A stretch of 64,000 nt of DNA from Pedobacter sp. SL55 (GTDB taxonomy: Bacteria; Bacteroidota; Bacteroidia; Sphingobacteriales; Sphingobacteriaceae), in assembly GCF_026625705.1 (NCBI RefSeq), contig NZ_CP113059.1, positions 2,356,001 to 2,420,000 of the forward strand. Direction: 5' to 3'. Both the position numbers and the translations under genes were made by a program. Below, piece by piece: positions 1 to 64,000 of the stretch; within the stretch, counting starts at the first letter, position 1, and the number at the start of each line of letters is the position of its first letter. The notes beneath the pieces were generated by a model. That model was not told the origin of the DNA. It saw only the letters and a program-made list of their open reading frames with translations, and did no database searches.

Positions 1-270
1 TTAGAGGATAGGCCAGTGAAAAATTTCTTAGCCAAAGGAAAATTTAGGGGCGAAGTGGAGAAAGATTTTTTTGGTAACGATCAAAAACCTTTTAATGTAA
101 TCACTAGGAAAGCGATAGTGGCTAATGCGGAGGAATTGGCTCGTAACAGTAGGTCTCGCAGTGCGAAATTAAGAATTGGCGAACGTGTTTCATTGTCATC
201 TTCATCGCTGTCTTCATTGCCGTTGACTTCAGTCAACGGAAAAGGAAAAAGAGGGGGGGAAGATGAATAG
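1..270 (+). CDS. rsmH: RsmH (MraW), 16S rRNA C1402 N4-methyltransferase, C-terminal end
   Basis: The open frame runs in from the left edge of the window. The first visible residues (LEDRPVKNF, then FRGEVEKDFFGN) and the ending with ITRKAI, RSAKLR and GERV match the C-terminal part of RsmH, which methylates 16S rRNA C1402 with SAM in the cytoplasm. The catalytic SAM-binding part lies outside the window. The gene heads the dcw cluster, its usual place, and its stop overlaps the start of the ftsL-like gene by 8 bp, suggesting co-transcription. A low-complexity Ser/Thr stretch and a basic tail follow GERV. An internal GTG at 16 is not a real start because the frame is open upstream of it. Confidence 0.9.
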   Translation, partial: LEDRPVKNFLAKGKFRGEVEKDFFGNDQKPFNVITRKAIVANAEELARNSRSRSAKLRIGERVSLSSSSLSSLPLTSVNGKGKRGGEDE

Positions 271-685
271 GTTTAGAGAGAAGTTAGAAGAAGAATTGGC
301 AGAAGAAGATGAGCCAGTTTTAAAAGAAAAAGAAGAGCCGAAAAAGAAAGAGCCAGCAAAAGAGGGAAGTGCGACGGCTTTCTTTAGAAAATTATTTGTG
401 GAGGGTGCCGTTTCTAAAGAAGCGGCAACAGACATGCTTCCGTATTTGGTTTTCTTGTGTGTGTTGGGGATGATTTATATCGCAAATAGCCACATGGCGG
501 TAAAAAATATCAGAGATATTGACAGGATTAGTAAAGAAGTAAAAGAGCTGAGCTGGGAATACAAATCGCTTAAAGCAGATTTGATGTTTAAAAGCAAAAT
601 GACAGAGGTGGCTAAGAAGGTAGATACCTTGGGTTTAGAAGAGTTGGTAGAACCGCCTAAAAAAATTATAGTACAAGGTAAATAA
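263..685 (+). CDS. ftsL: FtsL-like bitopic division protein
   Basis: This 140-residue protein has an acidic/lysine-rich cytoplasmic N-terminus (about residues 1-55), one transmembrane segment (MLPYLVFLCVLGMIYIA, about 69-85) and a short extracytoplasmic helix rich in K/E, likely a coiled coil. That architecture, and its place between rsmH and the transpeptidase gene, fit FtsL, which joins FtsQ and FtsB-like partners to activate septal FtsW/FtsI. Sequence identity in the FtsL family is low, so the call rests on topology and synteny. It overlaps rsmH upstream, and its stop codon overlaps the ftsI start (TAATG). Confidence 0.8.
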   Translation: MNRFREKLEEELAEEDEPVLKEKEEPKKKEPAKEGSATAFFRKLFVEGAVSKEAATDMLPYLVFLCVLGMIYIANSHMAVKNIRDIDRISKEVKELSWEYKSLKADLMFKSKMTEVAKKVDTLGLEELVEPPKKIIVQGK

Positions 686-2787
686 TGAATATCAGGGCAA
701 ACATATTGTTAAGGGTGTACTTGGCTTTTGGGCTAATTGTACTTTTTGCGCTTGCGGTTTTCGTTAAGTTGTGCGATGTGCAGTTTAGGCAGGGGCACAA
801 GTGGGTGGCTATGGCCGATAGTTTGTCTATTAAAGAGTTTGAGGTAGAGGCAACTCGCGGTAATATTTATTCTGTAGATGGTAGTTTGTTGGCTACCTCG
901 GTTCCGGAGTACGAATTGAGGATGGATCTTTTTGCTGGAGGCATCCAGGATGATAAGATTTTCAATTCAAAGGTAGATTCTTTAGCGATGAAGCTATCGA
1001 GTTTTTTTAAGGATAAAAGTGCTAAAGATTATTCTCGTTTGCTGCGTAAAGCAAGGCAAGATAGTGCTCGTTACCTACTAATTAAACGTAAGGTTTCTTA
1101 TGGAGATTTGAAGGTGGTTAGAACCTTTCCTTTGTATAATATAGGTAAGCATTCTGGAGGTTTAATGGCTATCGCAAAAAATAAACGTATTCTTCCTTTT
1201 AAAGCTTTGGCTGCCAGAACTATCGGTTATAAAAACGAAAACGTGGCTAATGGTGTAGGTTTAGAGGGTGCTTATGGTAATTATATCAATGGCGAAACTG
1301 GTAGAAGACTGAAACAGCGCATTAGTGGTGGCGTTTGGATCCCCGTAAATAGCGATGCTGAAGTGGCGCCTAAAGACGGTGCCGATATCATCTCTACCAT
1401 CGATATCAATATGCAAGATTTGGCACAAAGTGCGCTAGAAAAACAGCTGATTAAAAGCAATGCGCATCACGGAGCTGTAATTGTGATGGAGGTAGCAACG
1501 GGCGAAATTAGAGCTATCGCTAATTTTACTAAGGTTGAAGAAGGGATTTATAAAGAACAGTTCAATTATGCTATTGCGGGTAATCAAGATCCGGGTTCTA
1601 CTTTCAAGCTAGCTTCATATATGGCTTTGTTAGAGGACGGAAAAATAGATACGAACACGCTAGTTAGAACAGGTTGGTACCAGATACCTGGGAAAAGAAT
1701 TACCGATTCTCATCCTAAAGATGAAATGGTTACGGTAAAAAGAGCTTTCGAGGAATCGTCGAATGCAGCCATCGCCAAAATGATCAATGATAACTACGGT
1801 TCAAACCCCATGAAGTTTACAGACCATTTGTATAAATGGGGGCTAAACAAAAAAATGGGACTGCAAATTCCTGGTGAATCGCAACCAGTGGTTAAAAATA
1901 TTGAGGCCAACAGAAGCTGGAATAAAAATATGACTTTGCCGCAAATGGCTTATGGTTATGAAATGCAGATGACGCCTTTGAATATGCTAACACTTTATAA
2001 TGCTGTGGCTAATAATGGCAAAATGATAGCGCCAATTTTTGTGAAAGAGATTAGAAGATTGGGTAACCCAATTGAGCAGTTTAAGGCCAGGGTAATTAAT
2101 GAGAAAATATGCTCTGATGAAACCTTGAGTAAAGTGAAAGCGATGTTAGAAGGGGTGGTAACTAACGGTAGTGGTAAACAAGTGGTATATAATCCATTGT
2201 ATAAAATTGCTGGTAAGACTGGTACAGCACAAGTAGCTGATGCTAATTTGGGTTACAAAGCTAAAAAGCAGTACCAAGCTTCGTTTGTTGGGTATTTTCC
2301 GGCAGATAATCCTAAGTATTCGATGATTGTGGTAATTAACGACCCTAAAGGCGCTTATTATGGAGCGTTGGTTTCTGGTCCGGTATTTAGAGAAGTGGCA
2401 GATCGTATTTACGCCAGTGATGTAAATATGTACAATAAGGTAGAAGAGCATCTGGCTGGTAATACGGTAGCGCCAGAGGCTAAAGCTGGTCAAAGCCAAG
2501 CAACTAAAAAAGTGTATAACGCTTTTGGTATTAAAGCGCTCTATGCCGCTAAGTCAGATTATTTTAATTCGGTAGATACCAGCAATGGTATTGCTTACGA
2601 AGAAAGTACGCCAGTAAAAGGCGTAATGCCAAACGTAAATGGCATGGGCTTAAAAGATGCGATGTTCCTTTTGGGCAATGCAGGTTTAAAAGCTAGAGTT
2701 AAAGGTAGTGGAAAAGTGATTGCCCAGTCTATTCATCCTGGAAGCAGAATTGGAAAAGGCCTGGTGGTAGATATATTGTTGCAGTAA
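685..2787 (+). CDS. ftsI: Penicillin-binding protein, FtsI-type septal transpeptidase with C-terminal PASTA
   Basis: A 700-residue class B penicillin-binding protein. It has an N-terminal membrane anchor (about residues 9-30), a dimerisation domain, and a transpeptidase domain with all three active-site motifs: S305-x-x-K308 (GSTFK), S358-S-N360 and K511-T-G513 (GKTGTAQ). A single PASTA domain forms the C-terminus (about 644-700, from VMPNVNGMGLKDA). Class B PBPs cross-link septal peptidoglycan with FtsW; the PASTA tail gives it a Spo-type look, but the dcw location argues for the division enzyme. It begins one base inside the ftsL stop codon. A spacer of about 100 bp with ATGA/TCAT phrase repeats separates it from murE. 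Confidence 0.93.
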   Translation: MNIRANILLRVYLAFGLIVLFALAVFVKLCDVQFRQGHKWVAMADSLSIKEFEVEATRGNIYSVDGSLLATSVPEYELRMDLFAGGIQDDKIFNSKVDSLAMKLSSFFKDKSAKDYSRLLRKARQDSARYLLIKRKVSYGDLKVVRTFPLYNIGKHSGGLMAIAKNKRILPFKALAARTIGYKNENVANGVGLEGAYGNYINGETGRRLKQRISGGVWIPVNSDAEVAPKDGADIISTIDINMQDLAQSALEKQLIKSNAHHGAVIVMEVATGEIRAIANFTKVEEGIYKEQFNYAIAGNQDPGSTFKLASYMALLEDGKIDTNTLVRTGWYQIPGKRITDSHPKDEMVTVKRAFEESSNAAIAKMINDNYGSNPMKFTDHLYKWGLNKKMGLQIPGESQPVVKNIEANRSWNKNMTLPQMAYGYEMQMTPLNMLTLYNAVANNGKMIAPIFVKEIRRLGNPIEQFKARVINEKICSDETLSKVKAMLEGVVTNGSGKQVVYNPLYKIAGKTGTAQVADANLGYKAKKQYQASFVGYFPADNPKYSMIVVINDPKGAYYGALVSGPVFREVADRIYASDVNMYNKVEEHLAGNTVAPEAKAGQSQATKKVYNAFGIKALYAAKSDYFNSVDTSNGIAYEESTPVKGVMPNVNGMGLKDAMFLLGNAGLKARVKGSGKVIAQSIHPGSRIGKGLVVDILLQ

Positions 2788-2794
2788 GAAAATT

Positions 2795-2882
2795 TAAAAT
2801 GAGGAAATGACGAAATGAGAAAATGATGACGGAATATGCTCCAACATTTAAAACTTACTCATTTGCTCAATTAATCATTATT
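2795..2882. repeat. Low-complexity ATGA/TCAT phrase repeat between ftsI and murE
   Basis: The spacer is made of repeated phrases: GAAATGA/GAGAAAATGATG on the left and ACTCATTTGCTCAATTAATC on the right. The two halves are roughly complementary and could fold into a long imperfect hairpin. Similar text occurs at 8420-8467, 8840-8875, 19145-19240 and 61505-61550. Confidence 0.55.
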
Positions 2883-2889
2883 AGAAAAT

Positions 2890-4347
2890 ATGAATTTACA
2901 AGATTTACTTTACGGAGTTTCGATTAAAAGTTTAAAAGGCTTGCCTCAGGTAGAGGTAGCTGCATTGGCTTTTGATTCTCGTTTGGTAAATGCTGGAACT
3001 TTGTTTTTTGCCATTAGAGGCACCGCGGTAGATGGACACCAATTCATCGATCAAACTATAGCGGCTGGTGCAAGTGTAATTGTTTGCGAAGAGTTGCCTA
3101 CTAATTTAAACGAGGCGGTAACTTACGTAAAGGTAGCAGATTCGGCTGAAGCTTTGGGTGTAATTGCTTGTAATTTCTATGGTAATCCATCGGCAGCTTT
3201 AAAGCTGGTTGGCATTACCAGCACCAATGGTAAAACTACCATTGCTACTTTGCTTTTCCAATTATTTAGCAGCTTGAATTATGGAGTAGGATTGATTTCT
3301 ACAGTGCAAAATCAAATCAATCAAAGAATAGTACCAGCAACGCACACTACGCCAAATCCAATTGCTTTAAATGAGTTGTTGAGAGAAATGGTAGATGAGG
3401 GTTGCGAATATTGTTTTATGGAAGTGAGTTCTCATGCGGTATCTCAACATCGCATTGCGGGACTAACCTTTGCTGGCGGGGTGTTTTCGAACATCACTCA
3501 CGATCATTTGGATTTTCATAAAACCTTCGATAATTACATCAAAGCTAAAAAAGGCTTTTTCGATATGTTGCCAAAATCGGCCTTTGCCTTAACCAATGCT
3601 GATGATAAAAATGGCATGGTAATGTTGCAAAATACCAAAGCTTACAAGAAAACTTACGCTTTGAAACAGATGGCTGATTTTAAAGCTAAAATCATCGAAA
3701 ACAAATTCAGTGGCTTGCACCTAGAAGTAGACCATACCGATGTTTACTTTAAGATGGTAGGTTCTTTTAATGCTTACAATTTGCTGGCTGCTTATGGTGT
3801 TGCGGTATTGTTAGAGCAAGACCAGTTGAGTGTGTTGACTAAGCTGAGCGCTTTATCAGGTGCCGAAGGTAGGTTCGATTACATCGTTTCTAAATCTGGT
3901 ATTGTTGGTATTGTAGATTATGCACATACACCAGATGCGGTTCAAAATGTGCTGAGCACCATCGCCAATATTAGAAAAGGGACTGAACAGGTAATTACCG
4001 TTATTGGTTGTGGTGGCGATAGGGACAAAACCAAGCGCCCAGTAATGGCACAGGTAGCTTGCGATTGGAGCGATAAAGTGATTTTAACTTCTGATAATCC
4101 TCGTACCGAAGATCCGCAGGCTATCATTAAGGATATGGAAGCAGGTGTATCGCCAACCAACCAACGCAAAGCGATCAGTATTTTAGATAGAAAAGAAGCG
4201 ATTAAAACGGCTTGTCATATTGCCCAACCGGGCGATATCATTCTTATTGCAGGAAAAGGTCACGAAAAATATCAAGAGGTAAACGGTGTGAGACACCATT
4301 TTGACGATAAAGAAATTATTAACGAACAACTAAACCAAATCAACTAA
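2890..4347 (+). CDS. murE: MurE, UDP-MurNAc-L-Ala-D-Glu:meso-DAP ligase
   Basis: This 485-residue cytoplasmic ligase adds the third residue of the peptidoglycan stem peptide using ATP. The P-loop is at [10 protein letters not shown] (about residues 110-119). The Mur-ligase central domain has the conserved HTTPNP, SSHA and THDHLDFH motifs. The C-terminal domain carries DNPRTEDP, the signature that in this family indicates meso-diaminopimelate rather than lysine as substrate. That fits the dapA gene further along. Its stop overlaps the start of mraY (TAATG). No murF follows, unlike in proteobacterial clusters. Confidence 0.96.
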
Positions 4348-5609
4348 TGTTATATTTATTATTCGAATATCTACATAAACATTATGATTTTCCTGGATTA
4401 AGGTTGTTCCAATACCTTACTTTCAGATCGTCATTGTCTATCATCTTGTCGTTGATTATCACTACCGTTTACGGTCGTAGAATTATTGATTACCTACACT
4501 CGAAACAAGTTGGCGAAACGGTAAGAAATTTAGGTTTAGAAGGACAAATGCAAAAACAAGGTACCCCAACTATGGGTGGTATCATGATTTTGATGGGAAT
4601 TTTAATTCCAACTTTGTTATTCGCTAACATTACCAATATCTATGTAATCTTAATGATTGTGACCACTTTGTGGATGGGCGCCATTGGTTTCTTAGATGAT
4701 TATATCAAAGTTTTCAAAAAGAACAAAGAAGGTTTGGCGGGTAGGTTTAAAGTGGTTGGCCAAGTGGGTTTGGCAATTATTGTGGGGTGTACCATGTATT
4801 TTCATCCTAATATTGTAGTGCGCCAAACGGTTGATGAAACAGCGAAAGTGGATACAGCTAAAGTTCAAAGTGCTGCGCCGATGGTTTTGCGTAAAAAAGG
4901 CGAAACTTATTATTACACACAGGACGTAAAATCAACAAAAACTAACCTTCCGTTTTATAAAAACAATGAGTTTGATTACGCAAAAGTAGTTAAGTTTTTG
5001 GGCGAAGGTTATGAGAAATATGCGTTCATCGTGTTTTTAGCTTTTGTGATTGTGATTGTAACCGCAGTTTCAAATGGCGCTAATTTAACCGATGGTATAG
5101 ATGGTTTGGCAACAGGAACATCCGCTATTATTGGTATTACGATGGGCATATTTGCTTACGTTTCGGGTAATACCGTTATGGCTGATTACCTGAATATAAT
5201 GTACATTCCTAACAGTGGTGAGCTGATTATTTTTGCAGCTGCTTTTATTGGAGCTTGTATCGGTTTCTTGTGGTACAACTCGTACCCAGCACAAATTTTT
5301 ATGGGCGATACAGGTAGTTTAACTATCGGGGGTATCATAGCGGTATTCGCCATCATGACTAGAAAAGAATTGTTAATTCCAATTATATGTGGGGTGTTTT
5401 TGGTAGAGGTTTTATCTGTGAGCTTGCAGGTAACTTATTTCAAATACACTAAAAAGCGTTTTGGCGAAGGTCGAAGAATTTTCTTGATGTCGCCATTGCA
5501 CCATCATTACCAAAAGAAAGGGTATCACGAAGCAAAAATTGTAACCCGCTTCTGGATCATTGGGATTTTATTGGCAGTTATTGCATTTGTAACGCTGAAA
5601 TTAAGATAG
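4347..5609 (+). CDS. mraY: MraY, phospho-MurNAc-pentapeptide transferase
   Basis: An integral membrane enzyme of 420 residues that moves phospho-MurNAc-pentapeptide onto undecaprenyl phosphate to make lipid I. Visible signatures are GTPTMGG, the catalytic aspartate region [33 protein letters not shown] and the histidine cluster [11 protein letters not shown] near the C-terminus. It is longer than the usual 360 residues because of a loop of roughly 60-70 residues after the fourth hydrophobic segment (about 155-220). I believe such a loop is common in Bacteroidota MraY. Many hydrophobic segments are evident. It is translationally coupled to murE. Confidence 0.96.
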
Positions 5610-5705
5610 GAAAGAAGTTAAAAGTAGAAAGTCAAAAGTAAAAATATAGCGCAATCAAACACTAAAATGAACTAAGGTGTCTGAGGTGGTAAATAAGAAG
5701 AAAAA

Positions 5706-5742
5706 TCGGTGAAATCATAAAATCAGTGAAATCACAAAAAAA
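5706..5742 (+). repeat. AATCGGTG/AATCA phrase repeat before murD
   Basis: The text AATCGGTGAAATCATAAAAT, continued by a second near-repeat of the same phrase, ends a few bases before the murD start. Almost the same text stands before ftsW at 7196-7232. Confidence 0.5.
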
Positions 5743-5746
5743 TAGA

Positions 5747-7138
5747 ATGAACTCGAATAACAACATATCGCAAAGTAATCCTAAGCAAAACGCTGTTGGA
5801 CAAGCTCGCATTGTTATTTTGGGTGCAGGCGAGAGCGGAGTAGGTGCGGCCAAATTGGCTCAAAAGCAGGGTTTCGATGTTTTCGTTTCAGATTTTGGTG
5901 GCATAGCGGATGTTTACAAAGCTGATCTACAAGAGATGAATATCCCTTTTGAGGAAAACCAACATACCGAAGCGTTGATTTTGAATGCTACAGAGGTGGT
6001 TAAAAGTCCAGGTATTCCTTCAAAAGCGCCTATCGTAAAAGCATTAGTAGAAAAAGGCGTTCCGGTAATCTCAGAGATTGAATTTGCAAAGCGTTACACC
6101 AATGCCAAAACGATTTGCATTACAGGCTCAAACGGCAAGTCTACTACGAGCATGCTTACGTATCATATCCTAAAAAATGCAGGATTAAATGTTGGTTTGG
6201 CTGGCAATATAGGGCACAGCTTTGCAGCACAAGTGGCAGATCAAGAATTCGATTGGTATGTTTTAGAAATATCAAGTTTTATGCTAGATGATATGTATGC
6301 GTTTAAAGCAGACATCGCTGTATTGCTCAACATCACACCAGATCATTTAGACAGATACGATTATAAAATGGCCAATTACGCGGCTTCGAAAATGCGTATT
6401 GTGCAAAATCAAACCTCAGCCGATGCTTTTATTTACTGTGCAGACGATGAAGAAACGAATAAAGTTTTAGCAACAGCAAATATAGCAGCGCAAGCTTATC
6501 CTTTTTCTATTATTAAAAAAGTAGAACTAGGGGCCTATTTAGAAGACAATAACATTTATATCAACACCAATTTAAACAACACATTAACCATGTCAATTTC
6601 GGATTTAGCCTTACAAGGTAAGCACAACATTTATAACTCAATGGCTTCTGGCATCGTAGCAAAGGTATTAGAGTTGCGCAACGAAACTATCCGCGAGAGC
6701 ATGGGTGAGTTTAAAAACATAGACCATAGGTTAGAGTTTGTAGCAAAGATCAATGATGTTACTTACATCAACGATTCTAAAGCTACTAACGTGAACTCTA
6801 CTTGGTACGCCTTAGAAAGTGTAAACAGCGATGTGGTGCTAATTATGGGTGGTGTTGATAAAGGCAATGACTATGAGATGCTGAAGGATTTGGTAAAAAG
6901 CAAAGTTAAAGCAATTATTTGTTTAGGTAAAGATAACAAACGTATACACGATGCTTTTGAAGATGATGTAGATGTAATTGTGAATACTTTTTCTGCAGAG
7001 GAAGCTGTACAGGTCGCTTACCATTTAGCTAAAAAGGGCAGTACGGTGTTGTTGTCTCCAGCTTGTGCAAGTTTCGATTTATTTAAAAACTATGAAGATC
7101 GTGGCAACCAATTTAAGGCAGCTGTGAAAGAACTATAA
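5747..7138 (+). CDS. murD: MurD, UDP-MurNAc-L-Ala:D-Glu ligase
   Basis: A cytoplasmic Mur ligase that adds D-glutamate to UDP-MurNAc-L-alanine. It has an N-terminal Rossmann-like uracil-binding domain (VILGAGESGVGAA), a P-loop (ITGSNGKSTT), the central INDSKATN motif and the C-terminal ligase domain ending with SPACASFD. The ATG at 5747 is chosen. A GTG at 5726 is in frame, but it lies inside the AATCGGTG phrase repeat and would add only MKSQKNR. Even with the ATG start the protein has a polar N-terminal extension of about 20 residues before the first strand, so the exact start is uncertain. Confidence 0.95.
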   Translation: MNSNNNISQSNPKQNAVGQARIVILGAGESGVGAAKLAQKQGFDVFVSDFGGIADVYKADLQEMNIPFEENQHTEALILNATEVVKSPGIPSKAPIVKALVEKGVPVISEIEFAKRYTNAKTICITGSNGKSTTSMLTYHILKNAGLNVGLAGNIGHSFAAQVADQEFDWYVLEISSFMLDDMYAFKADIAVLLNITPDHLDRYDYKMANYAASKMRIVQNQTSADAFIYCADDEETNKVLATANIAAQAYPFSIIKKVELGAYLEDNNIYINTNLNNTLTMSISDLALQGKHNIYNSMASGIVAKVLELRNETIRESMGEFKNIDHRLEFVAKINDVTYINDSKATNVNSTWYALESVNSDVVLIMGGVDKGNDYEMLKDLVKSKVKAIICLGKDNKRIHDAFEDDVDVIVNTFSAEEAVQVAYHLAKKGSTVLLSPACASFDLFKNYEDRGNQFKAAVKEL

Positions 7139-7195
7139 GAAGGAACAAAGAGTAAGGAATAAAGAACAAAGACTTCAAATAAGTCGAGAATTATA

Positions 7196-7232
7196 ATCGG
7201 TGTAATCACAAAATCTGTGTAATCAATAAATT
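7196..7232 (+). repeat. AATCGGTG/AATCA phrase repeat before ftsW
   Basis: The text AATCGGTGTAATCACAAAAT followed by CTGTGTAATCA matches the repeat before murD almost base for base and again ends just before a start codon. Confidence 0.5.
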
Positions 7233-7238
7233 AAAAAA

Positions 7239-8417
7239 ATGTTTAACATCAACGCACTTCTAGAACGTACCAAAGGCGATCGTTGGATTTGGATCATTAT
7301 CGCATTGCTTTCGATGATTTCTATCATGGTAGTATATAGTGCCACTGGAGCTATTGCGTACAAAAAAGGCATTTCGGTAGAGAAGTACCTGTTGTTTAAA
7401 CACGTGATATTCGTGATACTAGGCATTGTGATGATTTATATAGCACACTTGTTGGATTATAAATATTATGCTGGTATTTCAAAAATACTGATGATTATCA
7501 CTATACCATTGCTGCTTTATACTTTGATTTTTGGAGCGAATTTGAATGAGGCATCTCGTTGGGTAAAAATTCCTGTAATTGGATTGACGTTTCAAACTTC
7601 AGATTTAGCTAAACTCTCTTTAATTACATTCTTGGCTAGAATGCTAACGAGAAAGCAAGAGAATATTAAGGATGTAAAGAATGCATTTTTACCAATAATG
7701 GGTTCGGTTGTTGTCGTGTTTGGCTTAATTGCTAAAGCCAATTTGTCAACAGGCTTAATGTTGTTTGGCGTAAGTATATTGCTTCTAATCGTAGGTAGGG
7801 TTAGTATTAAACAGATTTCTTGGGTGATGCTGGGAGGGGTAGTAATGATGTTCTTCTTAGTTTTAACGACTGAGAGGGCAGGTACTTGGAAGTCTAGGGT
7901 AGATACGTTTTTACATCCAGAGAAACAACACTCTGATAAAACATATCAGTCTGACCACGCAAAAATTGCATTGGCAACTGGAGGAGTGCTAGGCAAAGGA
8001 CCTGGCAACAGTACGGAAAGAAACTTCTTGCCGCATCCATATTCCGATTTTATTTTCGCCATTATTATTGAGGAATATGGAACGGTAGGCGGTTTAGCAG
8101 TTATCATTTTATACCTGGTATTGCTTTACCGATGTGTCAGGATTGTTAATCGAAGTCCGAAGGCATTCGGTGCTTTACTGGCGGCGGGATTGAGTTTTAG
8201 TTTGACGATACAAGCTTTTGCAAATATGGCGGTAGCGGTAGGTTTAGGTCCGGTAACGGGGGTGCCTTTGCCATTGGTAAGTATGGGTGGTACTTCCATG
8301 ATCTTTACCAGTATAGCCTTTGGTATTATTTTAAGCGTAAGCCGAGATGTAGAAGAAAATAGTGGTGTTAAAAAAGAAGAAAAGGTGGTGGTGGGAAGTA
8401 TTCCTGCGATGGGATAA
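7239..8417 (+). CDS. ftsW: FtsW, septal peptidoglycan glycosyltransferase (SEDS family)
   Basis: A 392-residue polytopic membrane protein of the SEDS family, with about ten hydrophobic segments beginning at residue 19. Conserved stretches are the loop with LPHPYSDFIFAIIIEEYG and, near the C-terminus, GVPLPLVSMGGTSM; the latter is the usual PLP-(L/F)-(V/I)-S-x-GG signature. SEDS proteins polymerise lipid II into glycan with a class B PBP, here the upstream FtsI. Its position between murD and murG is that of ftsW, not rodA. The C-terminal tail is short and lysine-rich. Confidence 0.94.
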   Translation: MFNINALLERTKGDRWIWIIIALLSMISIMVVYSATGAIAYKKGISVEKYLLFKHVIFVILGIVMIYIAHLLDYKYYAGISKILMIITIPLLLYTLIFGANLNEASRWVKIPVIGLTFQTSDLAKLSLITFLARMLTRKQENIKDVKNAFLPIMGSVVVVFGLIAKANLSTGLMLFGVSILLLIVGRVSIKQISWVMLGGVVMMFFLVLTTERAGTWKSRVDTFLHPEKQHSDKTYQSDHAKIALATGGVLGKGPGNSTERNFLPHPYSDFIFAIIIEEYGTVGGLAVIILYLVLLYRCVRIVNRSPKAFGALLAAGLSFSLTIQAFANMAVAVGLGPVTGVPLPLVSMGGTSMIFTSIAFGIILSVSRDVEENSGVKKEEKVVVGSIPAMG

Positions 8418-8419
8418 AT

Positions 8420-8467
8420 GAAATGAGAAAATGAATAATTGATGAAATGAGAAAATGATTGAATAGC
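8420..8467. repeat. GAAATGAGAAAATGATTGAAT phrase repeat, left flank of the four-helix-bundle gene
   Basis: Two successive copies of GAAATGAGAAAATGA occur, ending ATGATTGAAT. The inverse, ATTCAATCATTT, lies after the gene at about 8856-8868, so the gene sits between short inverted repeats. Confidence 0.45.
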
Positions 8468-8468
8468 A

Positions 8469-8837
8469 ATGGAGAATAATAAAATTGACTTCGTTACTGC
8501 TTTAAAAAATAGAACAAAACAATTTGTTTTACGCTCAATAAAGCTTTTTCAATCACTTCCAAAAACCGACGAAGCTCGAATTTTAGGTAAGCAATTTTTA
8601 CGTTCGTCATCTTCAGTAGGTGCAAATTACAGAGCGGCATGTAGAGCAAGATCTAAAGCTGAGTTCTATGCTAAACTGAGTATTACAATTGAGGAAGCTG
8701 ATGAAACGCAATTTTGGTTAGAAATTTTAGTTGAGTCAGGAATAGTAGTAAATGATATAAAAGATTTAATGAAAGAGGCTGGAGAGATTGTTGCCATTTT
8801 AACACGAGCTAGGAAAACTGCAAGCGATGGACGGTAA
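8469..8837 (+). CDS. Four-helix-bundle protein (23S rRNA intervening-sequence family)
   Basis: This 122-residue protein matches the family first met in 23S rRNA intervening sequences and now widespread as stand-alone genes. Visible features are KIFQSLP-like text (LFQSLPKTDEARILGKQFL), the RSSSSVGANYRAACRARS motif and SKAEFYAKLSI. The fold is a homopentameric helical bundle in known structures; the biochemical role is unknown. The gene interrupts the ftsW-murG interval, where no cell-wall gene is expected. It is flanked by inverted ATGATTGAAT/ATTCAATCAT phrases. This looks like an inserted cassette that did not disturb the cluster's direction or spacing. Confidence 0.85.
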   Translation: MENNKIDFVTALKNRTKQFVLRSIKLFQSLPKTDEARILGKQFLRSSSSVGANYRAACRARSKAEFYAKLSITIEEADETQFWLEILVESGIVVNDIKDLMKEAGEIVAILTRARKTASDGR

Positions 8838-8883
8838 TATTTACTCATTTTGTCATTCAATCATTTAAAATTAATTAATTAAC

Positions 8884-9987
8884 ATGAATAATTTCCCAAA
8901 AATTATCATATCTGGTGGTGGCACAGGCGGGCATATTTTCCCCGCCGTTGCTATCGCTAATGCCCTAAAAGCAATTTCGCCGCAATGCGAAATCTTGTTT
9001 GTTGGAGCTACAGGTCGCATGGAAATGGAGAAAGTTCCGGCGGCTGGATATCAAATTGTGGGACTAAATATAAGTGGCATTCAACGAGGTTCAATTTTTA
9101 AAAACCTTGGACTGCCTTTTAAGGTTATAGGTAGTGTGCGCAAAGCGATGAACTTAATTGCCGAATTTAAACCCGATGCAGTGGTTGGAGTTGGTGGTTA
9201 TGCTTCTGGTCCGTTGCTATATGCGGCTTCCCTAAAAAATATACCTTACTTGATACAAGAACAAAACTCTTACGCAGGCATTACCAATAAGTTGTTGGGC
9301 AAAAAGGCGGCTAAGATTTGTGTAGCTTTTGATGGTATGGAAGCTTTTTTTCCTGCCGATAAGATTTTAAAAACTGGAAATCCGGTAAGAAAGAATATTG
9401 TTAGCATAGAGGGTAGAAGATATGCTGGTGCCGAGTTGCTAAAGCTCGATCCTTTGAAGAAAACCATTTTGGTTACTGGCGGAAGTTTAGGTGCTGGAAC
9501 TTTAAATAAGGCCGTAGAAAAACACTTGGCAGAAATCATCGCACAAGATGTGCAAGTAATTTGGCAAACAGGAAAGTTCTACTACAAAGGAATTACAGAA
9601 CGACTAGGTTTAGATCATCATCCAAACGTGAGAATTTTAGAGTTCTTAAACCAAATGGATTTGGCCTATGCTGCTTCTGATGTGATTATTTCTAGAGCTG
9701 GAGCTGGTACCATTGCAGAACTTTGCTTAATCAAAAAGCCAGTGATTTTAGTGCCTTCGCCAAATGTGGCAGAAGACCATCAAACCAAAAATGCTCTGGC
9801 TTTGGTAAAGGAGAATGCCGCTATCTTAATTGCAGATACAGCCGCAGAAGATATTTTGGTAAAACAAGCATTAGAACTGCTAAACGATAAAGAAAAATCA
9901 GCATTGCTGAGTGAGAATATAGGAAAGATGGCTTTTGCTAACGCCGATGAAGTAATAGCAAAAGAAGTGTTAAAGCTAATTAAGTAA
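8884..9987 (+). CDS. murG: MurG, lipid II-forming GlcNAc transferase
   Basis: A 367-residue peripheral membrane GT-B glycosyltransferase that adds GlcNAc to lipid I. The N-terminal glycine-rich loop SGGGTGGHIFPA, the lipid-binding motif GVGGYASGP, QEQNSYAG and the second glycine loop GGSLGAG are all present. The donor-site region reads SRAGAGTIAEL, then PSPNVAEDHQTKNA. The length is normal. Start at ATG 8884, directly after a short A/T-rich spacer. Confidence 0.96.
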   Translation: MNNFPKIIISGGGTGGHIFPAVAIANALKAISPQCEILFVGATGRMEMEKVPAAGYQIVGLNISGIQRGSIFKNLGLPFKVIGSVRKAMNLIAEFKPDAVVGVGGYASGPLLYAASLKNIPYLIQEQNSYAGITNKLLGKKAAKICVAFDGMEAFFPADKILKTGNPVRKNIVSIEGRRYAGAELLKLDPLKKTILVTGGSLGAGTLNKAVEKHLAEIIAQDVQVIWQTGKFYYKGITERLGLDHHPNVRILEFLNQMDLAYAASDVIISRAGAGTIAELCLIKKPVILVPSPNVAEDHQTKNALALVKENAAILIADTAAEDILVKQALELLNDKEKSALLSENIGKMAFANADEVIAKEVLKLIK

Positions 9988-10107
9988 AAAGTTAAAAGTA
10001 GAAAGTAAAAAGTTGTTGACGGAAACGTCAAACATTAGTTAGAAAACGGTAGATATAGGTAAGCGGAAAGTCTCAAATCTCAATACTCATATCTCAAATC
10101 TAAAATA
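9985..10107 (+). repeat. Composite AAAAGT / CTCAATACTCATATCT repeat before murC
   Basis: A run of AAAAGTT/AGAAAGT phrases is followed, after about 60 bp, by CAAATCTCAATACTCATATC and a further short phrase, ending right before the murC ATG. The same two parts recur at 25873-25942 before another start codon. Confidence 0.5.
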
Positions 10108-10108
10108 A

Positions 10109-11461
10109 ATGGAATTGTCAAACATTAAAAGAGTTTATTTTGTAGGCATAGGTGGCATAGGCATGAGTGCGCTTGCTCGCTATTTTGCAAAACGTGGCTG
10201 CGTAGTTTGTGGCTATGATAAAACTCGTACTGCTTTGACTGGTCAATTGGAGCAAGAAGGTATTCTGATTTCATTTTTGGATGAAGAAGAAACTATTCCT
10301 GTTGCTTTTAGAGAAAAATTTGATGATACGTTGGTGGTGTACACTCCAGCTATCCCTAAAAATTCGCAAATTCTTAATTTCTTCCAAAGCAAAGGTTTCG
10401 ATTTAAAGAAACGTTCGCAGGTATTGGGCATCATTAGCGAGGGAATGTATTGTGTGGCGGTAGCTGGTACACACGGCAAAACTACTACTTCTTCTATGAT
10501 TGCCCACATTTTAACCGATACAGGTTTTGGTTGTACGGCATTTTTGGGAGGTATCACTACAAATTACAACAGCAATGTGCTGTATGGTAAGAACAATGTG
10601 GTTGTGGTTGAGGCTGATGAATACGATCGTTCATTCTTGACCTTGCATCCAGATGTAGCGGTAATTACTTCTATGGATGCCGACCATTTAGATATTTACG
10701 GAGATGAGAGTCATTTGCACGAATCCTTTAATCTGTTTGCGGGCCAATTGAAAGAAAACGGCCGCTTATTTATTAAGGATGGATTGCCAATTGCAGGAAT
10801 CACTTATAGTGCGACTGGAAATTCGGCCATCAATGCTAAAAACATAAGAGTAGAAGATGGATGCTTTGTTTTCGATTTCGAAGATGGTTATACGACCATC
10901 AAAGATTTGAAACTGGCAATGCCGGGCAAACACAACGTTGAGAATGCTACAGCGGCTATTGGCTCCGCTTTAAGTTTGGGCATTCATCCAAACAGTGTAA
11001 AAAAAGCAATTGCAAGTTTCAAGGGAGTAAAACGTAGGTTCGAAACCATTGTTAAAACCGAGCAACATATTTATATCGATGATTATGCGCATCACCCTGA
11101 AGAACTAAGAGCTTGTTTTGATGCCGTGAGGCAATTACATCCTGATAAGAAATTGACGGTTGTTTTTCAGCCGCATTTGTTTACGCGTACTCGCGATTTT
11201 GCAGATGAATTTGCCAAAGTGTTAAGCACAGCTGATGAAGTGATTTTGTTAGAGATCTATCCCGCTAGGGAGTTGCCGATTGAAGGGGTTACTTCTCAGA
11301 TGTTGTTGGATAAAATCACAAATCAGCATAAACAAATTTGCGCTAAGGAAAGTGTAGTAGAATTGATAAAAATTAAAAATCCTGAACTAACTTTGACCGT
11401 TGGTGCAGGAGACATTGATACCCTAATTGAACCTTTAAAAAACACCTTAACCCATGCTTAA
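10109..11461 (+). CDS. murC: MurC, UDP-MurNAc:L-Ala ligase
   Basis: A 450-residue cytoplasmic Mur ligase that adds L-alanine to UDP-MurNAc, the first stem-peptide residue. It shows the N-terminal Rossmann loop (FVGIGGIGMSALA), the P-loop AGTHGKTTTSSM, the EADEYDRSFL motif and the C-terminal DDYAHHPEEL and FQPHLFTRTRDF motifs typical of MurC. The 3' end overlaps the ftsQ start by 8 bp, so the two are probably translationally coupled. Confidence 0.96.
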   Translation: MELSNIKRVYFVGIGGIGMSALARYFAKRGCVVCGYDKTRTALTGQLEQEGILISFLDEEETIPVAFREKFDDTLVVYTPAIPKNSQILNFFQSKGFDLKKRSQVLGIISEGMYCVAVAGTHGKTTTSSMIAHILTDTGFGCTAFLGGITTNYNSNVLYGKNNVVVVEADEYDRSFLTLHPDVAVITSMDADHLDIYGDESHLHESFNLFAGQLKENGRLFIKDGLPIAGITYSATGNSAINAKNIRVEDGCFVFDFEDGYTTIKDLKLAMPGKHNVENATAAIGSALSLGIHPNSVKKAIASFKGVKRRFETIVKTEQHIYIDDYAHHPEELRACFDAVRQLHPDKKLTVVFQPHLFTRTRDFADEFAKVLSTADEVILLEIYPARELPIEGVTSQMLLDKITNQHKQICAKESVVELIKIKNPELTLTVGAGDIDTLIEPLKNTLTHA

Positions 11462-12563
11462 AAGAATAAACTGGAAGGCGATTTTTAAAGGCTTTGCCTG
11501 GATAACCTGCTTGGCGGGCGTAGTGGTATTGATGGGCTTTATCGATAATAAAAAACAATCGGTAAAATGTGCAAAAATTGAAATATTAATTCCAGGAGCG
11601 GATAATTTTATCGAAATAGAAGAAATAGATGCCATCTTAAAACAAAATCAGGGCGATTTAATTGGTAGAAATTTAGAAGGAATTAATCTGCACGAAATCG
11701 AGAAAAGTATCGCAGCAAATCCTTACATCGGTTTTGTAAAGGTTTATGCAGATATGAATGGAACTGTGTTTGTAGAAGTGAAACAACGCCAACCAGTATT
11801 GAGAATTTTAAATGCAGGCGGACAAGATTACTATGTAGATAGCGATGGATTGAAAATGCCGATTTCACCAAACTTTACAGCAAATGTATTGGTAGCTACC
11901 GGTAACATTTTGGAAGGTTTTAATGGTAGGGTAGATACTTTAATGACTTCTACAGCGAAAGACTTATACAGAACTGCTGTATTTATAAAGAAAGATACCT
12001 TATGGGATGCACAAATAGAACAGTTATACATTAACGATAAAGCAGATATAGAAATGGTGCCAAGGGTGGGCAACCAACGTATTATTTTAGGTAATGCGAA
12101 AAATATAGAAACTAAAATGAGCAATTTGTTGGCTTTCTATAAACAGGCAATGCCAAAAGTTGGGTGGAATGCTTATCGTTCTATTAATTTGAAATACACT
12201 AATCAAATTGTTTGCGAGAAAAGAGATTCGTTAGCAATTAAAAAGATAGAAAAACCTGTGCTGCCCGATTCTGTGTCTATGCAGCGTCAGGCTGTTGACC
12301 AACAAGTTCAGTCTGCCATACAAGACGAAATTAGAAAGGCAACACAGGCGGCCGCCGATGAAACAAATAAGACAGAAAAAAAGGAGAAAACATCAGCGCC
12401 TGCTAAAACAGAGAATACAACAGATAAAAATAAAGCTTCTAAAAATAAAGAGGGTGTAAAGGAAACAGTAAAGAAAGAAAAAGAGAAAGAGACAAAAACA
12501 AGAGAACAAAAAACGGAAATGCTCTCGCAGAAGCAAACAGCTACTAAAGAAAAAAGAAATTAG
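11454..12563 (+). CDS. ftsQ: FtsQ-like division protein (POTRA domain)
   Basis: A bitopic protein of 369 residues. It has a short basic N-terminus (MLKRINWK), one transmembrane segment (AWITCLAGVVVLMGF, about residues 15-29), then a POTRA-like region (about 38-115) in which the NPYIGFVKVYADMNGTVFVEVKQRQP stretch is recognisable in pieces. The C-terminal 90 residues are an unusual low-complexity K/E/T-rich tail. FtsQ links FtsL/FtsB to the division machinery in the periplasm. Its position between murC and ftsA is the standard one. Confidence 0.88.
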   Translation: MLKRINWKAIFKGFAWITCLAGVVVLMGFIDNKKQSVKCAKIEILIPGADNFIEIEEIDAILKQNQGDLIGRNLEGINLHEIEKSIAANPYIGFVKVYADMNGTVFVEVKQRQPVLRILNAGGQDYYVDSDGLKMPISPNFTANVLVATGNILEGFNGRVDTLMTSTAKDLYRTAVFIKKDTLWDAQIEQLYINDKADIEMVPRVGNQRIILGNAKNIETKMSNLLAFYKQAMPKVGWNAYRSINLKYTNQIVCEKRDSLAIKKIEKPVLPDSVSMQRQAVDQQVQSAIQDEIRKATQAAADETNKTEKKEKTSAPAKTENTTDKNKASKNKEGVKETVKKEKEKETKTREQKTEMLSQKQTATKEKRN

Positions 12564-12661
12564 TTTATCGTTTATCGTTCTTTGTTTACAGAGCAACAAA
12601 TAACGAGCAACGAAAAACCAAAATACAAACAACGAAAAAAAATACTCAACAATAAATAATA

Positions 12662-14023
12662 ATGGTTATGGGCAAAGAAAAAACTACCATTCAATCTCCA
12701 ATCGTAGTAGGACTAGATATTGGTACCACCAAGATCTGCGTAATCGTGGGACGCAGAACAAATCATGGTAAAATAGAAGTGCTAGGTATTGGAAAGGCCG
12801 AATCTGCAGGTGTTACCCGCGGTGTGGTTTCTAATATTCAAAAAACAGTGCAGGGCATTAATGCAGCGGTAGAAGTTGCTAGCTCACAATCAAACGTAGA
12901 GATACGTGTAGTAAATGTGGGCATTGCAGGTCAGCACATTAAAAGCTTGCAACATCGTGGAATTTTAACTCGTAGGGAGTTAAATAACGAAATCAGCAAA
13001 AAAGATATCGATAAATTAATTGACGATATGTTTAAGTTGGTAATGCCTCCAGGCGAAGAAATTATCCATGTATTGCCGCAAGAATTTACAATTGATAACG
13101 AACCGGGTATCAAAGATCCAGTAGGTATGGCAGGCGTGCGTTTAGAAGCTAACTTCCACATCATCTCTGGTCAGGTAACTGCGGTTAAAAACATCATGCG
13201 TTGCGTAACCAATGCAGGCTTGCAAACCCAAGAATTAATTCTAGAGCCATTGGCTTCTTCTGAATCGGTGTTGAGCGAGGAAGAAAAGGAAGCCGGCGTA
13301 TGCTTAGTTGATATTGGTGGTGGTACAACCGATGTGGCTATTTTCCACGAAGGTATCATCCGTCACACAGCGGTTATTCCATTTGGTGGTAACAGTGTAA
13401 CCGAAGACATTAGAGAAGGATGTTCGGTAATGCGTAACCAAGCAGAATTGCTAAAAACCCGATTTGGTTCTGCCCTAGCCGAAGAGAACAAAGAGAACGA
13501 AATTATCTGCGTTCCTGGATTGCGTGGTCGCGAGCCAAAAGAAATTTCTGTGAAGAACCTTGCCTACATCATCCAGGCCCGTATGGAAGAGATTGTAGAG
13601 CACGTTTACTACGAAATTAAATCATCGGGTTACGAAAAACGTTTAATTGGTGGTGTGGTAATTACTGGTGGTGGTGCTTTGTTGAAACACTTGAACCAAA
13701 TGGTAGAGTACGTAACAGGTTTAGATTGCCGTGTGGGATATCCAAACGAGCACTTGTCTAAATACGAAGAAATGCCTAAAAATATCTACGACGATTTGAA
13801 GAGCCCAATGTATGCCACCTCTGTAGGTTTGTTAATTAAGGGTATTCAAAAAGCTGAGGATTTGTTAGAAGAAATGAAACAGCCTGGCGTGTTTGTAGAG
13901 AAACCAAAAGAAGTTAAAGAAAAAGCTAAAAGAAGCGGTTTGTTCGATAAATTATTAGGAAAAGCTACAGAATTTATCAAAGATGATATGAATGTGAGCG
14001 ACGAAGATTACATCAAGCCGTAA
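12662..14023 (+). CDS. ftsA: FtsA, actin-like Z-ring membrane anchor
   Basis: A 453-residue actin-fold ATPase that tethers FtsZ to the membrane. Motifs: phosphate-1 loop VGLDIGTTKICVIVG near residue 18, phosphate-2 loop VDIGGGTTDVAIF, and the adenosine motif region VVITGGGALL. The amphipathic membrane-targeting helix (SGLFDKLLGKATEFI) is followed by about 15 further residues (ending DEDYIKP) rather than lying at the very end. A second ATG is two codons downstream of the chosen start; either could be used. Confidence 0.95.
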   Translation: MVMGKEKTTIQSPIVVGLDIGTTKICVIVGRRTNHGKIEVLGIGKAESAGVTRGVVSNIQKTVQGINAAVEVASSQSNVEIRVVNVGIAGQHIKSLQHRGILTRRELNNEISKKDIDKLIDDMFKLVMPPGEEIIHVLPQEFTIDNEPGIKDPVGMAGVRLEANFHIISGQVTAVKNIMRCVTNAGLQTQELILEPLASSESVLSEEEKEAGVCLVDIGGGTTDVAIFHEGIIRHTAVIPFGGNSVTEDIREGCSVMRNQAELLKTRFGSALAEENKENEIICVPGLRGREPKEISVKNLAYIIQARMEEIVEHVYYEIKSSGYEKRLIGGVVITGGGALLKHLNQMVEYVTGLDCRVGYPNEHLSKYEEMPKNIYDDLKSPMYATSVGLLIKGIQKAEDLLEEMKQPGVFVEKPKEVKEKAKRSGLFDKLLGKATEFIKDDMNVSDEDYIKP

Positions 14024-14152
14024 TATTTTTCCACAATTCGGGAATTTTCCACATTCTTAACACTTGTGGAAAACGACTGTTAAAAAAGTGTTAATATTAC
14101 AAAAGGAATGAACAGCAAAAATTAGAAATTTAAACTACTGATTCATAACAAT

Positions 14153-15829
14153 ATGAAGTTCGAAATGTTAAAAGATAAATCTTCAATTATCAAAGTTATT
14201 GGTGTTGGAGGTGGTGGAGGTAACGCGGTAAACCACATGTACCGTCAAGGAATTACTGGTGTAGACTTTATAATTTGTAATACTGATGCGCAGGCATTGG
14301 AGTTTAGCCCTATTCCAAATAAAGTACAGTTGGGTGCAAGCTTAACCGAAGGAATGGGTGCTGGTTCTATCCCAGAAGTTGGTAAAAATTCTGCTATAGA
14401 AAATATAGAGGACATCAAAACCATGCTTGGCCCGCAAACCAAAATGCTTTTCATTACGGCTGGTATGGGTGGTGGTACTGGTACTGGTGCCAGTCCAATT
14501 ATTGCCAAGGCAGCTAAAGAACTTGATATATTAACGGTAGCTATCATTACTACGCCTTTCTCTTTCGAAGGAAAAAGACGTAAGATGCAGGCCGACGATG
14601 GTTTAGAAGAATTAAAGAAATACGTAGATTCTTACTTGGTAATTTCTAACGATAGACTACGTGAGATTTTCGGTAACCTTACCTTAGGTTCTGCATTTGC
14701 ACAAGCAGATGATATTTTAACTACAGCAGCTAAAGGTATCGCAGAAATCATTACTGTTCCGGGTTATATCAACGTGGATTTTAAGGATGTGCGTACCGTA
14801 ATGAAGGAAAGTGGTGTTTGTATCATGGGTAGCTATGCTGCCGATGGCGATAACCGAGCTTTGACAGCAGTAGAAGGTGCGTTAGCTTCTCCATTATTGA
14901 AAGATAATGAGATCGAGGGCGCAAGATATATCCTTTTAAACATCAGTTCTGGGGTAAAAGAGGTAACCATGGACGAGGTCTCAATCATTACAGACTATAT
15001 CCAAGATAAAGCAGGTTTAAGTGCCGATTTAATCTGGGGTAACTGTATTGATGAGAATTTGGGAGATAAAATATCTGTGACTATCATTGCTACTGGTTTT
15101 CAAACTACGGAGCAAAGGGAGAAAGACAAACAAAACGTTAAAAAAATCTCTTTGTTAACACCAGAGGAAGCACCTTTGGTAAGACCTGTAGAGCCTGTTA
15201 ACTCGTTCATTACACCAAAAGAAGCTCCAGTAAGTAACGAGCCAGTTTTAAAAGTACAAACTGAGGAAGCTAAACAACCAGATCTTTTTGGAGATTTGTT
15301 TAACATCGCAAAACCTGCTCCAGTAGCAGCTGCGCCTGCACCAGCTCCGGAAGAAAATGGTGTAGTTTTTCATCAGTTAGTGGAAGAAGAGGTGCCGCAA
15401 GAAGAGCCTAAACAAGTAGAAGAGCCTGCTTTTCAGTTCGAAGTAAAAGTGGCAGAAACTGAGTTTGTTTTCGAAACACCTGTAGCAACTATTCAAGAAG
15501 AAATTATTGAAGAAAGACCTGTTGCCGCTGCTCCAGTACAAGAAGAGTTTGGTGCAGACCAAGATAAAACAGACGAATCGATAGAAGAACAGCTTAGAAA
15601 ATCTAAAGAGAGAATCTTAAGATTAAAAGACTTAAGCATGAAATTAAGAACTACTAATGGTTTGCAAGAGTTGGAAAATGTACCTGCATATCAGCGTAAG
15701 CAAATGCAGTTGCAACAAATCCAACACTCATCAGAGTCGCAAGTTTCTAGGTTTACCTTAACTAACGACGAAGATGGCGAAACAGGAATTAGACCAAATA
15801 ACTCATTTTTGCACGATAATGTGGATTAA
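14153..15829 (+). CDS. ftsZ: FtsZ, tubulin-like division GTPase
   Basis: Z-ring GTPase. The G-box GMGGGTGTGASP is followed by the synergy region with NLTLGSAFAQADD. The globular domain ends near residue 320. A long acidic, P/A/E-rich linker of about 200 residues follows, giving 558 residues against roughly 380-400 in most phyla. The last residues, PNNSFLHDNVD, are the conserved C-terminal peptide of Bacteroidota FtsZ that should bind FtsA. It is separated from ftsA by about 130 bp, and a strong terminator follows, marking the end of the dcw cluster. Confidence 0.97.
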   Translation: MKFEMLKDKSSIIKVIGVGGGGGNAVNHMYRQGITGVDFIICNTDAQALEFSPIPNKVQLGASLTEGMGAGSIPEVGKNSAIENIEDIKTMLGPQTKMLFITAGMGGGTGTGASPIIAKAAKELDILTVAIITTPFSFEGKRRKMQADDGLEELKKYVDSYLVISNDRLREIFGNLTLGSAFAQADDILTTAAKGIAEIITVPGYINVDFKDVRTVMKESGVCIMGSYAADGDNRALTAVEGALASPLLKDNEIEGARYILLNISSGVKEVTMDEVSIITDYIQDKAGLSADLIWGNCIDENLGDKISVTIIATGFQTTEQREKDKQNVKKISLLTPEEAPLVRPVEPVNSFITPKEAPVSNEPVLKVQTEEAKQPDLFGDLFNIAKPAPVAAAPAPAPEENGVVFHQLVEEEVPQEEPKQVEEPAFQFEVKVAETEFVFETPVATIQEEIIEERPVAAAPVQEEFGADQDKTDESIEEQLRKSKERILRLKDLSMKLRTTNGLQELENVPAYQRKQMQLQQIQHSSESQVSRFTLTNDEDGETGIRPNNSFLHDNVD

Positions 15830-15850
15830 TGAGATGCGTTAAATAATGTT

Positions 15851-15885
15851 AAAAGCCTTGGTAATTTATGTTACCGAGGCTTTTT
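15851..15885 (+). terminator. Rho-independent terminator after ftsZ
   Basis: The inverted repeat AAAAGCCTTGGTAA / TTACCGAGGCTTTT with a 6-base loop is followed by T residues. It closes the dcw transcription unit. Confidence 0.85.
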
Positions 15886-15910
15886 CGTGTCTAACGTCAG
15901 GTTTTAAGGG

Positions 15911-15941
15911 TTGCCAAATCGTGATTTTAACCGTAAATTTG
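15911..15941 (+). promoter_or_regulatory. Bacteroidota-type promoter before the AOS-family gene
   Basis: TTG at 15911-15913 and TAAATTTG at 15934-15941, 20 bp apart, match the -33 TTTG / -7 TAnnTTTG consensus. The site lies between the ftsZ terminator and the next start codon. Confidence 0.55.
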
Positions 15942-15989
15942 CGCTCAATTTAAACAGTACAATAACATTTTACAAATAAATATAACACA

Positions 15990-17234
15990 TTGGATATTTT
16001 TGATAAAGTAGCAAAACGCATGGGGCCCCTTGGTCAACACCAAAAATGGTCGCATGGGTATTTTTCTTTTCCAAAATTAGAGGGAGAGATTGCACCACAC
16101 ATGAAATTTAACGGCAAAGAACTTTTGGTATGGAGCTTAAACAATTACTTAGGTTTAGCTAATCATCCGGAAGTAAGAAAAGCAGATGAGCAGGGTGCTG
16201 CAGATTTTGGTATGGCTTACCCAATGGGCGCCCGTATGATGTCGGGAAACTCTAAGTACCACGAGCAACTAGAGCAAGATTTGGCAAGCTTTGTCGGTAA
16301 AGAAGATGCGTTTCTCTTAAACTTTGGTTACCAAGGGATGGTATCTATTATCGATGCTTTATTAGACAGAAACGATGTAGTAGTTTACGACGGCGAATCG
16401 CATGCGTGTATTTTAGATGGACTACGTTTACACATGGGCAAGCGTTTTGTGTACAAACACAACAACGTAGAAGATGCCCGCAAACAGTTACAAAGAGCTA
16501 CTAAATTAGTTGAGCAAACTGGTGGTGGTATCCTGTTAATTACCGAAGGTGTTTTTGGCATGTCTGGTGCGCAAGGTAAATTAAAGGAATTAATTGAGCT
16601 TAAAAAAGAATTCAATTTCCGTTTGTTGATAGATGATGCGCATGGTTTTGGTACCATGGGTGCTACTGGTGCTGGTACACACGAGGCACAAGATAGCATT
16701 GAAGGTGTAGATGTATACTTTGCTACTTTCGCAAAATCGATGGCAGGCATTGGAGCATTTGTTGCTTCTACTAAACAATTAACTGATTATTTTAGGTATA
16801 ACATGCGTTCTCAGACTTTTGCAAAGGCTTTGCCTATGCCAATGGTAATAGGTTTAATGAAACGCTTAGAGCTGCTTAAAAATAGCCCAGAGTTAAGAGA
16901 AAAACTTTGGACCATTGCTACAGCGCTACAAAGCGGACTAAGAGAGCGTGGTTTTGACATTGGTATAACCGATACCGTGGTTACGCCAGTATTTTTTAAA
17001 GGAGATTTGGCAGAAGCTACCGCACTTACACACGATCTAAGGCAAAACTATGGTGTTTTCTGCTCTATTGTAATGTATCCAGTTATTCCCAAAGGGATGA
17101 TAGAATTGCGCTTAATTCCAACTGCAGTACATACGTTAGCCGATGTTGAACTTACCTTAAATGCATTTAGCGAAGTTGCAGATAAATTAAAAACTGGCTA
17201 TTACCAGCAAAACCTATTTCCAACTGGCGAATAA
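15990..17234 (+). CDS. AOS-family PLP-dependent acyl-CoA acyltransferase (serine palmitoyltransferase / KBL / BioF-like)
   Basis: A 414-residue fold-type I PLP enzyme of the alpha-oxoamine synthase family, which condenses an amino acid with an acyl-CoA and releases CO2. Visible: NNYLGLANHP, GARMMSGNSKYHEQLE, the H-x-S-like DGESHACILDG, PLP-binding D215-x-A-H218 (DDAHGFGTMG) and the Schiff-base lysine K249 (ATFAKSMAGIG). Substrates cannot be read from sequence. Sphingobacteriaceae make sphingolipids, but the N-terminus and the motif around the lysine differ from what I know of Sphingobacterium serine palmitoyltransferase, so this may be a paralogue. Start is TTG at 15990; no in-frame ATG fits better. 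Confidence 0.85.
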   Translation: MDIFDKVAKRMGPLGQHQKWSHGYFSFPKLEGEIAPHMKFNGKELLVWSLNNYLGLANHPEVRKADEQGAADFGMAYPMGARMMSGNSKYHEQLEQDLASFVGKEDAFLLNFGYQGMVSIIDALLDRNDVVVYDGESHACILDGLRLHMGKRFVYKHNNVEDARKQLQRATKLVEQTGGGILLITEGVFGMSGAQGKLKELIELKKEFNFRLLIDDAHGFGTMGATGAGTHEAQDSIEGVDVYFATFAKSMAGIGAFVASTKQLTDYFRYNMRSQTFAKALPMPMVIGLMKRLELLKNSPELREKLWTIATALQSGLRERGFDIGITDTVVTPVFFKGDLAEATALTHDLRQNYGVFCSIVMYPVIPKGMIELRLIPTAVHTLADVELTLNAFSEVADKLKTGYYQQNLFPTGE

Positions 17235-17251
17235 ATATGCTGTTTTTTCAT

Positions 17252-17284
17252 AAAAAGGCTCCGATTATATCGGGGCCTTTTCTG
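17252..17284 (+). terminator. Rho-independent terminator after the AOS-family gene
   Basis: AAAGGCTCCGAT / ATCGGGGCCTTT around a TAT loop, followed by TCT, with an A-run upstream. Confidence 0.8.
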
Positions 17285-17456
17285 TTATCTTTTGATATTC
17301 AGTTGTTTTGCTGTTTATAAGTAGCACTTTTGTGGAAAAAAAACGCATAAAACCGAATTATTTATTTTGACAAAAATTTTTTTATTAAAATAAACCTCTT
17401 ACTTTAGTAAGTGAGTATTAATCAAAACCTTAAAAACTAATAGGAGTATTTTTAAA

Positions 17457-17633
17457 ATGAAAAAATTTGCTGAAGTAAAAGCACTAGTAGCAGCTTTAGA
17501 AGCTGATGTGGACAAGTTCTATTCTAAATCTAACAGCGCAGCTGGAACACGTGTACGTAAAGGAATGCAAGATTTAAAAAATCTGGCACAAAGTATTCGT
17601 TTAGAAGTGCAAGAAACTAAAAACAAAGCTTAA
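17457..17633 (+). CDS. Histone H1-like small DNA-binding protein (Hc1-like)
   Basis: A 58-residue protein starting MKKFAEVKALVAALEADVDK and continuing with FYSKSNSAAGTRVRKGMQDL, ending in a K-rich helix. It matches the small histone-H1-like proteins found across Bacteroidota, thought to bind DNA and contribute to nucleoid structure. It has its own spacer upstream and a strong terminator downstream, so it is probably monocistronic. AGGAG at 17443-17447 lies about 10 bases before the ATG, an unusually clear Shine-Dalgarno site for this phylum and consistent with high expression. Confidence 0.85.
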   Translation: MKKFAEVKALVAALEADVDKFYSKSNSAAGTRVRKGMQDLKNLAQSIRLEVQETKNKA

Positions 17634-17654
17634 TTGCTAGCATTGTAAAAAACA

Positions 17655-17688
17655 AAAAAAAAGCACCTCTGACCAAGGTGCTTTTTTT
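17655..17688. terminator. Bidirectional terminator between the H1-like gene and a lipoprotein gene
   Basis: AAGCACCT / AGGTGCTT with a 7-base loop, flanked by an A-run on the left and a T-run on the right, so it can stop transcription from both converging genes. Confidence 0.88.
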
Positions 17689-17694
17689 GTGATG

Positions 17695-17976
17695 CTACAA
17701 TCGTATAAATCTGTGGTCATCTGGATAAGTGCCTTCCTCAAATTTTACCAGTTTTTGTTTTTCAAAAACGAAGAACTTGTACGCTTCAGTGATGTGGTTA
17801 TAAGTTCTGTAAATTACTGCCGAACTATTTTGGTCACCGTAAACCTGTACCGCTGATTTGTTGAAGCGCTTAAATTCTTGCTCTTCCATTCCGAGTGAAA
17901 ACTTGGGTTCGTAGTATTGCACTACGTTGCAGCTCATTGTACCTAGTACAATAAGGACTAATAATAATTTTTTCAT
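17695..17976 (-). CDS. Small lipoprotein of unknown function
   Basis: A 93-residue protein with a type II signal peptide (MKKLLLVLIVLGTMSC; lipidated Cys16). The mature part includes YYEPKFSLGMEEQEFKRF and ends in DDHRFIRL. I do not recognise a domain. Similar short lipoproteins with an SLGM-(T/S)-x-x-(E/Q)-F motif resemble the SmpA/BamE-like fold, in which that motif recurs, but this is only a weak resemblance. It converges on the H1-like gene across a shared terminator. Confidence 0.7.
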   Translation of the reverse strand: MKKLLLVLIVLGTMSCNVVQYYEPKFSLGMEEQEFKRFNKSAVQVYGDQNSSAVIYRTYNHITEAYKFFVFEKQKLVKFEEGTYPDDHRFIRL

Positions 17977-18107
17977 CTGTGTGTTTTAAGTGTGTACCTA
18001 AATATAAGCAATTAATAGGCCTACCAATTACATTTTAATGATATTGCTTGTAACACTTTTATGATTGATTATTTATATAATTTGGAAGCAAACTGATAAT
18101 ATTGGGT

Positions 18108-18190
18108 CGTCATTTCGAACGCAGAGAGAAATCTGTTATTAATAAATAATCGAATTGCTAGATTTCTCTTCGTTCCTCATCGAAATGACG
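18108..18190. repeat. GTCATTTCGA palindromic hairpin repeat
   Basis: CGTCATTTCGA...AGAGAAATCT on the left pairs with AGATTTCTCT...TCGAAATGACG on the right, giving a stem-loop of about 83 bp. The same arms recur at 27055-27180, 50041-50121 and 52628-52717. Confidence 0.7.
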
Positions 18191-18197
18191 ATAGTTC

Positions 18198-18236
18198 AAA
18201 AAAAGACAGCCCCGATTGAATTCCAATCAGGGCTTT
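18198..18236 (-). terminator. Rho-independent terminator after dapA
   Basis: On the minus strand AGCCCTGATTG / CAATCGGGGCT around a GAATT loop is followed by a T-run. It lies just downstream of the dapA stop. Confidence 0.8.
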
Positions 18237-18258
18237 TGTACATTCTTTAAAAGAAAGA

Positions 18259-19137
18259 CTATGCTAAATTTTTCAGTTGCTCTGCAATTGCGGTATCAAG
18301 GTTTGTACTTGCTTTAACTAAAGGTAAACGAACATCGTCACCACAAATTCCCAACTGTTTTAAAGCTGCTTTTACACCTACTGGATTACCCTCTGCGAAA
18401 CATAACCTCGTAAATTCTAGTAAGCTTAAATGTGCTGGAGTAGCTTTAGCAAATTCTCCAGCTAAGCACAATCTAATCATGTCAGAAAACTGTCTTGGTA
18501 ACGCATTTCCGATTACAGAAATAACGCCAACCGCACCAATAGCCATCATCGGCAAAGCAACAGGGTCATCGCCAGAAATCAACATGAAATCTGCAGGTTT
18601 ATCTCTCATAATTTGGTTAAACTGATCGAAAGAACCAGCAGCATCTTTAATGCCAATCAAATTCTTGAAATCGTGAGCTAACCGACACGTAGTTTCAGGT
18701 GTCATATTGGAACCTGTTCTGCCTGGTACGTTATAAAGTAAAATAGGCAATGCACTAGTTTCACTTAAATATTTGTAGTGCTGATAGATACCTTCTTGGT
18801 TTGGTTTGTTGTAATAAGGGCTAACAGAAAGGATAGCACTGTAGCCATTACTTTCGAAAGTCTTAATTTCTTCAGCTACGCTTAACGTATCATTGCCTCC
18901 AATACCTGCCACTAAAGGCAAGCGACCGTTGTTAATTTCAGCGGTAAATTCCCACACCTTCTTCTTCTCGTCCTTGCTTAATGTGGCAGTTTCGCCAGTT
19001 GTACCTAAAGATACGAGGTATTCTATACCTCCATTAACCAAGTGATTGATCAGGCGTTCTAAACCCTGATAATCTACCGAGCCATCGGTGTTGAAAGGTG
19101 TGACCAATGCTACACCTGTTCCGTGAAATTTGTTCAT
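18259..19137 (-). CDS. dapA: DapA, 4-hydroxy-tetrahydrodipicolinate synthase
   Basis: A 292-residue TIM-barrel aldolase that condenses pyruvate with aspartate semialdehyde, the committed step to meso-DAP and lysine. Motifs: GTTGETATL (pyruvate carboxylate site), Tyr135 in YNVPGRTG, Schiff-base Lys164 in GIKDAAGS, and ISGDD. The length is normal. It is transcribed opposite to the dcw cluster. It supplies the DAP that MurE (DNPR motif) should use. Confidence 0.96.
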   Translation of the reverse strand: MNKFHGTGVALVTPFNTDGSVDYQGLERLINHLVNGGIEYLVSLGTTGETATLSKDEKKKVWEFTAEINNGRLPLVAGIGGNDTLSVAEEIKTFESNGYSAILSVSPYYNKPNQEGIYQHYKYLSETSALPILLYNVPGRTGSNMTPETTCRLAHDFKNLIGIKDAAGSFDQFNQIMRDKPADFMLISGDDPVALPMMAIGAVGVISVIGNALPRQFSDMIRLCLAGEFAKATPAHLSLLEFTRLCFAEGNPVGVKAALKQLGICGDDVRLPLVKASTNLDTAIAEQLKNLA

Positions 19138-19144
19138 TTTTTTA

Positions 19145-19225
19145 TATTAATTATTGAATTATTGAATGATAGAATTTTGAATGGATTAGCGACATTGCTA
19201 ATTATTCAATCATTTAATAATTTAC

Positions 19226-19240
<15 letters not shown>
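19145..19240. repeat. ATTGAAT/ATTCAAT phrase repeat between ligA and dapA
   Basis: GAATTATTGAATGATAGAAT on the left and TATTCAATCATTTAATAATT, then TACTCATTCAGTCATT, on the right bracket a small TAGC/GCTA hairpin. It belongs to the same phrase family as 2795-2882; its right edge overlaps the end of ligA. Confidence 0.5.
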
Positions 19241-21294
<2,054 letters not shown>

Positions 21295-21349
21295 TTAAAT
21301 TGAGAAATTATTGCGATTTAGAAAAGCAGTGCTATTGCTACTATAAAAA

Positions 21350-21449
21350 TGTGAGCCCCGTTATTCGCTACAAGGTTTAGTCCATTTGTCTTCGGCAAGC
21401 TCAAACTTCACGAACTAAACGCTTTTCGCTGCTACCGGGTTTAAATTGG
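21350..21449 (-). repeat. MITE-like repeat, copy 1 (inverted orientation)
   Basis: Read on the minus strand it begins TAAACCCGGTAGCAGCGAAA and ends GAATAACGGGGCTC, like the ends of copies at 21636-21778, 50008-50156 and 52888-53043. The interior contains a CTTCGGCAAGCTCAAACTTC stretch instead of the usual hairpin. Confidence 0.5.
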
Positions 21450-21468
21450 TTGTGGCGGTGCTGCTATT

Positions 21469-21633
21469 AGCTTTGACAAACCTTTAGCAAACGGAATAAA
21501 GGTTTGTCAAGGTTCATAGTAGTACAAACCTTTGTTTTCTGCTGGTTTTTGCAAGTTGGGCATAAGCTTTTACAAGCCTTTGGCAAACGGGATATAGGTT
21601 TGTCAAAGTTCATGGTAGCACAGACCTTTGTTG
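21469..21633 (+). repeat. Two tandem copies of a repeat with period 96 bp
   Basis: Copy 1 (about 21463-21536) and copy 2 (about 21560-21632) share AGCTTT, AGCAAACGG / GGCAAACGG, GGTTTGTCAA, GTTCAT.GTAG and ACCTTTGTT at a constant offset of 96 bp. Copy 1 also contains the perfect inverted repeat TTGACAAACCTTT / AAAGGTTTGTCAA (21473-21510). No coding potential was seen. Confidence 0.6.
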
Positions 21634-21635
21634 AT

Positions 21636-21778
21636 TAAACCCGATAAAAGTGTAAATACTTTTTGGAGCGTCATTTCGAACGTAGAGAGAAATCTGTTAC
21701 ATAGAAGCAATTTACTGCTTTCTGCGTTGGAAATGATGGCAGCAGAACACAAAAAGATTGTAACGATTAGCGGGACTT
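21636..21778 (+). repeat. MITE-like repeat, copy 2
   Basis: It begins TAAACCCGATAAAAGTG...ATACTTTTTG, contains a GTCATTTCGAACG hairpin (partner arm CGTTGGAAATGA), and ends ACAAAAAGATTGTAACGATT then AGCGGGACT. The two ends are imperfect inverted repeats of each other. The whole 21259-21923 gap holds only this and the neighbouring repeats. Confidence 0.6.
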
Positions 21779-21923
21779 TCGGAAGCGAAAAATTACTGCC
21801 CTAGCTTTTCTAATCAGTCAGCTTGTTGTAAACCAAAAACTTAACGACAATTGTTAAAAACTTCTGTCGTAAAAATGGGCTTCAAGTCTTATATTTACGC
21901 ATCCCATAAACTTTTTTTAGCAC

Positions 21924-24836
21924 ATGAGTGAAGAACTGGACGATTTAAACGAAACCAATTTACCCGAAGACCAAGATAGCGAAAGCCGTGTTGAAGAGCA
22001 AAAACACACGGTTATTCCAATTAATGGCTTATACGAAAACTGGTTTTTAGATTATGCTTCGTATGTAATTCTAGATAGGGCCGTACCGCACATTAACGAT
22101 GGTTTTAAACCCGTACAGCGCCGTATTATGCACTCGTTAAAGGAGATGGACGATGGCCGTTTTAACAAAGCTGCCAACGTGATTGGAAATACGATGAAGT
22201 ACCACCCGCATGGGGATGCCTCTATTGGGGATGCGATGGTACAAATTGGCCAAAAAGATTTATTGATTGACTGTCAGGGTAACTGGGGCGACCCGATTAC
22301 CGGCGACAGTGCCGCTGCACCACGTTACATCGAAGCTCGCCTGTCGAAGTTTGCGAACGATGTGGTTTTTAATGCAGATACTACCATTTGGTCGTTAAGT
22401 TACGATGGGCGTAATAACGAGCCGGTAACTTTGCCAGTGAAGTTTCCGTTATTGTTGGCGCAGGGAGCAGAAGGTATTGCCGTAGGTTTGGCCACCAAGA
22501 TTATGCCACATAACTTTAACGAGTTGTTGGATGCTTCTATTGAAGTTTTGAGAGGCGTGCGTCCAAACATTCTGCCCGACTTTTTTACGGGAGGTATGGC
22601 CGATTTTTCGAACTATAACGAAGGTCAGCGTGGTGGTAAAATTAGGGTGCGTGCTAAAATTACCGAAAGGGATAAAAAGACCCTGGTGATTACCGAAATT
22701 CCATACAGTACCACCACAGGTTCTTTGATTGATAGTGTGTTGTCTGCCAATGATAAAGGCAAAATCAAAATCAAGAAGATTGAAGATAACACCGCTGCAA
22801 ATGTAGAAATTGTGGTGCATTTGGCACCAGGTATTTCTCCTGACGTAACCATAGATGCGCTATATGCTTTCACCAATTGTGAGGTTTCTATATCACCAAA
22901 TACTTGTGTAATTAAGGATGATAAACCTCATTTTTTAAGCGTAAACGATATTTTAGAGCAAAATACAAAGTTTACCAAAGCTTTATTAAAGCAAGAACTG
23001 GAAATTCGTTTGCATGAGTTGCAAGAACGTGTGTTCTTTAGTTCGCTACTGAAAATTTTCATCCAAGAAGGGATGTACAAGAACCCAGAATACGAAAATT
23101 CTGGTGATTTTGATACGGTTGTGCAAGTGTTACATCGTTTGTTTGATCCGTTCAAAGCTTCTTTATATCGCGAAATACAGCCGGAAGATTTCAAAAAGCT
23201 AATCGACAAGCCGATGAGTAGCATCACTCGTTTTGATGTGAAAAAGGCAGATGAGATGATGAAAGCTTTGGAAGATGAGATGAAAACCGTAAGAGGTCAT
23301 CTGCGCCATTTAACGGATTACACGATTGCTTGGTTCGAAAAAATTAAAGCTAAGTACGGTAAAGGGCGTGAGCGTAAAACTGAGATTAGGTTATTTGATA
23401 GGGTAGAAGCGGCTAAAGTGGCGCTGGCCAACGTGAAACTGTACATGAACCGTGAGGATGGTTTTATTGGTACTGGTTTAAAAAAGGATGAGTTTGTAGG
23501 TGACTGTTCAGATATTGATGAGATCATCGTTTTCCGTGAGGATGGACGTTTTATTGTAACCAAAGTGGCCGATAAAACTTTCGTAGGTAAGCATATTATC
23601 CATGCTCAAGTTTTTAAGAAAGGCGATGAGCGTACGGTGTACAACATGATTTACAAAGACGGTGGTAGCGGAATTAGCTATATCAAACGTTTTTCTGTTT
23701 TAGGGGTAACCCGCGATAAAGAGTACGATTTGACTAAAGGCACCAAAGGCTCCAAAGTGTTATACTTTACAGCTAATCCAAACGGCGAGGCCGAGGTAGT
23801 TTCGGTACAACTGAAACCTCATTCGAAGCTGAAAAAACTGGTTATCGACATAGATTTTGCCAATGTGGCTATCAAAGGCCGCAGTTCTATGGGTAATATT
23901 GTAGTGAAATTTCCAATTAAAAAAGTGCTGTTAAAAACCAAAGGGATTTCTACTTTGGCGGGCATTAAAATTTGGTACGATGATATCTTAAAACGTTTAA
24001 ATGTTGACGGTAGAGGCAAGTATTTAGGCGAGTTTGATGGCGATGATAAGATTTTGCAAGTATACGAGAATGGAACTTACGAACTGAGTACCTTCGAGCT
24101 GAGCAACCACTTTGATCCGGGTATTGTTTTAATGCAGAAGTACAACCCAGAGCATGTGTATGGTGTGGTGCATTACGATGGCAAAGCTAAAAATTATTTC
24201 GTAAAACGATTTGTATTTGAAGTGCAGCCCGTGGGGAAAGTAGTGAGTTTCATTAGTGAAGAAAACGGCTCTAAAATGGTTTTCATTACAGGTAAAACCG
24301 ATGCCAAGCTAACCGTTGATGTAGAAAAAGGTAAAACTAAAACTCCTGAAACTTTAGAGCTAGAACTGGCGAGCTTAATTGATGTAAAGGGTTGGAAAGC
24401 TAATGGAAACCGATTGACACCACATACGGTAAAAAAAGTTGCTTTGGTTGATGCTGAGCTAGAAATTGGTTTAACGGAGCTGGAGGAGTCGCATTTTGAA
24501 GTAACCGAAGTGCACAGTGACCCCGCAACAAATGGAGAAGAAGATGATAGCGACGTTGAAGCGGTTAATGAAATTCATGTTAACGAAGTAACTCCAGAGG
24601 CCAATGAAGAAAGCCCTACTTTTGAAGCTTCTGAGGAGCCTAAGAAACCGAAACCTAGTTTTAAATCTGCTGCTAAACCTTTAGTGGTAGAAGAACCGAA
24701 GAAGGAAGAGGTTAAAACGGAAGCCGAAAGTGAAAAACCAGCTGAGCCTATTGTGCAGAAAAAGAAAATATCATTCGAGATTACTAATCCGGGAGATATT
24801 AAGATAGATGATAAAGGGCAGGGGTCGTTGTTTTAA
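21924..24836 (+). CDS. parC: DNA topoisomerase IV subunit A (ParC-type)
   Basis: A type IIA topoisomerase A subunit of 970 residues. The catalytic tyrosine is Y135 in AAAPRYIEARLS; upstream stands YHPHGDAS, the quinolone-determining region. The breakage-reunion domain is followed by a degenerate C-terminal propeller and a long acidic, P/E/K-rich tail (about 860-970). Bacteroidota ParC proteins carry such long tails, whereas GyrA would show the GyrA box, which I do not see. The usual partner gene parE is not adjacent here. ParC decatenates sister chromosomes with ParE. A TATATTTA box at 21890 is a weak promoter candidate. Confidence 0.88.
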   Translation: MSEELDDLNETNLPEDQDSESRVEEQKHTVIPINGLYENWFLDYASYVILDRAVPHINDGFKPVQRRIMHSLKEMDDGRFNKAANVIGNTMKYHPHGDASIGDAMVQIGQKDLLIDCQGNWGDPITGDSAAAPRYIEARLSKFANDVVFNADTTIWSLSYDGRNNEPVTLPVKFPLLLAQGAEGIAVGLATKIMPHNFNELLDASIEVLRGVRPNILPDFFTGGMADFSNYNEGQRGGKIRVRAKITERDKKTLVITEIPYSTTTGSLIDSVLSANDKGKIKIKKIEDNTAANVEIVVHLAPGISPDVTIDALYAFTNCEVSISPNTCVIKDDKPHFLSVNDILEQNTKFTKALLKQELEIRLHELQERVFFSSLLKIFIQEGMYKNPEYENSGDFDTVVQVLHRLFDPFKASLYREIQPEDFKKLIDKPMSSITRFDVKKADEMMKALEDEMKTVRGHLRHLTDYTIAWFEKIKAKYGKGRERKTEIRLFDRVEAAKVALANVKLYMNREDGFIGTGLKKDEFVGDCSDIDEIIVFREDGRFIVTKVADKTFVGKHIIHAQVFKKGDERTVYNMIYKDGGSGISYIKRFSVLGVTRDKEYDLTKGTKGSKVLYFTANPNGEAEVVSVQLKPHSKLKKLVIDIDFANVAIKGRSSMGNIVVKFPIKKVLLKTKGISTLAGIKIWYDDILKRLNVDGRGKYLGEFDGDDKILQVYENGTYELSTFELSNHFDPGIVLMQKYNPEHVYGVVHYDGKAKNYFVKRFVFEVQPVGKVVSFISEENGSKMVFITGKTDAKLTVDVEKGKTKTPETLELELASLIDVKGWKANGNRLTPHTVKKVALVDAELEIGLTELEESHFEVTEVHSDPATNGEEDDSDVEAVNEIHVNEVTPEANEESPTFEASEEPKKPKPSFKSAAKPLVVEEPKKEEVKTEAESEKPAEPIVQKKKISFEITNPGDIKIDDKGQGSLF

Positions 24837-24885
24837 AACTCAGTCTTTCATTGCCTCTCGCTTTGCATTGATATGTTTTCTACTA

Positions 24886-24918
24886 AGACTTACGAAGTTT
24901 TTAAAACTTCGTAAGTCT
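24886..24918. terminator. Perfect 16-bp palindrome after parC, probable terminator
   Basis: AGACTTACGAAGTTTT, one T, then its exact complement AAAACTTCGTAAGTCT. The T-rich stem centre and location suggest a terminator for parC, although no long T-run follows; it may be a palindromic repeat instead. Confidence 0.5.
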
Positions 24919-24936
24919 CCAATCGCCATATTTTTA

Positions 24937-24944
24937 TATCTTTG
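24937..24944 (+). promoter_or_regulatory. -7 box TATCTTTG before the TPP riboswitch
   Basis: An exact TAnnTTTG match 6-7 bases before the first conserved riboswitch nucleotide, placing the transcription start at the aptamer edge. No clear -33 TTTG is visible. Confidence 0.6.
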
Positions 24945-24949
24945 CCCAA

Positions 24950-25122
24950 CTCAAAGGGGTGCTTGTTAAATACCCAATATTTTTAGCAGGCTGAGATTAT
25001 ACCCATTTTGGAGGCATAAGCTTAAAAGCTTAGGGAGTAAGGTTTTTACCTCACGCCTTAACTTTAAACCTTATACCTTTCAAAAGCACCTGATGCGGAT
25101 AATACCGACGTAGGGATTTATT
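24950..25122 (+). ncRNA. TPP (thiamine pyrophosphate) riboswitch aptamer
   Basis: The conserved thi-box segments appear in order: AAAGGGGTGCTT (P1/P2 strand), CAGGCTGAGATTATACCC (J2-3, P3), an extended P3 arm of about 70 bases with internal complementarity (AAGCTTAAAAGCTTAGG and GGAGTAAGG.TTTTTACCTC), then AGCACCTGATGCGGATAATA and CCGACGTAGGG. These are the nucleotides that bind TPP. A weak downstream hairpin at 25141-25166 may be the expression platform. The controlled gene is the PnuC-family transporter at 25258. Confidence 0.93.
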
Positions 25123-25140
25123 TAGAGGTTTAAGCCAATT

Positions 25141-25166
25141 ACTGTTTCGCCCTGAAAGCAGTTTTC
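25141..25166 (+). terminator. Possible riboswitch expression-platform terminator
   Basis: CTGTTTC / GAAAGCAG around a GCCCT loop followed by TTTTC, just after the TPP aptamer. The stem has one bulge, so this is tentative. Confidence 0.4.
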
Positions 25167-25257
25167 AATGATTTTATTTTGAATTTACGGCATGCTAAGG
25201 CTCAACGCCCAACGCTATCCGCTAAACTATTAATCGCCTTTTGGCAAAATATTGAGA

Positions 25258-25884
25258 ATGGAAATTCAGGAATATCTTCGCTTGTTTGTGGAGCAGGTTA
25301 GGGCAACATCTATTTTAGAGTGGTTGGCCGTAGGTTTTGGCATTACCGAAGTATTATTAGCCAAGCGCAACCATATTGGTTTGTACCCAATGGGTATCAT
25401 AGCTATATTGTTATCGCTTTATTTAAAGCTCAACGCTAAATTATATGCCGAAAGCTTATTGAGTATGTACTACTTGGTCATGAGTATTTATGGCTGGGTA
25501 ATTTGGTCAAAGCGGAAAGCAAACAAACAGGCTGCTTTGCCAGTAAGTTGGACTACCAAAAAAGAACTGCAAATTGCCTTTGCCATCGCCATTGGCGGAT
25601 ACTTTATCTTATACTTTGCTTTAATCAACTTTACAGATTCTGATGTACCTATTTTAGATGCTTTTGTCTCGTCTGTGGCTTGGGCCGGGATGTGGCTTTT
25701 AGCCCGTCGTAAAATAGAAAACTGGATCTTTCTAAACGTTTCAAATATTGTTGCCATCCCACTCATGTGGCATAAAAACTTTGTGATGTTTGCTTTGCTC
25801 ACGCTATTTTTATTTATCGTAGCTATTTTTGGCTATTTCGACTGGAAGAAAATCTATAAAAAACAATTATTAAGTAAAAAGTAA
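25258..25884 (+). CDS. pnuT: PnuC-family transporter, probable thiamine transporter PnuT
   Basis: A membrane protein of about 208 residues with about seven hydrophobic segments and PnuC-family features (VLLAKRNHIGLYPMGI, YYLVMSIYGWVIW, and the C-terminal RRKIENWIFLNVSNIVAIPL). PnuC proteins import vitamins by facilitated diffusion with metabolic trapping; PnuC takes nicotinamide riboside and PnuT takes thiamine. The TPP riboswitch directly upstream makes thiamine by far the likelier substrate. ATG 25258 is preferred over the TTG at 25252. A TonB receptor and thiamine kinase, often neighbours of PnuT, are not adjacent. A run of AAAAGT repeats follows. Confidence 0.85.
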   Translation: MEIQEYLRLFVEQVRATSILEWLAVGFGITEVLLAKRNHIGLYPMGIIAILLSLYLKLNAKLYAESLLSMYYLVMSIYGWVIWSKRKANKQAALPVSWTTKKELQIAFAIAIGGYFILYFALINFTDSDVPILDAFVSSVAWAGMWLLARRKIENWIFLNVSNIVAIPLMWHKNFVMFALLTLFLFIVAIFGYFDWKKIYKKQLLSKK

Positions 25885-25942
25885 AAAGTAAAAAGTAAAA
25901 AGTCTAGTGCTTATTGCACAAATCTCAATACTCATATCTGAA
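25873..25942 (+). repeat. Composite AAAAGT / CTCAATACTCATATCT repeat (second copy)
   Basis: Four AAAAGT units, a spacer, then CAAATCTCAATACTCATATC and a few bases before an ATG: the same two-part arrangement as at 9985-10107 before murC. Confidence 0.55.
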
Positions 25943-27019
25943 ATGGAACAACTTACACCAACTTGGCAAGAAGCCATTTTGAAATTAGCACCTCAATCTG
26001 AAGCTTTAGGAGAACTACATCCAGATGTTTTGGAAATTGCCTATGAGCAAGAGTGGTTTAAACTTTATGTACCTATAGCTTACGGTGGGCCAGGTAAAAA
26101 ACTGCCAGAAATTTTAAGATTGGAAGAAGATTTGGCCTACGTAGATGGTAGCACAGCGTGGACGGTTACCCTTTGTAGTGGCGCTGGTTGGTTTGCTGGC
26201 TTCTTAGATGAGGAACTGGCTAAAGAGGTTTTTGCAGATAGAAAGGTTTGTTTCGCTGGCAGTGGTGCTGTTGGCGGTACGGCTCAAAAAACAGTAAATG
26301 GTTACCGCATAAACGGACATTGGAAATATGCCAGCGGTGCTTTACATGCTACTATTTTTACTGCAAATTGCGTGTTGCAAGATGAAAGTGGAGAGTATGT
26401 TTTGGATGAACACGGAAATCAGGTTGTTAAATCTTTTATCTTAAAAAGAGATGAAGTAGCAATACAATCTGGTTGGTCTTATTTTGGCTTGGTAGCTACA
26501 GGCAGCCATGCTTTTGATGTACATAATGTTGAAGTTCCTGCTAATCGTTCTTTTAAAATTAATGAACCAAAAGTTGCTGATGAAGGTTTTGATTATCCTT
26601 TTTTACAATTGGCAGAAACTACTTTGGCTGTTAACAGTTTGGGTATGGCTCGTCGATTTTTAGACTTAGTTAACGATAGCTTCTTTAATCGTTCGGGCTT
26701 TAAAAGATACACGCCAGCACAAGTTTCGTTTTTTGAGGACGAATTGATGAAATGTAAGCATACCTTAAGTACTATTCGAGAGCATTTTTACGAAGCATTT
26801 GATACGTCTTGGCATCAGCTAATTTATGAAGGAGAAATTGATGAAGCCTTGCTGAGCGATGTGAGTAGATTAAGCAGAGCCTTGGCTCATCAATCTAGAA
26901 GGGTGGTGGATACTTTATATCCTTACGCTGGTTTAGAGGCCGCAAAACGAGAAACAGAATTGAATAGGGTTTGGCGGGATTTACATACTGCTAGTCAGCA
27001 TGCGCTGTTGACTTTTTAG
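25943..27019 (+). CDS. Acyl-CoA dehydrogenase-fold flavoprotein
   Basis: A 358-residue protein with the acyl-CoA dehydrogenase layout: N-terminal helices (ELHPDVLEIAYEQEWFKLYVP), a central beta domain (GSTAWTVTLCSGAG, then GYRINGHWKYASGA) and a C-terminal helical bundle. The catalytic Glu position and FAD contacts cannot be assigned by eye. The text resembles the subgroup that includes flavin-dependent monooxygenases (HpaA/DszC-like) more than beta-oxidation enzymes. ATG 25943 is chosen because the upstream in-frame text is the phrase repeat. It lies 59 bp after the thiamine transporter gene and may share its transcript, but a thiamine role is not supported. Confidence 0.75.
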   Translation: MEQLTPTWQEAILKLAPQSEALGELHPDVLEIAYEQEWFKLYVPIAYGGPGKKLPEILRLEEDLAYVDGSTAWTVTLCSGAGWFAGFLDEELAKEVFADRKVCFAGSGAVGGTAQKTVNGYRINGHWKYASGALHATIFTANCVLQDESGEYVLDEHGNQVVKSFILKRDEVAIQSGWSYFGLVATGSHAFDVHNVEVPANRSFKINEPKVADEGFDYPFLQLAETTLAVNSLGMARRFLDLVNDSFFNRSGFKRYTPAQVSFFEDELMKCKHTLSTIREHFYEAFDTSWHQLIYEGEIDEALLSDVSRLSRALAHQSRRVVDTLYPYAGLEAAKRETELNRVWRDLHTASQHALLTF

Positions 27020-27054
27020 CTTGCTCATCCCAGCGTCTTTTCAACTGGAGTGCA

Positions 27055-27180
27055 AAGAAATGGAGAAATCTTTGAATTTTCTGTTATAGACAAAACATTT
27101 TTGCTCTTCGTACTTTTTGTTTTAGCAGTCGATTTATTGTAAAGTTGCTAGATTTCTCCTCGTTCCTCGTAGAAATGACG
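27055..27180. repeat. GTCATTTCGA-type palindromic repeat (partly degenerate)
   Basis: The left arm GAAATGGAGAAATCTTTG is weakly complementary to the right arm AGATTTCTCCTCGTTCCTCG followed by TAGAAATGACG, the same arms as at 18108-18190. Confidence 0.5.
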
Positions 27181-27194
27181 ACAAGCCCACAAAA

Positions 27195-27232
27195 TAAAAA
27201 AGGTGCTGAAAATTAATTCAACACCTTTTTTA
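27195..27232. terminator. Bidirectional terminator
   Basis: AAAAAGGTG.TGAA / TTCA.CACCTTTTT with a 5-base loop, A-run before and T-run after. It separates the converging acyl-CoA dehydrogenase-like and lipoprotein genes. Confidence 0.8.
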
Positions 27233-27248
27233 TATAAGACAAAGCTGT

Positions 27249-28295
27249 CTATTGATATTGAATGTAGATTGGTCTCGGTTTTAACTTAACCAACTCTTCT
27301 GGTGTCATTAACCTGTTTGGTGCTTTTTTCAAATCGTTTTTATAGAATAATTTAAAGCCAGTAAACTGTACAGGTTCGCTGTAAATAAAATGACGGTAAG
27401 TACCTAATTTCAAATCTGGTTCGCCCCAACCATCCATGTGCATTACCACTTGTACTTCTGGACGTAATTTGATATTTTGAGAATTGGTAACCATCTTTTT
27501 AGTAAAACGGTGCACCACAAATACCTTTGGAGGTAAATTGTATTTTTTTACCAAATTAGCCAGGTAACCAGAAACATAGTTGATTTCGCTAGCATCGTAG
27601 GTTCCAATTTTTCTCCCTGGTAATACTCCACCTTTCATCGAAAATTCTGGGTCAATTCCTAAATGTACGTTAGGCATCATTAAATATTTTTCTAATAAAG
27701 GTAGTTCTGCTTGAATGGTACTTAATGCCACTTGAATATCTAAAAACACAATCATGTTTTTGCGCATTTTGGCAATGGTTAAAACCGAGTCGATATGTTT
27801 AAAGGGCATGCGGTTACGGTATTTTCCATCTTTGCCAGGATCGCCGGCAGCAACAACAGCAATATAATGCAATGCAGGTTGTACAGGCGTAGAAGGGTCG
27901 GCTTTATTCCATTTAGCTACCTCTTTATCTAGCATATTAAGCATGGTTTTAGGTTCGTATTCGCCCAAAGCCCCCATTTTTTTAGAGTAAAGGTTTCCAT
28001 AATAGCACACAATACGTTTAAAAGGTAGTATAGCTCCATCTAGCGGAATAGGCTGGTTTTTTACTGGCCATTTGCCTGTGGTATCGCCATTGGCATTTGC
28101 CTTAACCAATTCATTGTACTTGGCGCTATCAACTGGAGTAATGGTGGTAACTTCTTCTTCAGTAGCTATGGTAGAGTCAGCCCCTTTTACGCCATTTTGG
28201 CCTTTTTTGTCTTTGGCATCAGAGGTGCAATGGGTAAATGTACATACGGTAGCTCCAGCTACCAAAACCATGCTTGCTATCTTGGTTAATTTCAT
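27249..28295 (-). CDS. Lipoprotein of unknown function, possibly TIM-barrel
   Basis: A 348-residue protein with a lipoprotein signal (residues 1-23; lipobox around TFTHC, Cys23), an acidic/threonine-rich linker to about residue 65, then a domain starting near LPFKRIVCYYGN. The domain includes PALHYIAVVAAGDPG, IVFLDIQVALST, VHLGIDPEFSMKGG and VMHMDGWGEP. The alternation of strands ending in D or E residues suggests a TIM-barrel like glycoside hydrolases, with acidic residues in DIQ and DPEF. I cannot name a family. A canonical promoter (28328-28362) lies upstream. Confidence 0.7.
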   Translation of the reverse strand: MKLTKIASMVLVAGATVCTFTHCTSDAKDKKGQNGVKGADSTIATEEEVTTITPVDSAKYNELVKANANGDTTGKWPVKNQPIPLDGAILPFKRIVCYYGNLYSKKMGALGEYEPKTMLNMLDKEVAKWNKADPSTPVQPALHYIAVVAAGDPGKDGKYRNRMPFKHIDSVLTIAKMRKNMIVFLDIQVALSTIQAELPLLEKYLMMPNVHLGIDPEFSMKGGVLPGRKIGTYDASEINYVSGYLANLVKKYNLPPKVFVVHRFTKKMVTNSQNIKLRPEVQVVMHMDGWGEPDLKLGTYRHFIYSEPVQFTGFKLFYKNDLKKAPNRLMTPEELVKLKPRPIYIQYQ

Positions 28296-28327
28296 TCTAT
28301 TTAATTGGTTTTTTAGTTAAATGTTTT

Positions 28328-28362
28328 CAAAGGTATCTGCTTTCACAGTTGATATGTTCAAA
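28328..28362 (-). promoter_or_regulatory. Bacteroidota-type promoter of the lipoprotein gene
   Basis: On the minus strand TTTG (28362-28359) and TACCTTTG (28335-28328), 23 bp apart, match the -33/-7 consensus. Confidence 0.55.
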
Positions 28363-28692
28363 TTTCAAAAATACATCATTTGCTATAAGTAGCTAATCAT
28401 ACTTATCAACATTAAAAATAAAAAAATACATGTAATATCAAAAAATTGTTTTTCAGGCAATTATCGTGAAAATTGAAAAAATTCTAATAATTATTTATAA
28501 TTAGTCTAAATAATTATTAATATTGTAGTGTAATCCTGCTAAAATAACTAGCACGGATTTATTCAGCTCAATTATTAATAGTTTGTTTTGTTTAGGGATG
28601 GCCTTCATGGATTTGGAGGCTTCTCTTTTATTTCCTAAATGATGTTCACAAGTGAATTTGGGGATAGGCTAAAAAATATGTTCTGGTTAGAT
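28363..28692. other. A/T-rich intergenic stretch, no gene recognised
   Basis: Very A/T-rich. The only clear structure is the inverted repeat AATAATTATTTA / TAAATAATTATT at 28486-28518. No open frame, tRNA or known RNA motif was recognised. Confidence 0.5.
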
Positions 28693-29574
28693 TTAAGTAG
28701 TTCTGAACTTACCAAACACACCCAAAGGTAATTTGATACCAGAAGTAGCTTGTAAGAAAAGCTCTCCAGTTTCTAAATTAGTTACTTGAGGGAAAGAAGT
28801 TTTAATCAAGTTTTCTACAATTACAGAAGAGAAACCTAAGGAGTAGGTATTTAAGATTAAAAAATGCTCTTGTGGATCTAACAACTGCACTACATCTTGC
28901 ATCATCTCTTGGATATGGTCTTCCAGTTTCCATTTTTCGCCATTAGGACCGTGACCATAAGCCGGTGGATCTAGTATAATACCGTTGTATTTTTTGCCAC
29001 GCTTCAATTCTCTTTTCACAAATTTCAAGGCATCTTCTACTACCCAACGCACATCTTTCAATTTAGAAAGCTCTTGGTTTTCGTTAGCCCAATTTACTAC
29101 TTGCTTAATCGAATCTACATGTGTGGTATCAGCACCTGCTGCTTTAGCTATTAAAGAAGCAGCGCCAGTGTAGGCAAAAAGGTTCAATACTTTTGGCGTA
29201 GGTGTTTTAAAGCTTTTGATAGAAGAGGAAATATAATCCCAATTTACCGCTTGCTCTGGAAAAACACCTACATGCTTAAACGAAGTTAAACCCAAACGAA
29301 GGTTAATGCTTACCTCGTTGTTTTGGTAGTTTACATTCCAACGATCTGGAACACTTTTATTATGTCGCACCCATTCGCCACTGGTAGCCGAGCGGCCACG
29401 GAAAGTAATGTGCGCTCTTTTCTTCCACTCTTCTGCAGACATAACTTTTTTCCAAACTGCTTGAGGTTCTGGCCTAGATAAAACCAAATTGCCGAAGCGT
29501 TCTAATTTTTCAAAATCGCCGCAATCAATTAATTCGTAATCTTTCCAGTGGGTTGGTGTAAGCAGTTGTATCAT
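28693..29574 (-). CDS. Class I SAM-dependent rRNA methyltransferase-like protein (RlmI/RlmL type)
   Basis: A 293-residue methyltransferase. The SAM-binding Rossmann fold has LNLFAYTGAASLIAKAAGA (motif I with Tyr-Thr-Gly) and HVDSIKQVVNWANEN; the catalytic loop motif IV is LDPPAYG. The D/N-PP-(A/F/Y) motif occurs in both base-N and C5 methyltransferases, so the target is unknown. N-terminal residues (about 1-100) have a small beta domain, and the protein lacks the PUA domain of RlmI. Palindromic repeats separate it from the Mla-type ABC operon upstream. Confidence 0.8.
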   Translation of the reverse strand: MIQLLTPTHWKDYELIDCGDFEKLERFGNLVLSRPEPQAVWKKVMSAEEWKKRAHITFRGRSATSGEWVRHNKSVPDRWNVNYQNNEVSINLRLGLTSFKHVGVFPEQAVNWDYISSSIKSFKTPTPKVLNLFAYTGAASLIAKAAGADTTHVDSIKQVVNWANENQELSKLKDVRWVVEDALKFVKRELKRGKKYNGIILDPPAYGHGPNGEKWKLEDHIQEMMQDVVQLLDPQEHFLILNTYSLGFSSVIVENLIKTSFPQVTNLETGELFLQATSGIKLPLGVFGKFRTT

Positions 29575-29590
29575 GTAGTATTATCTAATT

Positions 29591-29697
29591 CGTCATTGCG
29601 AGGCACGAAGCAATCTTAATGCGAGAGTTTGTAAATTGCCAGATATTTCATTTAGTAAATGATAATATATCAATATCATATACGTTTGAAATGACGA
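29591..29697. repeat. GTCATTGCGAG palindromic repeat
   Basis: CGTCATTGCGAGGCACGAAG and CAATCTT on the left, with TGAAATGACGACAG on the right; the left arm matches the hairpin at 52731-52817. Confidence 0.5.
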
Positions 29698-29718
29698 CAG
29701 AAGGCAAAGGTAAGAATT

Positions 29719-30471
29719 TTAAAATTTATCTTTCGCAGCCTTCATAAAACGGCTGGCAAATACAAAGTCATTAAGCTCAACGATATCAGTTTTGGCAATC
29801 TCTTTATTAGAACCTTCCCAAAACTTCTTGCCTTCGTGTAAGAACATAATGTAATCGCCAATGCCCATTACCGAGTTCATATCGTGGGTAACTACTATGG
29901 TCGTGGTATTGTATTCTTCCGTAATCTCTTTGATCAATTCATCAATAACGATAGAAGTTTTTGGATCTAAGCCAGAGTTTGGCTCGTCGCAGAAAAGGTA
30001 TTTCGGGTTCATGGCAATAGCACGGGCAATACCTACGCGTTTCTTCATGCCTCCAGATAATTCTGCAGGGAAAAGTTTGTTCTTTCCATCCAAGTTTACT
30101 CTATCTAGACAGAAATTAACGCGGTCTAATTTTTCACTTCTAGATTGGTCTGTAAACATGTTCAAAGGAAACATGATATTTTCCTCTACGGTCATCGAAT
30201 CGAAAAGGGCAGAACCTTGAAAAAGCATACCAATTTCTTTCCTGATCTCTATACGTTCTTCAGTATTTAACTGTGTGAAATCTCTGTCGTCGTAGGTTAC
30301 ACTGCCTTGCTCTGGGTGGTGTAAGCCAATCATGCACTTTAAAAGTGTAGTTTTTCCAGAACCCGAGCCACCAATAATTAAGTTGGTAATTCCGGGCTTA
30401 AACTTTCCTGAAATCCCTTTTAAAACTTCGTTATCGCCAAACGATTTATGTATATCCTTAATCTCGATCAT
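29719..30471 (-). CDS. mlaF: ABC transporter ATP-binding protein, MlaF-like
   Basis: A 250-residue ATPase with Walker A GGSGSGKTTLLK (about residues 32-43), Q-loop, signature LSGGMKKRVGIARA and Walker B YLFCDEPNSGLDP. The Mla-type ATPases have this LSGGMKKRV signature. In diderms, MlaFE with an MCE protein moves phospholipids between the inner and outer membranes. The gene starts 4 bp inside the end of the permease gene. An MCE-domain gene is not visible next to the pair. Confidence 0.9.
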   Translation of the reverse strand: MIEIKDIHKSFGDNEVLKGISGKFKPGITNLIIGGSGSGKTTLLKCMIGLHHPEQGSVTYDDRDFTQLNTEERIEIRKEIGMLFQGSALFDSMTVEENIMFPLNMFTDQSRSEKLDRVNFCLDRVNLDGKNKLFPAELSGGMKKRVGIARAIAMNPKYLFCDEPNSGLDPKTSIVIDELIKEITEEYNTTTIVVTHDMNSVMGIGDYIMFLHEGKKFWEGSNKEIAKTDIVELNDFVFASRFMKAAKDKF

Positions 30472-31202
30472 AACATTAATTGGGTTACAATGTAATCGCA
30501 GGCTAAAATGCTGATACAGCTTACCACTACAGCACGTGTACTTGCTTGTGCCACTTCTAAAGCACCGCCTTTAACATAAAAACCTTCGTAAGCCGGTACC
30601 GATGTGATAATGAAACCAAAAACGAACGCCTTAACCAAAGCTACAGAGATGGTAAAAGGGTTAAAGTCTGTAGTAATACCTTGAATATATTCTGCAGGAG
30701 AAACTGCACCTGATAAAGTACCACCTAAATATCCACCAGTAATGCTTAATACCATAGAAATGATAACCAAAACGGGTACCATGGTAATACCAGCGATAAT
30801 TTTAGGTAAAATCAGATATCCTGGTGCATTGATACCCATAATTTCTAAAGCATCAATTTGTTCTGTTACCCTCATGGTGCCAATTTCTGATGAAATAGCC
30901 GAACCAATTTTTCCAGCCAGTACAATAGCACTGATGGTTGGACTAAGCTCTAAAATAGACGAGTCGCGGTTTACAGAACCAATAATCGTTTTAGGGATAA
31001 AATCACTTACCAACTGGAAAGCAATCTGTAAAGTCATTACCGCTCCAATAAATGTAGAAATGATACTGATTAGCCCTAGAGAGCCTACGCCAATGAAATC
31101 CATCTGTTGAAAAATGGCTTTCATGTATATTTTCATTTTTTCGGGCCTTTTAAACGCTGCTTTAAGCAACAAGATATATCGGCCAAAATTGGTAAAGTTC
31201 AT
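30468..31202 (-). CDS. mlaE: ABC transporter permease, MlaE-like
   Basis: A 244-residue membrane protein of the MlaE family. Recognisable features: SAFKRPEK-like N-terminal text, several hydrophobic segments and the family stretch EIGTMRVTEQIDALEIMGIN (about residues 130-150) with the RVTEQIDALE core. The pairing with an MlaF ATPase (overlap ATGA) makes this the phospholipid/lipid transport permease. It is divergent from the SDR gene at 31338. Confidence 0.9.
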   Translation of the reverse strand: MNFTNFGRYILLLKAAFKRPEKMKIYMKAIFQQMDFIGVGSLGLISIISTFIGAVMTLQIAFQLVSDFIPKTIIGSVNRDSSILELSPTISAIVLAGKIGSAISSEIGTMRVTEQIDALEIMGINAPGYLILPKIIAGITMVPVLVIISMVLSITGGYLGGTLSGAVSPAEYIQGITTDFNPFTISVALVKAFVFGFIITSVPAYEGFYVKGGALEVAQASTRAVVVSCISILACDYIVTQLML

Positions 31203-31337
31203 TTAGTAAACGATTTGTTTATTTAACTCAATATTATACAAAGAAACAACAAAAATGTTCTGGCAAGCGCTAATTATTGAAAAAATATTATGGATTGAAA
31301 TATTATTACCTTTTTTGCAATTACAAATTATGCGGAT

Positions 31338-32027
31338 ATGAGAGCAATTATTACAGGAGCAACCAAGGGAATAGGCAAAGCAATAGCTGTAGCATTAGCA
31401 AAAAAGGGATATGACATTATCGGCTGTGCCAGAAACGAAGTTGAGCTGGCTAGTTTTGAGACCGAGATGAAAAGTTATGATGTAGACGTATTGGCTATCA
31501 AGGCTGATTTGGGTAAAAAAGTAGAAGTGCAGGATTTTATAGCAAAGGCAATAACTTTTGCGCCACAGGTAGATGTTTTAGTAAATAACGTGGGTGTTTT
31601 TTATCCGGGAAGTTTGCTGGATGAAGCCGATGATGTTTTTGAAATGCAGCAGCAAACCAATGTAAATGCTACTTATTATATCGCCAAAAGCATAGGTAAA
31701 TTGATGCGTGAGCAAAGTTTTGGGTATATTTTTAACATCTGCTCGGTAGCTAGTAAAATGCCCGTAGAAAATGCTGGAAGTTACAGTGTAACAAAAGCAG
31801 CGATGTTAAGTCTTAATAATGTATTGCGAAAGGAATTGGCGCCATACCACGTAAAGGTTACTGCAATTATTCCGGGTGCTACCTATACTGCTTCATGGGA
31901 AGGAACAACCCTAGATAAAGCGAAATTTGTACAACCAGAAGATGTTGCAAAGGCCATAGACACCATTTTAAGTTTAAGTGATGGTACAAATGTGGATGAG
32001 CTGACCATAACCCCTTCCAATTTTTAA
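31338..32027 (+). CDS. SDR-family oxidoreductase
   Basis: A 229-residue classical short-chain dehydrogenase/reductase with the TGATKGIGKA cofactor loop (TGxxxGxG), the NNVGVF motif (NNAG equivalent) and catalytic Ser...Tyr-x-x-x-Lys in ICSVASKMPVE...SYSVTKAA. NADP preference is suggested by the Arg after the second strand (CARNEVEL). Substrate unknown. It starts a run of + strand envelope genes (PspC, LiaF-like, RDD), but need not act with them. Confidence 0.88.
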   Translation: MRAIITGATKGIGKAIAVALAKKGYDIIGCARNEVELASFETEMKSYDVDVLAIKADLGKKVEVQDFIAKAITFAPQVDVLVNNVGVFYPGSLLDEADDVFEMQQQTNVNATYYIAKSIGKLMREQSFGYIFNICSVASKMPVENAGSYSVTKAAMLSLNNVLRKELAPYHVKVTAIIPGATYTASWEGTTLDKAKFVQPEDVAKAIDTILSLSDGTNVDELTITPSNF

Positions 32028-32043
32028 GAAAGGAGAGATACAA

Positions 32044-32706
32044 ATGGAAAAGAAACTATATAGAAACGAACATGACAAAGCAGTAGCGGGGGTAGCTTCG
32101 GGCTTAGCCGATTATATGCAAATTGACGTAACCATTGTTAGGCTGTTGTTTGTATTAACTACCATTTTTTTGGCAGGTAGCGGCATATTGGCCTATATTG
32201 TTTTATGGATTGTAGCACCAGTAAACAATGACCCGGCGGTAAAGTATCAGAAGTTTAAAGATTACTACCAACAAAATCCCGTAGGAGGCTCGGTGTTTAA
32301 TTCGCCAGAGGCTTTTGGTAATCCAGCACAACAAGCACAACAAACCAAATGGAATACACCAAATGCAGATAGCTTTTCTAAGTTTGAACCAAAACCAGTA
32401 AAAACTAACGACTCAGGTAAAACAGTAGTAGGCTTAATATTATTGGTGCTTGGTGTTTATTTCTTATTAAGACAGCTTGATTTTGTTCCAGAATGGTTTA
32501 ATATCTTTAAAATATATAAGTTATGGCCTTTGGCAATTGTTGCTTTGGGTGTAAGCTTAATTTTTAAAAACCAACGCAAAAACGAATGGGAAACGTTTAA
32601 AAAAACCACAGAAGAAGCACAAAATAAGCGAGAAAGCGAAGATGTTGTACATGACCAACAAGGTTCTTCATCTGTTAATGATGTTTCAAACGAGAACAAA
32701 TATTAA
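32044..32706 (+). CDS. PspC-domain protein
   Basis: A 220-residue protein. Residues 2-60 form a PspC domain (KLYRNEHDKAVAGVASGLAD, then the hydrophobic helix LLFVLTTIFLAGSGILAYIV and WIVAP). A Gln/Asn-rich linker follows, then a second pair of membrane helices (VVGLILLVLGVYFLLR and LWPLAIVALGVSLIF) and a polar C-terminal tail. PspC proteins link membrane stress to phage-shock-like responses. AAGGAG at 32031-32036 is a clear Shine-Dalgarno site, rare in this phylum. The next gene is LiaF-like, a common neighbour. Confidence 0.85.
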   Translation: MEKKLYRNEHDKAVAGVASGLADYMQIDVTIVRLLFVLTTIFLAGSGILAYIVLWIVAPVNNDPAVKYQKFKDYYQQNPVGGSVFNSPEAFGNPAQQAQQTKWNTPNADSFSKFEPKPVKTNDSGKTVVGLILLVLGVYFLLRQLDFVPEWFNIFKIYKLWPLAIVALGVSLIFKNQRKNEWETFKKTTEEAQNKRESEDVVHDQQGSSSVNDVSNENKY

Positions 32707-32772
32707 CTTCTGGTTAGCGGTTAACCAACAATTAAACAATTAAACAATTAATCAATTTAACAATTAACCTGA
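32704..32772 (+). repeat. TTAACAATTAAACAATTAA phrase repeat
   Basis: AACAATTAAACAATTAAACA-type units fill the spacer to the next start codon; related text stands before the RDD gene at 33880-33911. Confidence 0.5.
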
Positions 32773-32773
32773 A

Positions 32774-33754
32774 ATGAAATACGAAAGAATAATTTGGGGA
32801 GTGCTGTTGCTTTTTGTGGGCGGCGTACTTTTGCTAGAAAACTTAAATGTGATAGAGTTTTACTGGAGAAACGTGTGGGGCTTTTGGCCAATATTCTTAA
32901 TTATTGGTGGCGTAAACTTGCTCTTAAATAGAAATGGTTCGCAAACAGGCAGTATCGTTTCGCTTGCTATATTAATTATAACTTTATCGCTCCTTTTTAT
33001 TAAAGGACAAAAAAAGCCACAACATAGCAGTTGGATTGGGTTTTGGCGAGATAAAAACATAGATGCCGATATCAACTGGGAAGATGAGCATAATGGAGGC
33101 CGTAAATTTGACGGTGTGAAATTTTCGGAAGTGCTTAATACCGCCGATACCGCCAAGAAGACCATCCTCAATTTATCGGGTGGTGGTACTTCTTTTAAAT
33201 TAAATGAAACTACCGATAGCTTGTTTGAAGCAAGCGTGAACAAAAAGAAGGGAAATTTCTCGCTTACCAAAACTACTACAGATACGACCAATACTTTAAC
33301 CTTTAAAATGAACGACAGACATTATAAAGGCAACAAAAACAATTGGACATTTAATGCTGGAGGTAACGAAGTAGACGTTCGCATCAACACAACGCCGCAA
33401 TGGACCATGAATTTAAGTATGGGAGCTGGCGAGCTGGATTTTGATTTAACCAAGTTTAAAATTAGAACATTGAATTTTGACGGTGGCGCTGCAGATTTAA
33501 AAATCAAAATAGGAGACTTGCTTCCAATAGCTGATGTAAATGTGAAAACTGGTGTAGCCAATGTAGAAATTAAAGTGCCTGCTAACTCTGGCTGTAGAAT
33601 TAAAACCCACACAGGCTTAGCTTCTAAAGATTTCAAAGGTTTTGTGAAAAAAGACGATGGCTACTACGAAACACCTAACTACAACACTTCTAAAAATAAG
33701 GTCTTTATTAAATTGGATGGTGGTTTAAGTAACTTCGAAGTAGACACTTACTAG
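32774..33754 (+). CDS. LiaF/LiaI-like envelope stress protein with C-terminal toast-rack fold
   Basis: A 326-residue protein. The N-terminus has two or three membrane helices (IIWGVLLLFVGGVLLLE, then FWPIFLIIGGVNLLL, then IVSLAILIITLSLLF). The rest is beta-rich: TILNLSGGGTSFKL, WTMNLSMGAGELDFDL, LKIKIGDLLPIADVNVKTGV and a GCRIKTHTGLASKDFKG tail. This architecture is that of the LiaF-type TM plus toast-rack family in Bacteroidota, usually adjacent to PspC genes. A function in envelope stress is inferred from context. Confidence 0.8.
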   Translation: MKYERIIWGVLLLFVGGVLLLENLNVIEFYWRNVWGFWPIFLIIGGVNLLLNRNGSQTGSIVSLAILIITLSLLFIKGQKKPQHSSWIGFWRDKNIDADINWEDEHNGGRKFDGVKFSEVLNTADTAKKTILNLSGGGTSFKLNETTDSLFEASVNKKKGNFSLTKTTTDTTNTLTFKMNDRHYKGNKNNWTFNAGGNEVDVRINTTPQWTMNLSMGAGELDFDLTKFKIRTLNFDGGAADLKIKIGDLLPIADVNVKTGVANVEIKVPANSGCRIKTHTGLASKDFKGFVKKDDGYYETPNYNTSKNKVFIKLDGGLSNFEVDTY

Positions 33755-33802
33755 GTTAAAAGTTGAGCAAAGCGAAATCCTGAAAATCGGGATAAAAAGT
33801 AG

Positions 33803-33840
33803 AAAACTTCTAATGAGCCAAACTTATTAGGAGTTTTTTA
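33803..33840 (+). terminator. Rho-independent terminator after the PspC/LiaF operon
   Basis: AAACTTCTAAT / ATTAGGAGTTT with an 11-base loop, followed by TTTT. One mismatch in the stem. Confidence 0.65.
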
Positions 33841-33915
33841 TTTGTAGCACTCAACTTTATTTACCTTTATACTTTCAGCAATTTAACAATTACACAGTTT
33901 AAACAATTAACCATT

Positions 33916-34515
33916 TTGTACACCATTGTTGTAAAAGGTAAACCGCAAGGGCCTTATTCTTTAGAAGAACTGAGAAAACTGGAGATATTTCCAGATACGT
34001 TTGTAAGGAAGCCCGGTATGGACGACTATAAAGAAGCCCATGAAATAGAAGAGCTTCGGCAACTTTTTGGATTTTTACAACCCAAACATACCCCTCAGTA
34101 TTTTGCCAGTTTCGATCAGCGTTTAATGGCATTTGCGATAGATTACTTTTTTATTACTCTTTTTTATGCAATTGTTATGGCCGTAACCATAGTTTTTGTG
34201 GAAGAAAAGGAAAAGCGGATAATTATAGTAACTGTTGGTTTTGGTTTAATTTCCCTCACTAAATTTATTTATGATATAATTGCCGATTGTTCTAAAATGC
34301 AAGGTACAATAGGTAAGAAATTAATGGATATTAAGGTAACCGATGATCACGGCGTGAGGTTAACCTTTGCCTCATCGCTGGTTAGAAATTTATCTAAAAT
34401 TATATCAAATGCCACTTTAGGGTTTGGCTATATCTATTGTTTTTTTAATAAAAAGAACCAATGTTTGCACGATGTAATTGCTGGAACGCTAGTGACAAAG
34501 GATAGATTACTTTAA
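33916..34515 (+). CDS. RDD-family membrane protein with N-terminal GYF_2-type domain
   Basis: A 199-residue protein. Residues 1-55 read like a GYF_2/DUF4339 domain (VVKGKPQGPYSLEELRKLE and later FVRKPGMDDYKEAHEI). After a linker comes an RDD domain: DQRLMAFAIDYFFI, a second hydrophobic segment (IIIVTVGFGLISLTKFIYDI), then QGTIGKKLMDIKVTDDHG and a C-terminal segment. RDD proteins are thought to be small transporters or envelope proteins; GYF_2 domains are putative peptide-binding modules. It starts at TTG (33916), right after an ACAATTAA phrase repeat. Confidence 0.78.
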   Translation: MYTIVVKGKPQGPYSLEELRKLEIFPDTFVRKPGMDDYKEAHEIEELRQLFGFLQPKHTPQYFASFDQRLMAFAIDYFFITLFYAIVMAVTIVFVEEKEKRIIIVTVGFGLISLTKFIYDIIADCSKMQGTIGKKLMDIKVTDDHGVRLTFASSLVRNLSKIISNATLGFGYIYCFFNKKNQCLHDVIAGTLVTKDRLL

Positions 34516-34657
34516 TAAGGCAATAGGTATCAGTGGTTAGTAGTCAGTTGGTTTTAAAACTTTTACTTTCGACTTCTCTTGATGTCAAATTTATTTTTAA
34601 ACTCATTTTCCTAATACCTACCCCTTGATTACTAATCCCTAATTTCAAACTTTTGAC

Positions 34658-34665
34658 TTACCTTT
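34658..34665 (+). promoter_or_regulatory. -7 box TACCTTTG before ispG
   Basis: An exact TAnnTTTG match only 7 bases before the ispG ATG, so the transcript would begin at or just before the start codon. No clear -33 element was seen. Confidence 0.4.
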
Positions 34666-34672
34666 GTACATC

Positions 34673-36640
34673 ATGCAAAAAGAAGCGATTTTGTTAAACG
34701 GTGGTTATTGCAACAGCTTAACCCAATATTCGAGATTTGTAACACGAGAAGTACAGATAGGAGATACACCAATGGGTGCTCATCATCCTATTCGTGTGCA
34801 GTCAATGACCACCACCGATACCATGGACACCATTGGAACGGTAGAACAAACTATTCGCATGGTAGAAAGCGGTTGTGAATATATTCGTATTACGGCGCCA
34901 AGCATTAAAGAAGCCGAAAATCTGGGCAATATTAAGAAAGAATTGCGTTTGCGGGGATATAATGTCCCTCTAGTGGCCGATATTCATTTTACCCCAAATG
35001 CTGCTGAAGTTGCCGCTCGTATTGTAGAAAAAGTACGTGTTAATCCTGGTAACTACGCAGATAAAAAGAAATTCGAAAGCATAGATTATACCGATGCAGC
35101 ATACCAAGCCGAGCTGAACCGAATTTATGATAAATTTTCGCCATTGGTAAAAATTTGTAAAGAATATGGAACAGCCATGCGTATTGGCACAAATCACGGT
35201 TCTTTGTCTGATAGGATCATGAGCCGTTATGGCGATACACCACTTGGAATGGTAGAATCTGCAATGGAATTTATCCGCATGTGCGAAGATTTGAATTACT
35301 ACAATTTAGTGATTTCGATGAAAGCTAGTAATACCCAAGTGATGGTGCAAGCTTACCGCTTATTGGTGCAAACCATGGTTAAAGAGGGGATGAACTATCC
35401 TTTGCATTTAGGTGTAACCGAAGCCGGCGATGGCGAAGATGGACGGATCAAATCTGCAGTAGGTATTGGCACTTTATTGGCCGATGGTTTGGGAGATACC
35501 ATTAGAGTTTCCTTAACTGAAGATCCAGAGTTTGAAGCGCCGGTGGCTAGAGCATTGGCTAATCGTTTTGAAAAGTCGAGAAGTTTGAAAGTCGGAACGT
35601 TAGAAAGCGAGCTCATAACTCATAACCCACAACTCGTAACCTACAACCCCTTCCAATACCACAGAAGAACCACTACAGAAGTAGAAAACCTAGGTGGCCA
35701 TCAAGTACCAAGAGTAATCATCAACCTAGAAAAGGAAAACTTAAAAGACCCAGCTATTTTAAATGCGGTAGGTTTTAATTATTCGGCTCTGCTAGACAAG
35801 TACAACCTTAGCGACCAAGCTTGTGATATGGTTTATTTGGGCGATGCCTTACCTTCATTCTCTTTCCCGGGAGGATTAAAACAACTCTACAATTACCAAA
35901 CTTGGTTAGGTTTGGCAGATCAGCAAAATTGTCATCCATTGTTTAATCTAGCTGATTTTAGAAGTGCGGAAGTTAAAGATGATAAGTTGAACTTCGTGAA
36001 AGTTTTAGCTGAAGATTTAGAAGTTGAACAATTAATAGGTTTAGATAAGGTGGTTCTCATGCTAACAACAGCGGCAGAAAATGCGATGCAAACCATCCGC
36101 CATGCTTTTACTAAGTTACTGGCAGCAGATTTAAAAATTCCAATAATTATCGAACGTAATTTCGATGGGTTGAGCTTAGAAGATTTTCAATTGTATAGCT
36201 CTACCGATTTAGGTGGTTTATTGATCGATGGTTTTGGCGATGGTATTTTTATCAATGCCGATGGAATTTCTTTGTCGGTAATTAACTCCACTTCTTTCGG
36301 TATTTTACAAGCTACACGTACCCGAATTTCGAAAACTGAATATATCTCTTGCCCAAGCTGCGGTCGTACTTTGTTCGATTTGCAAGAAACCACCCAAGCC
36401 ATTAGAGCGAGAACATCTCACCTCAAAGGCATTAAAATTGGCATTATGGGTTGCATTGTTAATGGTCCGGGAGAAATGGCTGATGCCGATTATGGTTACG
36501 TAGGTGCTGGTGTAGATAGAATTACGCTTTACCGCGGACAAGAAGTGGTAAAGAAAAACGTAAAAACTGCCAATGCCATAGATGAATTGATCGGTATTAT
36601 TCAGGAAGATGGGAATTGGATACCTCCAGTTGGCAGTTAA
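34673..36640 (+). CDS. ispG: IspG (GcpE), 4-hydroxy-3-methylbut-2-enyl-diphosphate synthase, large Bacteroidota form
   Basis: A roughly 655-residue iron-sulphur enzyme of the MEP isoprenoid pathway, converting MEcPP to HMBPP. The N-terminal TIM barrel starts RFVTREVQIGDTPMG and VQSMTTTDTMD. An extra domain follows, as in the large bacterial/plant form, and the C-terminal reductase-like domain has the 4Fe-4S cysteines SCPSCGRT and GCIVNGPGEMADADYG. ATG 34673 is chosen over the TTG at 34664. Residues about 313-326 (ELITHNPQLVTYNP) are encoded by a phrase-repeat-like stretch (35611-35650) absent from the IspG sequences I know. Confidence 0.95.
   Translation: MQKEAILLNGGYCNSLTQYSRFVTREVQIGDTPMGAHHPIRVQSMTTTDTMDTIGTVEQTIRMVESGCEYIRITAPSIKEAENLGNIKKELRLRGYNVPLVADIHFTPNAAEVAARIVEKVRVNPGNYADKKKFESIDYTDAAYQAELNRIYDKFSPLVKICKEYGTAMRIGTNHGSLSDRIMSRYGDTPLGMVESAMEFIRMCEDLNYYNLVISMKASNTQVMVQAYRLLVQTMVKEGMNYPLHLGVTEAGDGEDGRIKSAVGIGTLLADGLGDTIRVSLTEDPEFEAPVARALANRFEKSRSLKVGTLESELITHNPQLVTYNPFQYHRRTTTEVENLGGHQVPRVIINLEKENLKDPAILNAVGFNYSALLDKYNLSDQACDMVYLGDALPSFSFPGGLKQLYNYQTWLGLADQQNCHPLFNLADFRSAEVKDDKLNFVKVLAEDLEVEQLIGLDKVVLMLTTAAENAMQTIRHAFTKLLAADLKIPIIIERNFDGLSLEDFQLYSSTDLGGLLIDGFGDGIFINADGISLSVINSTSFGILQATRTRISKTEYISCPSCGRTLFDLQETTQAIRARTSHLKGIKIGIMGCIVNGPGEMADADYGYVGAGVDRITLYRGQEVVKKNVKTANAIDELIGIIQEDGNWIPPVGS
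35611..35650 (+). repeat. Phrase-repeat-like insertion inside ispG
   Basis: CTCATAACTCATAACCCACA and then ACTCGTAACCTACAACCCC is the same kind of text as intergenic phrases, for example the reverse of 49765-49800. It stays in frame and encodes a TH-N-P-rich loop between the barrel and the insert domain. Confidence 0.5.
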
Positions 36641-36689
36641 TAGTTTTCAATTTTCCGCTTGTACAAATTGCTAAGTCTACTTTGGGGAT

Positions 36690-37115
36690 TTAGGGGCTTC
36701 CCCAAGCGCTAATCACTACATTTCTGCTACCGCCATAGTTGCGGTGTTCGCAGAGGTAAATGCCTTGCCACGTGCCTAAATTTAATTTTCCATTGGTAAT
36801 TGGTATTAAAACCGATGCCCCCATTAACGAAGATTTGATGTGTGCAGGCATGTCGTCGTCGCCTTCGTAATCATGTTCATAATCAGGATCGCCCTCTGGT
36901 ACAGCCTTGTTCATCCAAGTTTCAAAATCTATTCTTACTGTTGGGTCTGCATTTTCGTTAATGGTTAGCGAAGCCGAGGTATGTTGAATAAACACTTGCA
37001 GCATACCTGTTTTAATGTTTTTAATTTCTGGAATGGCTTGTAGTATTTCATCTGTTACGAGATGAAAACCACGGCTGCGGGAACGGAGGGCTGTTTGTTT
37101 TTGGAGGAATTGCAT
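36690..37115 (-). CDS. YjbQ/UPF0047 family protein
   Basis: A 141-residue single-domain protein with the conserved LQVFIQHTSASLTINENADP motif and, near the C-terminus, LGTWQGIYLCEHR. YjbQ proteins form trimers with a metal-binding His/Asp cluster. Some are described as having residual thiamine-phosphate synthase activity, but the true role is unclear. It is convergent with ispG, separated by about 50 bp. The length is typical. Confidence 0.9.
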   Translation of the reverse strand: MQFLQKQTALRSRSRGFHLVTDEILQAIPEIKNIKTGMLQVFIQHTSASLTINENADPTVRIDFETWMNKAVPEGDPDYEHDYEGDDDMPAHIKSSLMGASVLIPITNGKLNLGTWQGIYLCEHRNYGGSRNVVISAWGSP

Positions 37116-37124
37116 AGGGTAAAG

Positions 37125-37664
37125 TTAATGGTATCCCTTAAAATAAATCCTATTTGTAATCAAAGTATCAGTTTTATTAACTGAAATTTTTTGGTTATCG
37201 TAGGTAAATCCACTTAATAAAGTTTGGTTTTCTAATATCGAAATTTGAAACACAAGCTTGTCAATATCGAGAGAATTGAGGTAAGTTTCGTAGGAAGCAA
37301 TTAACCCAATTTCTTGCGTTTTACAATAAATTCCACTCTCAAAATTTAAAGGAGTTTCATCCATTTGGTATTGATATAAAGGAAACAGAAGATAATCTGC
37401 ATTTAGATCTGCCATTTTTAGTTTTATCGCTTTTTTACCTGCAAACCATATTTCAATCTGGTTTTTATAGGTGTTTAGCAACCCACGTAAAAGCGTATGA
37501 GTTGGTAGGTTGTTTACAAGATCCAAATAAGGAGGCGATTGCATGGCTTCATTAAAATCATTGGTTTGGTAGGATGAGAATTGTTTAAAATTGTTTTGGT
37601 TTTTAATGACCAATTTTTCTATGCCAATACCTTCGCCAAATAAGTTGATTTTTAGTTTTTTCAA
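37125..37664 (-). CDS. Hypothetical protein (179 residues)
   Basis: No family recognised. The N-terminus (MKKLKINLFGEGIGIEKLVI) lacks a signal peptide; the rest alternates short strands and charged loops, with a Phe/Tyr-rich middle, suggesting a soluble mostly beta protein. It lies between yjbQ (9 bp) and the next small gene (9 bp), all on the minus strand, so the three probably form one transcript. Confidence 0.55.
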   Translation of the reverse strand: MKKLKINLFGEGIGIEKLVIKNQNNFKQFSSYQTNDFNEAMQSPPYLDLVNNLPTHTLLRGLLNTYKNQIEIWFAGKKAIKLKMADLNADYLLFPLYQYQMDETPLNFESGIYCKTQEIGLIASYETYLNSLDIDKLVFQISILENQTLLSGFTYDNQKISVNKTDTLITNRIYFKGYH

Positions 37665-37673
37665 AGTATACAG

Positions 37674-38072
37674 CTATTTGTTTTCAACTTTTATAAGTAT
37701 GCGAAGTTCTTCTATTCTCTTTTCAATATCACGTAATTGGGCTGTATATTCATACGCTTGCTTATTAACCAAAAGGTCTTTTAAAATAGTAATTCTTCTG
37801 GTTTCTATATCCAAACAATTATTTACGGTATCCATATATTCGTAAATTATGGGTTTAAACGAAAGGTTTAATCCTTCAATCTTTTCTCTTACCCCAAATA
37901 GTTTCTCTTCGAAAGTTTGTAGCCAACGTAAGCTATATTCATCCTCATGCTTCTTTACTCTTGCGGTTAATTGTATGGCAGCTTTTCCAATGTCAGAAAA
38001 TACTTGGTGCATTTCCTCTAGGTTTTCATTCATTTCTTCGTGAAAAGATTTTTTGAAGTTGTTTTTTAGCAT
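37674..38072 (-). CDS. Hypothetical helical/coiled-coil protein
   Basis: No family recognised. From ATG 38072 the product is about 132 residues, almost wholly helical, charged and without signal peptide (MLKNNFKKSFHEEMNENLEE, ending in IEELRILIKVENK). An upstream in-frame extension to 38159 contains Cys/His-rich text unlike the rest and is probably not translated. It is likely co-transcribed with the two downstream minus-strand genes. Confidence 0.5.
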   Translation of the reverse strand: MLKNNFKKSFHEEMNENLEEMHQVFSDIGKAAIQLTARVKKHEDEYSLRWLQTFEEKLFGVREKIEGLNLSFKPIIYEYMDTVNNCLDIETRRITILKDLLVNKQAYEYTAQLRDIEKRIEELRILIKVENK

Positions 38073-38159
38073 AATTAAAAAGTTTATGCAAAATTGAGTT
38101 GCTATTACGCCAAAGTGTGACGTTGAGGTATGCTGGTTGGAAAAAATAAATGACGACAT

Positions 38160-38706
38160 ATTTTGGCGTGCTTGGAAGATAGGTTTGTCATTGTAAGACT
38201 GAAATCTATTTGATTTAACTTGAATAAAATAGGTTAATCCGTAAAAGAATTAAATTGTTAAATCTATAATGGTATTACAGCTCACGATAGAACCTTGAAC
38301 TAAATTATTTCTATATTTGAAAAGCCTTAAGCAATTGAGGTTTTTTTATTGGAAAGCGTTTAGCTTATTCCTCATTGATGAATCTGGACAATTCAATTGT
38401 GTTGAGGGAATAATGGGAACGTTCTTCTTTGGTTTTCATATACGGCACTCAGGTGCTTTATATATCCCAAAGGCGTGAGCTGTTTTTCCTTGTATTCAAC
38501 ACAAGCTTGTCCAGAGCTTATCATTGATATAGGTCTAATGGTCTTGCGCCTTCTTTGTTAATGGATAACCCCTTCTTTAAAGACCGAGAAGATTTTTATA
38601 GTTTTTTAACTGCGACACGGATTGACAGAGCCTCGGCTTAGGTTTGTGTTAACAACAAGCGTAGTAAAAAACTTTATAGAGTAGGCATAATATAGACCAA
38701 AAAAAT
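38160..38706. other. Intergenic region, no gene recognised
   Basis: About 550 bp without a convincing gene. It holds a possible hairpin (CCTTAA / TTGAGG followed by T-run, 38325-38348). No tRNA or transposon remnant was recognised. It separates the household genes to the left from the accessory block to the right. Confidence 0.45.
38325..38348 (+). terminator. Possible terminator
   Basis: CCTTAA / TTGAGG around GCAA, with one G-T pair, followed by seven T. No + strand gene ends here, so its role is unclear. Confidence 0.4.
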
Positions 38707-39012
38707 ATGGCAATTTCAAATATCGAAAGAAAGGGTTCTTGGTATGAGGTTTACAACGAACAAGGCAAGAAAACAAAAACTTTAGCTGCAAGTCTTGGAG
38801 AACTTGAAGGGTTTAGTGCTCACTTCTTTATTCTATCTAAAGGAGCTTGGTATGAGCTTTATGACGAAAGTGGAAGAAAATATAAAACTCTTGCAAAAAG
38901 CATTGGCGATTTTATTTCTATATCTGGAAATACATTTGTGTTAAGAAATGGGGCTTGGCTTGAGACGTATGATAATACCGGCAAGAAAATAAATACACGT
39001 TCTGCAAGATAA
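38707..39012 (+). CDS. Three-repeat small protein of unknown function
   Basis: A 101-residue protein built from three units of about 37 residues: GSWYEVYNEQGKKTKTLAAS, GAWYELYDESGRKYKTLAKS and a shortened GAWLETYDNTGKKINTRSA. The core G-(A/S)-W-x-E-x-Y-(D/N)-x-x-G-(K/R)-K suggests short beta-hairpin repeats forming a propeller or a beta-sheet. I recognise the type as recurrent in Bacteroidota but know no function. It lies 9 bp before the exonuclease gene, so the two may be co-transcribed. Confidence 0.65.
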   Translation: MAISNIERKGSWYEVYNEQGKKTKTLAASLGELEGFSAHFFILSKGAWYELYDESGRKYKTLAKSIGDFISISGNTFVLRNGAWLETYDNTGKKINTRSAR

Positions 39013-39021
39013 AAACACTCA

Positions 39022-39513
39022 ATGAAATCTTTTGTCGCTCTTGATTTTGAAACGGCTAACCAGCACCGAAGTAGTGTGTGCAGTATAGGTTTGGTATTTG
39101 TAGAAAATGCTAAAATTAAAAATAGCTTTTATCAGCTGATTAAGCCAATGCCAAACTTTTATTGCAATTGGGCAACTGAAATTCATGGTATAAAATATTG
39201 GGATACTGTTAAAGCCTTGGAATTTCCCGATATATGGAACGCTCTAGCAAGTCAAATTCAAGATTTACCTCTGGTGGCTCATAACAGTGCTTTTGATGCG
39301 GGATGCTTAAAGGCTGCATTAGCGGCTTACGGACTGCCTGTGCATCAAAACCAGTTTTTCTGTACCTACAGGAAATCAAAAAGTTTGTTCCCGGAATTAC
39401 CAAACCATAAACTAAACACGGTTTCAGAACATTTAGGATTTAAACTCAAAAATCATCACAATGCTTTGGCAGATGCCGAGGCTTGTGCATATATTGCGAT
39501 GAGGGTGTTTTGA
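39022..39513 (+). CDS. DEDDh-type 3'-5' exonuclease (DnaQ-like)
   Basis: A compact exonuclease domain of 163 residues with all motifs: Exo I DFET (Asp8, Glu10), Exo II HNSAFD (Asp about 94) and Exo III-epsilon HHNALADAEA (His and Asp). DEDDh enzymes degrade DNA or RNA 3'-5' with two metal ions. It is too short to be a DNA polymerase III epsilon with its clamp-binding tail. It stands 35 bp before the DUF262 pair, which hints at, but does not prove, a shared function. Base composition is like its left neighbour. Confidence 0.88.
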   Translation: MKSFVALDFETANQHRSSVCSIGLVFVENAKIKNSFYQLIKPMPNFYCNWATEIHGIKYWDTVKALEFPDIWNALASQIQDLPLVAHNSAFDAGCLKAALAAYGLPVHQNQFFCTYRKSKSLFPELPNHKLNTVSEHLGFKLKNHHNALADAEACAYIAMRVF

Positions 39514-39548
39514 GTTTGGTGTGTTTAGAATTTAGATAATATATTAGT

Positions 39549-41321
39549 ATGATAGAACCAAAAAAAATTAAAGAGATAAATTTCTCGGATAATATTTATT
39601 TTATCCCTTCCTATCAGCGAGGCTATCGTTGGGATAGAAAGCAAGTTGAAGAACTTTTAGATGATATCTATGAAGTATATCTGACTAAACAAGAGTCGTA
39701 TTGCTTGCAACCTATTGTAGTAAGTAAAATTGAAGAAAACAAGTATGAAATAATTGACGGGCAGCAGAGATTAACAACCATATACATACTACTGACTCGA
39801 TTCAAACGATTTATTGATGAAAAATTCCAATTGGATTTTGAAGTTAGGCAAAATTGTGTAGATTTTTTTAAAAGATTAGACGGAGGAAGTTTTGATTACT
39901 CTAATCCCGATTTTGCGCACATATCAAATGCTTACAAAGTAATTGATTCTTGGTTGAATATTAAGAAAGAAACAAAAGTTGATTCCAATGTCGAAATGAA
40001 TATTTTTCAAACTTTGTTAGAAAGAGTTGAAGTAATTTGGTATGATGTTGAAGAAAGCAATAGAGAAGAACTGGTAAAAGTATTTACCCGATTGAATAGT
40101 GGAAAAATAGGTTTAACTAATGCAGAATTGATAAAAGCTTTGTTTTTGAGTAAAGCAAATTTTGAAAATCAATCAAAAGATGTATATACGCATCAATTGG
40201 ATATTTCTAACAAATGGAATCAGATAGAAAATGCCTTACAAAATGATGACTTCTGGAATTTTATTAATAAGTCTGAAAACAAATTAGCAACCAGAATAGA
40301 TTATATATTTCAATTAATTGTACGAAATAAAAATTTAGAAATAAAAGAGAAGTTTGATGTCTTTAGATATTACTATCCGCTTTATGTAAAATCTCGAGAA
40401 TCTAAAGAATATGATTTTATTGAATCAAATTGGAATGAAATTGATTTATATTTTACCATCCTTCAAGATTGGTATTCAAATCATGAATATTATCATTTGA
40501 TAGGATTACTTATTTGGGATGGTGCTGATGAATTGGCTCTTATAAGAGAGTATCAAGAATCTAATAAGAAATTATTTGTCAAATATCTTTTCGAAGAAAT
40601 AGGAAATCGTTTTTGTAACATAAAGGTTGAAGATTTAGATTATATAAATTCTTACAATCAAGTTGAGAGGACATTAGTGTTTTTTAATGTTATGGAAGTA
40701 TATCGTTCCAAAACTAATAGATTTCCTTTCAAACAATTGAAAGTTAAAGAAATTAAATGGAGTTTGGAACACATCCATCCACAAAATGCTCTAGATGTAA
40801 AACAAAGTGAGTATTCACAATGGCTTGAAGACCACAAAAAAGTTCTTAGAGCAATAGGTTCTGATGATGAATTAACTGATAGAATAGAAAATCTTATTGT
40901 ACAATTAAAAGAAATAAATGCAAAAAACCTTAGACTACAATTTGAAGATTTATCCAGAGAAGTTTTAGAAAATCTCGATTACAAAGAGAACAACAGGGAA
41001 AGTATCAGTAAAAAATCAAAAATACCATTTGAAAAATTGATTGGTGAACATCATATTTCTAATATGGCATTGTTGGATACGAAAAAAAATTCTTCATTAG
41101 GAAACAGTGCCTTTGGAGTAAAAAGAAAGTCAATAATTGATTTTGAGTTAAAAGGATTTTATATACCAAACGCAACCAAAAACTCTTTCTTAAAGTATTA
41201 TTCAGATTATCCAAAGTGCCTTAATTATTGGACTTTAGAGGACAGAGATGAATATTTATTCAAAATTCAAGAGCAGATGAATTTTGTAAAAACCCAAAAT
41301 TTAGAAACTTATGAATATTAA
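39549..41321 (+). CDS. DUF262/DUF1524 protein (GmrSD/SspE-like), first of an overlapping pair
   Basis: A 590-residue protein. The N-terminal DUF262 domain has IPSYQRGYRWD (about residues 19-29) and the nucleotide-hydrolysis motif DGQQRLTT (70-77). The C-terminal DUF1524 nuclease region has the HNH-like motif LEHIHPQNA (about 406-414) and SNMALLDTKKNSSLGNSAF (about 504-522). This layout is that of GmrSD-type modification-dependent restriction and SspE-type defence proteins: DUF262 hydrolyses nucleotide and the HNH domain nicks or cuts DNA. The DNA is visibly more A/T-rich than its neighbours. It overlaps the next gene by 11 bp. Confidence 0.88.
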   Translation: MIEPKKIKEINFSDNIYFIPSYQRGYRWDRKQVEELLDDIYEVYLTKQESYCLQPIVVSKIEENKYEIIDGQQRLTTIYILLTRFKRFIDEKFQLDFEVRQNCVDFFKRLDGGSFDYSNPDFAHISNAYKVIDSWLNIKKETKVDSNVEMNIFQTLLERVEVIWYDVEESNREELVKVFTRLNSGKIGLTNAELIKALFLSKANFENQSKDVYTHQLDISNKWNQIENALQNDDFWNFINKSENKLATRIDYIFQLIVRNKNLEIKEKFDVFRYYYPLYVKSRESKEYDFIESNWNEIDLYFTILQDWYSNHEYYHLIGLLIWDGADELALIREYQESNKKLFVKYLFEEIGNRFCNIKVEDLDYINSYNQVERTLVFFNVMEVYRSKTNRFPFKQLKVKEIKWSLEHIHPQNALDVKQSEYSQWLEDHKKVLRAIGSDDELTDRIENLIVQLKEINAKNLRLQFEDLSREVLENLDYKENNRESISKKSKIPFEKLIGEHHISNMALLDTKKNSSLGNSAFGVKRKSIIDFELKGFYIPNATKNSFLKYYSDYPKCLNYWTLEDRDEYLFKIQEQMNFVKTQNLETYEY

Positions 41322-43596
41322 TTATACCCTTTTAGATATATTAACCAACAAAATCTTTATTTATAAAAATGTTTCAAAGGAGCTCCTTCAAATCGAAAAC
41401 GGAATAGAAATCCCAATGATTCAGAGAGATTACGCTCAAGGTCGAAGTGATGAAAAAACGACTTATATCAGAGAAAAATTTCTTAAAGATTTACATTTCG
41501 TCATGCGAGAAAGCCAAAACGGAAGTGATAAGCATCTGAATTTAGATTTTGTGTATGGCTATATTGAAAATTCAACTTTTATTCCTCTTGATGGTCAGCA
41601 AAGATTAACCACTTTATATATTATCTATTGGTTTCTTGCTTTTAAAGACAATGTCTCTTTTTATGAAAATGGTTTGCACCTATTTAGTTACAAGACAAGA
41701 CAATCTGCAAAAGAATTTTTAAAATCATTAAACAAAGATGAAAATATAGAAAAAATAAGAATTGAGACAGAAGAAAACCTGCAAAAAATAGTTTATACAA
41801 TAAAAAATCAACCATGGTACAATCTTAACTGGAATTATGACCCAACTGTAAAAGGTATTCTGCAAACATTGAAAGATGTATCAATACTTTTTTCAGATAT
41901 TTCATTTACTACATTAAAAGAAAAACGACCTGTTAATTTTCATTTTTTGCAAATTAATGAATATGGATTAGGTGATAATCTCTACATAAAAATGAATGCA
42001 AGAGGAAAACCTCTTTCAGACTTTGAAAATTTTAAAGCTTCTTTTGAAAATGTAATATCATCAAACAACTCATCTAAAATTTTTATAGAAAAAATAGATG
42101 GCATCTGGTTAGATGTTTTTTGGAAATTTACTACCGAAAGTTTCAATAAACCTATCGATGTAGAACAAGATGTTTCTAAATTCACGAAGCGATGTGATGA
42201 ATTGATGCTTTCATTTATCAAAAAAATAACCGAATATTTATACTATAAAGATAATATTGATAGAAATTATCAATTCAATGATATAGCTATTGACATAATT
42301 TATTCAAAAGAAGAAAACCTACAAGTATTAATTCAAACCTTCGATTTAATAATTGGGCTTGGGTACAAAGAATGGGTACATTATTTTGATGATATTTTCT
42401 CTGAAAAATTCCAGAAAGACAGAATTGCAATTAACCAGCCATCGCTAAATCCTATTCTGAAAATCTTTAACAATGAGAATTTTTCGCATTTTGAAAATCT
42501 TTTATTATTTGCGTGGTTAAATTATATCACAAGAGCAAATTCTATAAATATCACCTCTGATTTAAAAGACTTTTTACGAATTATTAGAAATTATATCAAC
42601 AATGTCAATCAGAAAAATAAAACATCTTTAGATTCAGAACTAAGAACAGATTATTACAATGATATATTAAACACTATTTTTTCTTTATCAATATCTAATC
42701 CATTTAAAAATCTGAATATTACATCAGTATCTTTTAGAAAAGAGTATATTCAATATGAGATAGCAAAATACAATCTTTTTCAAGATGATATTTCTCGAAA
42801 AGATTTAATTTTCGAGTTTGAAGACCATTCAACCTTAAGAGGGTTGATTTTCAATTTTGATCTTAATTCATATACCAATGCTGAGCTACAAAAAATTACA
42901 GATAATTTTTACAGCTTGTATAGAGAAGTAGTTTATCAAGATATTATCCGTCTATTATTGTGTTTCGGGGATTATTCCATAAATGTAGGGTACTCAAATT
43001 TAGGAGAATTTAGATTTTTCGGACAAAAAGAAAAATGGCATCGGGTTTTAGCATCACCAGATGGAGAAATAAAGCCAAATTTTGAGGAGTTATTTAAAAT
43101 ATTTTCACAAGAAAACATTAGCGATTGGCATAATTTCATTGAAACCAAAGTTTCAGAAAATATAGAAAGTCATAAAGATAGTTGGTTATGGTATTGTTTA
43201 AACCCAAAATATAAAACTACACTTGACTATACTATTTACACAAAAAATGATAAGAATAGAGTTGAAATTTTTTATAACCAAAGCTTGAATTCTTATCATT
43301 ATAATCCATTTATATATTGGTTCAGATATCATAGCCCGCAATATGTTAGAGTTCACATTAATGAAGCTGAATCTTGTGCTCAATACTCAAATTTTAGCAG
43401 ATTACATTTAAAAAATGGTGTTGAATTAGAACAAATCAATAACAATTGGGTTGTTTACAATTTGGGTAAAGAATTCAATCATTCATCTTTTAAATTTGAT
43501 GAGGAGCGTAACTGCTATATTTTAAGTTGTGAAAACTTAATTGAGGAATTAATTCCTCTTATTGAAATTTTAAATGATTATAGATTGGATAACTAA
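41311..43596 (+). CDS. Large DUF262-domain protein without HNH, second of the pair
   Basis: A 761-residue protein. The DUF262 signatures are IPMIQRDYAQGRSDEK (about residues 35-50), PLDGQQRLTTLYIIYW (about 93-108) and a KMNARGKPLSDFENFK motif (about 227-242). No HNH/DUF1524 motif is present; the remaining 500 residues have no family I recognise. It begins inside the end of the DUF1524 gene, implying coupled translation and a two-component complex, one subunit with and one without the nuclease. It too is very A/T-rich, consistent with horizontal acquisition. Confidence 0.82.
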   Translation: MNINYTLLDILTNKIFIYKNVSKELLQIENGIEIPMIQRDYAQGRSDEKTTYIREKFLKDLHFVMRESQNGSDKHLNLDFVYGYIENSTFIPLDGQQRLTTLYIIYWFLAFKDNVSFYENGLHLFSYKTRQSAKEFLKSLNKDENIEKIRIETEENLQKIVYTIKNQPWYNLNWNYDPTVKGILQTLKDVSILFSDISFTTLKEKRPVNFHFLQINEYGLGDNLYIKMNARGKPLSDFENFKASFENVISSNNSSKIFIEKIDGIWLDVFWKFTTESFNKPIDVEQDVSKFTKRCDELMLSFIKKITEYLYYKDNIDRNYQFNDIAIDIIYSKEENLQVLIQTFDLIIGLGYKEWVHYFDDIFSEKFQKDRIAINQPSLNPILKIFNNENFSHFENLLLFAWLNYITRANSINITSDLKDFLRIIRNYINNVNQKNKTSLDSELRTDYYNDILNTIFSLSISNPFKNLNITSVSFRKEYIQYEIAKYNLFQDDISRKDLIFEFEDHSTLRGLIFNFDLNSYTNAELQKITDNFYSLYREVVYQDIIRLLLCFGDYSINVGYSNLGEFRFFGQKEKWHRVLASPDGEIKPNFEELFKIFSQENISDWHNFIETKVSENIESHKDSWLWYCLNPKYKTTLDYTIYTKNDKNRVEIFYNQSLNSYHYNPFIYWFRYHSPQYVRVHINEAESCAQYSNFSRLHLKNGVELEQINNNWVVYNLGKEFNHSSFKFDEERNCYILSCENLIEELIPLIEILNDYRLDN

Positions 43597-43669
43597 TTTG
43601 CATGCCACTTAACCACGCCACATTTTGTCCTAACCTATCTTCATCTTTGTTTTAACTAAACAAAATGTC

Positions 43670-44563
43670 ATGTCTAAAGTAGAAATTAATTTAAGGCAAA
43701 ACGCCCTCATTAACAAGTTAAAGCAAAAGCCGGCTACACTTAAAGAAATTAATGCGTATTTGGCCATACAGTCAGAATTGAGCGGATGCAATTTAACAGT
43801 AAGCACACGCACCATTCAGCGTGATATTGCCGATATTTTAACCACGTATGGCATTTCCATTGTTTGTAACAAAAGCAACAACCAGTACTATATAGAAAAC
43901 ACCGAAGATGAAGTTTTTAACACCCGCCTAATTGATGCCTACAATACCGTTAACGCATTAAAGGCTGGTGTAGGTTATGCAGATTGTATGGTGTTTGAGC
44001 AATACGCTGGCGGTACCGAATATTTGCATGGCATACTGCACGCCATTAAAAATAGGTTGCAGTTGCATATTACCCATCATAGCTATTATGAAGTTATCCC
44101 TAGGCTGCGAAAAATTCATCCTTATTTTTTAAAGGAATTTAAAGGACGTTGGTATGTGGTGGGCAAAGATATAGAAATTGCCGAAATGCGCACTTTCGCC
44201 CTCGATCGTATAAAGGATGTGGAGATAACCAAAAAGACATTTGTGTTACCCAAGCAGCCTACAGCATATTTTGGTGACAGTTTCGGTATTATAGCGAAGG
44301 ATGGTGATAGCAAACCCATAAAAGTTGTGCTATGGTTTGATTCAGAGCAGTGCAAGTATGTGAAATCTTTGCCCTTGCATAAAAGTCAAAAGATAATCAG
44401 TGAGGATAAAAATGGCTTAACCATAACACTTTTTGTACATCTTACCTTCGATTTTGTGAAGGAAATTTTGTCTTATGGAGAAAAGGTAAAGGTTTTAGAA
44501 CCTCAACAATTGGTAGAGAATGTTAAGGATAGGTTTAAAAGAGCCATTGCGCATTATGAGTGA
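43670..44563 (+). CDS. WYL-domain transcription regulator
   Basis: A 297-residue protein. Residues 1-80 form a winged helix-turn-helix (RTIQRDIADIL), and the central and C-terminal parts are a WYL domain (LRKIHPYFLKEFKGRWYVVG, FALDRIKDV) and a WCX-like tail (VVLWFDSEQCKYVKSLPLH). WYL regulators often control defence genes and sense nucleic-acid or nucleotide ligands. It follows the DUF262 pair by about 70 bp in the same orientation, and its stop overlaps the next gene. A TTTG...CATCTTTG pair at 43624-43649 (14 bp apart) is a weak promoter candidate. Confidence 0.85.
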   Translation: MSKVEINLRQNALINKLKQKPATLKEINAYLAIQSELSGCNLTVSTRTIQRDIADILTTYGISIVCNKSNNQYYIENTEDEVFNTRLIDAYNTVNALKAGVGYADCMVFEQYAGGTEYLHGILHAIKNRLQLHITHHSYYEVIPRLRKIHPYFLKEFKGRWYVVGKDIEIAEMRTFALDRIKDVEITKKTFVLPKQPTAYFGDSFGIIAKDGDSKPIKVVLWFDSEQCKYVKSLPLHKSQKIISEDKNGLTITLFVHLTFDFVKEILSYGEKVKVLEPQQLVENVKDRFKRAIAHYE

Positions 44564-45182
44564 AAGAATGATTATTAAAGAGGTTTTCGATGGCGTTTGG
44601 AAAGAAATTGAACTTGTCTATAAATCTGGTTTAATATGCTCCGAAAGGCATCTGCAAAGCGAAATCTTTAGCTTGCTTAAAAATAACATAAGTTTTAGCT
44701 CGGTCTATACTGTATTTATAGGGCCACGCGTTGATCAAAATACTTGTGAAAATTTACACGGTAAAATCCCTGATTTGATCATTGTAAATCATCGTAGTAA
44801 GGAAATAGTTGCTGTAGTAGAACTAGAATACGTACCATTCTCGTATCCAGCATATAAAAAGGATTTAAGCACCTTACTAAATTTTTTCAATAACCGAAAA
44901 GCCATTACTATGCCGTTGTTTACCAACCCAAATACAGGTTTGTGGACTAATGAGAAATTTAAAATCAGCGAAAGCCCAATTCTTGCATATTGCGTTATAG
45001 CCAAAGCAGATGCTCATGTGATAACCCAATACAAAAGCGGTAACATTAAAGAGCTGTGGGGAGAGGAGGGATTGGCGAATTATTTGCAGTACGTTGGTGC
45101 GGTTGGAGATGAGATAAGTTTTTCGGAAGAACTATCAATTACAAATCCAACACCACTTTTAAATTTTGCTTTACCAACTTAA
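44556..45182 (+). CDS. Hypothetical protein with possible PD-(D/E)xK-like fold
   Basis: The product from ATG 44556 is about 208 residues (MSERMIIKEVF). It overlaps the WYL gene by 8 bp. The text HGKIPDLIIV, 12 residues, then VAVVELEYVPF resembles the PD...(D/E)-x-(K/E) core of restriction-type nucleases, with Glu in the usual Lys position, so it may be inactive or bind DNA only. No family is recognised. The upstream in-frame start (44520) would extend inside the WYL gene and is not favoured. Its end overlaps the convergent mazF gene by 44 bp. Confidence 0.55.
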   Translation: MSERMIIKEVFDGVWKEIELVYKSGLICSERHLQSEIFSLLKNNISFSSVYTVFIGPRVDQNTCENLHGKIPDLIIVNHRSKEIVAVVELEYVPFSYPAYKKDLSTLLNFFNNRKAITMPLFTNPNTGLWTNEKFKISESPILAYCVIAKADAHVITQYKSGNIKELWGEEGLANYLQYVGAVGDEISFSEELSITNPTPLLNFALPT

Positions 45183-45474
45183 CCTGTTCTTTGGTCAGTT
45201 CGCCTAATTTAGAAATTAACCTACGGTTGTCTATGGCACGCATTTGGTCAATTAAAATATCACTTGCTTTATCTAGTTGAGAGGTATTTAAGTGTACACG
45301 TAAAATTTCGAGCTGGGGCAACACATTAGAAGTAATTGGGCAAATAATAGATGATGGATGCACGCCGTTTAGTAAATTGGTTTGTACCACCACCACCGGG
45401 CGTGTTTTGCCTGGTTCTGTGCCTTTGGCGGGGTTAAGGTTGGCCAGCCATATATCAAATTGCTTAATCTGCAT
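45139..45474 (-). CDS. mazF: MazF/PemK-family mRNA interferase toxin
   Basis: An 111-residue protein with the family features: KQFDIWLANLNPAKGTEPGK, TRPVVVVQTN, SIICPITSN and the DQMRAIDNRRL segment. MazF toxins cut single-stranded RNA at short sites. Its ATG overlaps the stop of the upstream antitoxin frame (ATGCAGATTAAG), the normal coupling of such pairs. The length and the R in the RPV motif are intact, so the toxin may be active although the antitoxin reads as broken. Confidence 0.9.
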   Translation of the reverse strand: MQIKQFDIWLANLNPAKGTEPGKTRPVVVVQTNLLNGVHPSSIICPITSNVLPQLEILRVHLNTSQLDKASDILIDQMRAIDNRRLISKLGELTKEQVKLVKQNLKVVLDL

Positions 45475-45695
45475 CTAAAATCCGTTCAAATTCTTCCAGT
45501 ACATCCAAAGAGTTGCCGTAGGCAACTTTAGACTCTTGCAGTAGCTGGTGTTTTAATAATTTCCGCTTTTTGGTATTCATTAAAAACTCTCAGTGCCTCA
45601 TTAATGTAACGGTTTCTAGCAATTTTTAATTTATCCGTTACTTCTTCGGTTTCGTTAAAAATATCGTCATCTAGTTTTAAAGAAAGTGTTTTCAT
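45464..45695 (-). pseudogene. MazF-partner antitoxin (ribbon-helix-helix type), frame interrupted
   Basis: From ATG 45695 the frame reads MKTLSLKLDDDIFNETEEVT and then a helix-turn-helix-like RNRYINEALRVFNEYQK, ribbon-helix-helix antitoxin style. The frame then shifts near 45560 (AAAAAGCGG) and stops early at 45528. Continuing in the other frame gives RKLLKHQLLQESKVAYGNSL and then DVLEEFERILDAD, whose stop overlaps the mazF start. One extra base (or two missing) explains it. An antitoxin cannot be lost while the toxin stays intact, so an indel error is likely. Confidence 0.75.
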
Positions 45696-45809
45696 CTCTT
45701 TTTTTAAATTATAGCCACAAATAATTCTGTAGTTTATCTAAACTCAATAAATAAAATCTTTGCCTCTGTAGCTAAGATAAAAACAAAAGTATATATTTTT
45801 GGTGTATAC

Positions 45810-46640
45810 TCAAAATATTCCATCCAAAAACTTCAAGCTCTTTTCGCAAACTTCAAACAACTGCGGTGGTAAAGTTTCGCCTGGATAGGGATGCACGGCG
45901 CCATAAACATGATTAGCGCCATCAATTTTTACCAATCTACTTGCTAAGTTAGCATTTGCCAATTTCTCGGCAGTTTCAAAAGGCACATTTACATCATCAT
46001 CGCCTTGCACAATTAACCAAGGTACGTTCACTTTTTTCGCTGCCGAAAGAATATTAAGCTGCTCACCATTCTCCTCAAAATCTTCCAGTAAAGTCACATT
46101 TAAGGGCATAGTTTCTTTCGTTCTAGCATTGTAAACGCCAATTTTTCCATTTTTTCGCCACTCTTCTTCTTGTTCTTTTTTCCATAAAATACTAAAATTA
46201 GCAATAGCACTCCAAGTAACCAAACCTTTTACATACGGATCATTAGCGGTTTGTAAAATACTTAACCCACCACCTCTGCTGTGGCCAATTAAATAAACTC
46301 CATCAACCCCTAAATATTTTACAGCATGATCAATCACAATATTGATATCTGTCATTTCTTTGCTAAACGTATTCGATGCAAAAATTTCCATATCAGTAAC
46401 ATCATTGTTTTTTTGTGGATCTACGCCGCCATGAGATAAGTTAAACTTAAGATAGCGATAACCATTCTGAACAAAATATCTGGACACTAAATTATGTGCT
46501 CCCCAATCTTTAAAACCTTTAAAACCATGAATAAAAATTATTAGGGGCGTATTGGTGTTTTGCGTGTCGTAACTAAGGTCGCCGTGTATGGGCTTGCCTG
46601 CCGCCCCAACTAATGAAAACTGTTCTTGATGATACATCAT
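45810..46640 (-). CDS. Alpha/beta-hydrolase (dienelactone-hydrolase/esterase type)
   Basis: A serine hydrolase: nucleophile elbow GHSRGGG (Ser), an HGFKGFKDWGAH oxyanion loop near the N-terminus, Asp in QGDDDVNVPF and His in GANHVYG complete the triad. The likely start is ATG 46640 (MMYHQEQFSLVG, 276 residues), since an upstream extension to 46727 is odd hydrophobic text. The longer start would give 305 residues. Substrate unknown; similar proteins are called esterases or dienelactone hydrolases. It is divergent from hemA. Confidence 0.82.
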   Translation of the reverse strand: MMYHQEQFSLVGAAGKPIHGDLSYDTQNTNTPLIIFIHGFKGFKDWGAHNLVSRYFVQNGYRYLKFNLSHGGVDPQKNNDVTDMEIFASNTFSKEMTDINIVIDHAVKYLGVDGVYLIGHSRGGGLSILQTANDPYVKGLVTWSAIANFSILWKKEQEEEWRKNGKIGVYNARTKETMPLNVTLLEDFEENGEQLNILSAAKKVNVPWLIVQGDDDVNVPFETAEKLANANLASRLVKIDGANHVYGAVHPYPGETLPPQLFEVCEKSLKFLDGIF

Positions 46641-46794
46641 TTGATTTGATAAGTAAATATGTTGAGCAAATAGATGAACTGTGTGTACCAATGTAACAAT
46701 ACAATAATAAAACAATTTGTAAAGCATGTAATTTAAAACCGTTCTAAATTAGCCTAAATTACAGCTCAATGACAGATAAACCCCGTGCCGTTAT

Positions 46795-46802
46795 TACTTT
46801 TG
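46795..46802 (+). promoter_or_regulatory. -7 box TACTTTTG before hemA
   Basis: An exact TAnnTTTG match, 29 bases before the TTG start; no clear -33 element. Confidence 0.45.
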
Positions 46803-46830
46803 TTGCGCTAAAAAGAACAGGCTAACCATT

Positions 46831-48055
46831 TTGGAATATTTAAAGATTATTGCATTTACACATCAACAAATTGACCTAAAGTCGTTAGGTAAATTAGTTA
46901 TTTGTGAGCAAACGTTGGATGATAGGTTGCGTAATGTCCAATCTGAGTTGAATATCAAAGAGATATTTTACGTAGGCACCTGTAACAGGGTAGAATTTAT
47001 ATTTACCGCTCCTGGGCAGTTAGACAAATCTTTTATCTCTAAATTTTTGCATGTACTTGATATGGGTTTGCCCGAAAAGTACATGGAAAACTTCATCAAC
47101 AATGTTTCTACTTATGAGAAAGAAGAGGCTTTTAATCACTTGTTACGTATTTCTTGTTCTTTAGAAAGTTTAGTAGTGGGTAAAAGAAATTTTAGCACAG
47201 GTACGCAAAGCTTATGAGGCTTCCAAAAAGGCAGGTTTTACTGGCGATTATATGCGTATGATCATGAGCCGTGTGGTAAAAACAGCGAAAGAAGTTTATA
47301 CCCATACCAATATTTCAAGAAATCCAGTTTCTGTAGTTTCTCTAGCTTATAGAAAACTACGTGAACTAAATATGTGCGCTAATTCTCGTTTGCTCATCAT
47401 TGGCGCAGGCGAAACCAACAATAACATTGCACAATATCTTAAAAAGCACAAATGCTCTAACTTTTCGGTATTTAACAGAACATTAGAAAAGGCAGAAAGT
47501 TTGGCTAAAGAGCTTAACGGTAAGGCTTTTCTTCTAGAAGAACTATTCAATTACAAAGACGGTTTTGATGTAATTGTAACTTGTACTGGAGCAACGGAGC
47601 CAATCATTACTACTGAACTTTATCAGAGCCTATTGAACGGCGAAACCAGTAAAAAAGTAATCGTAGATTTAGCTATCCCAAATGATACTGCGGTAGAGGT
47701 GAGAGAGAATTTCCCCATTCATTACATCGAAGTAGAGTCTTTAAAAGAGGTTGCCCGCAAAAATATTCAAGAAAGATATGACGAGCTTGTTCATGCAGAG
47801 CACATTATAGCAGATAATATTAAAGAATTTGAATCTGTATTACGCCAACGTCGTATTGAATTGGCCATGAGCGAGGTGCCGCAGAAAATCAAAGCTATTA
47901 AAGAAAAGGCGGTAAACACAGTTTTTGCCAACGAAATAAACGCACTTGATGATGATGCCAAGGCTGTTTTAGAGCAGGTAATTAGCTACATGGAAAAAAA
48001 ATACATCAGCGTGCCCATGTTGATGGCTAAAGATATTCTGGTTAAGAATAGTTAA
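46831..48055 (+). pseudogene. hemA: HemA, glutamyl-tRNA reductase, frame interrupted near 47188
   Basis: The first part (46831-47187) encodes the catalytic domain, with nucleophile Cys51 in GTCNRVEF. Near 47188 the expected GKREILAQVRKAYEASKK is lost: the frame reads GKRNFSTGTQSL and stops at 47217, while the continuing frame gives ILAQVRKAYEASKKAGFTGD and the whole NADPH and dimerisation domains to 48055 (GAGETNNNIAQYL, GATEPI). The mismatch is two missing bases (GAGA to GA) or one extra. HemA makes glutamate-1-semialdehyde from Glu-tRNA, the first haem step, so loss is unlikely. TTG start at 46831. Confidence 0.88.
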
Positions 48056-48086
48056 AAGTCCGATGTCTGAAGTCTGAAGATTACGT

Positions 48087-48110
48087 TGTCAGGCTGAGCT
48101 TGTCGAAGCC
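48087..48110. repeat. Short GTCAGGCTGAGCTTGTCGAAG repeat fragment
   Basis: A half-palindrome of the GAGCTTGTCGAAG family seen again at 52942-53006; both arms are not present here. Confidence 0.4.
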
Positions 48111-48186
48111 CAATCATCGAATTATCACATTCTCAAATCCTCACATCATCAAAATTTCTTAATTTAGCGCAAAATCTTAATATCAA

Positions 48187-49758
48187 GTGAAGAAAGTAAT
48201 TATCGGAACTCGCGGTAGCGATCTAGCCCTTTGGCAAGCCAACTACACCAAAGACAGATTAGCCAGCATTGGCATAGATGCAGAACTTAAAATCATTAAA
48301 ACGCAGGGCGATAAAATCCTTAATCTTCGTTTAGATAAGTTGGAAGGAAAGGGCTTTTTTACCAAAGAGTTGGAAGAAGAACTGTTAAACGGCACAATTG
48401 ATATTGCCGTGCATTCCCATAAAGATTTGCCAACAACCAATCCTCCTGGATTAATCATAGCTGCAGTGCCAGAAAGAGAAGATCCAGCAGAATTATTATT
48501 GATTTTAAAAGATTGTGTAGATGTAAGCCATAAACTTTCTTTGAAAAAAGGAGCCATGGTAGGTACGTCTTCCAACCGTCGTAAAGCACAATTGTTGGCT
48601 TTAAGACCTGATTTGAATATCGAAGATTTGCGTGGAAATGTACCAACACGTATCCAAAAATTGCGTGATGAAGATTATGACGCTATTGTTTTAGCAAGAG
48701 CAGGTGTTAATCGTTTAGGTTTAGATTTAAGCGAATTTCATGTAGAAGTAATCGATCCAACGGAGATTGTACCTGCACCAGCGCAAGGAGCTTTGGCCAT
48801 CCAAATTAGAGAAAATGATACAGAGCTTTTCAACGAGCTTCAAAAAATAAATGATCCTTCCGTTGTAGAAGCCATTGCGGTTGAAAGAAAAGTGTTAAAT
48901 CTTTTCGAAGGTGGATGCCACATGCCTTTAGGTTGTTTTTGCAGAAAAGAAGATGGCGAGTTTGAGGTATGGACTTCTAAAGCAGAAACTGCAGAAGATT
49001 TCCCGGATCGTTTGTTTTTAAGAGCAGCATCAACCGAAGGATTAGCAGAACAAATTGTGGCCAAATTTAGTGCAGATAGAAAGTTGCCAGCTAAAGTGTT
49101 TATTTCTAGAGAAGTTGGCGAGAATAGCTATTTCCGTAAAGCTTTAGCGAAAAATAACATAGAGATTGATGGCCGTTCTTTAATCCGAACATTCCCTATT
49201 GTGAATAAACTGGATGATTTCTTCCTTAAAAATGCGGATTGGATTTTCTTTAGCAGCAGAAATGGCGTGGAATATTTCTTTAAATTAAATCCGGTTTTAC
49301 CTAAAAAAGTGAAGTTTGGTGTGGTAGGTCGTGGCTCTGAAGACTCGTTGCGCAAATTTGGTCATTTGGCCAGTTTTGTAGGCGAGGGTGGCGAGATTGA
49401 AGAAGTTGCGGAAGATTTTGCCAAAGTGGCAGATGGGCAAACCGTAGTTTTCCCTCGTGCGCAAGACTCATTGCTTACCATGCAGAAGTTTTTAACAGCA
49501 GCAACCAAAGTCATCGATTTGCCTATTTACGAAACGGTAATAGAAGAGAGTGTAGATGGCACTTCAGCTGAAGTTTTGGTGTTTACTAGCCCAAGCAATG
49601 TAGATGCTTATTTTGCCGAGAACCTATTAGAGCCCGGACAAAAAGTGATTGCCATCGGTAATTCTACAGGGAAGAAATTTGATGAAATGGGTGTGAGGTA
49701 CGCCCTGCCATATTCGCCAGATGAAATTGGATTGGCTGAGGCTGTTTTTGGGATATAA
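48187..49758 (+). CDS. hemCD: HemC-HemD fusion: hydroxymethylbilane synthase + uroporphyrinogen-III synthase
   Basis: A 523-residue two-domain enzyme. Residues 1-300 are HemC: GTRGSDLALWQ, GFFTKELEEELLNG, DIAVHSHKDLPT and the dipyrromethane cofactor cysteine Cys244 in FEGGCHMPLG. Residues about 302-523 are HemD: VFISREVGENSYFRKALAKN, WIFFSSRNGVEYFF, VVGRGSEDSLRKFG and LVFTSPSNVDAYF, ending VRYALPYSPDEIG. Fusion of the two consecutive enzymes allows direct transfer of unstable hydroxymethylbilane. The start is GTG at 48187. It follows hemA by about 130 bp. Confidence 0.93.
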   Translation: MKKVIIGTRGSDLALWQANYTKDRLASIGIDAELKIIKTQGDKILNLRLDKLEGKGFFTKELEEELLNGTIDIAVHSHKDLPTTNPPGLIIAAVPEREDPAELLLILKDCVDVSHKLSLKKGAMVGTSSNRRKAQLLALRPDLNIEDLRGNVPTRIQKLRDEDYDAIVLARAGVNRLGLDLSEFHVEVIDPTEIVPAPAQGALAIQIRENDTELFNELQKINDPSVVEAIAVERKVLNLFEGGCHMPLGCFCRKEDGEFEVWTSKAETAEDFPDRLFLRAASTEGLAEQIVAKFSADRKLPAKVFISREVGENSYFRKALAKNNIEIDGRSLIRTFPIVNKLDDFFLKNADWIFFSSRNGVEYFFKLNPVLPKKVKFGVVGRGSEDSLRKFGHLASFVGEGGEIEEVAEDFAKVADGQTVVFPRAQDSLLTMQKFLTAATKVIDLPIYETVIEESVDGTSAEVLVFTSPSNVDAYFAENLLEPGQKVIAIGNSTGKKFDEMGVRYALPYSPDEIGLAEAVFGI

Positions 49759-49849
49759 AAGAGTTGGGGGTTATGAGTTATAAGTTTTAAGTCTAGATCC
49801 ACAAATGACCGTTTGATTTTGTACATTTTGTCATCCTAAGCGTGCCGTC

Positions 49850-49869
49850 ATTCCCGCGTAGGCGGGAAT
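49850..49869. repeat. ATTCCCGC palindrome
   Basis: ATTCCCGC / GCGGGAAT with a 4-base centre, preceded by CCGTC, resembling the palindromes that other bacteria carry as GTCATTCCCGCG elements. Confidence 0.5.
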
Positions 49870-49923
49870 CGTAAAGCGAAGGAAAAGCACAAATTGTTAA
49901 CCAAACGTAAAGACTTTACAAAT

Positions 49924-49957
49924 GACAGAAGCATCAGATAATAGTGCTTCTGTCTTT
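49924..49957 (+). terminator. Probable terminator after hemCD
   Basis: GACAGAAGCA / TGCTTCTGTC with an 11-base loop, followed by TTTG. The T-tract is short. Confidence 0.6.
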
Positions 49958-50007
49958 GCATTTTTGCAGTATAGAGATGTTGTGTTAGAAAGCATTAACG
50001 CTGTAAA

Positions 50008-50156
50008 ATAAACCCGATAGCAGTGAAATCCTTTTTGTTGGTGTTATTTCGACGAGGAACGAGGAGAAACTCAAAGTTTATAGTGTCTATGTACAGATTT
50101 CTCTCTACGTTCGAAATGACGGAATGAGGAGACAAAAAGATGAAACGGATAGCCCC
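50008..50156 (+). repeat. MITE-like repeat, copy 3
   Basis: Starts TAAACCCGATAGCAGTGAAA...CTTTTTG, contains the hairpin arms TTATTTCGACGAGGAACGAG / AGATTTCTCTCTACGTTCGA, and ends ACAAAAAGATGAAACGGATA then GCCCC. It shares both ends with copies at 21636-21778 and 52888-53043. Confidence 0.6.
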
Positions 50157-50276
50157 GAAGTAGATTCGGGGCAAGCTAAACTGAATTGAATTATTGCAGA
50201 GCAGGTGCTTTTCAAAAAAAGAAAAATATAAAGTTAGTAGGTCTAACTACTAATTACTTGATACTAACTACTAATT

Positions 50277-51241
50277 ATGCACAGACCACGTAGGCTAAGA
50301 AAAAATCCCGTTGTAAGAGAAATGGTTGCCGAAACGAAGTTATCGAAAGACATGTTCGTTTATCCGTATTTCGTAGTGCCAGGAAATAACGTTATTCATC
50401 CTATTGAAGCTATGCCGGGTATCAGCCACTTTTCTACCGATACTTTATTGAAAGATGTGGAAAAAGGATTAAGCTTGGGCGTAAATAAAATTATGCTTTT
50501 TGGTGTGGGCGATGAAAAAAGCGCTGATGCAAAATCTGCTTACGATGGCAATTCTTTAGTGCCGGTTTCGGTAAGAGAACTGAAAAAGCAATTTGGCGAT
50601 GATTTGTATATCGTTACTGATGTGTGCGTTTGTTCTTACACCAACCACGGTCATTGTGGTATCATGCACAACGATTATATCCAGAACGATGCTTCGGTAG
50701 AATTAATTGCGAAAATGGCTTTAACGCATTCTGAAGCTGGTGCAGATATGTTAGCTCCGTCAGATATGATGGATGGTAGGGTAGCGGCAATCCGCGAAAA
50801 GTTGGATGGCAATGGTTTCGAAAATGTGGCTGTAATGAGCCATGCTACTAAATTTGCTTCGGCTTATTATGGTCCGTTTAGAGAAGCCGCAGATTGTGCG
50901 CCAAGTAAAGGCGATAGGAAAGCTTACCAAATGGACTTCCGTAATCCAGATGAAGCAGTGAGAGAAGCATTATTAGACGAGGCGGAAGGAGCGGATGTGC
51001 TAATGGTAAAACCAGGGTTGGCCTATTTAGATGTAATTGCAAGGCTGAAACAAAATACCAAATTGCCTATTGCTGTTTACAATGTATCGGGAGAGTATCG
51101 ATGATTAAAGCGGCAGCAGAAAAAGGCTGGATAGACGAACAAAAAGTAGTAATGGAAACCATGTACGCCTTTGCCAGAGCAGGAGCAAGCATCATCACTA
51201 CTTACCACATTAGAGATATTGTAGAGAATAAATGGATTTAA
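50277..51241 (+). pseudogene. hemB: HemB, delta-aminolevulinic acid dehydratase, frame interrupted near 51098
   Basis: The first 275 codons encode a normal HemB: RPRRLRKNPVVREM, the metal-binding DVCVCSYTNHGHCG, Lys192 in HATKFASAYYG, and catalytic Lys245 in VLMVKPGLAYLD. At VSGEY the frame reads R-stop (51102-51104), whereas one extra base restores S/A-MIKAAAEKGWID and AFARAGASIITTYH to a stop at 51239-51241, the expected C-terminus. One base is missing around 51098. HemB joins two aminolevulinates into porphobilinogen, an essential step, so an assembly indel is likely. Confidence 0.9.
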
Positions 51242-51319
51242 AGGAATTAGGAGCTAGGGACTAGGTATCATCAGTCAAAATCCCTAATTCCTAACCTCTA
51301 ATCCCTAACCCCTAAAATA
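51241..51319. repeat. CTAATTCC / CCTAA phrase repeat before hemL
   Basis: AGGAATTAGGAGCTAGGGAC on the left and TCCCTAATTCCTAACCTCTA on the right are largely complementary and end right before the hemL ATG. Similar text is at 34516-34650. Confidence 0.5.
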
Positions 51320-51320
51320 A

Positions 51321-52619
51321 ATGCAAGACATATCAAGAGCCAAATCGGCAGAACTATACGAGAAATCGAAAACTTATTTTCCTGGTGGGGTAAACTCGCC
51401 AGTACGTGCTTTTAAATCTGTTTATGGTACGCCTCTGTTTATCCAAAAGGGCAATGGTGCATACATTTGGGATGCAGATGGTAACCAATTTATTGATTTT
51501 TGTGCAAGTTGGGGGCCGCTAATTTTAGGGCATAATAATGCTAAAATTAGAGAAAAAGTAACCGAAGTGATGCAAAATGGCATGAGCTTCGGCGCACCAA
51601 CGGCATTAGAAAATGAGTTGGCCGAGCTGATTATCAAGAACAATCGTTTTGTAGAAAAAATTCGCTTCACAAGCTCAGGTACTGAGGCAGTAATGTCGGC
51701 CATTCGCTTAGCTAGAGGTTATACTGGCAGGAATAAAATCATCAAATTTGAAGGTTGTTACCACGGTCATAGCGACTCGCTTTTAGTAAAAGCGGGTTCC
51801 GGCTTAGTAACTTTCGGGGAAACTTCTTCGGCAGGTGTGCCTAAAGCATTTGCTGATGAAACTATTGTGATTGCTTTGAATGATAAAAATGCCGTAACCG
51901 AAGCTTTTGCTCAATTTAAAGATGATGTGGCTGCGGTAATTATTGAAGGTATTCCAGCTAACAACGGATTGCTAATTCAAGACCAAGATTACGTAGAGTT
52001 TTTGCGTGAAACTTGTACCGCCAATGGTGCTTTATTGATTTTCGATGAAGTAATTACTGGTTTTAGGGTAGGTTTTGAAGGTGCTGCAGCGCATTACGGC
52101 ATTAGGCCGGATATTGTGACTTATGGGAAAATCATAGGTGGTGGTTTGCCAGTAGGAATGTATGGTGCATCTAGCGAGATTATGGCGCACATTTCTCCTG
52201 ATGGTGGTGTTTACCAAGCGGGTACGCTTTCTGGAAATCCAGTGGCCATGGCGGCAGGTATTGCGGCGTTAACCATTTTAAGCAGTGAAGGTTTTTACGA
52301 AGAATTAAATGCTAAAGCGCAAACTTTTGTGAACGATTTAAAAGCGCACATTGCTGATAAGGGCTATGAATTGAATATTTTTACCGTTGGTTCTATCTTT
52401 TGGTTTGCTTTTACTGATAAACACATTAAAACTGCGGAGGATATTGACCCGGCAAGCATGGAGAAATTTAAAATCATGCACCGTGAATTGTTAAACAGAG
52501 GGATTTACTTTGGCCCATCGGGTTATGAAGTTGGTTTTGTGAGTGCAGCACATACGGCATTAGAGCTAGATAAAGCAAAACAAGCGATATTTGAAGCTTT
52601 GGAGGTGGTGTTCCCCTAA
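51321..52619 (+). CDS. hemL: HemL, glutamate-1-semialdehyde 2,1-aminomutase
   Basis: A 432-residue class III aminotransferase that converts glutamate-1-semialdehyde to 5-aminolevulinate. It has the family motifs GGVNSPVRAF, FTSSGTEAVMSAIR, LIFDEVITGFR, catalytic Lys270 in VTYGKIIGGGLPVG, and YQAGTLSGNPVAMAAG. The start is at ATG 51321, which immediately follows the phrase repeat. Length normal. Together with HemA it forms the C5 pathway to aminolevulinate. Confidence 0.96.
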   Translation: MQDISRAKSAELYEKSKTYFPGGVNSPVRAFKSVYGTPLFIQKGNGAYIWDADGNQFIDFCASWGPLILGHNNAKIREKVTEVMQNGMSFGAPTALENELAELIIKNNRFVEKIRFTSSGTEAVMSAIRLARGYTGRNKIIKFEGCYHGHSDSLLVKAGSGLVTFGETSSAGVPKAFADETIVIALNDKNAVTEAFAQFKDDVAAVIIEGIPANNGLLIQDQDYVEFLRETCTANGALLIFDEVITGFRVGFEGAAAHYGIRPDIVTYGKIIGGGLPVGMYGASSEIMAHISPDGGVYQAGTLSGNPVAMAAGIAALTILSSEGFYEELNAKAQTFVNDLKAHIADKGYELNIFTVGSIFWFAFTDKHIKTAEDIDPASMEKFKIMHRELLNRGIYFGPSGYEVGFVSAAHTALELDKAKQAIFEALEVVFP

Positions 52620-52627
52620 ATATCGCT

Positions 52628-52717
52628 CGTCATTTCGATGAGGAGGAACGACGAAGAGAAATCTATGAAGTAGTAGTATAGCTCAAAAAAAAAGATTTCT
52701 CCTATCGTCGAAATGAA
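52628..52717. repeat. GTCATTTCGA palindromic hairpin repeat
   Basis: CGTCATTTCGATGAGGAGGA...AGAGAAATCT pairs with AGATTTCT...TCGTCGAAATGA. It begins 8 bases after the hemL stop and could also act as a terminator. Confidence 0.7.
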
Positions 52718-52730
52718 GGTATGAGCGGTT

Positions 52731-52817
52731 GTCATTGCGAGAAGGAACGACGAAGCAATCTTAAAGCGTTAGTTCTTTTTCTGGTGTTGTAAGATTGCTT
52801 CGTTCCTCGCAATGACG
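52731..52817. repeat. GTCATTGCGA palindromic hairpin repeat
   Basis: GTCATTGCGAGAAGGAACGA...AAGCAATCTT pairs with AAGATTGCTTCGTTCCTCGC and AATGAC, an almost perfect long stem. Confidence 0.75.
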
Positions 52818-52887
52818 AAAATAACCACGTGTCCCCCTTTGGAGGGGGTAGGGGGAGGATTTAGGTTTGTGCATAAACGGAAGTTAA

Positions 52888-53043
52888 CTAAACCCGATTG
52901 AAGTGGAGATACTTTTTGTAGGAGTTATCCTTTAATGACGTGTCTCGCTGAGTTTATCGAAGCGTTGTGAGATATGAAATAGATCCTTCGACAAGCTCAG
53001 GATGACAGAGGTAAACAAAAAGATTGCAACAAAAAGCGGGACT
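52888..53043 (+). repeat. MITE-like repeat, copy 4
   Basis: Starts CTAAACCCGATTGAAGTGGA then ATACTTTTTGT; the interior has TCGCTGAGTTTATCGAAG / CTTCGACAAGCTCAGGA; it ends ACAAAAAGATTGCAACAAAA then AGCGGGACT. The ends are imperfect inverted repeats (CCCG...ACTTTTTGT). Confidence 0.62.
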
Positions 53044-53122
53044 GAAATAACCGAAGCATTACAGAAACTGCTTTTCAAAAAATAATAATTAAATTTAAAA
53101 GCCCCTTTGAGGGGTTGGGGTT

Positions 53123-53989
53123 ATGAAGAAATCCATTATCATATTTTATATTTTACTGTTTTACGCTTTGGGCCAGCTCATTAGCTGGGGTGCTTTGGTG
53201 GTAAAAATTGATGCCAGTCGTTTGCCAATGATTATGGGCGAGGGAGCGGTTTTCTTGTTCCTTTTAGGTATTGGCGCTTACTTTATTCATGCTTCTATCA
53301 AGAAAGAACATCGTTTAAAAGAACAACAGCAAAATTTCTTGATGTCTATTACACATGAGTTGAAATCGCCTTTGGCAGCTATAAAACTATCGCTGCAAAC
53401 CATTGTACGCAGAGAATTGGATAAAGAGCAGCGTACTACTTTAATTAGAAATTCGCTGAAAGATGTAGAACGATTAGATGATTTGGTGGAGAACATGTTG
53501 TTGGCTACCAAAATAGAGAGCAGAACCTATTCGTTCCCGAAAGAGAAATTTAATTTTTCAGAATTGGTTACACGAATTTCGGATAGGTTACAGGTACACT
53601 CTTGTGGATGTGAGCAGATTATCTCTACAAAAATAGAAGACAATATTGAAATTGAGGGAGACCAATTTGCGCTGTCATCGGTAGTAACCAACTTGGTAGA
53701 AAATGCGGTAAAATATTCTGGTCCATGTGCCGAAATTACAGTAGAACTGTGCCAAAATGACGGTAAGGCTAAATTAGTGGTTTCGGATAAGGGTTTGGGC
53801 ATTCCTGATAGTGAAAAGATGCATATTTTTGATAAATTTTACCGTGTGGGCGATGAAAATGTGCGTAAAAGTAAAGGCACCGGACTTGGCTTATTTATTG
53901 TTAAGGAAGTATTACAAAACCACGACGCCGATATTAGCGTTAAAGATAACGTACCTCACGGTGCAATTTTTGAAGTAACATTTAATTAA
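53123..53989 (+). CDS. Two-component sensor histidine kinase
   Basis: A 288-residue kinase. Two transmembrane segments (about residues 5-27 and 37-56) flank a very short extracytoplasmic loop, so it has no sizeable sensor domain. The phosphoacceptor is His78 in SITHELKSPLAA; the ATPase domain has the N-box NLVENAVKYSG, the G1 box DKGLGIP, the F-box IFDKFYR and the G2 box GTGLGLFIVK. It sits in the haem cluster, immediately before its regulator, and may sense membrane or haem-related stress. Confidence 0.93.
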   Translation: MKKSIIIFYILLFYALGQLISWGALVVKIDASRLPMIMGEGAVFLFLLGIGAYFIHASIKKEHRLKEQQQNFLMSITHELKSPLAAIKLSLQTIVRRELDKEQRTTLIRNSLKDVERLDDLVENMLLATKIESRTYSFPKEKFNFSELVTRISDRLQVHSCGCEQIISTKIEDNIEIEGDQFALSSVVTNLVENAVKYSGPCAEITVELCQNDGKAKLVVSDKGLGIPDSEKMHIFDKFYRVGDENVRKSKGTGLGLFIVKEVLQNHDADISVKDNVPHGAIFEVTFN

Positions 53990-53990
53990 T

Positions 53991-54695
53991 ATGTCACAAA
54001 AATTAAGAGTATTATTGGTTGAAGACGAAGATCATTTGTTAGACGCCATCAAATTAAACCTCGAATTAGAAGGTTATAAAGTTCATGCCGTTAAAGACGG
54101 GAAAACTGCGCTTAAAGTGTTTAAGGAAGAACGCTTTAACTTGGTAATTTTAGATGTAATGTTGCCAGAAATGGATGGTTTTCAAGTGTGTGAAACTATT
54201 CGTTTAGAAAATACTGAAGTACCTATTTTGTTCTTAACTGCCAAAAACACTAGCGAAGACAGGGTAATGGGATTGAAAAAAGGAGCCGATGATTATTTGG
54301 TAAAACCTTTTAACCTAGAAGAACTGATTTTACGTGTGGGTATTTTAGTGAAACGTAGTTTAAAATCAGACGATTTAAAGGAACTAAATTCTTACAAAAT
54401 TGGAGATAAAACCATTTATTTTAACTCTTTTGAGTTGAAACAAGATGATGGTACGGTAGTTCCTTTAACCAAAAAAGAGACCATGCTGTTGAAGCTTTTA
54501 ATTGAGCGTAAAAACGATGCGGTTTCTCGTGAGCAGATTTTAGAAACAGTGTGGAATTATGATGTTTATCCATCTACAAGAACGATAGATAATTTCATTT
54601 TAACTTTCCGTAAATATTTCGAACCAGATCAAAAAAATCCAGTTTATTTCCATTCTATTAGAGGGGTTGGCTATAAATTTACGGATATTCACTAA
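53991..54695 (+). CDS. OmpR-family response regulator
   Basis: A 234-residue regulator with a receiver domain (acidic pocket VEDED, phosphoacceptor Asp55 in LVILDVMLPEMDG, conserved Lys about 105 in DDYLVKPFNLEEL) and a C-terminal winged helix (residues about 130-230, ending VYFHSIRGVGYKF). Its start is 2 bases after the kinase stop, so the two form one unit. Targets unknown; the haem genes around it are plausible candidates. Confidence 0.94.
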   Translation: MSQKLRVLLVEDEDHLLDAIKLNLELEGYKVHAVKDGKTALKVFKEERFNLVILDVMLPEMDGFQVCETIRLENTEVPILFLTAKNTSEDRVMGLKKGADDYLVKPFNLEELILRVGILVKRSLKSDDLKELNSYKIGDKTIYFNSFELKQDDGTVVPLTKKETMLLKLLIERKNDAVSREQILETVWNYDVYPSTRTIDNFILTFRKYFEPDQKNPVYFHSIRGVGYKFTDIH

Positions 54696-55216
54696 TGTAT
54701 AACAAGCTAGGTAGGTATGTATTGATGGCAATTTTTGCCTTCTCGGCATTGGTAAGTTTTTACTTTTATCAATATCAGTTGGCATTAATCTCTGCAACTT
54801 TGAGTGCTTTCATTTTATGGAGCCACATTAAGCAAAGTTCGGTTTTACTGGCATCAAAACATTTCAAAAATTCTGACTACGAGCGAGCAGAGCAGATTTT
54901 AAATGAAGTAGACCGGCCAGATATGCTATCGAAAGGTAGGAGGGGTTTTTACGAATTTATGCGTGCCAACATTGCCTTAAAACGTGATCAATTTGATATA
55001 GCCGAACATCATTTCCAAATTGCTAGTCGTTATCCTCTAGGCGGAAAAAATGATAAGGCTTACGTTTTAATTCATTTAGCTAACTTAGCGCTCCGAAAAA
55101 GAGACGGACGAAAAGCTTTGGTGTATACAGAAAAAGCTAAAGAATTAGCGACCTCATCTAGAGCAATAGAAATTATAAAAAATATAGAGACAGAGGCCAA
55201 CAAATTGGCAAATTAA
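54695..55216 (+). CDS. Small membrane-anchored TPR-like protein
   Basis: A 173-residue protein whose ATG overlaps the stop of the response regulator. The N-terminus has two hydrophobic segments (LMAIFAFSALVSFYFY and ALISATLSAFILW); the rest is helical with TPR-like repeats (KNSDYERAEQILNEVD, RDQFDIAEHHFQIASRYP, RDGRKALVYTEKAKELA). TPRs mediate protein contacts. It ends 5 bp before hemE. A helper role to the two-component pair or to HemE is a guess from position. Confidence 0.7.
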   Translation: MYNKLGRYVLMAIFAFSALVSFYFYQYQLALISATLSAFILWSHIKQSSVLLASKHFKNSDYERAEQILNEVDRPDMLSKGRRGFYEFMRANIALKRDQFDIAEHHFQIASRYPLGGKNDKAYVLIHLANLALRKRDGRKALVYTEKAKELATSSRAIEIIKNIETEANKLAN

Positions 55217-55221
55217 CAAAC

Positions 55222-56247
55222 ATGGAGAACAATTTATTTTTAGACGCAGCATTTTCAAAACAGACAGAAAGACCACCGGTGTGGATGATGAGACAAGCCG
55301 GTCGTTTTATGCCACAATATTGGGAAATCAAAAACAAATACTCTTTTTTAGAGATGTGCAAAACCCCAGAAATTGCTGCCGATGTTACCATGTTGCCTGT
55401 AGATTTGTTGGGCATAGATGCCGCCATTTTGTTCTCGGATATTTTGGTAACTGGCGAAGCGATGGGCGGAGATTTAAGCTTTACCCAAGGCGTAGGCCCT
55501 AAATTCGCCAATCCGGTGCGTAACGAGGCAGATATTGACGCTTTAGCAACTGACTGCTTAGATAAATTACAATATGTTGCAGATGCGATTAAAGTAATTC
55601 AGCAACGTTTAAATGGCAGTATCCCGCTAATTGGCTTTGCTGGTGCACCATTTACGGTAATGAGTTATTTGGTAGAAGGTGGCTCGTCAAAGGATTTCAA
55701 GTTAACTAAGCTGTTAATTCACAATCATCCAGAATTAGCACACAAATTATTGGCAAAAATTGCCAAAGTAACTACCGATTATTTGAACTTACAGATTGCA
55801 GCGGGTGTAAATGCACTGCAATTGTTTGATAGCTGGGCTTTGGCTTTATCTTGGAACGATTATCAAGAGTTTTCTCATCAATATAACCAACAAATTATTG
55901 CAGGTTTAAACAGAACCAACCTTCCAGTAATTTCTTTCTGTAAAGGAAGCTCTGTTTTTGCGCCAATTATGGCAGAAGCTAAACCCGATGTGATTTCTGT
56001 TGATTGGAATGCAGATTTGTTGAATATCAAAAAAGCTTTACCAGCCGGAATTGCGGTACAAGGCAACTTAGACCCTCACATTTTATATGCGGACCAACCA
56101 GTAATCAAAGCGCAAATCCATAAATTATTTGAGCGTATGCGTGGCGAAAATGGATTTATCTTCAATTTAGGTCACGGCATCATGCCTGATATTCCTTTCG
56201 ATAATGTAAAATATGCTATCGAAGTAGTGAAAGAGTTTAGATATTAA
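55222..56247 (+). CDS. hemE: HemE, uroporphyrinogen decarboxylase
   Basis: A 341-residue cytosolic TIM-barrel enzyme that removes the four acetate carboxyls of uroporphyrinogen III to give coproporphyrinogen III. Signature motifs: PPVWMMRQAGRFMPQY near the N-terminus, the catalytic Asp in FSDILV, GFAGAPFTVMSY, and FNLGHGIMPDIP near the C-terminus. ATG 55222 follows a TPR gene by 5 bp. The length is normal. Confidence 0.96.
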   Translation: MENNLFLDAAFSKQTERPPVWMMRQAGRFMPQYWEIKNKYSFLEMCKTPEIAADVTMLPVDLLGIDAAILFSDILVTGEAMGGDLSFTQGVGPKFANPVRNEADIDALATDCLDKLQYVADAIKVIQQRLNGSIPLIGFAGAPFTVMSYLVEGGSSKDFKLTKLLIHNHPELAHKLLAKIAKVTTDYLNLQIAAGVNALQLFDSWALALSWNDYQEFSHQYNQQIIAGLNRTNLPVISFCKGSSVFAPIMAEAKPDVISVDWNADLLNIKKALPAGIAVQGNLDPHILYADQPVIKAQIHKLFERMRGENGFIFNLGHGIMPDIPFDNVKYAIEVVKEFRY

Positions 56248-56264
56248 TTCAAGTCAAACAAACA

Positions 56265-56296
56265 TTTGGATAGCAATTAAGGTTTGGTTATATTTG
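56265..56296 (+). promoter_or_regulatory. Promoter of the zeta-like gene pair
   Basis: TTTG at 56265-56268 and TATATTTG at 56289-56296, 20 bp apart, match the Bacteroidota consensus closely, so the pair can be expressed independently of hemE. Confidence 0.7.
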
Positions 56297-56315
56297 AATA
56301 TCAGCATAAAGAGAA

Positions 56316-56549
56316 ATGACCGTTAAATCATTAAGAGACGAAGATAAATTGCCGCTAAGTAAAGTGGTTAAGTTAGTTCATAAAAAGATGGATGATATTC
56401 TTCGTGTAGTTGATGCTTTAAATTTAGGTAGAACAGAAGTTAAGCCTGATGGCGTTTATCGGACGTTTAACGATGGGAATATGATAAGAGTGGCAACAGG
56501 TGATTTTAGAAAGAAGCGTATTCCTAGCAAGAGAATTAAATTGTTTTAA
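56316..56549 (+). CDS. Small partner of zeta-like kinase, possible antitoxin
   Basis: A 77-residue basic protein (MTVKSLRDEDKLPLSKVVKL, later EVKPDGVYRTFNDGNMIRVA and a RKKRIPSKRIKLF end). No family recognised. It has its own promoter, and its stop overlaps the start of the kinase gene by one base, the arrangement expected of an antitoxin preceding its toxin. That role is inferred from context only. Confidence 0.6.
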   Translation: MTVKSLRDEDKLPLSKVVKLVHKKMDDILRVVDALNLGRTEVKPDGVYRTFNDGNMIRVATGDFRKKRIPSKRIKLF

Positions 56550-57295
56550 TGTCTTCTAATCCGAAGCTAAGAATTTTTGCCGGGCCTAATGGTTCTGGAA
56601 AAACAACTTTGTTCGAATCTATCAAATCTGTTTATTTCTCTACCCGTCTCTTCATTAATGCAGATTTGCTTGAAGAGCAATTTAAGAAAACAAGCTTTAT
56701 CAATTTTTCTGATTTTAACTTGGTTGTGCAAGCCAAAGAGTTCGATGAATTTTGTTCGGCTAGCGGCCTATATAAAAAGGCTGGATTTAATGTGCAGAAT
56801 TGGGGTTTAGTTGTAAGGGAGAACGTTTTAGTTGCAGCCATGGCCAAAGAAGTTGAACACACTTCTTATCATTTTGCTATAATCGCTGATTTTCTTCGAA
56901 CGGCTTTAATTAAGAGTAAGCAATCATATTCTTTCGAAACGGTATTTTCTCATCCTTCAAAACTTGATCTTATTACTCTTGCGCAAGATAATGGTTATAA
57001 AGTTTATCTCTACTTTATCGGCACAGAAACGCCGAAAATGAACTTAGAGCGTGTTAAAGATAGGGTGGTAAAAGGAGGTCATTTTGTAAGTAATGATAAA
57101 ATAGAGCAGCGGTATTTTTTAACAATGGATTTGCTGTTAGAAATGATTAAGAGGGTAGACGAAACTTATCTTTGGGATAACTCTGGCCAAAAACATCAAT
57201 TTATTGGAAATATAAAATCGGGAATAGCTGAGTTTACAAATTTATCTGTTCCCTCGTGGATAGACACTTATATCCTTAAAAAAGTAAACAGTTAA
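56549..57295 (+). CDS. Zeta-toxin-like P-loop kinase
   Basis: A 248-residue protein with a Walker A loop FAGPNGSGKTT (about residues 9-19), an NAD motif after the second strand (FINADLLEEQ), a helix with YSFETVFSHPSKL and the LID-like ERVKDRVVKGGHFVSNDKIEQRY. These match the zeta toxin / ATP-dependent small-molecule kinase family (UDP-GlcNAc kinases), though active-site details cannot be confirmed. It sits between hemE and hemJ, one base into the small gene's stop, and its own stop is immediately followed by the hemJ ATG. Confidence 0.8.
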   Translation: MSSNPKLRIFAGPNGSGKTTLFESIKSVYFSTRLFINADLLEEQFKKTSFINFSDFNLVVQAKEFDEFCSASGLYKKAGFNVQNWGLVVRENVLVAAMAKEVEHTSYHFAIIADFLRTALIKSKQSYSFETVFSHPSKLDLITLAQDNGYKVYLYFIGTETPKMNLERVKDRVVKGGHFVSNDKIEQRYFLTMDLLLEMIKRVDETYLWDNSGQKHQFIGNIKSGIAEFTNLSVPSWIDTYILKKVNS

Positions 57296-57841
57296 ATGGA
57301 AGCATATTTTTATATCAAAGCAACGCATATAGTATTCGTCATCAGTTGGATGGCTGGGCTTTTTTATCTTTTGAGCTTATTCATCTATCATACCGAAGCA
57401 AATGACAAATTAGAACCAGAGAAAAGTGTGTTGAAAGCACAGTTTACAAAAATGGAATCCACATTGTGGAAAATCATTTGTCAGCCTGCGATGATTATTT
57501 CTTTATTAGCTGGTTTAAGTATGCTTCATTTAAATCCAGGGTTACTTCAAATGGATTGGATGTGGGTAAAGCTTGCTTTTGTATTTGGCTTGCTAATTTA
57601 TCATTTTGTGTGTGGCAGAATTATCATTCGTTTAAGGAACAACCAATACAATTGGAGCAGTTTTAAGCTACGTTTATGGCGTGAGTTAGCTACCATTTTT
57701 ATGATTGCTATTGTATTTGTAGTGATACTTAAAAACACACTAGATTGGATTTATGGTCTAGTAGGCATTATGGGCATTGCTTTAATTATTATGCTTGCCG
57801 TAAAGTTGTATAAGAAATATAGAGAAAACAGAGGCCAATAA
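57296..57841 (+). CDS. hemJ: HemJ, protoporphyrinogen IX oxidase
   Basis: A 181-residue membrane protein of the HemJ/UPF0093 family. His11 in IKATHIVFVISWMAGLFYL is the conserved haem-ligand region; several transmembrane helices follow, ending in a basic tail. HemJ replaces HemG/HemY in many bacteria and oxidises protoporphyrinogen IX to protoporphyrin IX. The ATG directly abuts the stop of the zeta-like gene, so it is coupled to a toxin-like gene although it is a housekeeping enzyme. Confidence 0.9.
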   Translation: MEAYFYIKATHIVFVISWMAGLFYLLSLFIYHTEANDKLEPEKSVLKAQFTKMESTLWKIICQPAMIISLLAGLSMLHLNPGLLQMDWMWVKLAFVFGLLIYHFVCGRIIIRLRNNQYNWSSFKLRLWRELATIFMIAIVFVVILKNTLDWIYGLVGIMGIALIIMLAVKLYKKYRENRGQ

Positions 57842-57873
57842 GCAATATCAAAAGCGCTAAGCAAATTCTATTA

Positions 57874-59004
57874 ATGAAAAAATATTTACTTTTTACCTTA
57901 ATTTTGATCACAGTTTATTCGTCGAAAGCGCAACTAAACAACAGCTACCTCTATAATCGCATTCGTCCGGCTGATAGCTTAACTAAAGAATTGCATCTTA
58001 ATTTCTATAACTTCAATTACGTTAGAAATTATGAGTATAGCAATGATTTTCATGATGGTTACACACTTTATGGAACGCAAATAGAGCCGCAACTGGTTTA
58101 TTATGCCCATCCCAACTTGGCAATTACTGGTGGGGCTTATTTAAGAAAGGATTTTGGCGAGGACGGTTTTTACGAAGCAAAACCATTATTGAGCATCAAG
58201 TATAGTAAGAAAAATTTAACCTTGGTTTTTGGAAGTTTAGAAGGAAATATACAGCACAACTACATAGAACCTATCTATAATTTTGAACGTAAAATTACTA
58301 CTCCAATAGAGTACGGCACGCAATTATTGATAGATAAGGAGAAATTCAGTTTAGATGCTTGGATTGCTTGGGAAAAGATGATTTACAAAGGAGATGCCGC
58401 AAAAGAACGTATTGTAGGTGGCTTTACTTCAGATTTTACTTTGTTTAAAAGTAGCGATTGGAAAATGACCATTCCTGTGCAGTCGTTATTTTATCATACC
58501 GGCGGACAGATAGATGTGTTGGACAATATTTCGATATCTACCTTGTTTAACGGCGCTACTGGATTTACCTTGAGCAAGCAAATTGGTAATAATGTAATGC
58601 AAGTGTATACCAATAATTACGTTGCTGCTTATAAAGACTTTTCGCCAACTAAACTACGTGCTTACAGCGGAGGTTTTGGCTTGTGGCTAAATGCCGGCGC
58701 TGATACACGTTGGGGCAATTTGGCAGCATCTTATTGGAAAGGCAATCAGTTTGTTACCATTAAAGGTATGCCTTTATATCAGTCAGTTTCCGAAAATTTG
58801 AACAGTTATGGTTTTACGCAAAAACAGCGTAATATTTTGATGTTGAGATATGTTTATCAGAAGCAATTACTGCCAAATTTATACCTCGATGTACGTTTTG
58901 AACCTCACGTTGATTTTGACAAGGCAGAGAAAAATTTGCAGTTTAACCACTCTTTCTTCTTAACCTATAAGGAAAATTTCAGATTGTTTAAGTTAAAAAA
59001 GTAA
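57874..59004 (+). CDS. Outer-membrane beta-barrel-like protein, unknown function
   Basis: A 376-residue protein with a Sec signal (MKKYLLFTLILITVYSSKA-Q, residues 1-19). The mature part is rich in Tyr, Asn and alternating polar/hydrophobic residues (DGYTLYGTQIEPQLVYYAHP, LTLVFGSLEGNIQHNY, LDAWIAWEKMIY) and ends LTYKENFRLFKLKK, consistent with amphipathic strands of a barrel. No family identified. It follows hemJ by 32 bp. Confidence 0.7.
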   Translation: MKKYLLFTLILITVYSSKAQLNNSYLYNRIRPADSLTKELHLNFYNFNYVRNYEYSNDFHDGYTLYGTQIEPQLVYYAHPNLAITGGAYLRKDFGEDGFYEAKPLLSIKYSKKNLTLVFGSLEGNIQHNYIEPIYNFERKITTPIEYGTQLLIDKEKFSLDAWIAWEKMIYKGDAAKERIVGGFTSDFTLFKSSDWKMTIPVQSLFYHTGGQIDVLDNISISTLFNGATGFTLSKQIGNNVMQVYTNNYVAAYKDFSPTKLRAYSGGFGLWLNAGADTRWGNLAASYWKGNQFVTIKGMPLYQSVSENLNSYGFTQKQRNILMLRYVYQKQLLPNLYLDVRFEPHVDFDKAEKNLQFNHSFFLTYKENFRLFKLKK

Positions 59005-59005
59005 G

Positions 59006-59947
59006 TTATTGTTTTGGTGGTAGCGCATTTATCTTAACCATTAAATCTGTAGCAAATTTGTTGTTCGGCGCCAGCTGTAACACTTTTTGCAAGTCGTTTC
59101 TAGAGAGTTCATATTGCTTAGTGTCGTAGTAAATGGCGCCCCTCATGATATAGGCAGAAGTGTAATTTGGATCTATTTTTATGGCTTCGGTTAAATCGGC
59201 GATAGCCAAATTATTTTCTTTTCTCTTATTATACAAAATTCCTCTATTTAGTAATGTCTTCACATTATTCGGGCTAATTTTCAGAGCCTGATTGTAATCG
59301 GCCAGTGCCAAGTCGTAAAAAAACTGTGCGGTGTACACTATTGCTCTGTTTGTCCAAGCTTCCGAAATGTTGGCATCTAGCGAAATCGTTTTGCTGAAAT
59401 CTTTTACTGCGCTGGTAAAATCTTTTTTTCTATAAAATACCGTTCCTCGGTTAAGATAGGCTTTAGTATAGTTAGGGTTTATTGAGATCGCTTTATTGTA
59501 ATCTAACATCGCCGAGTCTAAGCTGTTCCTATCTGCATTTGCAATACCGCGGTTGTATAGTAATTGCGCATCGTTGGGTGCTATTGCCAGGCCTGCACTA
59601 TAATCGGCTACGGCAGCATTATGGTTTTTTCTTAAGTTATTGCATAAACCTTTTTGAAACCATCCGTCTACATACTTCGGGTTTATTCTTAAAACTTGTG
59701 AGTAATCTTGAATAGCCATATCGTAATTACCAGTTTTATAAAAACACTGTCCACGATTGTACCAAGCATTAACACTGTTTGGCGATTTGCCAATCACTTC
59801 GTTGAAAATCGGTATGGCTTCTGTGTATTTTCCAGCGTTATAAAGCTGCGTGCCCTTGCTAATTAAATTGTTTACATCTTGAGCTTTTACAATAAAGGCA
59901 TTGCTGATGAGCAAAAGTAGAATGATCTGATTTAATATCGTTTTCAT
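59006..59947 (-). CDS. Secreted TPR-repeat protein
   Basis: A 313-residue protein with a signal peptide (MKTILNQIILLLLISNAFIVKAQ) followed by about eight tandem TPR units of 34 residues, recognisable by repeated AIxDYxxAIxINPNYxxAYxNRGxxY patterns (for example DSAMLDYNKAISINPNYTKA). TPR arrays are protein-binding scaffolds; here probably periplasmic. Convergent with the beta-barrel gene. Confidence 0.85.
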   Translation of the reverse strand: MKTILNQIILLLLISNAFIVKAQDVNNLISKGTQLYNAGKYTEAIPIFNEVIGKSPNSVNAWYNRGQCFYKTGNYDMAIQDYSQVLRINPKYVDGWFQKGLCNNLRKNHNAAVADYSAGLAIAPNDAQLLYNRGIANADRNSLDSAMLDYNKAISINPNYTKAYLNRGTVFYRKKDFTSAVKDFSKTISLDANISEAWTNRAIVYTAQFFYDLALADYNQALKISPNNVKTLLNRGILYNKRKENNLAIADLTEAIKIDPNYTSAYIMRGAIYYDTKQYELSRNDLQKVLQLAPNNKFATDLMVKINALPPKQ

Positions 59948-60020
59948 GGTTGCGAAGGTTTACTTAACCAAATATAGCGGTGCTGCGTGGCAAATTTATC
60001 CGTATTTATGGGTATTTAAT

Positions 60021-60275
60021 TTAGTTGCGCAATAAGGCTATTAGCAGTACACTAATTGATAATGTTAACCCAACAAGAAGCAAAATTAGAATGATTTTAT
60101 TGCGTTTTTTGCCGTCATTTTTTATGTAAAGCCAAGTTAAAAAGCTGGCAATGCCAAAAGGGTAGGAGATTATTGCCGCCATCCAATAAATCCAGATGTA
60201 GCCTGTACAAACAAACCAAAATGCAAAAATGGTAGCTATACTAAATAAAATATCGTTTTTTGTTACCTTCATCAC
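60021..60275 (-). CDS. Small membrane protein, unknown function
   Basis: An 84-residue protein with three hydrophobic segments (ILFSIATIFAFWFVCTGYIW, ISYPFGIASFLTWLYI and IILILLLVGLTLSISVLLIA) separated by short polar loops, and a basic KKRNK stretch. No family is recognised. Two consecutive ATG codons mark the start; either may be used. Confidence 0.55.
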   Translation of the reverse strand: MMKVTKNDILFSIATIFAFWFVCTGYIWIYWMAAIISYPFGIASFLTWLYIKNDGKKRNKIILILLLVGLTLSISVLLIALLRN

Positions 60276-60328
60276 GCTGCACTAGTTTGTCAAAACTAAG
60301 CAGTTTTAAGTAAGAACTACTCCGTATT

Positions 60329-61417
60329 TTACGGTATTAATAACGGCTCTACATCTATTTTTTTGGCCAAGTTATTAAGGTCTTCTACTACAGCGTTTAT
60401 TAACGGAATGCCGGATGTTTTACGTGTCAACTCAAATTGATATTCTGGCTCTCCTGGAATGATGACTTGTTTGCTTTCATCCACAGTTTTTGCGTTTTTG
60501 AAACGTTCTATCCAATTATCTAAATGATCTTTAAAGTCTTGCGCAGGGCGGAAACCATCTACTCGCATTGCACCTAAAAAGTGGCCAATTCCTTCGCCTA
60601 CCGGGTTTGGATCTGGCTCTAAAAAAGCCACGAATGGCGGCACCCAAGGCCCATAATTGGCTCCAGAAAGCACAGCTGATAAAATATCTACCGTTGCTCC
60701 TAAGCCGTAACCTTTGTGGCTGCCATGGTCTTTATCGCTACCTAATGGAAGTAATGAACCTCCAGCTTTTAATTCATTCGGATTGATGGATTGGTTGCCA
60801 TCTTTATCTTGTACCCAGCCATCTGGAATTTCCGCATTTGCTCTCTGAGCAATCTCTAACTTGCCATTGGCAGCGGCAGCCGTAGCCATATCTACTACCA
60901 CAGCAGGATATTTACCTGCCGGAAAAGCATAACACATTGGGTTGGTGCCAAGCAAACGTTCGTTTGCATAAGTAGGGGCAACCAGCGGACTAGCATTGGT
61001 CATGCTAATGCCAATCATATCTTTTTCTACTGCCATTAAAGCATGGTAGCCTGCAATACCGAAATGGTTAGAGTTTTTAACCGAAACCCAGCCGCTACCA
61101 TATTTTTCTGCTTTTTCTATGGCTACCTTCATGGCGAATGGAGCAACCACTAAACCTAAACCTGCATCGCCATCTACTGTTGCGGTGGTTGGTGTTTCAT
61201 GTACTATACGAATGTTAGGTGTAGCATTAATTCTATTTTTCTCCCAAAGGCGATAATAACCACTTAACCTTGCTACACCATGCGAATCAATTCCTCTTAA
61301 ATCCGAACGAACTAAAACATCTGTTGCTAAAGTAGCGTGCTCATCAGAACAGCCCATCTTTTTAAAAACATCGTAGGTAAAGGTTCTTAATTTTTCTTCG
61401 GTGAAAGTGAGGTGCAT
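60329..61417 (-). CDS. Ldh/malate dehydrogenase family NAD(P)-dependent oxidoreductase
   Basis: A 362-residue protein of the malate/L-lactate dehydrogenase (Ldh_2) family, distinct from classical MDH/LDH. Features: LVRSDLRGIDSHGVARLSGY, VDGDAGLGLVVAPFAM, NSNHFGIAGYHAL, ATAAAANGKLEIA and DHGSHKGYGLGATVDIL. Members oxidise or reduce 2-hydroxy acids (malate, lactate, sulpholactate, ureidoglycolate); the substrate is not decidable here. Length normal. Confidence 0.88.
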   Translation of the reverse strand: MHLTFTEEKLRTFTYDVFKKMGCSDEHATLATDVLVRSDLRGIDSHGVARLSGYYRLWEKNRINATPNIRIVHETPTTATVDGDAGLGLVVAPFAMKVAIEKAEKYGSGWVSVKNSNHFGIAGYHALMAVEKDMIGISMTNASPLVAPTYANERLLGTNPMCYAFPAGKYPAVVVDMATAAAANGKLEIAQRANAEIPDGWVQDKDGNQSINPNELKAGGSLLPLGSDKDHGSHKGYGLGATVDILSAVLSGANYGPWVPPFVAFLEPDPNPVGEGIGHFLGAMRVDGFRPAQDFKDHLDNWIERFKNAKTVDESKQVIIPGEPEYQFELTRKTSGIPLINAVVEDLNNLAKKIDVEPLLIP

Positions 61418-61418
61418 G

Positions 61419-61550
61419 GTTAAATTGTTGTATTGTTAAATTGCTTTATTGTTGGAAAGTTGAAATGTTTTAAAGTTGGAAGGTTGTAAACTGTCAATTG
61501 CCAACTGAAAAATATTCAATCATTTACTCATTCAAAACTCAATCATTCTC
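61419..61550. repeat. Phrase-repeat spacer between bshC and the Ldh gene
   Basis: GTTAAATTGTTGTATTGTTA and similar phrases are followed by TATTCAATCATTTACTCATT, the same motifs as in 19145-19240. Confidence 0.45.
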
Positions 61551-63137
61551 TTAGGCAAGTATCAAAGTAAAATCTCCACCTAAAGGTTCAAAGTTTTCTA
61601 TTAATGATGAAATAAAGTCATCGCCGTATTCTACGTACATAGGTGCTAAATTAGAAATTCTTTCTTGTAAAGTTCCGCCAGGAAATAACCGATTTTTTAA
61701 GTTTTCGATTTGTGTAATAGAAACTTCGTGATTTCTTTTTTCTGCTCTAAAAAACTTCTTTTCTAACTTTTCTAATAGCTTTTCTGTTTTTGTCAACACC
61801 GCATCGGCGGATACTTCTAAAGTTTTGTCAATTTTAAAAGCATTTAATTTGATCTTATCGAAAACAGATTTAATGTTTGCTTTTTCGTCGTTTAAATGAA
61901 GCACAGCATTGCTATTTGCTTCTATCCAACGTTTTTGTAGTTCTTCTGTGGTTAAAAAAACATCCTCGAAACTAAAGCCTAGCTTATTTAGGTTTGCAAA
62001 ACTTCTTTTATCTATAACTAATGCAGAGTTTCGAAGTAAAAGTACTGGGAAATTTACTTTGTAGAAATCGAAGTTTGCTTTTAATTGCATCCAGTAAGAA
62101 ACTTCGGCACCGCCGCCAATGTAAGCAACATTTGGTAAAATCACTTCCTGGTAAAGTGGGCGCATAATCACATTAGGGCTAAATCTTTCCGGATATTGTT
62201 CTATCTCATTAAGTAATTCAGCTTCTGTAAATTTAATTTCAGTATGATTAACTATATATAAATCTCCCTCTTTGATAATTCTTTCGCGAAGATTTTCTTT
62301 TAAATAAAAGAAGTTGATATCGCGACCGTTAACTTGGGTTTTATAGCCCTTCGCTTCTAAGGTTTTACTGCTTTCTTCTGTTAATCTTGCACTGTTTTGT
62401 TGGGTAATATCACTTTTAATGATGTCTGCAAACTGTGCCTTTAAAGCAACATCATCTGCATTAATAATAACTAAGCCATATTGCTCAAACAAGCTATTTA
62501 CCAATACTCGGGTAGCATCGGCTAAATTTTCATTTGCTAAGTAGGCTTGTTCTACCAACTTACCTAATTTTTTGCCATTTTGGCTGATACCCAAATAACC
62601 TTTATACGCTTGCACTGCTGCTGCTACTGTTTTGGTGCTTAACCTGCCCGTGGCACCGTTGGTCTGTTGTATCCAACTGATGTTTTTTTCATCTACGTTG
62701 ATATGGTTAATTTCTTCAAAATCATGATCTTCGGTAGCCATCCAGTAAATGGGTACAAAATTCTTTTCTGGATAAGCTATTTTTAACTCCAGAGCCAAAT
62801 TAATGGTAGTTACAATTTTATAAATGAAATATAATGGGCCAGTAAAAAGGTTGAGCTGATGTCCCGTAGTTACGGTATAAGTATCATTATCAGCTAGCAA
62901 ATCAATATTTGCACTCACAGCTGGGTTAACCTTTATCGACTGATATTGCTGTTGAAGTGCCTTAACCAAAACGGCTCTGTCTCCAGTAAACTGGTGGGCA
63001 TCTACTGCTTTTTTTAAGCCCTCTAGGTCTGGTCTGTAACTGTAGAAAGATCTTAGAAATTCGACGTCGTTTACATAATCTAAAACCAGTTTAGAGAATG
63101 AGTGTGTATCCTGATAAGAAATGTATTTAGCCTTCAC
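61551..63137 (-). CDS. bshC: BshC, bacillithiol biosynthesis cysteine-adding enzyme
   Basis: A 528-residue protein matching BshC: an N-terminal Rossmann-like domain (FLRSFYSYRPDLEGL, LNLFTGPLYFIYKIVTTINL, VPIYWMATEDHDFEEIN) and a coiled-coil helical C-terminus (DAVLTKTEKLLEKLEKKFFR). BshC joins cysteine to GlcN-malate in the last step of bacillithiol synthesis. Bacillithiol is the expected low-molecular-weight thiol of several Bacteroidota. BshA and BshB are not in this window. Confidence 0.92.
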   Translation of the reverse strand: MKAKYISYQDTHSFSKLVLDYVNDVEFLRSFYSYRPDLEGLKKAVDAHQFTGDRAVLVKALQQQYQSIKVNPAVSANIDLLADNDTYTVTTGHQLNLFTGPLYFIYKIVTTINLALELKIAYPEKNFVPIYWMATEDHDFEEINHINVDEKNISWIQQTNGATGRLSTKTVAAAVQAYKGYLGISQNGKKLGKLVEQAYLANENLADATRVLVNSLFEQYGLVIINADDVALKAQFADIIKSDITQQNSARLTEESSKTLEAKGYKTQVNGRDINFFYLKENLRERIIKEGDLYIVNHTEIKFTEAELLNEIEQYPERFSPNVIMRPLYQEVILPNVAYIGGGAEVSYWMQLKANFDFYKVNFPVLLLRNSALVIDKRSFANLNKLGFSFEDVFLTTEELQKRWIEANSNAVLHLNDEKANIKSVFDKIKLNAFKIDKTLEVSADAVLTKTEKLLEKLEKKFFRAEKRNHEVSITQIENLKNRLFPGGTLQERISNLAPMYVEYGDDFISSLIENFEPLGGDFTLILA

Positions 63138-63237
63138 ATTTCGAAATTAAATTAAATTTTGAAACAAGAGTAGTCGTTCGGTTTATTTTACAATTTGTCC
63201 ACCTATGAGTATTAAATAAGATGGTACAATAAATAAA

Positions 63238-63261
63238 AAGTCGAGATGAAAATCTCGACTT
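63238..63261 (-). terminator. Rho-independent terminator after the end-of-window operon
   Basis: AAGTCGAGAT / ATCTCGACTT around GAAA, a 10-bp perfect stem. On the minus strand it is followed by CTTTTTATTTATT, so it ends the zeta-like/small-gene transcript. Confidence 0.85.
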
Positions 63262-63281
63262 AAAAAATACTTTTTAATTGA

Positions 63282-63431
63282 TTATGGCTTTATCTTTACA
63301 ATTTTGCCATCTTTTAATATTACCAACTCCGAGTTTTTTTGTTTCTTAAATTCAATCAGTTTTTCGTAGACTTTTTCGAGACCGAGCAACAGTTTGTTTT
63401 TTAATTCCATTTGTTTCTCTACGGTTGTCAT
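63282..63431 (-). CDS. Small protein downstream of zeta-like kinase, possible antitoxin
   Basis: A 49-residue protein: MTTVEKQMELKNKLLLGLEK, VYEKLIEFKKQKNSELVILK and DGKIVKIKP. Its ATG overlaps the stop of the zeta-like gene (ATGA), so it is translated from the same message. A helical N-terminus and a short basic C-terminus are visible; the family is unknown. In this pair the small gene follows the kinase, opposite to the hemE-hemJ pair. Confidence 0.6.
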   Translation of the reverse strand: MTTVEKQMELKNKLLLGLEKVYEKLIEFKKQKNSELVILKDGKIVKIKP

Positions 63432-64000
63432 AATGATAGTTTTAGCTTGTTAAACTTATACTCGTCTATAATAATTAGGTTGTCGTCAATAGTTTTTTGC
63501 GCTAAAAGCTCATGATTACCATTTGAGTTATCAAAAATAAAAGCGCCGTCAACAATTGGCAAATAAATATCGAATAAATTTTCGATACCTCGTACATATC
63601 TTCTTTCAATTACTTCTGGTAAAATATTATGTCCACCCTCAATAACCCTAGTTTTTACCCTCTCTTTTGCTAATTCTATGCTCTGCAACCAAAAGAATAA
63701 CAAAGTAACTGTATAACCTTTTTGTTGGGCCTCTGCTATTTTACCTTTATAGCTTTTTGTAGCTAACGTGGTTTCGAATGCAAAACTCTCATTGTTTTTC
63801 AACAGTTCATTAATTCGATTTAGCATTATTCTACCAGCTTCAAATGCAACTTTTTCTGGTTGGAAAGGAGATAAACCCTTCGCTATTTCATCTGCATTGA
63901 CAAACTCTTTACAGAAAATAATTTCGGGCAGGATGGTAAAAGATGCGGTAGTTTTTCCTGCACCGTTACAACCAGCAATTATGTAAAGGTTTTTGTCCGT
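63428..64000 (-). CDS. Zeta-toxin-like P-loop kinase, 5' end outside the window
   Basis: The frame runs off the right edge. Visible N-terminal residues include the Walker A loop IAGCNGAGKTTASF and the NADEIAKGLSP motif; then AFETTLATKSYKGKI, LFFWLQSIELAKERVKTRVI, the GGHNILPEVIERRY LID-like segment and a short C-terminal tail. These are the same landmarks as in the zeta-like kinase at 56549, but the proteins differ greatly. At least 190 residues are visible. Only the first few residues are missing if it resembles the other one. Confidence 0.8.
   Translation of the reverse strand, partial: TDKNLYIIAGCNGAGKTTASFTILPEIIFCKEFVNADEIAKGLSPFQPEKVAFEAGRIMLNRINELLKNNESFAFETTLATKSYKGKIAEAQQKGYTVTLLFFWLQSIELAKERVKTRVIEGGHNILPEVIERRYVRGIENLFDIYLPIVDGAFIFDNSNGNHELLAQKTIDDNLIIIDEYKFNKLKLSL

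Follow-up and report, generated by a model that had tools for sequence, protein, structure and literature searches.

The window, by which we mean the whole stretch of 64,000 nucleotides analyzed here, comes from a genome that consists of a single contig of 4.44 Mb. On its plus strand lies a run of five genes that begins with a short DEDDh 3'-5' exonuclease (positions 39022 to 39513; 163 amino acids [aa]), which carries the residues D8, E10, D92, H146, and D151 and has relatives among PolC, DinG, DnaQ, and Cas2-DEDDh. It is followed by D1 (39549 to 41321; 590 aa), a predicted GrwA-like catalytic subunit of DUF262-DUF1524 architecture, and D2 (41311 to 43596; 761 aa), a predicted GrwB-like partner subunit with a DUF262 domain, the two genes overlapping by 11 nucleotides (nt). 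A WYL/WCX transcriptional regulator (43670 to 44563; Pfam WYL, 9.8e-15; WCX, 3.8e-13) is overlapped by 8 nt by the gene for a PD-(D/E)xK-like orphan (44556 to 45182; 208 aa, or 220 aa if an earlier ATG is used). An open reading frame (ORF) check agreed with the coordinates of all five genes and with both overlaps as given in a preliminary description of this DNA. Its call of a DEDDh exonuclease was borne out by a Pfam RNase_T match (2.9e-23), its distance of about 70 bp between D2 and the WYL gene proved to be 73 nt from the D2 stop codon, and its A/T-rich DUF262 pair was evident from G+C contents of 0.279 for D1 and 0.269 for D2 versus 0.384 for the exonuclease, 0.379 for the WYL gene, and 0.371 for the whole window. 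The locus had no Rfam match, and sigma-70-like sites numbered 42 versus 39.0 expected, in a search that does not cover Bacteroidota promoters.

These genes are part of an island (37116 to 45825, edges approximate) that is flanked by a YjbQ-family gene on one side and by a gene for an alpha/beta hydrolase on the other. Three close relatives (L150, L151, and L152) lack the island, and there the matches to the flanking genes end 13 to 15 bp apart. In the sister species G150 (locus L109), the site is filled, between host genes of 80 to 94% identity, by an exonuclease (66% identical to that of the window), D1 (31%), D2 (38% along 266 residues), an ATPase resembling DnaB, and a WYL protein (37%). 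Two further island genes lie on the minus strand, namely, a 179-aa gene without assigned function (37125 to 37664), which has a 46% identical homologue in the same place in L109, and a 161-aa gene divergent from the defense operon (37674 to 38159), whose L109 homologue is 56% identical and suggests that its true start is probably near 38069. Neither gene was found in the three relatives without the island. The 179-aa gene had no tblastn match in 16 other YjbQ-site stretches, and the 161-aa gene was not found in these stretches either and had no Pfam match. Upstream of the exonuclease, a 101-aa protein (38707 to 39012, plus strand) contains imperfect repeats at a 108-nt spacing; among the other 130 loci with a D1-D2 pair (see below), it has one relative (76.5 bits), which directly follows an exonuclease and a WYL gene in the viral contig L129.

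The preliminary description had also placed the 208-aa PD-(D/E)xK-like protein in the candidate defense locus. Its motif reads PD...ELE at residue 91 and PD...ELK in both of the homologues found in a protein search; it had no Pfam match, and its structure model (pLDDT 43) was too poor for use. Since none of the other 130 pair loci contains a relative and the usual lysine is missing, this protein is probably a bystander outside the system. We also discarded a conserved six-gene system, as relatives of the 208-aa protein occur in 0 of 130 other loci and were not found in the other 144 of 145 genomes of the genus.

Domains and conserved residues of D1 and D2

D1 matches the Pfam model GmrSD_N (5e-35), with a GmrSD_C match below the cut-off of that model (E 0.00056), while D2 matches GmrSD_N (1e-18) and no nuclease domain. 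The DUF262 motifs are QR24, DGQQR74, and FxxxN183 in D1 and QR39, DGQQR98, and YIKMN229 in D2, and the DUF1524 His-Me nuclease residues of D1 are H408, N505, and N514. To judge from 122 aligned pairs, these positions are highly conserved: in D1, E407 and H408 are present in 122/122 proteins, N505 and N514 in 121/122, and R74 in 118/122, the remaining four being gaps; in D2, R39 and R98 are present in 122/122 and E504, R423, and N427 in 121/122. The two nuclease asparagines of the D1 family are 9 residues apart in 120 of 121 proteins, with a wide spread (64 to 109) of the distance from the histidine to the asparagine. The N-N spacing of the nuclease was matched by 110/122 gene-1 proteins and 12/122 gene-2 proteins, and the strict pattern [EDH]H[IVL]xP by 16/122 versus 0/122, its proline being replaced by A or S in most gene-1 proteins. 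Thus, the earlier claim that an HNH-like motif is limited to the first DUF262 gene is upheld by the invariant H408 and by the absence of the strict pattern from gene 2.

Beyond its DUF262 domain, D2 has a helical middle and a C-terminal part without an identified fold or a nuclease motif. Structurally, residues 1 to about 480 align with BrxU, SspE, and DndI; beyond about residue 500, searched as part of a larger model, no structural match was among those listed. A LEDH stretch (504 to 506) raised the idea of a degenerate DUF1524 domain in D2, which found no support in a profile comparison, where the DUF262 parts only are aligned. No PADLOC (2023) model was matched by the D2 of the window or by two of its relatives.

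D1 and D2 form an obligate, mobile pair

A D1 relative lies directly upstream of a D2 relative on the same strand in all 131 loci examined, so that the neighborhood check of the two DUF262 genes came out in favor of their adjacency. The 131 loci comprise 87 from a first sample (the window, L109, the best 80 of at least 573 relatives, and 5 of 17 plasmid records), 33 from a second (11 other genomes, 17 of 18 further genomes, with one at a contig end excluded, and 5 genomes of the genus), and all 11 viral loci found; 127 are distinct after merging of four near-identical pairs. Not counted were L111 and eight additional genomes of the genus in which the matches were weaker. In L066, D1 is split into two ORFs. 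The distance between the two genes is zero or negative (overlap) in 57 of the 87 pairs measured, and on plasmids the linkage is reciprocal, as each of the 13 records in which the match spans 80% or more of D1 is among the 17 with D2. Pairwise distances of D1 and D2 correlate strongly (r = 0.911; n = 122; 0/999 permutations). D1 and D2 are, then, an obligate pair whose members diverge together.

Comparison with Sphingobacterium alimentarium (L004) revealed one ungapped block of 4,034 nt (39548 to 43581) with 91.6% identity, whose first position is 1 nt ahead of the ATG of D1 and whose end falls 15 nt short of the D2 end. Beside this block, identity to the window is 39% for the exonucleases and 42% for the WYL proteins. 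The pair moves as a unit, as a nearly exact two-gene cassette.

D2 matched 1 of 58 relatives besides the genome of the window, and its profile matched 16 of 145 genus genomes, its own included and several weakly. Among the matches listed, the titles of records with D2 relatives point to Bacteroidota, Bacillota, Pseudomonadota, Actinomycetota, Campylobacterota, and others. Named phage records contained no D2 relative (tblastn, E 1e-5). In a set of 88 loci (the first sample without L019 and with L118 and L120), where D1 adjoins D2 by one ORF in 87 (the exception being L066), type I restriction genes also occur beside the pair, with an HsdR-like cluster in 11/88 and an HsdS-like cluster in 10/88 loci, one protein of each having been verified by Pfam.

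Relationship to known DUF262 systems

The preliminary description did not recognize the gene set, and its core is not new, because GrwAB, reported in 2025, has an identical gene order and architecture. GrwAB is GmrSD-like and consists of two proteins that restrict phages whose DNA is modified; neither protein can be dispensed with, nor can either set of residues, and phage escape mutants map to the DNA modification enzyme DpdA (PMC12137116). Its description is based on a single V. cholerae island, and it is reported to occur in about 1% of genomes (PMC12137116). Here as there, a DUF262-DUF1524 gene comes first and is adjacent to a gene with a DUF262 domain and a long C terminus, and the QR, DGQQR, FxxxN, and H/N/N residues are found at matching spacing, with the same asparagine distance of 9 as N521/N530 (PMC12137116). 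The published key residues (R81, H431, N521, and N530 in GrwA and R86 in GrwB) fall inside the range of the D1 and D2 families when numbers, not sequences, are compared (PMC12137116); L049, for example, has R80, H428, N518, and N527 in D1 and R89 in D2. The window differs in its Bacteroidota host and in the presence of the exonuclease and the WYL gene, neither of which is mentioned with GrwAB in the available text (PMC12137116). No Vibrio was present among the 17 plasmid records with D2 or among the best 120 matches listed in a search via a proteobacterial relative. From published residue numbers and architecture rather than the GrwB sequence, we consider the core to be of the GrwAB type with a probability of roughly 0.78, and the earlier proposal of a nuclease that senses modification and has two DUF262 subunits, of which one is catalytic and the other noncatalytic, is well supported.

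That the core is instead a TgvAB- or classical GmrSD-type enzyme, with which it has the DUF262 and DUF1524 domains in common, seems very improbable. TgvAB also consists of two DUF262 proteins, one of them with DUF1524, and needs both, but its partner gene comes first (an inferred order) and its nuclease histidine is at position 571, in contrast to the nuclease-first order and His 408 found here (PMC11411939, available text). Outside DUF262, TgvA is reported to be unlike GrwB (PMC12137116). Classical two-gene GmrSD has DUF262 and DUF1524 on separate proteins, GmrS and GmrD, whereas here DUF262 is on both proteins, and BrxU, SspE, and DndI share DUF262 but are single-chain enzymes described without a D2-like partner. 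In the literature searched, whose coverage left out most subscription papers, the four-gene form of GrwAB with an exonuclease and a WYL protein was not described. WYL, DUF262, and exonuclease were mentioned together in work that, by title, concerns BREX with type IV restriction and in a general review.

The exonuclease and the WYL gene as partners of the pair

In 12/131 loci (12/127 after merging of near-identical ones), an exonuclease gene is no more than 4 kb away from the pair; in eight of these 12, it shares the strand of D1 and ends at most 40 nt ahead of it. Each of the 12 also has a WYL gene in the same orientation as the pair and up to 6 kb from it, and WYL genes are near the pair in 24/131 loci overall. 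The profiles for both proteins were built from the loci under study; exonuclease matches below 80 bits (e.g., one of 44 bits in L140) and WYL matches below 60 bits were discarded. The WYL matches of L035 (73 bits) and L129 (93 bits) are weak. As controls we used 37 of 51 places of the same exonuclease family, dropping that of the window and 13 with open frames of at least 453 aa; D1 and D2 are both absent nearby in all 37. A WYL gene was nearby in one of these controls, which extend about 6 kb to either side. Measured strictly from the exonuclease, WYL genes are present in 10/12 linked loci versus 1/37 controls, as those of L004 and L088, though inside the 6-kb limit around the pair, are slightly more than 6 kb from the exonuclease. 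In L129, the gene order is D1, D2, exonuclease, WYL, and the relative of the 101-aa protein. In a sample of 395 genomes, the other eight genomes having both genes carry the exonuclease and D2 apart. The exonuclease is therefore a recurrent but optional partner, and an obligate role was rejected on these counts.

Whether the exonuclease and the WYL protein have roles in the system stands at about even odds, and two other explanations of their linkage compete. A little short of an even chance is that GrwAB alone defends and that the other two are independent residents of Bacteroidota defense islands, found beside the pair since such islands cluster. Their optional presence (12/131 and 24/131), the type I restriction genes that also adjoin the pair (HsdR-like in 11/88 and HsdS-like in 10/88), and the fact that the sole control with both genes (L185) holds another defense candidate, PDC-S26, agree with this explanation. 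It accounts less readily for the exonuclease-to-D1 distance of at most 40 nt in 8/12 loci, for the linked exonucleases occupying at least three places of the tree, and for the excess of WYL genes over the controls (12/12, or 10/12 at strict distance, versus 1/37). Somewhat less probable is that the exonuclease and the WYL protein, sometimes with a small zinc-ribbon-like protein, are a reusable accessory module for several nuclease-based defense systems. L004 and L088 combine a zinc-ribbon-like protein, the exonuclease, GrwAB, an AAA protein, and WYL, and L185 has a zinc-ribbon-like protein, the PDC-S26 nuclease, an AAA protein, the exonuclease, and WYL, but L185 is a single example without GrwAB among the 37 controls.

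Candidate WYL operators

Palindromes like CGACATATTTTGTCG are located upstream of 6 of 22 WYL genes examined, the other 16 having none better than chance. Palindromes like CGACATAYTTTGTCG precede the likely start of the WYL gene by about 30 to 60 nt in L109, L110, L161, L163, and L166 and are degenerate in the window, where a candidate site, CGCCACATTTTGTCC (43616 to 43630, plus strand; 3 mismatches), starts 54 nt before the WYL ATG. The only window site with at most 1 mismatch to CGACATAYTTTGTCG is the operator-like candidate CGACATATTTTGGCG (38154 to 38168, plus strand; 1 mismatch), which lies to the left of the operon, in the divergent region. In 2.9 Mb of loci other than the window, 8 sites had at most 1 mismatch, all in WYL-holding loci, versus 0, 0, 0, and 1 in four shuffled controls; the consensus had itself been built from sites that it then scored. 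The earlier suggestion that the WYL protein controls the system is thus supported only indirectly, by recurrent linkage and by palindromes before some WYL genes. In the available text of the respective sources, WYL proteins can bind single-stranded DNA, according to a review (PMC12409362), and BrxR, a repressor of the WYL type, controls an island that encodes an enzyme of the GmrSD family (PMC9122601). Like BrxR, the WYL protein of the window is encoded beside a restriction system. It is a predicted regulator with matches to the WYL and WCX domains, an HTH_11 match below the Pfam cut-off, and candidate palindromic sites.

Proposed mechanism and implications

We infer that D1 and D2 would form a complex whose DUF262 domains bind and hydrolyze nucleotide and sense modified bases of incoming phage DNA. 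This DNA would then be cut by D1 through its His-Me nuclease domain (DUF1524; H408, N505, and N514). Most likely, the exonuclease encoded directly upstream would trim the ends so produced, while the WYL protein would repress its own gene and nearby promoters via CGACATATTTTGTCG-like palindromes until a nucleic acid signal of infection releases the repression. At this locus and in its relatives, the basis of this scheme is the obligate pairing and codivergence of D1 and D2, their conserved catalytic and nucleotide-site residues, their transfer as a unit, the recurrent linkage to the exonuclease and WYL genes, and the palindromes ahead of some WYL genes. A further step, which we regard as unlikely, is a four-gene GrwAB with a feedback circuit, in which cutting would let the exonuclease make single strands and short products, DNA that the WYL protein senses, derepressing the operon at CGACATATTTTGTCG operators. 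If this were true, the cutting of modified phage DNA would amplify the system's own expression.

The core is a further member of the known GrwAB type; less expected is its recurrent arrangement with an exonuclease and a WYL regulator that may belong to it. Naming two partners and a candidate operator makes it directly testable how type IV restriction is switched on.

In the sister species (L109), a stand-alone DnaB_C-type ATPase gene (6701-7585) lies between the GrwB-like gene and the WYL regulator gene. On a viral contig (L129, 6220-12398) the GrwA-like DUF262-DUF1524 gene, the GrwB-like DUF262 gene, the DEDDh exonuclease gene, the WYL gene and a gene whose product is related to the 101-aa protein of the window (38707-39012) are encoded consecutively. 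A small protein, called zinc-ribbon-like by eye, with Pfam matches below the cut-off, is found upstream of the exonuclease or defense genes in L004 (Sphingobacterium alimentarium), L084, L088 and the control locus L185. In L111 (5054-9987), a WYL gene lies directly after a more distant DUF262 pair and shares 49% identity with that of the window (43670-44563); an operator-like palindrome with 2 mismatches is located 88 nt upstream of the first DUF262 gene.

In the window, a PemK/MazF-like toxin gene (45139-45695) overlaps the end of the PD-(D/E)xK-like 208-aa gene (44556-45182); the antitoxin-like reading is spread over two overlapping ORFs, as if interrupted. The hemA-like gene (46831-48055), a single 408-aa ORF in relatives such as L213, is split here into two ORFs (46831-47217 and 47252-48055), reflecting either a disruption or a sequencing error.

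At the YjbQ-family gene, which marks one edge of the island (approximately 37116..45825), L112 carries an adjoining exonuclease of the window's DEDDh family, with TIR-like proteins (read by eye) nearby, hinting that this site accepts other defense genes.
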